This document shows, piece by piece, positions 1 through 50,397 of a stretch of DNA of 50,397 bases. A program made the translations under genes and the position numbers. The notes under the pieces are model-generated. The model saw only the letters and a program-made list of their open reading frames with translations. It searched no databases and was not told the DNA's origin. Location of the stretch: positions 1 to 50,397 of the forward strand of contig DXIG01000092.1 of the NCBI GenBank assembly GCA_019112985.1, in the 5' to 3' direction. The DNA is from Candidatus Butyricicoccus stercorigallinarum. GTDB lineage: Bacteria > Bacillota > Clostridia > Oscillospirales > Butyricicoccaceae. How positions within the stretch are numbered: position 1 is the first letter of the stretch; each line of letters begins with the position of its first letter.

Positions 1-142
1 AAAAATTTATCATATGAGACGCCCGCGCGCGCAAAACTTTCCAAAAGACTGCGGAAAAATGTATCGAATGAAACAGTTAATATTAAAAAATTTAACAGCA
101 CAGCACAAAATCTGCCATTTGATATACAAGGAAGCGGAACGA

Positions 143-176
143 AAAAAACCCCCGCGGCGGCTGCCGCGGGGGTGAG
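143..176 (-). terminator. Rho-independent terminator of the hbd-end of the 4-HB/butyrate operon
   Basis: Minus strand reads CCCCGCGGCAGCCGCCGCGGGGG followed by TTTTTTT; lies just after the hbd stop. Confidence 0.85.
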
Positions 177-195
177 AAACAAAGCGGATTTGTTT

Positions 196-1086
196 TTAGC
201 GGATGGTCAGGTCGCCGCCGGGGATTTCCTTGCCGAACGGGCCGTCGTAGGTGAAGAAGCCCTTGCCGGTCTTGACGCCCAGGTAGCCTGCGCGAACCAT
301 CTTCTTCAGCAGCGGATGCGGACGATACTTCGGATCGCCGGTCTCGGTGAAGAGGGTGTTCATGATGGCCAGGTTGATGTCGTGACCGACCAGGTCAGCC
401 GTGTGCAGCGGGCCGGACTTCATGCCGGCGCCGTTCTGCATCGCCAGGTCGATGTCGGACGGGGAGGCGATGCCTTCCGCGTAGATGCCGATGGCCTCGT
501 TCATCATCGGGATGAGGATGCGGTTTACAACGAAGCCCGGGCCCTCGTTGACCTGTACCGGGGTCTTGCCGAGGGAAGCCATCAGATCATACGCCTTCTG
601 GAAGGTCTCTTCGGAGGTCTTGAGGCCCTTGGTAACCTCAACCAGCTTCATGATGTGTGCCGGGTTGAAGAAGTGGCAGCCAACGACCTTGTCCGAACGG
701 TTCGGAACGGCGTTGGAGATCTCCGTGATGGAAAGCGCGGAGGTGTTGGAGCCGATAATGCAGTCTTCCGGCAGGATCGAATCCAGCTCTTCCAGCAGCT
801 CCTTCTTGAGATCCATTCTCTCGAGGATGACTTCCATGACGAAGTCGGAGCCGGCAGCGTCCTTGCGGTCAACGGACAGCGTCAGGTTGGCGAGGCAGGC
901 GTCCATCTCTTCCTGGGTCATCTTGCCTCTCTTCACGCCGCCTGCGAGGTCGCCCTCAATGCGCTTCTTGCCGCCTTCGCAGAACTGCTCCTTGATGTCG
1001 ATCATGGTGACGGCATGACCGGCCTTCAGGAAAACCTCAGCGATGCGCGCGCCCATGTTGCCGGCGCCGAATACTGTAACCTTCAT
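196..1086 (-). CDS. hbd: 3-hydroxybutyryl-CoA dehydrogenase
   Basis: MKVTVFGAGNMGARIAEVF Rossmann start; SNTSALSITEI, GCHFFNPAHIMKLVEV and GFVVNRILIPMMNEA motifs; ATG at 1086 preferred over upstream TTG. Confidence 0.93.
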   Translation of the reverse strand: MKVTVFGAGNMGARIAEVFLKAGHAVTMIDIKEQFCEGGKKRIEGDLAGGVKRGKMTQEEMDACLANLTLSVDRKDAAGSDFVMEVILERMDLKKELLEELDSILPEDCIIGSNTSALSITEISNAVPNRSDKVVGCHFFNPAHIMKLVEVTKGLKTSEETFQKAYDLMASLGKTPVQVNEGPGFVVNRILIPMMNEAIGIYAEGIASPSDIDLAMQNGAGMKSGPLHTADLVGHDINLAIMNTLFTETGDPKYRPHPLLKKMVRAGYLGVKTGKGFFTYDGPFGKEIPGGDLTIR

Positions 1087-1133
1087 GTTTCTCAATCTCC
1101 TATCTCAATCTCACAAACGTGGTGTGACCAAAC

Positions 1134-1946
1134 TTACTTGTTCTGGAATACCTTCGGATCGCGGCTCTTGCTGACGAAGTGCGCCATGCCGTACTTCTGA
1201 TCCTCGGTCGCGAAGCACTCGCCGAAGCAGTTGCCTTCCAGCTTCAGAGCGGAGTTCAGGTCGGTCTGCATGCCGACGTTGACCGCTTCCTTGACCAGCG
1301 CGACAGCGATCGGCGCCTGGGAGGCGATTTCTTCCGCCAGAGAAACAGCGGCGTCCATCAGCTCTTCTACGGAGTCATAGACCTCGTTGACCAGACCCAT
1401 GTCCTTCGCAGCCTGCGCGGAGTAGTTGCCGCGCGCGGTGTACAGCATTTCCTTCGCCTTGCCGAGGCCTACGAGACGAGCCAGTCTCTGGGTGCCGCCG
1501 CAGCCCGGGGTGATGCCCAGACCGACTTCCGGCTGACCAAACAGCGCGTTCGAGGAAGCCAGACGGATGTCGCAGGACATAGCCAGCTCGCAGCCGCCGC
1601 CCAGGCAGAAGCCGTTGATGGCAGCGATAACCGGGCGCTTGAAGTTTTCGATCTTCCAGCATACGCGGTTGGAGTCGTTGCCGAACGCCTTGCCCTCTGC
1701 AACGGTCATGGTGGACATCTGGGAGATGTCAGCGCCGGCGACGAACGACTGAACAGTGACGCCCTTCTTGTTGACGCGGGAGGAACCGGTCAGAACGACG
1801 GCATAGACGTCTTCCATTGCGGCGACAGCGTCAAACGCCTCTTCCAGCTGCGCATACATGTCGGTGCTCAGCGCGTTCATGGCCTGCATGTGCTCGATGG
1901 TGACGATTGCTACCTTACCTTTTTTTTCTACCTTTACATCAGTCAT
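1134..1946 (-). CDS. crt: enoyl-CoA hydratase / crotonase
   Basis: Crotonase-fold motifs AAINGFCLGGGCELAMSCDIRLAS and FGQPEVGLGITPGCGGTQRL. Confidence 0.92.
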   Translation of the reverse strand: MTDVKVEKKGKVAIVTIEHMQAMNALSTDMYAQLEEAFDAVAAMEDVYAVVLTGSSRVNKKGVTVQSFVAGADISQMSTMTVAEGKAFGNDSNRVCWKIENFKRPVIAAINGFCLGGGCELAMSCDIRLASSNALFGQPEVGLGITPGCGGTQRLARLVGLGKAKEMLYTARGNYSAQAAKDMGLVNEVYDSVEELMDAAVSLAEEIASQAPIAVALVKEAVNVGMQTDLNSALKLEGNCFGECFATEDQKYGMAHFVSKSRDPKVFQNK

Positions 1947-2039
1947 TGGTAAACGCTCTCCTTTATGTCTGTGTCAGGGGAGGAGGGGAGAACGGATGCG
2001 CCGCTCTCCCGCTCCCGCATTGTTGTGAATCGAAAAATC

Positions 2040-3227
2040 TTACTTGCAGAGCTCGTCGCGCTCGAGGATGATCGCTTCGCCCATGCCGCCGCCGATGCAC
2101 ATGGTCGCCAGACCGATGGTCGCGTCGCGCTTGATCATTTCGTACAGCAGGGTGGTGGAGATACGGCAGCCTGCCGCGCCGATCGGATGGCCCAGCGCGA
2201 TGGCGCCGCCGTTGACGTTGACCTTGTCCATGTCGAAGCCGAGGGTAGAGTTGACCGCGCAAGCCTGCGCTGCGAACGCCTCGTTGGACTCGATCAGGTC
2301 GAGATCGGCAACGGTGAGGCCGGCGCGCGCCAGAGCCTGACGGGTGGACTCGATCGGGCCGATGCCCATGATGGACGGATCACAGCCGACAGAGCCGTAG
2401 GAGCGGATCTTGGCCATCGGCTTCAGGCCGTTCGCCTTGACGTAGTCCTCGGAAGCGATGATCATGAACGCAGCGGCGTCGTTGATGCCGGAAGCGTTGC
2501 CCGCGGTGACGGTGCCGTCCTTCTTGAACGCCGGGCGCAGGCCAGCGAGCGTCTCGATCGTGGTGCCTTCGCGCGGATGCTCGTCGGTGTCGAAGATGAT
2601 GGTCTTCTTGCGCTGCTTGACTTCAACCGGAACGATCTCGTCCTTGAACTTGCCGGCCTTGATCGCTGCGACCGCCTTGGCCTGAGAAGCGCAGGCCAGC
2701 TCGTCCTGCATTTCGCGGGTGATGCCGTACTTTTCAGCGACGTTCTCCGCGGTGATGCCCATGTGGTAGCCGTTGAAGATGTCCCAAACGCCGTCATGTA
2801 CCATCAGGTCGACCATCTGGATGTCGTTCATGCGGGCGCCCCAGCGAACCTTGCTCGCGTAGTACGGCGCACCGGACATGGACTCGACGCCGCCGGCCAG
2901 GATGCACTGGTCGTCGCCAGACTTGATGATCTGAGCGGAGAGGTTCATCGCGCGCATGGAGGACGCGCAGACCTTGTTGACGGTCATCGCCGGCGTGGTG
3001 ATCGGCAGGCCTGCGCCGACCATGATCTGACGGCCGATGTTCTGGCCCAGACCGCCCTGCAGGACGCAGCCGGTGATGCTCTCGTCGATGGTGGCGACGT
3101 CAATGCCAGCCTGCTCGATGGCAGCCTTGGCGGCGGTGATGCCGAGCGTCGCGGCCGAAACATCCTTCAGGCTCTTGCCGTAGGATCCGATTGCGGTTCT
3201 CTTTGCACTGCAAATATACACATTCAT
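2040..3227 (-). CDS. thlA: acetyl-CoA C-acetyltransferase (thiolase)
   Basis: [17 protein letters not shown] active Cys, [32 protein letters not shown]. Confidence 0.94.
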
Positions 3228-3437
3228 TTGCCCTGTTCTCCTTTTCTCACTATGGGTATGGTTGTTTGAACAACGGAGGGGGGAGAGGAAGCGCGGCGCT
3301 CCCGCCCCCTCCTCCGTTATTATACAGCATTGACGTCATCTGCCACAAGCATTTCCAACAATAAGGCGGGGAAACGTTGCAAACAATGGAATCTCGGCGC
3401 TATGCGGCTCGGGATGACGTAGGGGGTGCGTCAAGCC

Positions 3438-5012
3438 TTATTCGTTGGCAAGACCCATCGGCTCGTCGCGGAAGATGCGCTCGTCCATCAGCTTGATGGT
3501 GCCGTCTTCCTGGTAGGCGATCTGCGGCGTGAATTCCATCTGGTCGAGGATCTGCGTCTGCAGGTCGATGCCCGGCGCGATTTCGATCAGCGTTACGCCC
3601 TCCGGACGGAGCTCGAAGACCGCGCGCTCGGTGATGTACAGAACCGGCTGATGTACCTTGTTGGCGTAGATGCCGGAGAAGGTGATGTGCTCGACTTCCT
3701 TGACGAACTTCTTCTTTTCGCCTTCCTGCAGGATCTCGATCTTGCCGTCGCCGACCTTGACCTTCAGACCCTTCGCGGTGAAGGTGCCGCAGTAGCAGAC
3801 CTTCTTGGCGTTCTGGGTGATGTCGATGAAGCCGCCGCAGCCGGCCAGACGGGTGCCGAACTTGGAGACGTTCAGGTCGCCGTTCGGCGCGGTCTCTGCC
3901 AGGCCGAGGAACGCGATGTCCAGGCCGCCGCCCTGATAGAAGTCAAACTGCACGTTGTGCTCCAGAATCGCCTCTGCGTTGGAGCAGGCGCCGAACTGCG
4001 GGCCAGCCAGCGGGATGCCGCCGATCGGGCCTGCCTCGACGGTCAGGGTCATCTTGTCTGCGATGCCCTCTTCCGCGGCGACGTTGGAGATCTGCTCCGG
4101 CATACCGGTGCCGAGGTTGACGATCGCGTCGTTCGGCAGCTCCATGGCGGCGCGGCGCGCGACGACCTTGCGCTGGTTCAGCGGGATGGTCGGAATGGAA
4201 TCCAGCGGGATGGTGTACTCGCCGGCAGCGGAGCCGTCGTACGGTACGCCGATGCACTGCATGTTGTCCTCCTCGGTGCCGATGACAACCGCGTCGACAT
4301 AGATGCCCGGGATCTTGACCAGCTTCGGGTCGAGCGAGCCGGCAGCGACAATCTTCTCAACCTGAACGATGACCTTGCCGCCGCTGTTCTTGCAGGCCTG
4401 CGCCATCGCGGTGACGTCCAGCGGGCCGACCTCGCGGTGTACGGTGCAGTTGCCGCGCTCGTCGCAGTAGGAGGCGCGCAGCAGGACGACATCGATCGGG
4501 AAGGTCTTGTACAGCAGGCGCTCCTGGCCCTCGATCTCGATCAGCTTGACCAGGTCTTCCTTGGTGCAGTCGTTCAGCTTGCCGCCGCCGTTGCGCGGGT
4601 CAGCAAAGGTGTACAGGCCGACGTGCGTGATGGTGCCGAGGTTGTGCGCCGCGATGTCGCGGTACATATGGGTGATAACGCCCTGCGGCAGGTTGTAGGC
4701 TTCGATCTTGTTGCTCAGTGCGAGCGCGCCCAGTCCGGGCGCACGGTCCCAGTGACCGCCGACAACGCGCTTGACCATGCCTTCGTGTGCGAAGTGGTCG
4801 CCGCCGGAGCCGGGCGTTCCGCGCCAGCCCTGGCCGGCCGCATAGAACAGCGTGACATCCTTCGGATGGCCGGTCTCAACAAAGCGCTTTTCAACCGCCT
4901 TGGACAGCGTCTCCGGGCAGGCGCAGCTTACGAAACCGGAGGTTGCAACGGTGTCGCCGTCTTTGATGAGCAGCGCCGCCTCTTCCGGAGTCAGAATCTT
5001 TACTTTTCTCAT
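3438..5012 (-). CDS. fused family I CoA-transferase (acetate/propionate/butyrate-type)
   Basis: 524 aa two-domain protein with NLGTGMPEQISNVAAEEG and EAGPIGGIPLAGPQFGACSNAEAI; RBS AAAGG supports ATG at 5012. Confidence 0.88.
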   Translation of the reverse strand: MRKVKILTPEEAALLIKDGDTVATSGFVSCACPETLSKAVEKRFVETGHPKDVTLFYAAGQGWRGTPGSGGDHFAHEGMVKRVVGGHWDRAPGLGALALSNKIEAYNLPQGVITHMYRDIAAHNLGTITHVGLYTFADPRNGGGKLNDCTKEDLVKLIEIEGQERLLYKTFPIDVVLLRASYCDERGNCTVHREVGPLDVTAMAQACKNSGGKVIVQVEKIVAAGSLDPKLVKIPGIYVDAVVIGTEEDNMQCIGVPYDGSAAGEYTIPLDSIPTIPLNQRKVVARRAAMELPNDAIVNLGTGMPEQISNVAAEEGIADKMTLTVEAGPIGGIPLAGPQFGACSNAEAILEHNVQFDFYQGGGLDIAFLGLAETAPNGDLNVSKFGTRLAGCGGFIDITQNAKKVCYCGTFTAKGLKVKVGDGKIEILQEGEKKKFVKEVEHITFSGIYANKVHQPVLYITERAVFELRPEGVTLIEIAPGIDLQTQILDQMEFTPQIAYQEDGTIKLMDERIFRDEPMGLANE

Positions 5013-5097
5013 TGGTATCATCCTTTCTCTTTTTTGATGTCCAAAAAAAGTATTTTGCCGTCAAACGTTGGGCGAAAAATGCAAAAAAACGTGCTGT

Positions 5098-5364
5098 TCA
5101 GGCGAGCGCGGCGATGCGCGCCGCGGCGCCGTCCGCTTCCGCCTGATCGGTGCAGATGATGCGGTGCTTCGCCGAAATGTCCTCATATAAATAGGAACAG
5201 CCCGTACAGCCGCGCAGGATGAGCAGCACGTCGTACTGCGCGCCGTCCTCCGGATAGGAGAACGAGGCGACGCCGTCGAGCTGGCTGCAAATTTGACGGT
5301 ACGCGGCGCCGCGGTCATAGCGCGGATTGCAGCCGCCGCAGAATTTTACGGTACAGTGAAGCAT
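5098..5364 (-). CDS. small cysteine-rich protein of unknown function (two CxxC motifs, FCGGCNPRYDR)
   Basis: 88 aa MLHCTVKFCGGCNPRYDR...RGCTGCSYLYED; located between abfD and the CoA-transferase on the same strand. Confidence 0.75.
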   Translation of the reverse strand: MLHCTVKFCGGCNPRYDRGAAYRQICSQLDGVASFSYPEDGAQYDVLLILRGCTGCSYLYEDISAKHRIICTDQAEADGAAARIAALA

Positions 5365-5405
5365 AAAACGACCTCTTTTGCGGATTTTGCGGGGGACAGA
5401 CGGAC

Positions 5406-5443
5406 AGACAGGCACCCACAGAATGCTCTATGAGTGCCTGTCG
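5406..5443 (-). other. intercistronic stem-loop (GACAGGCAC ... GTGCCTGTC)
   Basis: 9-bp inverted repeat between abfD and the CGGC-protein gene, no T-tract. Confidence 0.6.
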
Positions 5444-5487
5444 TCGTGTTATTTCCAGAAATTCAGCACCGTTTGTTTCAGAGTTAC

Positions 5488-6933
5488 TCAGTCGATGCGT
5501 GCGATTGCCTTAGCAAGCTGCTTCTTCTGCGCCATATTGGACTGACGCGCGATCATGATGCGCTGCGCCTGCGGGGAGCCTGCGCCGTGCATGGACTCCG
5601 GCAGATAGCCGACCGCCGCGGTACCCATGGTCAGGTTCTCGATCAGGCGAAGGACGCGCATGCGATCCTCGGTCGGAACGGAAGCGACACCCTTGAGGTA
5701 CTTCTCGATGTACGGCTTGAGCTGCGGGTTGCGGTAATCCGCCTCGGACGGCTGGGTTACCATCAGGCCGCCGGCCAGATCCTGCGCCAGACGCGCGATG
5801 TCGTACGGGAAGCGGGTGACGTTCTGCTTGCAGACGTTGGCCAGCAGCAGGTCGATCAGGTAGTTGCCTGCCTTGGTCTTTGCGCCCTGAGACGAACATG
5901 CGATGCCGCAGGCGTACAGGGTCTCGTTCAGGTGGGTCATCTCGATCAGCTTGTCCTTGACATGGGAGGCCTTTGCGCAGCCAGCCATCTCAACGGCCAG
6001 AGCGGTGGCGCCGATCAGGACGTCGCCGACGCCGACCTTGCAGCCGCCGTAGGACTGACGGTGATAGCCCGCGAAGCGCTCGACGATCATGCCCGCGAAC
6101 GCAACTTCGCCGTTGAGGAAGATGCGGTCGTTCGGAACGAAGACGTGGTCGAAGATAACCAGAACTTCGTGACCGCCGTAGGTCTTGTTGCCGACGTCGA
6201 TGTCATTGTACTCCTCCAGCTTGCGGGTGTCGCACGACTGGCGGCCGTAGATCAGGGTGATGCCCTCCGAATCGGTCGGAATGGCGAAGGAAATCGCGTA
6301 GTCCTCGTCGCCCTCGCGCATGGAAATGGTCGGCATGACCAGAACTTCATGGGAGTTGACAAAGCCGGTCTGATGCGCCTTGGCGCCGGTGACGTAAACG
6401 CCGTCGGCGGTGCGCTCGACAACGTGCAGGAACAGGTCGGGATCCGCCTGCTTGGACGGAGCCAGGCCGCGGTCGCCCTTGACGTCGGTCATCGCGCCGT
6501 CAACTGCGAGGTCCTCTTCCTGTACGCGGGTCAGGAACTTGACGAAATTCTCGTGATACTTGGTGCCGCACGCCTCGTCGATTTCATAGGTGGAGGAGAA
6601 TACGGCGTTCATGGCGTCCATGCCGACGCAGCGCTGGAAGCAGGCCGCAGTCTTCTGGCCGAGCATACGCTGCATCTTGACCTTCTTGATCAGGTCGTCG
6701 GTGGACTGATGCATATGGGTGAAGCGGTTGATCTTCTTGCCGGTGATATGGGAGGTAGCGACCATCAGGTCTTCGTACTGCGGATCCTCCGCAGCCTCAT
6801 ACGTCGCGGCGAACGAGTTGAGGGAGGGACGGATTACCGGGTCGTCTACCGGGTTCTCGATCTTCTTGCCGAACATCCACAGGTTGAGATTCAGCTTGCG
6901 AAGGGACTCAATATACTGTTCTTTGGTCATCAT
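5488..6933 (-). CDS. abfD: 4-hydroxybutyryl-CoA dehydratase / vinylacetyl-CoA delta-isomerase
   Basis: 481 aa AbfD/4-hydroxyphenylacetate 3-hydroxylase family; RFTHMHQSTDDLIKKVKMQR, GDRGLAPSKQADPDLFLHVVER, AKAHQTGFVNSHE. Confidence 0.93.
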   Translation of the reverse strand: MMTKEQYIESLRKLNLNLWMFGKKIENPVDDPVIRPSLNSFAATYEAAEDPQYEDLMVATSHITGKKINRFTHMHQSTDDLIKKVKMQRMLGQKTAACFQRCVGMDAMNAVFSSTYEIDEACGTKYHENFVKFLTRVQEEDLAVDGAMTDVKGDRGLAPSKQADPDLFLHVVERTADGVYVTGAKAHQTGFVNSHEVLVMPTISMREGDEDYAISFAIPTDSEGITLIYGRQSCDTRKLEEYNDIDVGNKTYGGHEVLVIFDHVFVPNDRIFLNGEVAFAGMIVERFAGYHRQSYGGCKVGVGDVLIGATALAVEMAGCAKASHVKDKLIEMTHLNETLYACGIACSSQGAKTKAGNYLIDLLLANVCKQNVTRFPYDIARLAQDLAGGLMVTQPSEADYRNPQLKPYIEKYLKGVASVPTEDRMRVLRLIENLTMGTAAVGYLPESMHGAGSPQAQRIMIARQSNMAQKKQLAKAIARID

Positions 6934-6997
6934 AGTGATCGTAAATCCTTTCTCTTAATCATCTCTCTGTCAAAGGAGGCGCGCCCCCTTGAAGTGG

Positions 6998-7036
6998 AAA
7001 CGCAGCGAGTACCGCGGACGATACCCGCTGCGTTTT
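6998..7036 (-). other. intercistronic stem-loop between 4-HB dehydrogenase gene and abfD
   Basis: Minus strand AAACGCAGCGGGTA...TACTCGCTGCGTTT inverted repeat, no clear T-tract. Confidence 0.6.
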
Positions 7037-7071
7037 ACAGACTAACGGTATTTAAGATATGGGGTTGGCAA

Positions 7072-8250
7072 TCAGAAGCACTCTCTGTAGACGCGCTCGG
7101 ACAGCTCGATCGTCCACGGCTGGACGTAGGAGTTGGTGATGAGGCGCTGCTGGTTCGCGGCAACGGACTCCGCGAAGGCCTTGATGTCCTCTTCCTTGAA
7201 GCCGTACTCGTGCAGCGGCTTCAGGTGCAGAACCTTCTCGAGCAGCTCGTTGAGGTACGCAATCGCGCCGTCAACCTCGCAGCCGGTGATGCGGGCAACC
7301 ATCTGCTTAAACTTGAGCAGCTCGCCGTTCGGATCGTACTCGTCGTAGATTTCGAGGATCTTGCCGAACAGCGCGTAGTTGGACTCGCCGTGCGGGACAT
7401 GATAGGTGCCGCCGAGCGGGAAGGACATGCCGTGTACGGTCGCGCAGCCAGCCTTCAGGAAGGCGATGCCGGCGTACAGGGAAGCGGTTACGAACTCATC
7501 GAGGTAACCCATGCGGGCATCCGGGCCGTCTTCGCCGATGCGGCGGAAGCCTTCCAGGATCATTTCCATCGCCTTGATGGAGAACATCTCGGAAGTGGTG
7601 GTCTTACGATGCGGGGAGAGGAAGGACTCGGTCGCGTGAATCAGCGCGTCGATCGCGGAAGAAGCGAACGGCTTGTACGGCAGGGTCTTGAGCAGATCCG
7701 GGATCAGGCAGACCTTGTTCGGGATGATGTCGTCGGAAACCAGACCCAGCTTGGTCTCGCCGCCGGTCAGCACGCCGTCCTTCTCGTCCTTGACGATTGC
7801 GACGGAAATGTTGGTGACTTCGGAACCGGTGCCGCAGGTGGTCGGGATCGCGATGACGTCCTTCTCGTGGATAACCGGCTCGCGCTTGAAGTACAGCTCA
7901 TGTACGGACTGCGGACGCTTGCAGCCGAGCAGCTTGCAGAGATCCATGATGGCGCCGCCGCCGATCGCGATAACGCGGTCATAGGACTCGTACGGGATCG
8001 CCTCGTACATGGTCTCGATCATAGCCTCGGACGGCTCGCCGCCGCCGAACTTCTCCTGGAATACGAAGTTGCACGGCAGATTCAGTTCTTCCATGAACGG
8101 CTTGTAGATGAACTCGTTGGTCAGAACGCAGTCTCTCTCGTTCAGCTTGAATTCCTCTGCGAATTCTGCGAAATTCGCACATTTGTAGATGGTCGGCGCG
8201 ATGATGATTTCTCTCTTGTCGGCCTGAAGAGCCTTGCTAAAAGCATCCAT
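7072..8250 (-). CDS. 4-hydroxybutyrate dehydrogenase (iron-containing alcohol dehydrogenase family)
   Basis: ADH-III family motifs IAIGGGAIMDLCKLL, IPTTCGTGSEVTNISVAIV, SAIDALIHATESFLS; AGGAG spacing favours the second ATG (8250). Confidence 0.88.
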   Translation of the reverse strand: MDAFSKALQADKREIIIAPTIYKCANFAEFAEEFKLNERDCVLTNEFIYKPFMEELNLPCNFVFQEKFGGGEPSEAMIETMYEAIPYESYDRVIAIGGGAIMDLCKLLGCKRPQSVHELYFKREPVIHEKDVIAIPTTCGTGSEVTNISVAIVKDEKDGVLTGGETKLGLVSDDIIPNKVCLIPDLLKTLPYKPFASSAIDALIHATESFLSPHRKTTTSEMFSIKAMEMILEGFRRIGEDGPDARMGYLDEFVTASLYAGIAFLKAGCATVHGMSFPLGGTYHVPHGESNYALFGKILEIYDEYDPNGELLKFKQMVARITGCEVDGAIAYLNELLEKVLHLKPLHEYGFKEEDIKAFAESVAANQQRLITNSYVQPWTIELSERVYRECF

Positions 8251-8344
8251 ATTTAACATCTCCTATAAAAAATTTTCTGCACAACCGGCTGTTTCAGGTC
8301 AGTTGTCCAAAAGTCGGCGGATGTATTCCGTTCCCTTCCCTATG

Positions 8345-8373
8345 ATTGTACCAAAAGTTGAGCGAAACTTCAA
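8345..8373 (-). promoter_or_regulatory. promoter TTGAAG-N17-TACAAT upstream of the 4-HB operon
   Basis: Minus-strand -35 (8368-8373), 17-nt spacer, -10 (8345-8350); GTTGA...TCAAC inverted repeat overlaps the -35. Confidence 0.6.
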
Positions 8374-8458
8374 CAAAAAGTGATGAAGTTATCAGAAAAA
8401 AATCTCGACCTCTTGCTTCAAACAAACGGAGCGCAACCGAACCGATCTGCTTGCTTTC

Positions 8459-8487
8459 ATTTTATACTAATGTTACAACTTTGTAAA
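8459..8487 (-). promoter_or_regulatory. second candidate promoter TTTACA-N17-TAAAAT with perfect palindrome TTACAAAGTTGTAA on the -35
   Basis: Minus-strand -35 (8482-8487), 17-nt spacer, -10 (8459-8464); palindrome 8473-8486. Confidence 0.5.
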
Positions 8488-8553
8488 TCATTTTTTCAAA
8501 ATTTATTGTGGAAAATATGGAGGGGACTGGGAATCCAACGCGATATGAACGGG

Positions 8554-9315
8554 TCAGTTTTGTGCAAAACGACTAAGAAACGCGCGCGTGCGCTCGTTGT
8601 GCGCGCCGCCGAAGATTTCCTCCGGGCGGCCCTGCTCGACGATGACGCCGTCGTCCATGAAGATGACGCGGTCGGCGACGTCGCGCGCAAACGCCATTTC
8701 GTGGGTGACGACGACCATGGTCATGTGCTCGTCGGCGAGCTGGCGGATGACGTGCAGGATCTCGCCGGTCAGCTCCGGGTCGAGCGCGGAGGTCGGCTCG
8801 TCGAAGAACAGCACGCGCGGGTTGAGGGCGAGCGCCCGGGCGATGGCGACGCGCTGCTGCTGGCCGCCGGACAGCTGACACGGATAGTAGTCCGCGCGGT
8901 TGGCGAGGTTCATCTTGTCGAGCAGGTCGCGGGCGGTCTGCTCGGCCTGCGCGCGCGGGATGTTGAGCACGCGGACGGGCGCGTCGCTGACGTTTTGCAG
9001 CACCGAGCGGTGCGGGAACAGGTTGAAATTCTGGAAGACCAGCCCGGCGCACAGGATGATTTCCTGCAATGTCTTGGGGTCGGCGAAGACGGCCTTGCCG
9101 TTTTCCGTGCGCATCATCTGCTTGCCGCAGATGGTGATCTCGCCGCGGTCGGCGGTTTCCAGCTGGGTCAGGCAGCGCAGGAACGTGGACTTGCCGGAGC
9201 CGGACGGGCCGATGATGGCGACCACCTCGCCCTCGGCCACGTGCATGGAGATGTCGCGCAGCACCTGCAGCGAGCCAAAGCTCTTTTCGATGTGGTTTGC
9301 TTCAATCAGATTCAT
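8554..9315 (-). CDS. polar amino acid ABC transporter ATP-binding protein
   Basis: Walker [29 protein letters not shown] signature, [14 protein letters not shown] Walker B. Confidence 0.93.
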
Positions 9316-9332
9316 GACAGACCCTCCTGCGG

Positions 9333-10010
9333 TCAACGGTAGTAGTCCAGCTTGGACTCGAGCTTTTTGAACGCGAACTCGACGACGGCGCTCATGATCA
9401 GATAAAAGATGCCGGCGGCGATGTACGGCGTGATGGAGACGTTTTTGGCCGCCGTCTTGATCGCGATGTCAAACAGCTGCGGCTGCGCGATGATCTGCGC
9501 CAGCGCGGTGTCCTTGACGAGCACCATAAACTCGCTGCCGGTGGGCGGGATGACGCGCTTGACCACCTGCGGCAGGACGATCAGGAAGAAGACCTGCGTC
9601 TTGGTGTAGCCGAGCACCTTGCCCGCCTCGTACTGTCCCTGCGGGATGGACTGGATGCCGGAGCGGAAGATTTCGCCGAAATAGGCGGCGTAGTTGACGA
9701 CGAAGGCGATGATGCACGCGGCGAAGCGGTGCGGCGTCAGGCCGAACAGGAAGGACGGCGCATACATGCAGAACATCAGCTGCAACATGAGCGGCGTGCC
9801 GCGGACGATGAGCTGATAGATGCGGATGACGCCGCTCAGGATCTTGTAGCGCGAGATGCGGCCGAGCGCGACGAGGAAACCGAGCGGGACGGCGAACAGA
9901 ACGGTCAGCAGGAAAATCTGGATGACCTGCCAGCAGCCGACCAGCATGTTGGGGATCATGGCGAGAAATGCGTTCGCATTCATCCCGGAGAAGCTTTCGA
10001 TAAATTCCAT
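9333..10010 (-). CDS. amino acid ABC transporter permease (HisM/GlnP-like)
   Basis: [47 protein letters not shown] loop; five hydrophobic segments. Confidence 0.9.
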
Positions 10011-10052
10011 GGGGCGGGGAACACTCCTTTGCTTATATTATAATGAGGGGGA

Positions 10053-10092
10053 GAAAAGCAGCAGGGGGCTGCCCCGTGTGGACAGCCCCCAG
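10053..10092 (-). terminator. hairpin/attenuator between solute-binding protein and permease genes
   Basis: Minus strand GGGGGCTGTCCACACGGGGCAGCCCCC then TGCTGCTTTTC. Confidence 0.6.
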
Positions 10093-10101
10093 ACAATCGG
10101 A

Positions 10102-10971
10102 TTATTCTACGGTAGTTTTGTCCGAACCGAACCACTTGGTAGAGATTTCTGCCAGCGTGCCGTCTTCCTTCAGCTCGCGCAGCGCCTCGTTGACCGCCTC
10201 GGTCAGCGCGTCGTCGCCCTTGCGGAAGGCGATGGCGTAGTCCTCCGCATAGAGGAAGTCGCTCAGAACGACATAGCCCTTGTTGTTCTGCTCGATCAGG
10301 TAGTTCGCGACGACATCGTCCATCAGGACCGCGTCGGACGCCCTGGTGTCCAGATCCATCAGCGCGGTCAGGTTGTCGTCAAAGCCGTTGACGTTGGCGA
10401 TGATGTCATTGAGCGCCGCGCCGTCCTCCGATTCCAGCGCCTCCTCTGCGGTGGAGCCGGACTGTACGGCGAGAATCTTGCCCTCCATGTCCTCGATGCT
10501 CGTGACCGAGTCATCCGGGCGGACAACCAGCGCCATGTGGTTTTCCATGTACGGGATGGACATGTTCATCGATTCCAGGCGCTCCTCGCTGACCGACAGG
10601 CCGTTCCAGATGCAGTCGATGTTCTTGGCGTTCAACTCCAGCTCCTTGGAGTCCCAGTCGACCGGCTGCGTGACCAGCTCGACGCCCAGCTTCTCACATA
10701 CGGCGGTGGCCACGTCGATGTCAAAGCCGACGATCTCGTTGTTGTCGTCGCGGTAGCCCATCGGCGGGAACGAGTCGTCCAGGCCGAGCACCAGCTCGCC
10801 CTTGTCCAGGACGTACTGCAACGACTGGTCGGCGCCGCCCGAACCGGAGCCGGAACCGGCCGGCGTGCTGTCGTTGTCCGAACCGCCGGAGTTGGAGCCG
10901 CCGCAGCCCGCGAGCAGGCAGACCGACATCGCTGCTGCCGCAGCCATAGCCATCAATCGTCTGAAATTCAT
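10102..10971 (-). CDS. amino acid ABC transporter substrate-binding lipoprotein
   Basis: Lipobox LLAGCGGS; SBP_bac_3 motifs GLDDSFPPMGYRDDNNEIVGFDIDVA, AFRKGDDALTEAVNEAL. Confidence 0.92.
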   Translation of the reverse strand: MNFRRLMAMAAAAAMSVCLLAGCGGSNSGGSDNDSTPAGSGSGSGGADQSLQYVLDKGELVLGLDDSFPPMGYRDDNNEIVGFDIDVATAVCEKLGVELVTQPVDWDSKELELNAKNIDCIWNGLSVSEERLESMNMSIPYMENHMALVVRPDDSVTSIEDMEGKILAVQSGSTAEEALESEDGAALNDIIANVNGFDDNLTALMDLDTRASDAVLMDDVVANYLIEQNNKGYVVLSDFLYAEDYAIAFRKGDDALTEAVNEALRELKEDGTLAEISTKWFGSDKTTVE

Positions 10972-11161
10972 ACTGACTTACCTCTCTTTTGCATAAATAT
11001 AGGATAAAAATAGCAGAACTGCACAGCAAAGGGGAAGAAAGGAACGCGGAACGAGCCGCGCGCGCCGTCCCTGCGGATGCAATACGATACTATTTTAACA
11101 TTTCAGCCGGATAAATCAATAGCAGGGCGCGATAAAAATGAGGAAAATGGAAATGCAATCG

Positions 11162-11191
11162 GTTGTCATACCAAAAATCTATGCTATAATA
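11162..11191 (+). promoter_or_regulatory. promoter TTGTCA-N16-TATAAT for the AAA ATPase gene
   Basis: ttgtcataccaaaaatctatgctataat. Confidence 0.6.
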
Positions 11192-11237
11192 AAGGAAACG
11201 TCCAAACCTAAATTCCAACAGAAACAGGGGGACTCAG

Positions 11238-13295
11238 ATGAAATTTTTGCAGGCACAGGGCCATTTTGGCGTTCTCGACGGGCAGAAAATCCGCTTCGGG
11301 GACGGTCTGAACGTGCTCTATCTGCCCAATGAGGGCGGTAAAACGACATTGTGTAATTTCCTGCGCGTCATGCTGTACGGACTGAACACCAGCCGGCGCG
11401 ACGGGAAAAACCAGCTGTCCGACAAGACCAAATACCGTCCGGCGGACGGCAATCCCATGAGCGGCCTTCTCGAGCTGGAGTGGCAGGGGCGCCGCATTCG
11501 CATCAGCCGCCAGACCGGCAAGGGAAACGCGCCGATGCAGGAGTTTTCCGCGCACTACGTGGACACCGGCGAGGTGTGCGAGCAGCTGACCGCGAAGGAC
11601 TGCGGGCGCGTGCTGACCGGCGTCAGCGAGGAGGGCTATCAGTCCACCGCCCTGATCGACGGACAGGATCAGTCGCTCTCGGCCGCCGAGCTGGGCGAGC
11701 GCATGCTGGCGCTGTCCACGACGGGCGACAGCGCCATGATGTACGCCAGTGCGGTGTCACAGCTCGACCGCTGGCGCAACGCCCTGCGCGGCACGGGCAA
11801 CCGCGGCCGCTATGCGCAGGTGGAGGCGGACATCGCGCAGCTCACGCAGTCGATCGGCCGGCTGGACGAGCTGAGCGAGCAGATTGAAAACTATGAGGCG
11901 CAGATTCCGTCGGCGGAGCAGCGCATCGCGGAGGCGGAGACCGAGCACCAGCAGGCGACAGAGGATTTCACGCTGCTGTTTGTCGCCAAGCGCGAGGCGG
12001 CGGAGCGCGACGAGCGCCGGGCGCGCGAAAAGCTCGCGCTGCTGCGGGCGGAGCTGCCGCCGCTCGGCGTGCTGGCGGACGCGGAACGCGCGGCCACGCA
12101 GTTTGAAGAGGCGCAGAAGGCGTATGACGACGCGCAGGCCGAGCAGGCCGAAGTGGTCGCCAACTATCAGAAATGGAAGGACGACATCGACCAGACGGAG
12201 GACGAGTACAGCAACAGCCAGCGCAGCCGGTCGGATATCCACATCCGCGGCTGGTCGATGATTCTGGCGGTCGTGCTCGGCGTGCTGGCGGTGGTCAGCC
12301 TGCTGGGCGTCATCCCGTTCGGGCCGCTGACGCCGTATATGCCCTATCTGTTCTCCGTCTGCGCGGTCATCGCGCTGATTGTCACGTTTGTCGGCAGCAC
12401 GGAGTCGCTCGACTCGCCGCCGATGGACTTTGACGAAGAGCGCGTCAAGCTGGACCGCCGCCGGCAGTCCGCCATCAGCCGCGCGGCGCAGACAGAGGAG
12501 CAGCTGGAGAAGGCGCGCGCCGCCTTCCGCGCGCAGGCGCAGCGCGTCGCCCCGGAGATCCCGGAGGGCGAGGACAGCCGCGCGCTGGAGCACATCCGGA
12601 TGCTGGACGAGAAAAAGCGCGTGTATCTCGCCCGCAAGCGGGAGCACGACGATCTGACCGAGCATTATCTGAACATTCTGGACGCCACCGGCCCGCAGGG
12701 CGCGGCGCGCCTGCATATGGACGAGACCAAGGGCGCGGTCGACACGGCGCGGCAGGCATGCAGCGCGCTGCACGAGGCCATCGCCGCCTGCCGCGGCAAG
12801 GCGGAGGAGATCGGCAAGCGCGAGGAGCTGTGCGCGCTGCGCGAGCGGCTGGAGGAGGAGAAGGAGAGCATTCTCTGGCAGCTGGACGCCATCCGTCTGG
12901 CGAAGGAGTCGCTCGTGCGCGCCAACGCCGAGCTGACCGGACGTGTCTCCCCGCAGATCAACAAGCTCGCGCAGGAGTACATGAAGACGCTGACCGCCGA
13001 GCGCTACACGGCGATGCAGCTGTACACCAACTTTGAGGTCACCTGCCGCCGCGACAACAGCGCGGTGGAGATGGACAAGCTGCGCCTGTCCACCGGCACG
13101 CGCGATCAGCTGTATCTCGCCCTGCGCCTTGCGGTGTGCAAGGTGCTGCTGGATAACCCGGACGAGAGCGTCCCGATCGTGCTGGACGACCCGTTTGTCA
13201 ACTACGACGACCAGCGCGCCGCCTGCGGCATGAAGCTGCTGCGCGAAATCGCCCGCGAACGGCAGGTCATCCTGCTGACCTGCCGCCGTCCGTGA
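11238..13295 (+). CDS. YhaN/SbcC-like AAA ATPase with coiled coil and internal transmembrane pair
   Basis: N-terminal LPNEGGKTTLCNFLRVMLYG; coiled coil; two hydrophobic segments (WSMILAVVLGVLAVVSLLGVIPF, YLFSVCAVIALIVTFVG); C-terminal LSTGTRDQLYLALRLA and PIVLDDPFVNYDD. Confidence 0.85.
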   Translation: MKFLQAQGHFGVLDGQKIRFGDGLNVLYLPNEGGKTTLCNFLRVMLYGLNTSRRDGKNQLSDKTKYRPADGNPMSGLLELEWQGRRIRISRQTGKGNAPMQEFSAHYVDTGEVCEQLTAKDCGRVLTGVSEEGYQSTALIDGQDQSLSAAELGERMLALSTTGDSAMMYASAVSQLDRWRNALRGTGNRGRYAQVEADIAQLTQSIGRLDELSEQIENYEAQIPSAEQRIAEAETEHQQATEDFTLLFVAKREAAERDERRAREKLALLRAELPPLGVLADAERAATQFEEAQKAYDDAQAEQAEVVANYQKWKDDIDQTEDEYSNSQRSRSDIHIRGWSMILAVVLGVLAVVSLLGVIPFGPLTPYMPYLFSVCAVIALIVTFVGSTESLDSPPMDFDEERVKLDRRRQSAISRAAQTEEQLEKARAAFRAQAQRVAPEIPEGEDSRALEHIRMLDEKKRVYLARKREHDDLTEHYLNILDATGPQGAARLHMDETKGAVDTARQACSALHEAIAACRGKAEEIGKREELCALRERLEEEKESILWQLDAIRLAKESLVRANAELTGRVSPQINKLAQEYMKTLTAERYTAMQLYTNFEVTCRRDNSAVEMDKLRLSTGTRDQLYLALRLAVCKVLLDNPDESVPIVLDDPFVNYDDQRAACGMKLLREIARERQVILLTCRRP

Positions 13296-13310
13296 CAACA
13301 GAACAGCATA

Positions 13311-13342
13311 CAAAAGCGCTGTGCCGAGGCACAGCGCTTTTT
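13311..13342. terminator. bidirectional Rho-independent terminator
   Basis: AAAAGCGCTGTGCCGAGGCACAGCGCTTTTT between convergent genes. Confidence 0.9.
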
Positions 13343-13368
13343 GATGAAATAGTATTGTTTTGATAAGA

Positions 13369-14016
13369 TCAGGCGTGAGGAGCAGCCTGCTTTACTGTAT
13401 GATTTTTATACGTGTTCCACGTGGGCTCATAATCTGCATCTGCCTGATTTCCCCACATGTCCCAGCCGGAACGGTCACCGCGGGCAAACAATTCCAAAAA
13501 GGGACCGGGAGAGCATTGCTCGATAATCGGGATGATTTCATCCGGCTTTCGGGAGTGTTCCCGTTTTTGCGTCCGAATCAGGTTCACCTGAGAGCGGGCA
13601 GGAGCGAGGGTCCGGTTGTTTTCCCCGCGAATGCCAAACAGAAGGATTTCTGTGACGTTGCGGAAGTAAAACCCTACGCCTCTGCCGTCCGGCTGTCCGT
13701 CTTTGCGAACCTTTTCCCATATAATATTTCCCTTATACGTAAATCCCCATGCCTGCATGACAGCCAGACCGTCGGGAAGGAGTGCGTTGGGAACCCAAAG
13801 ATATAAATGGCTTTTGTTGGCGGCGATTTGCGCTACGGGAAGATCCATGATTTCCTGTAAGGTCATGGTTTCATACCGATTGAGCCGCTTGTGTTCCGGC
13901 GCAACCTTACCTGTGCGGTTTTGAAATCTCCAGGGAGGATCTGCATAGATTGTCGAATATTTTTTGGAACCGCAAAAAGCGAGGAGATTATCGGATGTTG
14001 TTTGGATTGTGCTCAT
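13369..14016 (-). CDS. MT-A70 family adenine-specific DNA methyltransferase
   Basis: YADPPWRFQNR (DPPW catalytic motif), HLYLWVPNALL, RNVTEILLFGIRG, FLELFARGDRSGWDMWGNQ. Confidence 0.92.
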   Translation of the reverse strand: MSTIQTTSDNLLAFCGSKKYSTIYADPPWRFQNRTGKVAPEHKRLNRYETMTLQEIMDLPVAQIAANKSHLYLWVPNALLPDGLAVMQAWGFTYKGNIIWEKVRKDGQPDGRGVGFYFRNVTEILLFGIRGENNRTLAPARSQVNLIRTQKREHSRKPDEIIPIIEQCSPGPFLELFARGDRSGWDMWGNQADADYEPTWNTYKNHTVKQAAPHA

Positions 14017-14713
14017 CGATATAGTCCTCCTTCCAATCCGAGATACAATTTTTCTTTATGCCGACGGCAAGAATGGGACAGCCGCCGTTTCGCCGTGAAT
14101 CCAGTCGATACAGAAGCTTGCCCATCCAGGTGGTGCTCGCACCGTATTTGCGCATGATTGGTTTCCATGTGCCGGATCGTTTGTCGTAATCAAACACTGT
14201 TTTGAAAACGTCGTTGAGCTCCTGCGCGCGCGTGACAATCATTCCGGCACTGATGATATCACAATCGTAATAGGTGCGCATTGCAAGGAGATCGCGGTCA
14301 AACGTTTGGTCTTTGCTGTTCCATTCCAAGTCAAATGCGATGCGGTTTTTCAGAAAATCGATATTGTGTCCGTCAATATATCCCTCTGTCGTCCGTTCTT
14401 CAAAAGGAATGGAGGAAAAGCGTCCGCGCTGCTCCGCCTGCCTCGGATAGAATTTAATATGTAAATCACCGGAGATACGGATTTCTCTCCATCCGCAGGG
14501 ATAGAGCATGTCGTCAAATTTTTTGGGGATTTTGGTCTCATTGCCGCCCGCTTCTCTCAGATCCTGAACGGAGATGTGCAGGTTTCTCAAGCACCGGACG
14601 ATTTCTTCCCATTCTTCCGGAAAGGCCTGTGTAATGATCTCCAGCGCGTGATTATAATTGAAAAACTCAAACCGATTCAAAAGATCAGCATCGATATATT
14701 CATTCAGATGCAT
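13988..14713 (-). CDS. BglII/BstYI family type II restriction endonuclease
   Basis: GHNIDFLKNRIAFDLEWNSKDQTFDRDLLAMRTYYDCDIISAGMIVTRAQEL core; ATG at 14713 behind GGAAGGGAG; overlaps the methyltransferase gene by 29 nt. Confidence 0.82.
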   Translation of the reverse strand: MHLNEYIDADLLNRFEFFNYNHALEIITQAFPEEWEEIVRCLRNLHISVQDLREAGGNETKIPKKFDDMLYPCGWREIRISGDLHIKFYPRQAEQRGRFSSIPFEERTTEGYIDGHNIDFLKNRIAFDLEWNSKDQTFDRDLLAMRTYYDCDIISAGMIVTRAQELNDVFKTVFDYDKRSGTWKPIMRKYGASTTWMGKLLYRLDSRRNGGCPILAVGIKKNCISDWKEDYIDEHNPNNIR

Positions 14714-14783
14714 GCGCAGAACTCCCTTCCTGTAGTCCAGGATATTATAACAAAAGTAAAGAGACAGTTCAAGCGCCGCCACA

Positions 14784-14824
14784 GACAAAAAACCGAGCCC
14801 CGGCGCGCGGCCGGAGCTCGGTTC
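14784..14824 (-). terminator. Rho-independent terminator of rny
   Basis: Minus strand ACCGAGCTCCGGCCGCGCGCCGGGGCTCGGTTTTTT. Confidence 0.88.
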
Positions 14825-14827
14825 TGT

Positions 14828-16363
14828 TTACTTTGCGTATTCGATGGCGCGGGTTTCGCGGATCATATGGATCTTGATCTGGCCGGGATATTCCAGCTCG
14901 GTTTCGATCTTCTTGGCGATGTCGCGGGACAGCAGGATCATCTTGGAATCGGAAACCTGCTCCGGATTGACGATGATGCGGATCTCGCGGCCGGCCTGAA
15001 TGGCGTAGGAACTGGACACACCGGGGGTGGTGTTTGCGATCTCTTCCAGCTTCTCCAGTCTCTTGATGTAAGCCTCGAGGTTTTCGCGGCGCGCGCCCGG
15101 GCGGGCGGCGGAAATCGCGTCGGCAGCCTGCACCAGGCACGCCACGAGCGTCTTGGGCTCGATGTCGCCGTGGTGCGCCTGAACGGCGTGGATGATGTCG
15201 CCGTGCTCGCGGTAGCGCTTGCACAGGTCAACGCCGATGTCGACGTGGGAGCCTTCCATCTCGCGGTCGACTGCCTTGCCGATGTCGTGCAGCAGTCCGG
15301 CGCGCTTGGCCTGCGTGGCGTCAATGCCCAGCTCCGCGGACAGGATGCCCGCGATGTGGGAGACCTCGATGGAGTGCTGCAGGACGTTCTGTCCGTAGCT
15401 CGTGCGGTAGCGCATGCGGCCGAGCAGCTTGACCAGCTCGGGGTGCAGCCCGTGCACGCCGGTCTCCAGCACGGCGCGCTCGCCTTCCTGCTTGATGGTC
15501 TGCTCCACCTCGCGGCGGCTCTTTTCCACCATTTCCTCGATGCGCGCCGGATGGATGCGGCCGTCGATGATGAGCTTTTCCAGCGTCAGACGGGCGATTT
15601 CGCGGCGAACCGGGTCAAAGCATGAGAGCGTGATCGCCTCCGGGGTGTCGTCGATGATCAGATCGACGCCGGTCAGCGTTTCCAGCGTGCGGATGTTGCG
15701 TCCCTCGCGGCCGATGATGCGACCCTTCATCTCGTCGTTGGGCAGCGGCACGACGGACACCGTGGCCTCCGCCACATGATCCGCCGCACAGCGCTGAATC
15801 GCGGACGAGATGATCTCGCGGGCGTACTGCTCGGCCTCATCCTTGGTGCGCTGCTGGATCTCGCGCAGCTTGATGGCGGCGTCGTGCTGCGCTTCCTGCT
15901 CGATGGAGTTGACGAGAAATTCTCTCGCCTCCTCGCGCGTGAGCCCGGAAATGCTCTCCAGACGCTCCAGCTGCTGCTGCTTGTACTGCTCCGCTTCGTC
16001 CTGGCTCTTCTGTACCTTGGCCAGGCGGCGGGACAGCTCCTCGTTTTTCTGCTCCGCCGCATCCGTCTTGCGGTCGAGCGCTTCTTCCTTCTGTGTCAGA
16101 CGACGTTCGGTTTTCTGCACCTCGCTGCGGCGCTCTTTGATTTCGCGCTCCAGATCGGCGCGGCTTTTGTGAATTTCTTCCTTCGCTTCCAGCACGGCTT
16201 CGCGCTTTTTGCTCTCCGCGGCCTTGATGGAATCGTTAATGATACGCGTGGCCTCTTCCTCCGCGCTGCCGATCTCCTTTTCGGCGACCTTTTTGCGGTA
16301 GGTGATGCCGGCGATAACACCCACAACTATGCCGACGACTGCGGCAATAAGAATACCAATCAT
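14828..16363 (-). CDS. rny: ribonuclease Y
   Basis: N-terminal TM, long coiled coil, KH-domain [33 protein letters not shown]-domain [17 protein letters not shown] / HDIGKAVD. Confidence 0.96.
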
Positions 16364-16483
16364 TGCTCTGATACACACCTCCTGTTTTTGTGATTTTTTC
16401 TAAAAAATTCGGAAAATTTCAGGTAATACCTGTGCGGTTAAACGATAGATCGCATACGTTTTCATACAAAGGCATTATTACTT

Positions 16484-16512
16484 ATTGTAATCGGAAAACA
16501 TACCGTTGTCAA
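16484..16512 (-). promoter_or_regulatory. rny promoter TTGACA-N17-TACAAT
   Basis: Minus strand -35 at 16507-16512, -10 at 16484-16489, exact 17-nt spacer. Confidence 0.75.
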
Positions 16513-16703
16513 CAGGGCGCGGCGGCGCGGAAACGGGAAAAGCGCGCAAACAGACTGGAAACTTTGTAAATAATTTACAAAATGCGCGCGATTTCTCAAC
16601 ATTCCAGCCGGTTTATATTCCCTCTATATTTTTTTGGGAAAGCATAGTATAATAGGGAGGACAGGCGGGGAAACCCGGCTTTTGTCCGTACAGGAGGAAT
16701 TTT

Positions 16704-17513
16704 ATGAACCAGTTGATGCACAGGCGCGAGCAAAACGGCCTGATTTATTATACCTGCGACACGCTCACCACGCCGCATCTGTTCACGACGAAGTTCGGCG
16801 GCGTGAGCCGCGGCTATCTCTCGTCGCTCAATCTCGGCTTCAACCGCGGCGACGATCGGGAGAACGTGCTGCGCAACTATCAGATTCTTGCGGATCACTT
16901 CGGCGTGCCGCGCGCGCGCATGACGATGACCAAGCAGGTGCACGGCGACTGCGTGCGCGTGGTGGACCGGCAGACGATGGGCATGGGTCTGGGGCAGCCG
17001 ATGCGCTGGCAGACGGACGCGATTGTGACCGATCTGCCGGGCGTGCCGCTGTGCGGCTACTATGCCGACTGTGTGGTGACGCTGCTGCACGACCCGGTCA
17101 GCCGCTGCATCGGCGTGTGCCATTCCGGCTGGCGCGGCACGGCGAACGGCATTCTGACCAAGACCGTGCGCACGATGCAGGAGCGGTACGGCGCGCGCCC
17201 GCAGGACATTCAGGCGGTCATCGGCCCGTCCATCCACGCCTGCTGCTTTGAGACGGACGCGGACGTGCCAGACGCCATGCGCGAGACGATGGGGCGCGAT
17301 GTCGAGCGGTTCATCGAGCCGCGCGGCGCGAAGTTTTTTATCGATTTGCAGGGCATCAACCGCATGCGCCTGCAAGAGGCGGGCGTCCGGCAGGTGACGG
17401 ACAGCGGGCTGTGCACCAAGTGCCGGAGCGACGAATTCTGGTCGCACCGCGCGACCCACGGGCGGCGCGGCGTGCAGGCCGGTGTGATTATGCTGGAGGG
17501 AGAGCTGTCATGA
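16704..17513 (+). CDS. pgeF: peptidoglycan editing factor PgeF (YfiH/laccase-domain family)
   Basis: LNLGFNRGDDRENVLRNY, KQVHGDCVRVVD, ADCVVTLLHDPVSRCIGVCHSGWRGT, GPSIHACCFE. Confidence 0.92.
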   Translation: MNQLMHRREQNGLIYYTCDTLTTPHLFTTKFGGVSRGYLSSLNLGFNRGDDRENVLRNYQILADHFGVPRARMTMTKQVHGDCVRVVDRQTMGMGLGQPMRWQTDAIVTDLPGVPLCGYYADCVVTLLHDPVSRCIGVCHSGWRGTANGILTKTVRTMQERYGARPQDIQAVIGPSIHACCFETDADVPDAMRETMGRDVERFIEPRGAKFFIDLQGINRMRLQEAGVRQVTDSGLCTKCRSDEFWSHRATHGRRGVQAGVIMLEGELS

Positions 17514-19069
17514 GAGCAAAACGCGGTATGGCGGCGGCGCTGGCCGGCGCGCTGCTGCTCGCGGTGCTGGCCGGCTGCGGCGGCGCGCAGCGCGCGGAGA
17601 GCGGCAGCGGAGAAGCAGCGGACCGCCCGTCCGCCGGGCAGAGCGCCGGGCCGGTCAAGGCGGTGGATACGTTCACGCTCGCCTACAACGAGGCGGACGG
17701 CCTCGATCCGCTCTCGTGCACCTCGCCGGAAAACCAGCTGATCGCGCAGCTGTGCTTTGAGAGCCTGTTTGTGCTCGACAGCGAATTCCAGCCGCAGAAG
17801 GTGCTGTGCGAATCGCTGGAGCAGACGGGCATCCGCGAATACACGCTCACGCTGCGCGACGGCGCGCTGTTTCACTCCGGGCAGGAGGTCACCCCGGAGG
17901 ACGTCGTCTTCTCGCTCAACAGCGCCCGCCTGCGCGACGACTCCATCTATCAGGAGCAGCTCGCCTGCATCTCGTCGGTGCAGTACAGCGATGACGAGGT
18001 GTACATCCGGCTGTATGAGGAAAACAGCAATCTGGCCGCGCGGCTGAACGTCCCCATCCTGCGCAAGGGGACGGACGAGGAGACGTGCCCCGACGGCTCG
18101 GGACCCTATCAGCTCGTGACGAGCGACGGCGGACAGTGTCTTATCCCGTTCGAGCAGTGGAGCAGCGGGAAGGTCGGCTTTTGCGAATCCATCTCGCTGA
18201 CCGGCGTGCCGGACAGCGACAGCGCGGCCAACCTGCTGAGCAGCGGCGAGCTGTCGCTGCTGATGCAGACGGACGCGGAGCAGGCGCCGGCGCAGGGGGC
18301 GAGCTACACCGCCAGCGTGCCGACCACGCGGCTGCACTATCTGGGCGTCAACTGCGATCTGGCGCCGTATGACGACGAGGATGTGCGCACCGCGCTGTCC
18401 CTGCTGCTCGACCGCGACAGCATCGTGCAGACCTGCTTTTCCGGACGGGCGGACGCGGCGAGCCTGCCGCTCATCCCGGTGCCGGACAGCGTGGAGGCGC
18501 CGGACTACGACCGGGAACGGGCGCTGGAGCTGCTCGAGGACGCAGGCATCTACGACCGGGACGACGACGGCTTTTTGGATATCAGCCGCGGCCGGCCGTT
18601 CACCGTGGATATCATCTACAACGAGACGTACAGCACCAAGGGCGCCGTGCTCCAGCAGTACGCCGAGACGCTGAACGAGGCGGGCATTCTGGCGGAGGTG
18701 CGCGCGCTTCCGTTCGAGGAGTGCCGGAGCATGCTGCGCCGGGAATCCTTCCAGCTCTATTACGGCGAATACGAGCTGACCGCCGATTTTGACCTGTCCT
18801 CGCTGATTTCCACCAGCGGCACGCGCAATTTTAGCGGATACTACGACCGCGAGATGGAGCGCGCGCTCGACGGCCTGCGGACGTACGAGGAGGGCGAAGC
18901 GGAGGAGGCGCGCGAGGAATACGCCGAATGCTTCGCGGAGCAGACGCCGGTGATCCCGATTGCGTTTGAGCGCACGCTGCTCTGCTCGACCGATGCGCTG
19001 CCGGAACAGTTTGACCCGTGGCCGGGACAGATTTTCCACGGCATCGAGACGTGGTCGGCGGCGGAATAA
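17510..19069 (+). CDS. ABC transporter solute-binding lipoprotein, family 5 (oligopeptide-type)
   Basis: Lipobox LLAVLAGCGG; SBP_bac_5 pattern FTLAYNEADGLDPLSC...VTPEDVVFSLNSARL; ATGA overlap with pgeF stop. Confidence 0.88.
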   Translation: MRAKRGMAAALAGALLLAVLAGCGGAQRAESGSGEAADRPSAGQSAGPVKAVDTFTLAYNEADGLDPLSCTSPENQLIAQLCFESLFVLDSEFQPQKVLCESLEQTGIREYTLTLRDGALFHSGQEVTPEDVVFSLNSARLRDDSIYQEQLACISSVQYSDDEVYIRLYEENSNLAARLNVPILRKGTDEETCPDGSGPYQLVTSDGGQCLIPFEQWSSGKVGFCESISLTGVPDSDSAANLLSSGELSLLMQTDAEQAPAQGASYTASVPTTRLHYLGVNCDLAPYDDEDVRTALSLLLDRDSIVQTCFSGRADAASLPLIPVPDSVEAPDYDRERALELLEDAGIYDRDDDGFLDISRGRPFTVDIIYNETYSTKGAVLQQYAETLNEAGILAEVRALPFEECRSMLRRESFQLYYGEYELTADFDLSSLISTSGTRNFSGYYDREMERALDGLRTYEEGEAEEAREEYAECFAEQTPVIPIAFERTLLCSTDALPEQFDPWPGQIFHGIETWSAAE

Positions 19070-19083
19070 CGAAAGATTGGCAA

Positions 19084-19128
19084 AAACATGCACCCAGCGG
19101 GTCTGCCCGCTGGGTGCTGCTGCGTTTT
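19084..19128. terminator. bidirectional terminator between convergent genes
   Basis: CACCCAGCGGGTCTGCCCGCTGGGTG hairpin. Confidence 0.7.
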
Positions 19129-19135
19129 CGGGTTG

Positions 19136-20104
19136 TCAGGGATTTTTGAGCAGCCCGACGGTGAGGAACAGGCCGAACAGACCGGCCGCGAGCATGAGCA
19201 GATAGGTGAGGTCGATGGCGTCCTCAAGGCTGACGGCGTAATCGTCGTCTGCCGCAGCGGAGAGAACCGCGCCGCCGCTGTCCAGCAGCACCGACTCGTC
19301 TATTTGCAGGGAATTTGGCTGATACTGCGCGATGTCCAGCAGGGAAGCGAGCTCTTTCTCACTCCAGACGTACAGGAAATACGGGCCGGAGAGCGGAATG
19401 TGCCCCTGCCCGGAGATGCGTGTGCCGTCCGGGGTCTGGCAGGAATACGAAAGCCGGAGCGCACCGGCGTCGCTGCCGAGAGAACCGGAGAAGGCATACA
19501 GCATACCGTCGGCGGTGAAGTAGCGGGAGCTGGTCATCAGGCCGGGCGCGGCGCCGCCGTCTGCATAAGAGACGCCGAGCAGCCGGTATTTGTCGTTGAG
19601 CCCTCGGATCAGGCAGATGGAGCCGCGGATGCTCTGGGGCTCACCGGCGGTAAACGAGAGGAAGAGCAGGTTGTTCCGCTGCTGGTATGCGACGACATCC
19701 ACCGGTGTGCCGCGCGGAATGCGGCGGCTCTCCGCTGTTTCGCTGTCCGACAGCAGCAGATCCTCCCAGACGAAGTCCTGCGCCGCCGCCAGCCGCCCCG
19801 CGTCGGTGTTGGCGTAGTGAAATTGCAGGTCGTACAGCCACCAGACAAAGAGCGCGGTCACGAGCAGCGCGAGCGCCGCCGCCAGCAGGCGGGTGCGCCG
19901 GATTTTTTTCAAAAAGCGCAGGCTTTTCTGCGGCACGGGCTCGGCGGGGATGTGCGTGCGCAGGTCGCGCTCGAGCTGGCGGCAGCCGGCGCATTCGTCC
20001 AGATGGGCGGCGACCTGCCGCGCGGTCTCCGGCTCGATCAGCTCCTCGATGTAGGCGGGCAGCAGATCGCGCACGATGCAGCAGTCAAGTTGATTCGGTT
20101 TCAT
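19136..20104 (-). CDS. putative anti-sigma factor with zinc-finger (zf-HC2) and one TM segment
   Basis: CCIVRDLLPAYIEELIEPETARQVAAHLDECAGCRQLE (H-x3-C-x2-C) plus LLAAALALLVTALFVWWLY. Confidence 0.82.
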   Translation of the reverse strand: MKPNQLDCCIVRDLLPAYIEELIEPETARQVAAHLDECAGCRQLERDLRTHIPAEPVPQKSLRFLKKIRRTRLLAAALALLVTALFVWWLYDLQFHYANTDAGRLAAAQDFVWEDLLLSDSETAESRRIPRGTPVDVVAYQQRNNLLFLSFTAGEPQSIRGSICLIRGLNDKYRLLGVSYADGGAAPGLMTSSRYFTADGMLYAFSGSLGSDAGALRLSYSCQTPDGTRISGQGHIPLSGPYFLYVWSEKELASLLDIAQYQPNSLQIDESVLLDSGGAVLSAAADDDYAVSLEDAIDLTYLLMLAAGLFGLFLTVGLLKNP

Positions 20105-20588
20105 TGGATGCACCTCCCATGAGTGTTACAAGCTGTTCCTTGCCGCGATAGAAGCGCACGCGCGCCCACGTCTCCGTGTGGTGCAGGATGTCGCCGATCT
20201 CGCGGAACGAGAAGCCGCCGGTCAGCCGCAGGTACAGCACCTCGCGCGTCTCCGGCGGGAGCTGCTGCATCGTGCGGTACAGATGCAGCCGTTCGTCCTT
20301 CTGCTGGATTTCCGCCGCCGGGTCGTCCGGTGCGGCCAGCGTGGCCAGCTGCGCCTCGTCCAGCGCCGCCGTCCGCTTGCGGCGGCTCAGCTCGCGGTAC
20401 CACTGCCGCTTGGCGATGGCGCACAGCCAGACCTGCGGGGTGCAGTCGCCGCGGAACGTGTGCATGCTCTTGAGCGCCTGATAAAAGGTCTCCTGCGTCA
20501 GCTCCTCCGCGAGGTCCGCGTCGTGCGTCAGCGAATACAGATAGCGGTAGACCTGCCGGGCGTGCTGTTCGTAGAGATCCTGTGCCAT
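20085..20588 (-). CDS. ECF-type RNA polymerase sigma factor
   Basis: YRYLYSLTHDADLAEELTQETFYQALKSMHTFRG (region 2) and LPPETREVLYLRLTGGFSFREIGDIL (region 4). Confidence 0.93.
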   Translation of the reverse strand: MAQDLYEQHARQVYRYLYSLTHDADLAEELTQETFYQALKSMHTFRGDCTPQVWLCAIAKRQWYRELSRRKRTAALDEAQLATLAAPDDPAAEIQQKDERLHLYRTMQQLPPETREVLYLRLTGGFSFREIGDILHHTETWARVRFYRGKEQLVTLMGGASNETEST

Positions 20589-20658
20589 ACCTGTTCACCT
20601 CCCTCTCGTCCGTCCTTCTGTCTGTTTGTGCGCGCTCGCGCCGATTCGTTACAGAAAA

Positions 20659-20697
20659 ATCGAAAAAAAACAGGCCGTCCGGCGGGGACGGCCTGCG
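20659..20697 (-). terminator. Rho-independent terminator of pth
   Basis: Minus strand AGGCCGTCCCCGCCGGACGGCCTGTTTTTTTT. Confidence 0.9.
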
Positions 20698-20713
20698 GGT
20701 CTGCGCTTGCTTG

Positions 20714-21373
20714 TTATTTGGGATGCTCCGGCTGCGCCGCCCTGCCGTTGTATTTCTGCGTGGCGGCGGGGACGCCGTTTTCGATCAGCTCGCTCACCGC
20801 GAGCACAGCGCGGCTGACCGCGTCGTTCATGGCGGGCAGCTCGTCCGCCTTGAGGTTGGACAGCACCCAGTCCGCCAGATCGTAGTCGGGGTGAGGCTTG
20901 CCGCCGATGCCGACCTTGATGCGCGGGAACTGCTCGGAGCCGAGCTGCTCGATGATGCTTTTGACGCCGTTCTGCCCGCCGGCGGAGCCTTTGGGGCGGA
21001 TGCGCAGCGTGCCCACCGGGAGGGAGATGTCGTCGAAGATGACCAGAATGCGCTCCGGCGGGATTTTGTAAAAGTCCGCGGCGGCGCGCACCGCCTCACC
21101 GGACAGGTTCATGAAGGTCTGCGGCTTGAGCAGCAGGGCGCGCCTGCCGCCGAGCACCGCCTCGCCGGTCAGCGCCTGGAACTTCGCGCGGTCGCAGCGC
21201 ACGCCGTGCCTGGCGCACAGCGCGTCCATCACGCGGAAGCCGGTGTTGTGGCGGGTGTTTTCGTATTTCTTTCCGGGGTTGCCCAGCCCGACCACCAGCC
21301 ATTCGACCGGTTGGGCGGCGGGCTTTGTCCGGCGTTCCTGTTCGAGCTTTGCGAAAATATCAAAGATAGACAT
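20714..21373 (-). CDS. pth: peptidyl-tRNA hydrolase
   Basis: WLVVGLGNPGKKYENTRHNTGFRVMD, KPQTFMNLSGEAV, IFDDISLPVGTLRIRPKGSAGGQNGVKSII. Confidence 0.97.
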   Translation of the reverse strand: MSIFDIFAKLEQERRTKPAAQPVEWLVVGLGNPGKKYENTRHNTGFRVMDALCARHGVRCDRAKFQALTGEAVLGGRRALLLKPQTFMNLSGEAVRAAADFYKIPPERILVIFDDISLPVGTLRIRPKGSAGGQNGVKSIIEQLGSEQFPRIKVGIGGKPHPDYDLADWVLSNLKADELPAMNDAVSRAVLAVSELIENGVPAATQKYNGRAAQPEHPK

Positions 21374-21383
21374 GAATGGTAAA

Positions 21384-23042
21384 TCAGCTTTCTGCGGAGA
21401 GGATAAAGTAATAGACCGGCTGGCCGCCGTCGATGACGGTGATTTCCGCGTCCGGCGCCTCCTTGTGCGCCATCTTTTCGACGCGCGCGGCGTCCTCCTC
21501 GGTCATGTCCGCGCCGTAGATGATGTTGATGAACGAGCACTCCTTGCGCGTCATCTCGCGGACGAGCTTTTTCACCGCGTCGTCCAGCTTGCGGCTGTTG
21601 GCGCACAGCTTGGACTCAAACAGCGAGAGATACTCGCCCTCGCGGATCTTTTTGCCGTCGAAGTCGGAATTGCGCGCGGCATAGGTGACCTGTCCGGCGC
21701 GGACGTTCGCCGCGGCGTCCAGCATGGCCTCGCGGTTTTCGTCGAGCGCGGCCTCCTCGTCGAACGACAGCATGGCGGAGATGCCCTGCGGGATGTTCTT
21801 GGTCGGGATGATGACGACCGTCTTGCTCTCGCACAGCGGGACGGCCTGCTCCGCCGCCATGATGATGTTCTTGTTGTTGGGCAGCACGAACACGACCTCC
21901 GCTGGCACGGCGTCGATGGCGTGCAGAATGTCGTCGGTGGACGGGTTCATCGTCTGGCCGCCCTGCACCATCTCGTCCGCGCCGAGGTCGCGGAACACGT
22001 TGACCAGTCCGTCGCCCGCGGCGACCGAGACAAAGCCATACCGCTTTTCCGGCTCCGCGATTTTGCGCTCGCGGCTCTCCAGCCCGGCCGCCTCCTCGAC
22101 GATCTTGGCGGAATGCTGCTGGCGCATGTTCTCGATTTTGACGGTGAGCAGCTGGCCGAACTTCAGGCCGGCCTCCAGCGCTTCGTTCGGGCGGTCGGTG
22201 TGCACGTGCACCTTGATGATGTCGTCGTCGTCCACGACAACCAGACTGTCGCCGATGCCGTCGAGAAACGCGCGCAGGCGCTGCACGTTGCGCGACTTGT
22301 CGCGGCGCTCGGCGATGAACTCGGTGCAGTAGGTAAACGTGATGTCCTCCTCGCGGATGTCGGAGAACGTCGCGCCGGTCTTGGCGGGCGCCGCTTCGGC
22401 GGCGGCCGTGCGCTCCCGGTGGACGCCGTTGTAGGCGTCGTACATGCCCTCGAGGATGGTCAGGAAGCCGAAGCCGCCCGCGTCGACGACGCCGGCCTTC
22501 TCCAGAACGGGGTTCTGGTGGGTGGTGTCCGCCAGCGCCTCGCGTCCGCGGTCGATGGCGCTGCGCAGCACCTCGCCGCAGTCGATGTCCGGGTTGGACT
22601 GGCACAGCTCGAGCACATGCTGCGCGGTGACGCGGGAGACCGTCAGGATGGTGCCCTCCGCCGGCTTCATGACCGCCTTGTACGCCGCCTGCACGCCCTC
22701 GTGCAGCGCGAGCGCGAGGTCCTGTCCGCTGGCCTGCTTGCACGTCTTGAGCTGCTTGGAGATGCCGCGGAACAGCAGCGACAGGATGACGCCGGAGTTG
22801 CCGCGCGCACCGCGCAGCAGCGCGGAGGCGGTCGCGGCGCTCGCCGCCGGCAGGTCGGGATTGCTGAGGCGGGACACCTCGTCTCTCGCCGACGCCATGG
22901 TCAGCGACATATTGGTTCCGGTATCGCCGTCCGGAACAGGGAATACGTTCAGTTCGTTTGCTTCTTCTTTTTTCTCTTCAATGGACAGAGCGCCCTCGAT
23001 GACCATAGCGCAGAATAGCTGTCCGTCAATCAGTTTCGCCAA
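21384..23042 (-). CDS. DAK2 domain-containing protein (YloV/FakA-like)
   Basis: NVFPVPDGDTGTNMSLTM, LLRGARGNSGVILSLLFRG; GGAGGG RBS supports TTG start (LAKLIDGQLF) at 23042. Confidence 0.9.
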   Translation of the reverse strand: MAKLIDGQLFCAMVIEGALSIEEKKEEANELNVFPVPDGDTGTNMSLTMASARDEVSRLSNPDLPAASAATASALLRGARGNSGVILSLLFRGISKQLKTCKQASGQDLALALHEGVQAAYKAVMKPAEGTILTVSRVTAQHVLELCQSNPDIDCGEVLRSAIDRGREALADTTHQNPVLEKAGVVDAGGFGFLTILEGMYDAYNGVHRERTAAAEAAPAKTGATFSDIREEDITFTYCTEFIAERRDKSRNVQRLRAFLDGIGDSLVVVDDDDIIKVHVHTDRPNEALEAGLKFGQLLTVKIENMRQQHSAKIVEEAAGLESRERKIAEPEKRYGFVSVAAGDGLVNVFRDLGADEMVQGGQTMNPSTDDILHAIDAVPAEVVFVLPNNKNIIMAAEQAVPLCESKTVVIIPTKNIPQGISAMLSFDEEAALDENREAMLDAAANVRAGQVTYAARNSDFDGKKIREGEYLSLFESKLCANSRKLDDAVKKLVREMTRKECSFINIIYGADMTEEDAARVEKMAHKEAPDAEITVIDGGQPVYYFILSAES

Positions 23043-23102
23043 TGAAATGCCCTCCTTTTTCTTGTTGGCCCGCGCCGGAGCGCGTGGTTGTAGACAGCTC
23101 AA

Positions 23103-23453
23103 TCAGTCCGCCCGAATGGCGTCGACATAGACGTCGACGTTTTTGACATCGATACCGGTCATCTTCTCGACATGGTAGCGCACCTCGCCGATGATGGAGC
23201 GGCAGACGGTCGCGATGTTGACGCCGTGCTCCACGGCGAGATGCAGGTCGATGTTGACGCCGCCGTCCTCCGCCTCCGTGATGCGCACGCCGCGCGACAT
23301 GTTCTCCCGGCGCAGCAGGTGCGCGATGCCGTCGGAGACCGAGCGAATGGTCATGCCCTTGACGCCGAAGCAGCTCATCGCCGCATAGCCCGCGATATCC
23401 GCCAGAACCTCCGGCGCAATATTGATAAATCCGAGATCGGCTTTGATCGTCAT
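23103..23453 (-). CDS. Asp23/Gls24 family envelope stress response protein
   Basis: GFINIAPEVLADIAGYAAMSCFGVKGM...DLHLAVEHGVNIATVCRSIIGEVRYHVEKMTGIDVKNVDVYVDAIR. Confidence 0.93.
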   Translation of the reverse strand: MTIKADLGFINIAPEVLADIAGYAAMSCFGVKGMTIRSVSDGIAHLLRRENMSRGVRITEAEDGGVNIDLHLAVEHGVNIATVCRSIIGEVRYHVEKMTGIDVKNVDVYVDAIRAD

Positions 23454-23641
23454 CAAAATTCCTCCTCTATACAATGGAATCCAATGTCCTGATGGGGATG
23501 ATTTGCAGAATCATTCAATTTTATTTTATAATATTTTTACAGTTGCGACAAGAGGATTTTGCGGTTGCCGCGGGCGAAGTTGGCGTTATCGGTCATAAGC
23601 GGAAAAAGTGTCCGGTAAGTGCGCCGCCGCCCGGCGCGGAG

Positions 23642-23683
23642 GCAAACATATGTTTGCTTTTCTGCCAAAAGTCCGGTACAATA
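23642..23683 (+). promoter_or_regulatory. lexA operator/promoter: 16-bp palindrome GCAAACATATGTTTGC overlapping -35 TTGCTT, N17, -10 TACAAT
   Basis: Perfect palindrome at 23642-23657, about 65 nt upstream of lexA ATG, resembling a Firmicutes LexA box. Confidence 0.75.
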
Positions 23684-23722
23684 AAAGCATCAGACCACGG
23701 CGGACGGAAGGATGGGATAGCA

Positions 23723-24319
23723 ATGCGTCCGATATCGGAAAAGCAGAGAGAGATTTTGGCGTTCATCCGCGACTACACCGACGGGCAGGGCTATCCGCCG
23801 TCCGTGCGCGAGATCGCGTCGGCGGTCGGGCTGCGCTCGCCGTCCTCGGTGCACGCGCACCTCAAGCGCCTGCGCGAGCTGGGTTATCTGGAGAAGGACG
23901 ACCACAAGACGCGCGCCATCACGCTGGCGGGCGGCGGCGCGCCGGGCGGGCGCGCGGTGCCGGTGCTCGGGCGCGTCACGGCGGGCATGCCGATTCTCGC
24001 CGTCGAGGAGGTCACGGGCGTGCTGCACGTCGATGTGGACGCCGGACACGAGTATTTTGCCCTGTGCATCCGGGGCGATTCCATGGTGGGCGCGGGCATT
24101 CTCGACGGGGATTATATTGTCGTGCGCCGCCAGAATTACGCGCGGCGCGGGCAGATCGTCGTGGCGGTGCTGGAGGACGAGGCGACGTGCAAGCGGCTGG
24201 AAAAGCAGGACGGCCACGTCTGGCTCGTGCCGGAAAACCCGGCCTACCGTCCGATTTTGGGCGACCACGCGCACATTCTCGGCGTCGTCGCGCGCGTCGT
24301 GCGCAGCTATCCGCTATGA
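23723..24319 (+). CDS. lexA: LexA repressor
   Basis: MRPISEKQREILAFIRDYTDGQGYPPSVREIASAVGL wHTH; VTAGMPI cleavage site; GDSM and TCKRL catalytic Ser/Lys. Confidence 0.96.
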   Translation: MRPISEKQREILAFIRDYTDGQGYPPSVREIASAVGLRSPSSVHAHLKRLRELGYLEKDDHKTRAITLAGGGAPGGRAVPVLGRVTAGMPILAVEEVTGVLHVDVDAGHEYFALCIRGDSMVGAGILDGDYIVVRRQNYARRGQIVVAVLEDEATCKRLEKQDGHVWLVPENPAYRPILGDHAHILGVVARVVRSYPL

Positions 24320-26352
24320 AGCTGGCGGATTCGGTGCGCTTTGTGCGCGGCGTGGGGCCGAAAAAGGCGGAGCTGCTGGGCCGGCTGGGCATTGCGACGC
24401 TGGAGGACGCGCTGCTGTGCTATCCGCGCGGCTATGAGGACCGCACGCGCGTCACGCCCATCCGCCGCCTGCTGGACGGGGAAAAGCAGTGCGTGCACGC
24501 CGTTGTGGGCGCGCCGCCGCGCACGGCGCACATTCGCCGCGGCATGGATGTGACGCGCTGCGTGGTGTACGACGAGAGCGGCGCGCTCACGCTGCAATTT
24601 TTCAACCAGAGCTATGTGGCGTCTTCGCTGCAAACCGGGCAGGAATACGCCTTTTTTGGCAAGATCCGCGCGGAAAAGCGCGGCTTTGTCATGCTCTCGC
24701 CGGAATTTGAGCCGGTGGGCGCGGCGCAGTGCACCGGGCGGGTGCTGCCGTTTTATCCGCTGACGGCGGGGCTGCACCAGCGCGACCTGTACCGCGTGAC
24801 CGACGCGGCGCTGGCGGCACTGCCCGGGGAGATGCCGGATTTTCTGCCGGCGCGCGTCCGCGCGCAGCAGGGCTTTGCGCCGCTGGGCGACGCGCTGCGC
24901 GCCATTCACCGCCCGCAGGACATGCAGCAGGCGCAGCAGGCGCGCCGCCGCATGGTGTTTGAGGAATTTTTCCTGCTGTCGTGCGGGATGGGGCTGCTGC
25001 GCGCGCGGCGGTCGGGACGGTGCGGCGCAAAGCTGCGCGATCTGAGCCTGACCGCGTTTTACCGCGCGCTGCCGTTTGCGCTGACCGGCGCGCAGCAGCG
25101 CGCCATCGAGGCGTGCACGCTCGACATCGCCGCCGGGCGGCCGCTCAGCCGCCTGATTCAGGGCGACGTCGGTTCGGGCAAGACGATGGTGGCGGCGGCG
25201 CTCTGCTATCTCGCGGCGAAAAACGGGCGGCAGGCGGTGATGATGGCGCCGACCGAGCTGCTCGCGCAGCAGCACATGCAGACGCTCCAGCCGCTGTACG
25301 GCGCGCTCGGCCTGTCGTGCGGGCTGCTGACCGGCTCGCTGGGCGCGCGGCAGAAGCGGGAGACGGTGCAGGCGATCGAAGCGGGGGAGCTTTCGGTCGT
25401 CATCGGCACCCACGCGCTGCTGCGCGGGGACGTGCGCTTTCGCGACCTCGCGGTGGCCGTCGTGGACGAGCAGCACCGCTTCGGCGTCCAGCAGCGCGCG
25501 GCGCTGACGGAGAAGGGCGAAAACGTCCATCTGCTCGTCATGTCCGCCACGCCCATTCCGCGCACGCTCGCGCTGCTGCTCTACGGCGATCTGGACGTCT
25601 CGGCCATCGACGAGCTGCCGCCCGGGCGGCAGAAGGTCAAGACCTACGCCGTCGGCGAGCGCATGCGCCCGCGCATCGACGCCTTCATCGATCGGCAGTG
25701 CGCCGAGGGCGGGCAGGTCTACGTCGTCTGCCCGCTGGTGGGCGACGGCGAGAGCGGGCGCACGAGCGCGGAGCACACGGCGGAGCGCCTGACGGCTGCG
25801 CTGCCGCACCGGCGCGTGGCGCTCGTGCACGGGCGCACCAAAGCGGCGGAAAAGGAGCGCATCATGGCGGCATTCGCCGGCGGGCGCGTGGACATTCTGG
25901 TGTCCACCACCGTCATCGAGGTGGGCGTCAATGTGCCCAACGCGACGCTGATGGTCGTGGAGGACGGCGACTGCTTCGGCCTGTCCCAGCTGCACCAGCT
26001 GCGCGGGCGCGTGGGGCGCGGCGCGCGGCAGTCGTACTGCGTGTTTTACGGCGCGGACCGCGGCGAGGACGCGCGCGAACGGCTCAAGACGCTCGTGCAC
26101 ACGGACAATGGCTTTGTCATCGCGCAGAAGGATCTGGAGATGCGCGGCGCGGGCGACTTTTTTGGCACGCGGCAGCACGGCCTGCCGCCGATGAAGCTGG
26201 CGGACCTCGCGGGGGATACGCGCGTGCTCGAGCAGGCGCGGCGCATGGCGGACGCGCTGCTGGCGGCGGACCCGGCGCTGACGGAGGAGCCGCAGCTGCG
26301 CGCGCGCGTGGAAAAGCTGTTCGCGCAGCACGGCGAGGGCAGCTTCAATTAA
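24316..26352 (+). CDS. recG: ATP-dependent DNA helicase RecG
   Basis: FVRGVGPKKAELLGRLGI wedge start; QGDVGSGKTMVAAALC, DEQHRFGVQQR, MSATPIPRTLAL, QLRGRVGRG; ATGA overlap with lexA. Confidence 0.96.
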   Translation: MKLADSVRFVRGVGPKKAELLGRLGIATLEDALLCYPRGYEDRTRVTPIRRLLDGEKQCVHAVVGAPPRTAHIRRGMDVTRCVVYDESGALTLQFFNQSYVASSLQTGQEYAFFGKIRAEKRGFVMLSPEFEPVGAAQCTGRVLPFYPLTAGLHQRDLYRVTDAALAALPGEMPDFLPARVRAQQGFAPLGDALRAIHRPQDMQQAQQARRRMVFEEFFLLSCGMGLLRARRSGRCGAKLRDLSLTAFYRALPFALTGAQQRAIEACTLDIAAGRPLSRLIQGDVGSGKTMVAAALCYLAAKNGRQAVMMAPTELLAQQHMQTLQPLYGALGLSCGLLTGSLGARQKRETVQAIEAGELSVVIGTHALLRGDVRFRDLAVAVVDEQHRFGVQQRAALTEKGENVHLLVMSATPIPRTLALLLYGDLDVSAIDELPPGRQKVKTYAVGERMRPRIDAFIDRQCAEGGQVYVVCPLVGDGESGRTSAEHTAERLTAALPHRRVALVHGRTKAAEKERIMAAFAGGRVDILVSTTVIEVGVNVPNATLMVVEDGDCFGLSQLHQLRGRVGRGARQSYCVFYGADRGEDARERLKTLVHTDNGFVIAQKDLEMRGAGDFFGTRQHGLPPMKLADLAGDTRVLEQARRMADALLAADPALTEEPQLRARVEKLFAQHGEGSFN

Positions 26353-26541
26353 AGAAAGAGCATAAAAAAAGAAAAAACATAAGACAGACGCGATTGTATC
26401 ACAAAACAAGATTGCGCGGAAGCGCATACCGGCCGGCGGGCGGTGGGACGCCCCGGCCGGAGCGGCAGGCGTGCGGAAATCGGATGGGGGAAACAGCCGG
26501 TTTTTGACATGATCTGATAAACTGTTGGAAAACTCTGTCGT

Positions 26542-26564
26542 TTTTAGCGAATTATTCACTAAAA
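26542..26564 (+). promoter_or_regulatory. candidate operator TTTTAGCGAATTATTCACTAAAA upstream of XRE regulator gene
   Basis: Near-perfect 23-bp palindrome; -10 TATAAT at 26590-26595 downstream. Confidence 0.5.
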
Positions 26565-26629
26565 CAGGGGGCGCGGCAGTCCGCTTTATTATAATGGATT
26601 CAGCCATCTCACGAAGGGGGAGCGTGAGT

Positions 26630-26842
26630 ATGTATCACAGGATACGCGATCTGAGGGAAGATAAAGATATCACACAGGCGGAAATGGGGAAGATTCTGCT
26701 GTGCAGTCAGCGGGTCTACAGCAACTACGAGCGCGGGGACATCGACATTCCGACGGCGGTGCTCGTCCGCCTGGCGGACTTTTACGATGTTTCGGTGGAC
26801 TATCTGCTCGAACGCACAGACAACCCCAAAACAGCACGATAA
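26630..26842 (+). CDS. XRE-family helix-turn-helix regulator
   Basis: IRDLREDKDITQAEMGKILLCSQRVYSNYERGDIDIPTAVLVRLADFYDVSVDYLLERTDN. Confidence 0.9.
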   Translation: MYHRIRDLREDKDITQAEMGKILLCSQRVYSNYERGDIDIPTAVLVRLADFYDVSVDYLLERTDNPKTAR

Positions 26843-26851
26843 CGGCGAAAG

Positions 26852-26888
26852 ACCACTGGAGAGAGGGGACTCCGGTGGTCTTTTTTTG
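26852..26888 (+). terminator. Rho-independent terminator
   Basis: AAGACCACTGGAGagaggggaCTCCGGTGGTCTTTTTTT. Confidence 0.9.
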
Positions 26889-27017
26889 CGCCCTGCGCTG
26901 CGGCGGCCGGCCGGAAATTTGGCGGAGGGTATGACAAGCGAGGGGGAATGTGGTACACTGTAAACAACACAAGGTGCCCGCCGGGGCACGCGCAGATGAT
27001 ACGGGAGTGAATAGAGT

Positions 27018-27641
27018 TTGGAGACATTACAGATATTGAAGCAGATCGCGTCCGGCCTGGCGCAGCAGTTCGGCTCCAACTGCGAGGTGGTCATCCACGA
27101 CCTGCGGGCGAAGGATCTGAACCAGTCGATTGTCCACATTGAAAACGGCCACGTGTCCAACCGGAAGGTCGGGGACGGGCCGTCGGAGGTCGTGCTCAAG
27201 GCGATGAAGGCGGACGGCGAGCCGGCGCGCGACCGCGCGGGCTATCTGACCACGACGACGGACGGCAAGGTGCTCAAATCGTCCACCTTCTATATCCGCG
27301 ACGAGGCGGGCGGACTGAACTATATTTTCGCCATCAATTTCGACATTTCCACGCTGCTCGCGGCGCAGAACGCGCTGGAAAACCTGACGTCCGCGCCTAA
27401 AACCGAGCGCCCGACCGAGATTTCGCACAACGTCAGTGAGCTGCTCGACCAGCTGCTGGAGCAGTCGGTCGCGCGCGCCGGCAAGCCGGTCGCGCTGATG
27501 AACAAGGACGACAAGGTCGCCGCCATCAAGTTTCTCAACGACGCCGGCGCCTTCCTCATCACCCACTCGGGCGACCGCGTGGCGAACTACTTCGGCATCT
27601 CCAAGTTTACGCTGTACAGCTACATCGGAAGCGGCAAGTGA
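27018..27641 (+). CDS. YheO-like PAS/HTH transcriptional regulator
   Basis: LAQQFGSNCEVVIHDLRAKDLNQSIVHIENGHVSNRKVGD; C-terminal GAFLITHSGDRVANYFGISKFTLYSYIG HTH; TTG start. Confidence 0.85.
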   Translation: METLQILKQIASGLAQQFGSNCEVVIHDLRAKDLNQSIVHIENGHVSNRKVGDGPSEVVLKAMKADGEPARDRAGYLTTTTDGKVLKSSTFYIRDEAGGLNYIFAINFDISTLLAAQNALENLTSAPKTERPTEISHNVSELLDQLLEQSVARAGKPVALMNKDDKVAAIKFLNDAGAFLITHSGDRVANYFGISKFTLYSYIGSGK

Positions 27642-27793
27642 GGCGGCCGGAGACGGGCGCAGAGCGCCGCCTAATAAATTTTGTATGAACCTAAAAATTT
27701 TTTGAAAAAGGGCTTGCATTCGCGCGCGGGTGTGATATGATAGAGACAAGAAATTTGGTCAGATGACCGATACGGAACGGAGGGTGAATTACG

Positions 27794-29044
27794 ATGGATA
27801 TCACGATGAAATTCACAGAAAATCGCGTCCCCAAAACGGACGACCGCTGTCTGGAAATCATGAGCCTGGAAAACGTCCGCAAGGCGAACCGCTTTCACAA
27901 GAGCTTTCCGGAATACCGCGTCACACCGCTGCACAGCCTCCGGAATCTTGCACAGTACCTGGGCATCCGCAACCTGTACGTCAAGGACGAATCGTATCGG
28001 TTTGGCCTGAACGCCTTCAAGGTGCTGGGCGGCTCGTTCGCCATCGCGCGCTACATCGCCCAGCAGACCGGGCGGGACGTCTCCGAGCTGCCGTACGACG
28101 TGCTGACGTCGGACGCGCTGCGCGAGCAGTTCGGCCGGGCGACCTTCTTCACGGCGACCGACGGCAACCACGGCCGCGGCGTCGCCTGGGCGGCGAACCG
28201 CCTGGGGCAGAAGGCGGTCGTTCGTATGCCGAAGGGAACGACGCCCACCCGGCTGGAGAACATCCGCAAGCTGGGCGCGGAGGTCACGATCGAGCAGCTC
28301 AACTACGACGAATGCGTCCGCATGGCGGCGGCCGAGGCGGCGCAGACGGAAAACGGCGTCATGGTGCAGGACACCGCGTGGGACGGCTATGAGGAGATCC
28401 CCGCCTGGATCATGCAGGGCTACGGCACGCTGGCGCTGGAGGCGGACCGGCAGATGCTCGCGGACGGCTGCGAGCGCCCGACCCACGTCATCGTGCAGGC
28501 GGGCGTCGGCTCGCTGGCGGGCGCGGTGATCGGCTATTTTGCCAACAAATACCGCGACAATCCGCCGGTCATGGTGGTCGTGGAGGCCAACGCGGCGGAC
28601 TGCCTGTACCGCAGCGCGGAGCGGGCGACCGGCGAGCTGGTCAACGTCACCGGCGACATGGTCACCATCATGGCGGGTCTCGCCTGCGGAGAGGGCAACA
28701 CCCTCTCATGGGACATCCTGCGCAACCACGCGGCGGCGTTTGCCTCCTGTCCGGACTGGATGAGCGCGCGCGGCACGCGCGTGTACGGCGTTCCACTCGC
28801 GGGCGACCCGGAGATCATCTCGGGCGAATCCGGCTCGGTCACCATGGGCTTCCTCAGCGTCGTCATGGCGCGGGAGAACTACGCCGGCATCCGCGCGGCG
28901 CTGAAGCTGGATGAAAACGCCGAGGTGCTGCTCATCTCAACCGAAGGAAATACCGATCCCATCCGCTTCCGCGAGGTGGTCTGGGACGGACTGTATGGCA
29001 TCCGCGAGCCGTTCGCGGAGGACGACGTCAGAAAACCGAAATAA
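27794..29044 (+). CDS. ygeX: diaminopropionate ammonia-lyase
   Basis: PLP fold [60 protein letters not shown]. Confidence 0.94.
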
Positions 29045-29085
29045 GCGAGCATTCGCGACGACAGACGATATGGGGAGGTTCTATC

Positions 29086-30405
29086 ATGCAATTTGAAACG
29101 ATCAAGCAGGCCGCGCAGGCGTACGAAAAGGACATGACGAAGTTTCTGCGCGACCTCATCCGCATTCCGGGTGAGAGCTGCCAGGAGAAGGGACACATCG
29201 ACCGCATCGCGGAGGAAATGCGCACCGTCGGCTTTGACCGCGTGGAGATTGACCCGCAGGGAAACGTGCTCGGCTACATGGGCCGCGGCAAAAAGCTGAT
29301 CGCCTTTGACGCGCACATCGACAACGTCGGCATCGGCTATCTGGAAAACTGGAAGTTCGATCCGTATGAGGGCTATGAAAACGAGACGGAGATCGGCGGC
29401 CGCGGCGGCTCCGATCAGATGGGCGGCATCGTCTCCGCCGTCTACGGCGCGAAGATCATGAAGGATCTCGGCATGCTCAGCGACGCATACACCGTCCTGG
29501 TCACCGGCACCGTACAGGAAGAGGACTGCGACGGCCTGTGCTGGCAGTACATCATCCGCGAGGACGGCGTGCGCCCCGAGTTTGTCGTCTCCACCGAGCC
29601 GACCGACGGCGGCATCTACCGCGGCCACCGCGGACGCATGGAGATCCGCATCGACGTCACCGGCGTCTCCTGCCACGGCTCCGCGCCTGAGCGCGGCGAC
29701 AACGCGATTTACAAGATGGCGGATATCTTGCAGGACGTGCGCGCGCTCAACGAGAACGACGACGCGGACGGGACTGAGATCAAGGGCCTTGTCAAAATGC
29801 TCAACCCGAAATACAACCCGCAGTGGGAGGAGGCGCGCTTCCTGACGCGCGGCACAGTCACGGTTTCCGAGATCTTCTTCACCTCGCCGTCCCGCTGCGC
29901 GGTCGCCGATTCGTGCGCTGTATCGCTCGACCGCCGCATGACGGCGGGCGAGACGTGGGAATCCTGTTTGCAGGAGATCCGCGATCTGCCGGCGTGCAAG
30001 AAGTACGGCGACGCGGTCACGGTTTCCATGTATGAATACGACCGCCCGTCGTACACCGGTCTGGTTTACCCGATCGAGTGTTATTTCCCCACCTGGACCA
30101 TTCCGGAGGACGACGTCATCACGCAGTCGCTCAAGCAGGCGTACACCGGCCTGTACGGCGAGCAGCGCAGCGGCGACAGCACGGTGGACGCGGAGCGCCG
30201 CGCGCGCCCGCTGATCGACAAGTGGACGTTCTCCACCAACGGCGTCACCATCATGGGACGCAACGGCGTGCCGTGCATCGGCTTCGGCCCGGGCGCGGAG
30301 GCGCAGGCACACGCGCCGAATGAGATCACCTGGAAGGAAGATCTGGTCAAGTGCGCGGCGGTTTACGCGGCGCTGCCGGCCATTTACTGCGAGAACACAA
30401 AGTGA
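29086..30405 (+). CDS. ygeY: YgeY family selenium metabolism-linked M20 hydrolase
   Basis: [81 protein letters not shown]. Confidence 0.93.
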
Positions 30406-30422
30406 CAGACGGAGGCGAGACA

Positions 30423-31616
30423 ATGAAGACGTTACAGGATTATATCGACAAGCTGAATGCGCTGAATTTTAAGGAAATGTACGAAAACGACTTTTTCCTG
30501 ACGTGGGAGAAGTCGGACGACGAGATCGAAGCGGTGTTCACCGTTGCCGACGCGCTGCGCTACATGCGCGAGAACAACATCTCCACCAAGGTGTTCGAGT
30601 CCGGTCTGGGCATCTCCCTGTTCCGCGACAACTCCACGCGCACCCGCTTCTCGTTTGCCTCCGCCTGCAACCTGCTCGGCCTGGAGGTGCAGGATCTGGA
30701 TGAGGGCAAGTCGCAGATCGCGCACGGCGAGACCGTCCGCGAGACCGCGAACATGATTTCCTTCATGGCGGATGTCATCGGCATCCGCGACGACATGTAC
30801 ATCGGCAAGGGCAACAAGTACATGCACGACGTCGTCGACGCCGTGCGCGAAGGCCATGAGGAGGGTATCCTCGAGCAGCGCCCGACGCTGGTCAATTTGC
30901 AGTGCGACATCGACCACCCGACGCAGTGCATGGCGGACATGCTGCACATCATCCACGAGTTCGGCGGCGTGGAAAACCTGAAGGGCAAAAAGCTGGCGAT
31001 GACGTGGGCGTATTCCCCGTCCTACGGCAAGCCGCTGTCCGTGCCGCAGGGCGTCATCGGCCTGATGACCCGGTTCGGCATGGACGTCGTGCTCGCGCAT
31101 CCGGAGGGCTATGAGGTCATGCCGGAGGTCGAGGAGGTCGCCAAGCGCAACGCCGAGAAGACCGGCGGTTCGTTCACCAAGACCAACGACATGGCGGAGG
31201 CCTTCCGCGACGCGGACATCGTCTATCCGAAGTCCTGGGCGCCGTTCGCCGCGATGGAGAAGCGCACCAACCTGTACGCCGAGGGCGACCAGGCCGGCAT
31301 CGACGCGCTGGAGCAGGAGCTGCTCGCGCAGAACGCCGAGCACAAGGACTGGGCGTGCACGGAGGAGATGATGCGCCTGACGCGCGACGGCAAGGCGCTG
31401 TACCTGCACTGCCTGCCGGCGGATATCTCTGGCGTTTCCTGCGAGAGCGGCGAGGTGGACGCCTCTGTCTTTGACCGCTACCGTACCCCGCTGTACAAGG
31501 AAGCATCGTTCAAGCCATACATCATTGCAGCTATGATTTTCCTGTCCAAGTTTGAAAACCCGCAGGAAATTCTCAAGAAGCTGGAAGAGCGCGCGACCAA
31601 GCGCATTTTTGGCTGA
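30423..31616 (+). CDS. ygeW: knotted carbamoyltransferase YgeW
   Basis: STKVFESGLGISLFRDNSTRTRFSFASACNLLGLEVQDLDEGKSQIAHGETVRETANMISF, LYLHCLPADISG. Confidence 0.93.
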   Translation: MKTLQDYIDKLNALNFKEMYENDFFLTWEKSDDEIEAVFTVADALRYMRENNISTKVFESGLGISLFRDNSTRTRFSFASACNLLGLEVQDLDEGKSQIAHGETVRETANMISFMADVIGIRDDMYIGKGNKYMHDVVDAVREGHEEGILEQRPTLVNLQCDIDHPTQCMADMLHIIHEFGGVENLKGKKLAMTWAYSPSYGKPLSVPQGVIGLMTRFGMDVVLAHPEGYEVMPEVEEVAKRNAEKTGGSFTKTNDMAEAFRDADIVYPKSWAPFAAMEKRTNLYAEGDQAGIDALEQELLAQNAEHKDWACTEEMMRLTRDGKALYLHCLPADISGVSCESGEVDASVFDRYRTPLYKEASFKPYIIAAMIFLSKFENPQEILKKLEERATKRIFG

Positions 31617-31632
31617 GTATTGCATCGCTGTG

Positions 31633-31669
31633 CCAATGGGGGCGGTCTGCCCCCATTGGCTTTTTTTTC
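31633..31669 (+). terminator. strong terminator/attenuator between ygeW and carbamate kinase gene
   Basis: CCAATGGGGGCggtctGCCCCCATTGGCTTTTTTTT. Confidence 0.9.
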
Positions 31670-31699
31670 AACCGCAGGCTTAACAGCAGGGAGGGGAAC

Positions 31700-32647
31700 G
31701 TGTACATGGATCGAAAGAAAATTGTCATTGCCCTCGGCGGCAATGCCCTTGGAAATACGCTGCCGGAGCAGATGGCGGCAGCCAAGCATACCTCGCAGTC
31801 GATTGTCGATCTGATCGAATCGGGCTATCAGGTGATCGTCACCCACGGCAACGGCCCGCAGGTCGGCATGATCAACCAGGCGATGTACGCGCTCGAACGG
31901 GAGGATCCGGAGCAGCCGAACACGCCGATCTCCGTCTGCGTCGCCATGAGTCAGGCGTACATCGGGTACGACCTGCAAAACGCCATCCGCGAGGAGCTGC
32001 GCAACCGCAGCATCACGGATGTGCCGGTGTCCACCGTCGTCACGCAGGTGCGCGTCGACCGCGACGACCCGGCGTTTGACAATCCGACCAAGCCGATCGG
32101 CAAATTCATGAGCCGGGAGGTCGCGCTCGAGCAGGCGCGCCGCTTCGGCCACATCGTCAAGGAGGACGCCGGGCGCGGCTACCGCCGCGTGGTCGCCTCG
32201 CCGATGCCGAAGGAGATCGTGGAGATCGGCGCCATCCGCGCGCTGGTCGACTGCGGCGAGCTGGTCATCTGCTGCGGCGGCGGCGGCATTCCGGTGTGCC
32301 AGAACGGCAACCACCTGAGCGGCGCGAGCGCGGTCATCGACAAGGATCTGGTGTCCGCGCTGCTGGCGGAGGAGCTGGACGCGGATTCGCTCGTCATCCT
32401 GACGGCGGTGGAAAAGGTCGCCGTCAACTTCGGCAAGCCGGAGCAGCGCGACCTCGACCGCATCACGGTGGACGAGGCGCGCCGGCTGATGGCGGAGGGG
32501 CATTTCGCCCCCGGCTCCATGCTGCCGAAGGTGGAAGCGGCGGTGCGGTTTGCGAGCAGCAAGCCGGGGCGCGAGGCGCTCATCACGCTGCTCGACAAGG
32601 CGCGCGACGGTCTGGAAGGACGAACCGGAACGAGAATCCGGCAGTAA
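31700..32647 (+). CDS. arcC: carbamate kinase
   Basis: KKIVIALGGNALGNTLPEQ, VTHGNGPQVGMINQAM, VICCGGGGIPV, VIDKDLVSALLAEEL, GSMLPKVEAAVRF. Confidence 0.94.
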   Translation: MYMDRKKIVIALGGNALGNTLPEQMAAAKHTSQSIVDLIESGYQVIVTHGNGPQVGMINQAMYALEREDPEQPNTPISVCVAMSQAYIGYDLQNAIREELRNRSITDVPVSTVVTQVRVDRDDPAFDNPTKPIGKFMSREVALEQARRFGHIVKEDAGRGYRRVVASPMPKEIVEIGAIRALVDCGELVICCGGGGIPVCQNGNHLSGASAVIDKDLVSALLAEELDADSLVILTAVEKVAVNFGKPEQRDLDRITVDEARRLMAEGHFAPGSMLPKVEAAVRFASSKPGREALITLLDKARDGLEGRTGTRIRQ

Positions 32648-32650
32648 GCG

Positions 32651-32689
32651 AAGAACCTCGGGGTTACAGTTCCCCGAGGTTCTTTTTCT
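32651..32689. terminator. bidirectional terminator between convergent genes
   Basis: AACCTCGGGGttacagttCCCCGAGGTTCTTTTTC. Confidence 0.88.
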
Positions 32690-33995
32690 ATGACCAGAGT
32701 TGGCGGAGCGTGTCGGACAGGCCGTCCGTCTGCTCCAGACAGCGGAAGCTGAACAGCGCGCAGCCGTCTACGCCCTCAATCTCACGCGCCAGCGCGATCT
32801 GGCGCGCCAGCTCCGCGCAGCCGTCGGTGCGCCAGCATTCGGTATAATCGCTGCTGCCGATCTTGTACGCCGCGAGGCCGAGAATCAGCGCGACGTCCGT
32901 GCCGTCGGTCTGCCGCGCCCACCAGCGCGCGAGCGTGTCGAAGTCCGCGTTTTCGTCGCCGATTTCCCAATAGATCTGCGGGCAGATGTAGTCGATCCAG
33001 CCGTTTTCGATCCAGGTGAGCGAATCGGCATAGGCCGAGGTGTAGTGCTCGTAGCCGTTGGTCTCGCTGCCGCCGGGGGCGTTGACGCTCCGATTGCGCC
33101 AGATGCCCGACGGGCTGACGCCGAACACGCAGGCGCGGCCTGCGCGGGTGCGCACGACCTCGCCCACCGCCTGAATGAGCCGGTTGACGTTGTCGCGCCG
33201 CCAGTCATCGCGGCTCAGGCTGGAGCCGCTGGCGGCATAGGTTTCGTCGTCCGCGAACGCGGTGGAGGGGTAGAAGTAGTCGTCGAACTGCACGCCGTCG
33301 ACGTCGTAGCCGGAGACGATCTCCTCCACGCCGTCGCAGATGAGCTGGCGCACTTCCGCCCGGCCGGGGTCGAAGTAATAGCCGCCGTCGCACGACACCA
33401 CCCAGTCTGGGTGCTGCTTGGCGGGATGGGAGGCGGGCAGCGCCGCGAAGTCCGCCGCCGCGTTTTGCCCGGCGCAGATGCGGTAGGGATTGACCCACGC
33501 CTCCAGCCTCATGCCGCGCGCGTGCGCCTGCTCTGTCCAGTAGGCGAGCGGGTCAAAGCCGTCCTCCGGCGCGGCGCCGCACGTCCCGGTCAGATACCGG
33601 CTCCAGGGGAACAGATCGGACGGATACAGCGCGTCCGCCGCCGGGCGCACCTGAAAATAGACGGTGTTGCATCCGTTGGCCGCGGCCTCGTCCAAAATGG
33701 CGCGGCAGCGGCTGCGCAGCGCCCCGGCGCCGGTGGCCGGCGCGGACGGGTAGTCGATGGCGTAGGCCGTCGCGACCCAGACGGCGCGCGTTTCGTCCGG
33801 CGCGGCGGAGGAATCGTCCGTCTCGGCCGTTTCGCGCGGCGCTGCCGCGCTGCCCTCCGTCTGCTTTTCCGGCAGATGCTGCGCCACGAGGTCCGCCAGC
33901 CCGGCCAGCTCCAGCGCGGCGGAGCCGCCGGAGGCGTATACCATGCCCGCGGCGAGCGCGACGAACAGCGCGGTCAGAACAAAAAGCTTTTTCAT
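32688..33995 (-). CDS. secreted family 10-like glycosyl hydrolase (GHL10/DUF187 type)
   Basis: Signal peptide MKKLFVLTALFVALAAGMVYA; ETRAVWVATAYAIDYPSAP, GCNTVYFQVRPAADALYPSDLFPWS, VDGVQFDDYFYPS. Confidence 0.88.
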   Translation of the reverse strand: MKKLFVLTALFVALAAGMVYASGGSAALELAGLADLVAQHLPEKQTEGSAAAPRETAETDDSSAAPDETRAVWVATAYAIDYPSAPATGAGALRSRCRAILDEAAANGCNTVYFQVRPAADALYPSDLFPWSRYLTGTCGAAPEDGFDPLAYWTEQAHARGMRLEAWVNPYRICAGQNAAADFAALPASHPAKQHPDWVVSCDGGYYFDPGRAEVRQLICDGVEEIVSGYDVDGVQFDDYFYPSTAFADDETYAASGSSLSRDDWRRDNVNRLIQAVGEVVRTRAGRACVFGVSPSGIWRNRSVNAPGGSETNGYEHYTSAYADSLTWIENGWIDYICPQIYWEIGDENADFDTLARWWARQTDGTDVALILGLAAYKIGSSDYTECWRTDGCAELARQIALAREIEGVDGCALFSFRCLEQTDGLSDTLRQLWS

Positions 33996-34037
33996 AGACA
34001 ACCCTCCCGCTCTATCCTACGCGGGGCGGGGGTGCGG

Positions 34038-34529
34038 TTATACCGAAAGCTGCATGATGTAGTCATCCATGACATAGCCGTTGCCGATGTCGGCGACCTG
34101 CGTGCGAACCGTCTCGAAGCCGGTCGCGTGATAGACCGCGATGGTGTGGTCGTTGTGGCGGTTGACGGTCAGGTACACGCCGGATTTGTCCAGCTGGCGC
34201 GCGAGCGCGGCGACATGGTCGATCATTTTGCGCCCGCAGCCGCGGCCGCGATACTGCTTTTTGAGGTACAGCTTGCTCAAAAACAGCAGATCCTCCTCCG
34301 GGTGCACGCCGATGTAGCCGATGGGCTCGCCGTCCGCGTATACGAGCTCATAGCGGTAGCCCTCCGCGAGCTGCCGCCGCAGGGCGGGTGCGGATTGGAA
34401 TTGCTCCACCATGTAGTCCACCTGCTCGACCGAGATGATGCCGGGGAAAAATTCGTGCCAGATCTCGGTGGCCAGCACCGCGAGCGCCTCGATGTCCGCG
34501 TCGGTCACCGATTGATAGGTCAGTTGCAT
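34038..34529 (-). CDS. GNAT family N-acetyltransferase
   Basis: LSKLYLKKQYRGRGCGRKMIDHVAALARQLDKSGVYLTVNRHNDHTIAVYHATGFE. Confidence 0.9.
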   Translation of the reverse strand: MQLTYQSVTDADIEALAVLATEIWHEFFPGIISVEQVDYMVEQFQSAPALRRQLAEGYRYELVYADGEPIGYIGVHPEEDLLFLSKLYLKKQYRGRGCGRKMIDHVAALARQLDKSGVYLTVNRHNDHTIAVYHATGFETVRTQVADIGNGYVMDDYIMQLSV

Positions 34530-34732
34530 GCTGATACACATCCTTATTTCAGAGTAGTAGTGATTTGAGCCCCTCTCCAGGGGCTGCGCGGCGGAAAACG
34601 CCCCGCTGTCTATCAGTGTATCACAATTCCGCGCGCCCGACAATTCGGGAGGCTTTTTGTGTCTTTTCTTTCGGCGGCAAATGCGGTATACTGAAAACAG
34701 ATAACAATCACAGGGCAGGGAGGAATGGACAC

Positions 34733-35455
34733 ATGCCACAGTGTCAGATGTCGAAGGAATATGTGCTCGATATCGGGCATATCGACAGCCGCGGCATCGC
34801 GCGGCCATCCGCCGTCATCGATTTTATGCAGGACATCGCCACGTGCCACGCGGGCGAGATGGGGCTTTCCGATGCAGTCGCCAGACAGAACGGATTTTGG
34901 GTGCTCTCGCGCCTGAAATACCGGCTGACGCGCCCGCTGCGCGCGTATGAGACGCTGCGGCTGATCACCTGGCCGCGCCAGCTCAAGGGCGCGACCTGGT
35001 ACCGCGATTTTCTGTTTGAGGCGGAGGACGGGCAGATCGGCGGCGCGGTCACGATGTGGGCGATTGTGGACATGACGACCCACCGCCTGCTGCGCCCCAA
35101 GGCGCTGGGGCTGTCGTTCGCGGATCAGATCGTCGGACAGCCGGAAATGCTCGCGGCGATCCGCACGGAGCATTTGCAGCCGTGCTTTGACCGGGTCGTG
35201 CGCTACAGCGACATCGACGTCAACCACCATCTGAACAACGTCAAGGCGGTGGACATCCTGTCGGATGCGTTCGGGCTGGAGGACGACGAGACGCGCTGGG
35301 TCTCGCAGATGCAGGTCAACTATCTGTCGGAGACCACCTGCGGCACGACGCTGACGCTGGCGCGCGGCGCCGGTGCGGACGGACGGCTGTGTGTGGCGGC
35401 GTTCGACGGCGAGAGGGAAAAGGTACAGTCGGAGGTGGGGTTCTCCACGCTCTGA
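34733..35455 (+). CDS. acyl-ACP thioesterase
   Basis: NGFWVLSRLKYRLTRPLRAYETLRLITWPRQLKGATWYRDF and VRYSDIDVNHHLNNVKAVDILSDAF. Confidence 0.87.
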   Translation: MPQCQMSKEYVLDIGHIDSRGIARPSAVIDFMQDIATCHAGEMGLSDAVARQNGFWVLSRLKYRLTRPLRAYETLRLITWPRQLKGATWYRDFLFEAEDGQIGGAVTMWAIVDMTTHRLLRPKALGLSFADQIVGQPEMLAAIRTEHLQPCFDRVVRYSDIDVNHHLNNVKAVDILSDAFGLEDDETRWVSQMQVNYLSETTCGTTLTLARGAGADGRLCVAAFDGEREKVQSEVGFSTL

Positions 35456-35476
35456 GCCAAGCTGAGGGAGGCAGGC

Positions 35477-35788
35477 ATGAACTTCAATGAAATCCTGGAC
35501 ACGGTTGTCCGCTATTGCCATCCGATCCGCGTGATTCTGTACGGCGAAAAAATGACCGGCGAACACATGCGGTCGGCCAATCTGTGCATCATCGTCGATA
35601 TGATGTGCGACAAAAATCGCCTGCTGCAACAGTTGTATCTGGAGATCAACGCGCCCTTCCCGGTACAGTTCCTGCTGTACAACGCGGAGGAATGGAACAA
35701 GCTGCGCAAGGACGCCGGAAGCTATGCGTCCGCGATCGAGAAAAAGGGGACGATTTTGTATGGCGAGACGACGCAAGGGGAGCACTGA
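35477..35788 (+). CDS. degenerate MNT-like nucleotidyltransferase domain protein
   Basis: Partner position to HEPN gene; VILYGEKMTGEHMRSANLCIIVD where an active MNT would have a GSxxxG...DxD pattern. Confidence 0.55.
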   Translation: MNFNEILDTVVRYCHPIRVILYGEKMTGEHMRSANLCIIVDMMCDKNRLLQQLYLEINAPFPVQFLLYNAEEWNKLRKDAGSYASAIEKKGTILYGETTQGEH

Positions 35789-36200
35789 CAGCCGCTATTA
35801 CTACAAATGGCTGGAAAAAGCGCTTAGCGACCTGCAAAGCGCGCGCATCCTGCTCACCTGGGGCGGCGACCCGATGGCGGTCGCCTTCCACTGCCAGCAG
35901 GCGATTGAAAAAGCGCTCAAGGGGTATCTGCTGTTTCGCGCCGGACGCCATTTCGACGGCCACAACCTGACCTTTCTGTGCAGGCAGGCGGCCATGTGCG
36001 ACGACCGCTTTGTCCACTATCTGGACGAGAGCGCCGCGCTCAACAACTATTATATTGAAACGCGATATCCGACCGACCTTCCGTTCGAGATCACGGAGTC
36101 GCAGGTGTATTCCATTTTGACGATGGCGGAGGACATGTTCAGCATGATCCGGCAGGAGCTGTACCAGACGGACGAGGAGCCGAGCGAGGTCATTTCCTGA
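35760..36200 (+). CDS. HEPN domain-containing protein
   Basis: WLEKALSDLQSARILLTWGGDPMAVAFHCQQAIEKALKGYLLFRAGRHFDGHNLTFL...NNYYIETRYPTD; overlaps preceding ORF by 29 nt. Confidence 0.85.
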   Translation: MARRRKGSTDSRYYYKWLEKALSDLQSARILLTWGGDPMAVAFHCQQAIEKALKGYLLFRAGRHFDGHNLTFLCRQAAMCDDRFVHYLDESAALNNYYIETRYPTDLPFEITESQVYSILTMAEDMFSMIRQELYQTDEEPSEVIS

Positions 36201-36364
36201 CGCGCGCCCGCCCGCGGGCGGGGCGTCTGCCCATTTTCACAGAGGGAAGCAAAATTCTTTCACTTTTTTCATTTACATTGCAACAGAAATTATGTAAAAT
36301 ATAGAATAGGACAACACTGATAAACCATGCGTCCATTTTTATTGAAAGCAGGAGGGGTTTATCC

Positions 36365-37303
36365 ATGATAATAACCATAACGCTGAACCCGGCGATCGAC
36401 CGGACGCTGATTATCGACGAGCCGATTGAACTGGGAACGGTCAATATTGTCTCCCAGAGCTTTGTCGAGGTCGGCGGGCGCGGCATCAACGTCTCGCGGG
36501 CGATCCGGGCGCTCGGCGGCGAAAGTGTGGCCATGGGCTTCACCGGAGGCAACAACGGGCGCTCGCTGAAAAACGGCCTGACGGCGCTCGGCATCCATCA
36601 CGACTTCACCGACGTCGCGGGCGAGACCCGCATCAATACGCAGCTGATCCATCCGGACGGGAGCCATACCGACCTCAACGAGCTGGGCACGGCCGTGACC
36701 GACGAGGATTATCTGCGCTTTATCGAGAAGCTCAAGCTGTATCTCGACCCGCACAACCTGTTTGTTCTGTGCGGACGCATTCCGCCCGGCATGAAGCTCA
36801 AGCAGTACCTCAAGATCATCAAGATCATCAAGAAGGCGGGCTGCCCGCTGCTGGTCGACTGCGATGGCCCGACGCTGGCGCACGTCCTGCCGTGCAAGCC
36901 GGACTTCATCAAGCCGAACACGACCGAGCTGGCCAAGCTGACCGGTATGCCGCGCACGCACGACCCGGAGGAGGCGCTTGAGCGCGTGCTTCCGCTGCGC
37001 GAGCAGGGCGCACAGACCATCTGCGCGTCGCTCGGCCCCAACGGCGCGATCTTCGTCTTCCCGGACGAGACGCCGCTGTACATGGTGGCGGACGCGGGTC
37101 CGGCGAACAAGAGCGCGGTCGGTTCCGGCGACGCGATGGTGGGCGCGATTGCGCACGCCTACAATCAGGGCATGTCCCACGAGGAGCTTGCCAAGTTCGC
37201 CGTCGCCATGGGCACGGCGTCCGCGAAGCTGCCCGGCACCCAGATGGCGACCATGAAGGAAGCCTACGAGGTATACGAGACCATCAAGGTGTATACCATG
37301 TAA
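36365..37303 (+). CDS. 1-phosphofructokinase family (PfkB) hexose kinase
   Basis: TITLNPAIDRTLIID, GGRGINVSRAIRALGG, PNTTELAKLTG, KSAVGSGDAMVGAIAHAY. Confidence 0.92.
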   Translation: MIITITLNPAIDRTLIIDEPIELGTVNIVSQSFVEVGGRGINVSRAIRALGGESVAMGFTGGNNGRSLKNGLTALGIHHDFTDVAGETRINTQLIHPDGSHTDLNELGTAVTDEDYLRFIEKLKLYLDPHNLFVLCGRIPPGMKLKQYLKIIKIIKKAGCPLLVDCDGPTLAHVLPCKPDFIKPNTTELAKLTGMPRTHDPEEALERVLPLREQGAQTICASLGPNGAIFVFPDETPLYMVADAGPANKSAVGSGDAMVGAIAHAYNQGMSHEELAKFAVAMGTASAKLPGTQMATMKEAYEVYETIKVYTM

Positions 37304-37324
37304 CGGCAAAATAAAGAATTCTCA

Positions 37325-37369
37325 CAGCGAACCGGCTGCCCGTCAGCCGCGTTCGCTGTTCTTTTTTTG
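37325..37369. terminator. terminator hairpin between convergent genes
   Basis: AGCGAACCGGCTGCCCGTCAGCCGCGTTCGCTGTTCTTTTTTT. Confidence 0.85.
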
Positions 37370-38377
37370 CCCGCGCAGCGCGCAGCAGGCGATGAGCAGG
37401 CCGCTGAGCAGGACGAACAGGTAAAAGCTCACGCCGCGGCTGAGCAGCATCGCGTCGGGCAGCGCCGCCGCCGGGAACACCGCGCCGAACAGCAGCAGAA
37501 ACGTGCCTTCGCTGGCGCCGACCGCGCCGGGCAGCGGCAGCGAGGAGACCGAGACAAACAGGACGGCTTGCAGCGAAAACACCGTGAGGAACGGGCACGG
37601 CGGCAGCGCGAGCGACCGCGAGACCAGGTAGGGGATGCTGTAAAACGCCGCGATCTGCACGGTGGTCACCGCGAGCACGGCCAGCAGCGTGGCGGGATTT
37701 TTTTGCAGAAAGGCTGCGTTGCGCCGGTACAGCGCGAGCTGTCCGTTCAGCTGCTGCTCAAGGACGGCGGCTTTTTTGCTGCGCAGCGCGCGCAGCAGGC
37801 CGCAGAGCGCGCGGATCAGCGCGTGCGACAGCCGGCGGGAAAACATGGCGGTCAGCGTGAGCAGCAGCAGCGCGAGATTGAGGCCGCCGCCGAGGGCGAA
37901 CAGCCAGCGAAACGGGCTTCGGATGAGCTGCGCGGACTGCGCCCAGAACCCCATGGCGGCAAAGGCGACGGTCACGGTCTGGAAGGAGGAGAACTGCGTG
38001 AGCAGCGCGAGCGTGCCGCAGGAGGCCGGGATGCGGTCGCGGTGCATGGCGTACAGCTGCATGGGCTGCCCGCCGCTGGCGGACGGCGTGACCGAGCTGA
38101 AAAAGAAGCCGGTCATGGCATAGCGCACCGCCTGCGGCACGGTGCAGCGGCAGCCGAACAGGCGCAGGCAGCGCCGCAGGTTGAGCGCCTCGCACAGCAG
38201 GAACACGCACATGCAGCCGGCGGCGAGCGCCAGCCAGCGCAGGCGGACGCCGCGCAGGGCGGCGAGCAGCTCGGGCAGGTTCTGCTCGCGCAGCAGCAGG
38301 AAAAAGGTCAGGGCGATCAGCCCCACGAACAGGGCGAGTTGCGCCAGCAGGCGCTTGAGCGAGAAGTTATGTTCCAT
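37343..38377 (-). CDS. lysylphosphatidylglycerol synthase TM region / flippase-like membrane protein
   Basis: Multi-TM; FFFSSVTPSASGGQPMQLYAMHRDRIP and SLPLPGAVGASEGTFLLLFGAVF motifs of UPF0104. Confidence 0.87.
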   Translation of the reverse strand: MEHNFSLKRLLAQLALFVGLIALTFFLLLREQNLPELLAALRGVRLRWLALAAGCMCVFLLCEALNLRRCLRLFGCRCTVPQAVRYAMTGFFFSSVTPSASGGQPMQLYAMHRDRIPASCGTLALLTQFSSFQTVTVAFAAMGFWAQSAQLIRSPFRWLFALGGGLNLALLLLTLTAMFSRRLSHALIRALCGLLRALRSKKAAVLEQQLNGQLALYRRNAAFLQKNPATLLAVLAVTTVQIAAFYSIPYLVSRSLALPPCPFLTVFSLQAVLFVSVSSLPLPGAVGASEGTFLLLFGAVFPAAALPDAMLLSRGVSFYLFVLLSGLLIACCALRGQKKNSERG

Positions 38378-39050
38378 AGTGATTCACCGTATCAAAGCGG
38401 AAGCCCGCGCGTTTCCAGTCGGGGAGGACGGCGCGCAGCGCCGCGATGGTGCGCGCAGGCGCACCGTTTGCGCCGCGCCCGTCATGCAGGCAGAGAATGT
38501 CGCCGCCGCGCGTGCGGCGGCGCAGCTTTTGCGCGATTTCGTCCGCCGTCGTGTCGCCGCGCCAGTCCTCTGCCATGACGTCCCACAGTACCGGCGTCAG
38601 GCTGCGGCGGCGCAGCGCGGCGAGGCAGGCGAGGTTCCAGTGTCCCCACGGCGCGCGGTAATAGCGCGCGGGCGCGCCCAGCTGCTGTAAGATGCAGGCG
38701 GCGCGGCGCAGGTCGCGGCAGGTCTCTGCCGGGGGCTGGAGCATGCCGCTCCGGTGGCGGAGCGCGTGCAGCCCGACCAGATGCCCGTCGCGCTGCATGC
38801 GGGCGATCAGCGCCGGATGCCGCTGCGCGGTCTGCGCGACGACGAAAAAGCTCGCGCGGACATTGTGCGCCGCGAGCAGGTCGAGCAGCTGCGGCGTGTA
38901 CACCGGGTCGGGGCCGTCGTCGAAGGTCAGATACAGCGTGCGGTTTTCCTGTGGGCGGCGCAGGCGGTGCACCAGCTTGCTGCCGTAGGTCGGCACGACG
39001 CTGTAGCACAGCGCCGCCGCGCCCAGCGTGCCAAAAAACAGGGGATTCAT
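38367..39050 (-). CDS. polysaccharide deacetylase family protein
   Basis: LYLTFDDGPDPVYTPQLLDLLAAHNVRASFFVV, GHLVGLHALRH, YRAPWGHWN. Confidence 0.93.
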   Translation of the reverse strand: MNPLFFGTLGAAALCYSVVPTYGSKLVHRLRRPQENRTLYLTFDDGPDPVYTPQLLDLLAAHNVRASFFVVAQTAQRHPALIARMQRDGHLVGLHALRHRSGMLQPPAETCRDLRRAACILQQLGAPARYYRAPWGHWNLACLAALRRRSLTPVLWDVMAEDWRGDTTADEIAQKLRRRTRGGDILCLHDGRGANGAPARTIAALRAVLPDWKRAGFRFDTVNHYGT

Positions 39051-40123
39051 GATAACATCCCTCCTTCTCCGTAATAGGCGGCGGGGCATGGCTCCTCCAG
39101 ACTGCTCCGCAGCCGGGCCATGCTGCGCTTCATCGCGCGCAGGCGCTCCCCGTCGCGCAGCAGCGCGCAGATATCCTGCGCCAGGTCGTCCCGCTGTGAC
39201 CAGCGCACGCAGCCGAGCTGTTCGCGCTCGATGTAGCGCGCGTTGCGCATCTCCTGCATCAGAAACGGCTGATAGATGTACAGCGGTGTGCCGGCATGGA
39301 TGGCCTCAAACGTCGTGATGCCGCCGGGCTTGGTCAGCAGCAGGTCGGCGCGGCGCATGTAGTCCGCCACGCGGTCGGTGTAGCCGACGGCCGTGATGTT
39401 GGGGTAGCGGTCGCGCAGGCGCGCGTACAGCGCCCGGTTTTTGCCGGTGAGGACGGTCAGATGGACGTCCTCAGCCTCGTTGAAGGCGGACAGGACGGCG
39501 CCGGCGGACGGCAGAAGCCCCAGCCCGCCGCCCATCACCAGCAGTTCCGCCCGTTCGCCGGTGCGGGGCGCCTCCGGCGCGCGCAGAAAGTCGCGCCGGA
39601 CGGGGATGCCGCAGACGTGGATGTGTGCGGCGGGCACGCCCTTTTCCATCAGCTCCTGCCGCGTCTCGGCCGCGCCGACGAAATAGGCGTCGGTGTGCGG
39701 CACAATCCACTCGTCCTGCGCGCCGATGTCGGTGATGTAGGTGTAGAGCGGCAGGTCCGCGCCGCGCAGCTGCTTGTAGGCGGAGACGCACTGCGAGCAG
39801 AGCGGGAGCGTGGACACGACGAGATGTGCGCGGTGCGCGCGCAGCAGCCGCTCGACCCGGCGGGCGACCATCGCCTGCACGGGCAAAAGGCCGCAATGGC
39901 TGGCGGTGCGGTTGAAAAAGTTGTAGAGGGCGGAGCAGTGCCGCACCATCTGGGCGAACGAGCGGTAAATCGCGCCGCTCAGGTGCGGGAACAGCTCGTC
40001 CACGAGATCGACGACCTGCACCTCGGCCTGCGGGTTGACCGCGCATAGCTGTTGGCGGATGGCTTCCGCCGCGCAGCAGTGCCCCATGCCGAAGCGGCCG
40101 GTTAAAATCAGAATGCGTTTCAT
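39047..40123 (-). CDS. MGDG synthase-like family glycosyltransferase
   Basis: ILILTGRFGMGHCCAAEAIRQQL, TYITDIGAQDEWIVPHTDAYFVG, LLVMGGGLGLLPSA, LTKPGGITTFEAIHAGTPLYIYQ; ATGA overlap with the deacetylase gene. Confidence 0.9.
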   Translation of the reverse strand: MKRILILTGRFGMGHCCAAEAIRQQLCAVNPQAEVQVVDLVDELFPHLSGAIYRSFAQMVRHCSALYNFFNRTASHCGLLPVQAMVARRVERLLRAHRAHLVVSTLPLCSQCVSAYKQLRGADLPLYTYITDIGAQDEWIVPHTDAYFVGAAETRQELMEKGVPAAHIHVCGIPVRRDFLRAPEAPRTGERAELLVMGGGLGLLPSAGAVLSAFNEAEDVHLTVLTGKNRALYARLRDRYPNITAVGYTDRVADYMRRADLLLTKPGGITTFEAIHAGTPLYIYQPFLMQEMRNARYIEREQLGCVRWSQRDDLAQDICALLRDGERLRAMKRSMARLRSSLEEPCPAAYYGEGGMLS

Positions 40124-40131
40124 ATCGGTTA

Positions 40132-40159
40132 CAGACAGCGGGGCTGTCTGACTGCCTCC
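40132..40159 (-). promoter_or_regulatory. 8-bp hairpin located between the Shine-Dalgarno (GGAGG) and ATG of the glycosyltransferase gene
   Basis: Minus strand GGAGG-cagt-CAGACAGC-ccc-GCTGTCTG-taaccgat-ATG. Confidence 0.6.
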
Positions 40160-40185
40160 TTTCGCGGTTTGGTACAGAATACCGC

Positions 40186-40273
40186 ATAATTCTTGCGAAT
40201 CTCGCGCGAAATTCTTACGAAATTCTGTCGAAATCGTTGCAAAACGGTTGCGGAATGGTTGCAAACCGCTGTT
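40186..40273. repeat. degenerate 11-bp tandem repeat, 7-8 units (consensus approx GAAATnsTTGC)
   Basis: ATAATTCTTGC GAATCTCGCGC GAAATTCTTAC GAAATTCTGTC GAAATCGTTGC AAAACGGTTGC GGAATGGTTGC AAACCGCTGTT, consecutive with no gaps. Confidence 0.75.
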
Positions 40274-40318
40274 TCGGCCGGATTCCGGCGGCGCGCGCCT
40301 GCGGAACGGTACCATTGC

Positions 40319-40348
40319 ATTATTGTATTAGTTGATTGATACAATAAT
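40319..40348 (-). promoter_or_regulatory. 30-bp dyad ATTATTGTAT-N10-ATACAATAAT overlapping a TTGTAT-N19-TACAAT promoter-like sequence
   Basis: Perfect 10-bp inverted repeat; 19-nt spacing on minus strand. Confidence 0.55.
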
Positions 40349-40401
40349 ACAACAGGCCGCGCGCAAATGCAAGAGGGGAGGCGGAAAATTTTTTTGGAAA
40401 C

Positions 40402-40436
40402 AAAAAAAGGACACACCGCGCTGCGATGTGTCCTCC
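40402..40436 (-). terminator. Rho-independent terminator of DUF6506-like gene
   Basis: Minus strand AGGACACAtcgcagcgcggTGTGTCCTTTTTTTG. Confidence 0.88.
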
Positions 40437-40444
40437 GGCACGCC

Positions 40445-40714
40445 TTATTCGAGGTTGACGATGTAGCTGACGATGACGCTGTCGCCGACGGCGTCGCGCA
40501 CCGCCTGCGCGCCTTCTTTGCCAAAGGCGCCGCACAACTCGATCTTGCGGATCGCGCCCGCATCGGCGAGCTGCTTGGCCTGCGCGCAGGCGTCCTCGAT
40601 GCTGTTGACGCCGATCATGATGCTCTTGCACATGGGCGATTCCATCTGCGTGCGGTGCACGGTGTGGTCATGGTCGGGACTCATGACCAGAAAGACAAAC
40701 GAAAACTGCTTCAT
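40445..40714 (-). CDS. small protein of DUF6506-like family
   Basis: 89 aa MKQFSFVFLVMSPDHDHTVHRTQMESPMCKSIMIGVNSIEDACAQAKQLADAGAIRKIELCGAFG. Confidence 0.7.
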   Translation of the reverse strand: MKQFSFVFLVMSPDHDHTVHRTQMESPMCKSIMIGVNSIEDACAQAKQLADAGAIRKIELCGAFGKEGAQAVRDAVGDSVIVSYIVNLE

Positions 40715-40763
40715 GGGGGACTCCTCCTTCCTGCCCTTAGTATAACACAACTGGGGGAGAGAA

Positions 40764-40796
40764 AAAAGTTCCCGGCGGCAATGCCGCCGGGAACCA
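40764..40796 (-). terminator. terminator of PFOR gene
   Basis: Minus strand GTTCCCGGCGGCATTGCCGCCGGGAACTTTTTT. Confidence 0.92.
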
Positions 40797-40823
40797 GAAT
40801 AAAACCAGTTGGGAACGATCGGA

Positions 40824-44372
<3,549 letters not shown>

Positions 44373-44535
44373 GATTGAATCATTCCTCCTATTGATTTAT
44401 TTTCTCTGCGAAACCGAGATGCGCTCGTTGCCAAAACCGCAGACGGTTGCGTTCGCTTCGGGACAATCAGGCACAAACTGATTGCGTCGAAACAGAAGGG
44501 GTCAGGGAGAAGTTGATTGGTCGTACCCTTTAACC

Positions 44536-44570
44536 TTGTTTATTCTAACAAAAATTTTTTCGGCTGTAAA
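44536..44570 (-). promoter_or_regulatory. PFOR promoter TTTACA-N17-TAGAAT with TTGTTAGAATAAACAA dyad over the -10
   Basis: Minus strand -35 at 44565-44570, -10 at 44542-44547, dyad 44536-44551. Confidence 0.65.
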
Positions 44571-44779
44571 CAGAAAACCGAAAGAATTTACGCAAATGAC
44601 ACAAAAAAACTCGGAAAAATTCGGAAAAAATCATTCATAGTGCCGTGTTGGTGATATTGTGATAAATTTTTCACCTGTTCTGTAACTTTGGCGCAGACAG
44701 CGATTGCCAATGCGGGTGGAATGCGGTAAAATGGGAATAAAATATGGCACAAAATCGGGAAAGGGAGGAAGAACGCGCG

Positions 44780-46303
<1,524 letters not shown>

Positions 46304-46369
46304 TACGGATTGTATTACATGCCGCCCTTTTAACGCTGTGCAAAACTCTGTGGAAGCTGTGGACAGACA

Positions 46370-46408
46370 AAAAGCGCCGCACCTCCCGGCCGGGGGTGCG
46401 GCGCTGCC
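46370..46408. terminator. GC-rich terminator-type hairpin after comM
   Basis: AGCGCCGCACCTCCCGGCCGGGGGTGCGGCGCT preceded on plus by AAAAA (T-tract on minus). Confidence 0.6.
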
Positions 46409-46482
46409 ACGACATGACGTGGGTTTCTCACAATCTATCGTATAAAAACGGCGGAATTTTGTGGTGCCGCTGTTTTGGGTAG

Positions 46483-46507
46483 AAAAAAACCACGCCTCTC
46501 CGCGTGG
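46483..46507 (-). terminator. Rho-independent terminator of the 33-aa ORF
   Basis: Minus strand CCACGCGGAGAGGCGTGGTTTTTTT. Confidence 0.9.
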
Positions 46508-46535
46508 AAATCTCAGATGTTCTTACAAGTTTGGG

Positions 46536-46637
46536 TTACTTTTCGGAAACATGATGATCGTCACCGTAGATGAGGTCGTCGATATCGGGCTTTTCGGGCT
46601 GCGGCTGATAGTCGCGGATCTTCAAAATACCATCCAT
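46536..46637 (-). CDS. small ORF, 33 aa, unknown function (MDGILKIRDYQPQPEKPDIDDLIYGDDHHVSEK)
   Basis: AAAGGAG RBS 9-10 nt upstream of ATG, dedicated promoter and terminator. Confidence 0.7.
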   Translation of the reverse strand: MDGILKIRDYQPQPEKPDIDDLIYGDDHHVSEK

Positions 46638-46668
46638 GGTACAGCACTCCTTTCTGTAGTATTTGCAC

Positions 46669-46697
46669 ATTATACACCGGGTCGGCGCAAATGTAAA
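46669..46697 (-). promoter_or_regulatory. promoter TTTACA-N17-TATAAT for the 33-aa ORF
   Basis: Minus strand -35 46692-46697, -10 46669-46674, exact 17-nt spacer. Confidence 0.8.
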
Positions 46698-46794
46698 GAG
46701 AAATTTCGTTAAAATTATATAGGAAAGAATGGAAAAATCGGGCGAAAATTGTGGAAGTTTTGGGTATTTGTTCAACTGCGCCGGGGCAGAAAGA

Positions 46795-46950
46795 AACCCC
46801 ACACGGCCGATGTCGCCAGATTAGTAACCTGCACGATCTGGCAGGTGGGTCCCCTATCCCGAATCGCTGCGCTTCCAACTTCCGCAGGGCGGGAGGCCTG
46901 CGCTTGAAGCGGGAACAATACTTCGGGGTCCCGTAAACTAACTGTGGGTT
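46795..46950. ncRNA. candidate structured RNA of about 155-190 nt, possibly 6S-like; strand uncertain
   Basis: Closing stem CCCACA/TGTGGG (46798-46803 with 46943-46948), inner GGGTCCCC/GGGGTCCC and TCCCG/CGGGA pairings, apical CGCTTC...CGCAGG/CCTGCG...GAAGCG hairpin, alternative stems in the 5' part; no convincing ORF. Confidence 0.4.
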
Positions 46951-47008
46951 AAAAAAAGGCGACTGTCGAACCGCGCAGGGCGCGTGGACTGAAAATCAGA
47001 GAGACCGG

Positions 47009-47302
47009 TCAATCATCGTCGAATTCCGGCGCATCGTACATCTCTTCCAGCCGGGCCATGAACAGCTCGTAGATGCGCTGGCTTTCCGCGTCGTCGTCGA
47101 CGGTGGCGAGAAGCTCTTCTCCGTCCTCCTCGACGATTTTCAGAATGACCACCTCGGCTTCTTCCTCCAGGCTGAGTTCTGCGGGGATGAAGGCCAGATA
47201 GATTGTGCCGCCGTCCTCCAAGGTGTCAATGTGCTCAAATTCCTTTTCGTTGCCCTCCTCGTCGGTGAGGATGACAAAATTGCTTCCGTATTCTTCGCTC
47301 AT
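47009..47302 (-). CDS. DUF1292 domain-containing protein
   Basis: ILTDEEGNEKEFEHIDTLEDGGTIYLAFIPAE...EVVILKIVEEDGEELLATVDDDAESQRIYELF. Confidence 0.88.
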   Translation of the reverse strand: MSEEYGSNFVILTDEEGNEKEFEHIDTLEDGGTIYLAFIPAELSLEEEAEVVILKIVEEDGEELLATVDDDAESQRIYELFMARLEEMYDAPEFDDD

Positions 47303-47538
47303 AAGGGAAACCTCCGTGGATGAACCGGCGCTTTTGGTTATCTTGTACTATAATCATAGCGTATTCCGCCGCATTTTTCAACAGGTCTGCGCAAAAAAAT
47401 CGCGGGAATTCTCCGGGCGCCGGTTTGGGATAGACAAGAGTCTTCCTGGCAGGATAGCACAGCGCGCGGCGGTTTGTCAAGAAAAACTGTGCGAAAAACG
47501 AGAAAATCTGAAAAAACGGCGAAAGAGAAAAATTTCAG

Positions 47539-47567
47539 TTGACAGAGCGGGCGGCGTCTGGTATACT
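47539..47567 (+). promoter_or_regulatory. infC operon promoter TTGACA-N17-TATACT
   Basis: ttgacagagcgggcggcgtctggtatact. Confidence 0.85.
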
Positions 47568-47573
47568 GTATGG

Positions 47574-47721
47574 GCAAAAGAAAGAAGGGCCTCGCCGTCC
47601 TCACCTCGCGCTCCGGCTGAGAGGTTCAGATGCTTCTGCTTTTCTGCCTGCGCGGGGAGCAGCGTCGGACGGTGCCTTTCCGTCCGTTTTTTATTGTTTT
47701 TACCGTTTGGAGGTGCTAACG
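47574..47721 (+). promoter_or_regulatory. infC-rpmI-rplT leader with attenuator terminator (L20-leader-type)
   Basis: About 150-nt leader with CGGACGGtgcctttCCGTCCGTTTTTT hairpin (approx 47667-47693) upstream of the infC RBS. Confidence 0.65.
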
Positions 47722-48324
47722 ATTAGCAGTATGGAACACCAGATCAACGAGGAGATCCGCGACAGAGAAGTCAGATTGATCGACGCAGACGGCAACCAGG
47801 TTGGCATTGTGCCGATCGCCAAGGCGCAGGAAGCTGCGGCGTCCAAAAATCTCGACCTCGTGAAGATCGCGCCGAAGGCCGTTCCGCCGGTTTGCCGCGT
47901 CATGGACTACGGCAAGTTCCGCTTTGAACAGGCCAAGCGCGAAAAGGAAGCGAAGAAAAACCAGCATGTCGTGGAGATCAAGGAAATCCGCCTGAGCCCC
48001 GGCATTGACGTAAACGACTTCAACGTAAAGGCCAACCACGCCAAGCGTTTCCTCAAGGATGGCAACAAGGTCAAGGTTTCCGTCCGTTTCCGCGGCCGCG
48101 AAGTGACACATTCTTCTATCGGTCTGGATCTGCTGCATCGCTTTGCCGAAACCTGCTCGGAGATCGGCAGTGTGGAAAAAGCCCCCAAGCTGGAGGGCCG
48201 CCAGATGATTATGTTCCTGGCGCCTCAGAAGGACAATCTGAAAAAGGACGCCAAAAAGGGCGGCCGAAAGGGAAAATCCGCGAAGCCGCAGCAGGCGCCC
48301 AAAACGGAACAGTCCGATTCATAA
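47722..48324 (+). CDS. infC: translation initiation factor IF-3 (probable AUU start)
   Basis: INEEIRDREVRLIDADGNQVGIVPIAKAQ, PPVCRVMDYGKFRFEQ; GGAGG 8 nt upstream of ATT at 47722. Confidence 0.95.
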   Translation: MSSMEHQINEEIRDREVRLIDADGNQVGIVPIAKAQEAAASKNLDLVKIAPKAVPPVCRVMDYGKFRFEQAKREKEAKKNQHVVEIKEIRLSPGIDVNDFNVKANHAKRFLKDGNKVKVSVRFRGREVTHSSIGLDLLHRFAETCSEIGSVEKAPKLEGRQMIMFLAPQKDNLKKDAKKGGRKGKSAKPQQAPKTEQSDS

Positions 48325-48378
48325 ATCACAGTCCCGTGCCCGCATCGGGCACAGCAACACCAGAGAGGAGAAACTACC

Positions 48379-48576
48379 ATGCCTAAGCTCAAGACTCACA
48401 GCGGCGCATCCAAGCGCTTTAAGATGACGAAAACCGGCAAGATCAAGCGCGCGCACGTTGGCCGCCGCCATATCCTGAACAAGAAGTCCACCAAGCGTCT
48501 GAGACATCTCAGAAAGGAAGGCTTCGCCGATACCACCAACGTAGCACAGGTCAAGCGCCTGCTGCCGTACAGCTGA
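48379..48576 (+). CDS. rpmI: 50S ribosomal protein L35
   Basis: [46 protein letters not shown]. Confidence 0.98.
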
Positions 48577-48626
48577 TTTCAGGACAACAACCACATCTGA
48601 TTTGAATTTGGAGGCATTGTTTTAAC

Positions 48627-48980
48627 ATGGCAAGAGTTAAGGGCGCAATGATGACGCGCAAGAGAAGAAAGAAGATTCTGAAACTTTCCAAGGGCTACTT
48701 CGGTGCGAAGTCCAAGCTGTTCCGCACGGCAAACGAGGCCGTTATGAAGTCCCTGCGTTACGCATACATCGGCCGCAAGCAGAAGAAGCGCGATTTCCGC
48801 AGACTGTGGATCACCCGCATCTCCGCCGCTGCGCAGGCAAACGGCATCAACTACAGCCGCTTCATGAACGGCCTGAAGAAGGCCGGCATCGACATCAACC
48901 GCAAGATGCTCGCCGACCTGGCTGTCAACGACCAGGCCGCGTTCGCGGGTCTCGTCGAGAAGGCAAAGGCTGCGCTGTAA
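48627..48980 (+). CDS. rplT: 50S ribosomal protein L20
   Basis: [58 protein letters not shown]. Confidence 0.98.
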
Positions 48981-48997
48981 GCGCTTGAACGCAAGCA

Positions 48998-49278
48998 ACG
49001 CCCCGTTCCGTTTGGAATGGGGCGTTTAAGATTTGTCGAAAAAGCACGTTGCAGCAGCTCCCGCAGAGCTTTGCCGCCTGCAGGCGGCGATGAAATTTCG
49101 TTTTTTCCGGCGACACGTGCGTCGGAAAAAACACCGCTCAGCCCGCAAACGTGCGCGCCGTGCGCGTGCGCTGCCGCGGACTGCATCTTTTCAAAAAAAC
49201 GCCTGCGTTTTTTTGAAGCGTGTCGAGGGCTCTCGACACGCAGAGCGCCCCGTTCCGTTTGGAATGGGGCGCTTTTTT
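48998..49278. repeat. hairpin cluster bounded by two copies of the same 26-nt terminator hairpin
   Basis: CGCCCCGTTCCGTTTGGAATGGGGCG occurs at approx 49000 and 49247; several inverted repeats in between. Confidence 0.75.
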
Positions 49279-49306
49279 ATGCCGTTTTTATGCTGTTTTC
49301 ATGCCG

Positions 49307-50185
49307 TCAGGCGTGCCGCCTGCTGCGGACGAGCAGCACAACCGCCAGCGCGGCGGCGCAGGCCAGGGCGATGCCGAGCGGCGCGGCGGCGGACGCTTCG
49401 TCCTCGGCGGGGATCACCAGCTGCAAGCCGCCGTCCGTGCCGGCCTGTACGACCGGTTCGGCCAGCGCGAGCACTTGCCGCACGCCGTCATACGGGTAGA
49501 GGGTCTCCGGCTCGAAGACGATCTGCTCCGACGTGCGCTGGTCGGTGACCGACAGGCTGCCGCGCAGGACGACGGCCGACGTCAGCGCGTCCGCTTCGGA
49601 CAGGATGGCAAAGGTGCAGTGCGAATCCGCGTCCATGACATAACAGACTGCGCCGTCCCGCGCGGCGGCGAGCGCTTGCAGCCGTTCGCCGATATACGGC
49701 TGGTCGCCGTCGGCGGTGATGCCGCTGATGTGCCACTTTCCCTCGTGTTCCAGCAGGTATTGCCGGTCCTGCTCCGTCAGATCGGCGTCGGGGTTGACCG
49801 GCGCGCCGACCGTCAGCGTGAGGACGTAGGTCTGATCGCCGGAGGAGACGGGCAGTTCCCAGAGGTAGGAGTCCGCCTGTTCGAGCGCGGCGGTGAGCGC
49901 CTGCGCCGAGGTGAGGTTCTGCTTGAACACGGTGCTCTCGGTGTCGATGCGGCAGGCGGCGGAAAAGTCCAGCTGCTCCGGCGTCACCGGCGGCACGTTG
50001 TCGCCGTTTTCCTCGATGAGCGAATTGACCCAGCCGCAGATCTCGCCGGAGAGCTGGGAGATCTCAGAAAACTCCTCCGCCTCGGGTAGCGAAAACGCGG
50101 GGGCGGGCGCCGCCAGCGCGGGCGCGGACAGCGCGGCGGCAAGGAAGGTCAGCGCGAGCGCGCGCAGAAAGATTCTCTTTTTCAT
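49307..50185 (-). CDS. secreted, C-terminally membrane-anchored protein of unknown function
   Basis: Signal peptide MKKRIFLRALALTFLAAALSAPALA; C-terminal PLGIALACAAALAVVLLVRSRRHA. Confidence 0.75.
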   Translation of the reverse strand: MKKRIFLRALALTFLAAALSAPALAAPAPAFSLPEAEEFSEISQLSGEICGWVNSLIEENGDNVPPVTPEQLDFSAACRIDTESTVFKQNLTSAQALTAALEQADSYLWELPVSSGDQTYVLTLTVGAPVNPDADLTEQDRQYLLEHEGKWHISGITADGDQPYIGERLQALAAARDGAVCYVMDADSHCTFAILSEADALTSAVVLRGSLSVTDQRTSEQIVFEPETLYPYDGVRQVLALAEPVVQAGTDGGLQLVIPAEDEASAAAPLGIALACAAALAVVLLVRSRRHA

Positions 50186-50349
50186 GAAAACGCACCTCCG
50201 TATGTCGTCCGGGATGTATCGCAATTCGTGTTCTTTTGGGGAATATCTGATTTTAGTATACCAGAAAATGAAAAAAAGAAAAGAGAAATATTTGGTGCGG
50301 TTTTGACCTCTTTGTGATATATTTTGGGCAAAAGATGGGGTTGTCTGCG

Positions 50350-50389
50350 CGCGCAAAAAAAACGTCCCGTTTCGGCGGAAACGGGACGT
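50350..50389 (-). terminator. terminator of a minus-strand gene lying beyond the window
   Basis: Minus strand CACGTCCCGTTTCCGCCGAAACGGGACGTTTTTTTT. Confidence 0.85.
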
Positions 50390-50397
50390 GCTCACTG

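Follow-up and report, generated by a model that had tools for sequence, protein, structure and literature searches.

A DNA segment with an 11-bp period, located just upstream of a glycosyltransferase operon in Candidatus Butyricicoccus stercorigallinarum, most likely serves as an operator for a HexR/VanR-like activator of the OmpR/PhoB family. This prediction follows from the layout that the segment shares with distant hexS promoters, and from its first rank when a matrix made from those promoters is used to scan the window, the 50,397-nucleotide stretch of contig DXIG01000092.1 that was analysed. We consider it probable that the array forms the activator-binding part of a hexSDF-type promoter, and that it is read by a VanR-like response regulator encoded elsewhere in the genome (L229, on contig C141).

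The periodicity is pronounced. At positions 40186-40273 the self-match is 60% at a lag of 11 bp and 64% at a lag of 22 bp, whereas dinucleotide shuffles yield 24% ± 5% at lag 11 (z 6.7; 6.7-7.1 by autocorrelation). Not one of 20,000 shuffles attains the self-match of the array, nor does any at any period from 5 to 22, and the segment is the top 11-bp-periodic stretch within the 50 kb window. The tandem array put forward in the original prediction is therefore real and far above the level of chance. Seven of the 7-8 units originally proposed are clear, but the last one, AAACCGCTGTT, matches poorly. Because the units have drifted, Tandem Repeats Finder reports merely two short pieces of the array (40207-40234 and 40236-40265).

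Since the downstream gene, with its ATG at 40123, lies on the minus strand, this is also the functional strand of the array. In gene direction the seven units (40186-40262) read GCAACCATTCC (40262-40252), GCAACCGTTTT, GCAACGATTTC, GACAGAATTTC, GTAAGAATTTC, GCGCGAGATTC and GCAAGAATTAT (40196-40186), which places the half-sites GCAACC (twice), GCAACG, GACAGA, GTAAGA, GCGCGA and GCAAGA in 11-bp phase. The three upstream units carry GCAAC rather than AAGA and may be weak or decayed sites. The core pair GACAGA-N5-GTAAGA (40208-40229, minus strand), a predicted dimer site for a HexR/VanR-like regulator, provides the sole match to GNMAGANNTTCGYAAGA in the window, where 0.05 are expected. Directly after GCAAGAATTAT come GCGG and the −10-like element TATTCT (40176-40181, minus strand), such that exactly 9 bp separate the promoter-proximal half-site GCAAGA (40191-40196, minus strand) from the −10. 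There is no sigma70-type −35, and a consensus scan finds no complete sigma70 promoter here, as expected of an activator-dependent promoter. Direct half-sites arranged head to tail with about 11-bp spacing, at a fixed position relative to a −10 whose −35 is missing or weak, are traits expected of an operator for an OmpR/PhoB-family activator, and the array shows them both.

The operon that would be controlled by this promoter matches hexSDF of Clostridioides difficile gene for gene (PMC10128005). Specifically, it encodes on the minus strand a hexS-like glycosyltransferase (39047-40123; MGDG_synth, PF06925, 1.6e-20, and Glyco_tran_28_C, PF04101, 6.8e-8), a hexD-like polysaccharide deacetylase (38367-39089; PF01522, 1.2e-25) and a hexF-like, flippase-like membrane protein (37343-38377; LPG_synthase_TM, PF03706, 7.3e-36). 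This gene order is common to most related loci. In C. difficile, the amino-glycolipid HNHDRG and resistance to daptomycin and bacitracin both require hexSDF, which in turn depends on the two-component system HexRK; when hexRK is deleted, hexSDF transcripts fall about 12-fold in RNA-seq and the signal of a PhexS reporter falls 26-fold (PMC10128005).

Between the promoter and the first gene lie a Shine-Dalgarno-like sequence, AAAGGAGG (40155-40162, minus strand), with a similar position in five orthologs, and, between this sequence and the ATG, a hairpin with an 8-bp stem, CAGACAGC-CCC-GCTGTCTG (40132-40150, minus strand). Across five species 97.5% of stem cells are paired, but no compensatory change is present, so the RNA structure is unproven by covariation; the leader is predicted to fold at −15.8 kcal/mol (z −1.6). 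Folding at 40124-40162 may bring the Shine-Dalgarno sequence close to the glycosyltransferase start codon. Farther upstream, TTGCAT-N17-TATTAT (40344-40372, minus strand) is a possible distal promoter, with similar elements in the same relative place in three orthologs of the genus (L007-L009) and perhaps in one distant locus (L254). It is overlapped by a palindrome with 14-bp arms (40315-40352; arms 40315-40328 and 40339-40352) that resembles the binding sites of GntR-type repressors. The only Rfam match in the window is a 6S RNA (46792-46984, minus strand; RF00013, 60 bits).

The arrangement at the array is conserved in the same genus. Four orthologous promoters (L006-L009) carry GACAGA-N5-GTAAGA, then, 23 bp on, a [GA]CAAGA or GCAATA half-site, 9 bp and a −10; GACAGAATTTCGTAAGA is unchanged in three of them (L006-L008). 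Orthologs have TATACT, TATCCT or TATGCT at the position of TATTCT here. The corresponding spacing between half-sites is 22 bp in the window species rather than 23 bp, which places all its units in one register. Upstream of the orthologs the lag-11 z is 3.3, 3.5, 3.8, 1.5 and 3.0 (L006 through L010), with in-phase upstream units recognisable in L006-L009 and four clear units in L010; most orthologs at greater distance show only a weak lag-11 signal. Thus, relatives keep the 11-bp phasing with fewer recognisable units. The spacing of half-site, N9 and TANNNT recurs in L006-L009, in five loci at the level of the family (L013-L017) and at distant hexS promoters. Among the family-level loci, L013 and L016 share the layout of the same-genus orthologs, and L014, L015 and L017 combine units near 11-bp spacing with the N9 rule.

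A class-wide search, extended to flanking regions, recovers hexS genes in several other clostridial families, where the layout half-site-N5-half-site-N16/17-half-site-N9-TANNNT recurs at hexS promoters. In eight of these promoters (L248, L252-L256, L259 and L260) a pair of TTAAGA/TTTAGA-type half-sites is followed by a further half-site at 23, 23, 22, 23, 23, 23, 23 and 23 bp, respectively, and then by N9 and a TATAAT-like element. The locus L248 has the order glyA-hexS-hexD-hexF-hexR-hexK of the published C. difficile cluster. From these eight promoters, none of which comes from the genus of the window, we trained a two-block matrix. The array ranks first among 201,308 placements in the window (26.4 bits; next 22.4), a result for which the layout had been chosen beforehand and the letters had not, since the eight promoters were aligned by eye to the arrangement known from the same-genus orthologs. 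The maxima from 100 shuffled windows average 6.7, and the highest, 22.6, does not reach the array. The same matrix has its best match at the hexS promoter in most same-genus and same-family loci. Together these promoters define a predicted HexR box, comprising a half-site pair, 22-23 bp, a half-site, N9 and a −10, and the array contains all of these parts. The geometry, the conservation and the motif scans agree, and they support the original proposals that the phasing is under selection and that it represents the direct-repeat format of OmpR/PhoB-family regulators upstream of an operon for an MGDG-synthase-like glycosyltransferase.

Which protein would read such a site? The contig that carries the window (C75) encodes no OmpR-family response regulator, so the adjacency of regulator, kinase and operon seen in C. 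difficile does not extend to this genome, which has seven such regulators in total. One of these is the VanR-like regulator on C141, located beside a 764-aa histidine kinase. Its best match is the NCBIfam model vanR_ACDEGLN at 248 bits, below the 350-bit cut-off; the same model is also the best match, again at 248 bits, for the regulator adjacent to hexSDF in L248. In three distant loci (L248, L257 and L258) a response regulator and a kinase adjoin hexSDF, and among the seven regulators of this genome the VanR-like one is closest to all three (176-189 bits; next 141-153). Its identity to the adjacent HexR proteins is 40%, a figure that does not by itself prove orthology.

The promoter of this regulator's own gene carries related half-sites. 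In eight species it mostly reads TTMAGA-N5-TTAAGA-N9-TATnnT, and in two further species (L114 and L116) it has TTCATA-N5-GTAAGA, 23 bp, GTAAGA, N9 and a TA-element, which is the hexS layout. With a half-site matrix from the eight promoters, the array is second of about 100,000 placements, and first when the −10 is included. Among the response regulator promoters inspected in this genome, only that of the VanR-like regulator carries an AAGA-type half-site. Elsewhere in the genus, TTAAGA-type half-sites at N9 also precede another OmpR-family regulator in three genomes (G004, G005 and G007), which means that the half-site by itself does not single out one regulator. The gene of this other regulator has TAAAG[AG]-N5-TTAAGA-N9-TATAAT in its own promoter (L165, L167 and L168 in G004, G007 and G005, respectively).

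Enterococcal van operons offer a further comparison. The VanR consensus (T/C)CGTANGAAA(T/A)T (PMC4405338) is matched at 10 of its 11 specified positions by TCGTAAGAATTT (40209-40220, minus strand), and less well by the other units; the window holds six matches with one mismatch where 1.4 are expected, two of them within the array. As with VanR boxes, where an OmpR/PhoB-family activator recognises units in direct repeat, the array consists of direct repeats and its candidate regulator is VanR-like; the resemblance lies in the half-site. Unlike the VanRG arrangement, in which three motifs lie upstream of a −35 (PMC4405338), the promoter here lacks a −35 and precedes no van resistance operon. The OmpR-family protein RR_1586 of C. 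difficile also binds an 11-nucleotide motif in direct repeat (PMC6222199), a format similar to that of the array, although the regulator and its regulon differ from those proposed here.

The same promoter logic might be used by another OmpR-family regulator (L070, L071, L072, L074 or a DraR-like envelope-stress regulator). The genome encodes seven OmpR-family regulators, N9 spacing is common to several families of regulator, as with TTTACA for PhoP and TTCACA-N5-TTCACA-N9-TAAAAT in the own promoter of L072 (G000:C24), and a commentary on C. difficile places DraRS upstream of HexRK and hexSDF (PMC10601699). Nevertheless, we regard this assignment as unlikely, given that the AAGA-type half-site is confined to the VanR-like gene among the regulator promoters inspected in the genome, and that the regulators adjoining hexSDF in other loci are closest to this same protein. 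The original prediction had instead noted a likeness to a Pho box and speculated on a phosphate-responsive switch, a reading that the data do not support and that we now judge very improbable. The geometry of the array is indeed that of pstS promoters in the same genomes (TTTACA-N5-TTTACR-N17-TTTACA-N9-TAnnnT; in the window species ATTTACAAACATTTTACG...CTTTACAAGCCGGGGGTAGAAT), whose common layout is half-site-N5-half-site-N17-half-site-N9-(−10), and CTGTC occurs on the opposite strand of GAAATTCTGTC. However, the half-site of the clade is TTTACA, whereas the array and the HexR/VanR-like type have GYAAGA/TTAAGA, and CTGTC would point away from the gene. Moreover, the array ranks 22-26 in the window with a Pho half-site matrix, in contrast to 1-2 with HexR/VanR-like matrices, and 6-7 with a negative score when the full Pho composite matrix is used; hexSDF of C. 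difficile, finally, is under HexRK and not under the phosphate system (PMC10128005). The pstS-like proteins of the genus (L057, L051-L062) look circularly permuted relative to TIGR02136: in one open frame, the segment that corresponds to positions 163-294 comes before the one that corresponds to 37-157.

Two further explanations were considered. Phasing near the helical repeat, with recurring A/T-rich steps, could reflect intrinsic bending or an UP-like element that needs no sequence-specific protein, but hardly any A-tract of at least four nucleotides occurs in the array, and what is conserved are specific hexamers at a fixed distance from the −10 rather than A-tracts; this account is scarcely credible to us. 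Alternatively, the array might be coding, as an N-terminal extension of the glycosyltransferase in the frame that is open to 40315, or it might act as an RNA-level repeat in a 5′ leader, since a long transcript from the distal promoter-like element at 40344-40372 would include it. A unit of 11 bp is not a multiple of three, the matches of related glycosyltransferases begin at MKR or MKH, the ortholog L009 has no open extension, and relatives retain the −10 that immediately follows the array, all of which make a coding or RNA-level role highly implausible.

An activator operator of the HexR/VanR-like type might occur at other genes as well. Six species of the genus have GTAAGA-type half-sites ahead of a VanZ-family gene (PF04892). 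In five of them the sites read GTAAGA-N5-GAAAGA and mostly stand in 11-bp register with a −10-like element. In the sixth (G010, C1:349429-349493; L163/L196) the vanZ promoter contains a near-perfect array of about seven GTAAGAAATCT-type units ending in GTAAAT-N9-TATACT. The genome of the window species holds a second array (G000:C53:9753-9828, L230; z 5.9) with six units and TTAAGA half-sites: TTAAGAAAATC, TTAAGAAAACT, TTAAGAAAATG, GAAAGAAATTT, GTCGGCTGTTT and GTAAGAATTAT. It lies close to the end of a contig and has no clear gene beside it, and the neighbourhood of its upstream transporter, traced in relatives, is not conserved. The vanZ promoters and this array hint at a possible small envelope regulon. 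A generic motif is not enriched over a reversed control, either in this genome with three mismatches (54 matches versus 77) or over the genus with two. A motif as short as the half-site therefore cannot by itself delimit a regulon. Exact matches to two half-sites plus N9 and TANNNT number seven in the genus, not above the reversed control; four of the seven are the VanR-like regulator's own promoter. We tentatively entertain the possibility that HexR/VanR-like regulators of the genus control a small envelope regulon comprising their own genes, hexSDF and the VanZ-family gene, through operators that have grown more than once into long arrays of 11-bp units, with seven in the window, about seven at the G010 vanZ gene and six in C53. 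Unit number might then set the dose response, with the shift from 23 to 22 bp aligning the units in one helical register.

In the mechanism we propose for the hexS-like promoter, a phosphorylated OmpR/PhoB-family regulator, likeliest the VanR-like protein encoded with its histidine kinase on C141, would bind 11-bp half-sites head to tail along the same helical face. The half-site nearest the gene would lie at about −27 to −22, with 9 bp between it and the −10, where it would replace the missing −35 and recruit RNA polymerase. The ancestral layout would have been two adjacent half-sites, one more at 22-23 bp, 9 bp and a −10, and the window species would have expanded this to seven half-sites strictly phased at 11 bp, an expansion that should make activation more cooperative or graded. 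The outputs would be a glycosyltransferase, a deacetylase and a flippase that presumably make and display an envelope-protecting amino-glycolipid. Compared with the HexRK-hexSDF system of C. difficile (PMC10128005), the three genes and their order are the same, whereas the regulator-kinase pair is not adjacent here and the operator has seven half-sites rather than about three.

The control principle itself is ordinary; what is apparently new is the predicted HexR box and its expansion to seven units. A literature search for a HexR binding site found none described, and the array thus provides a concrete candidate site for this class of regulator. The spacing rule, in which the last half-site precedes the −10 by 9 bp, is common to several response regulator families in this group and offers a means of locating further regulons. 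The findings also connect an unusual amino-glycolipid operon, linked in C. difficile to tolerance of daptomycin and bacitracin, with related operons in several other clostridial families.
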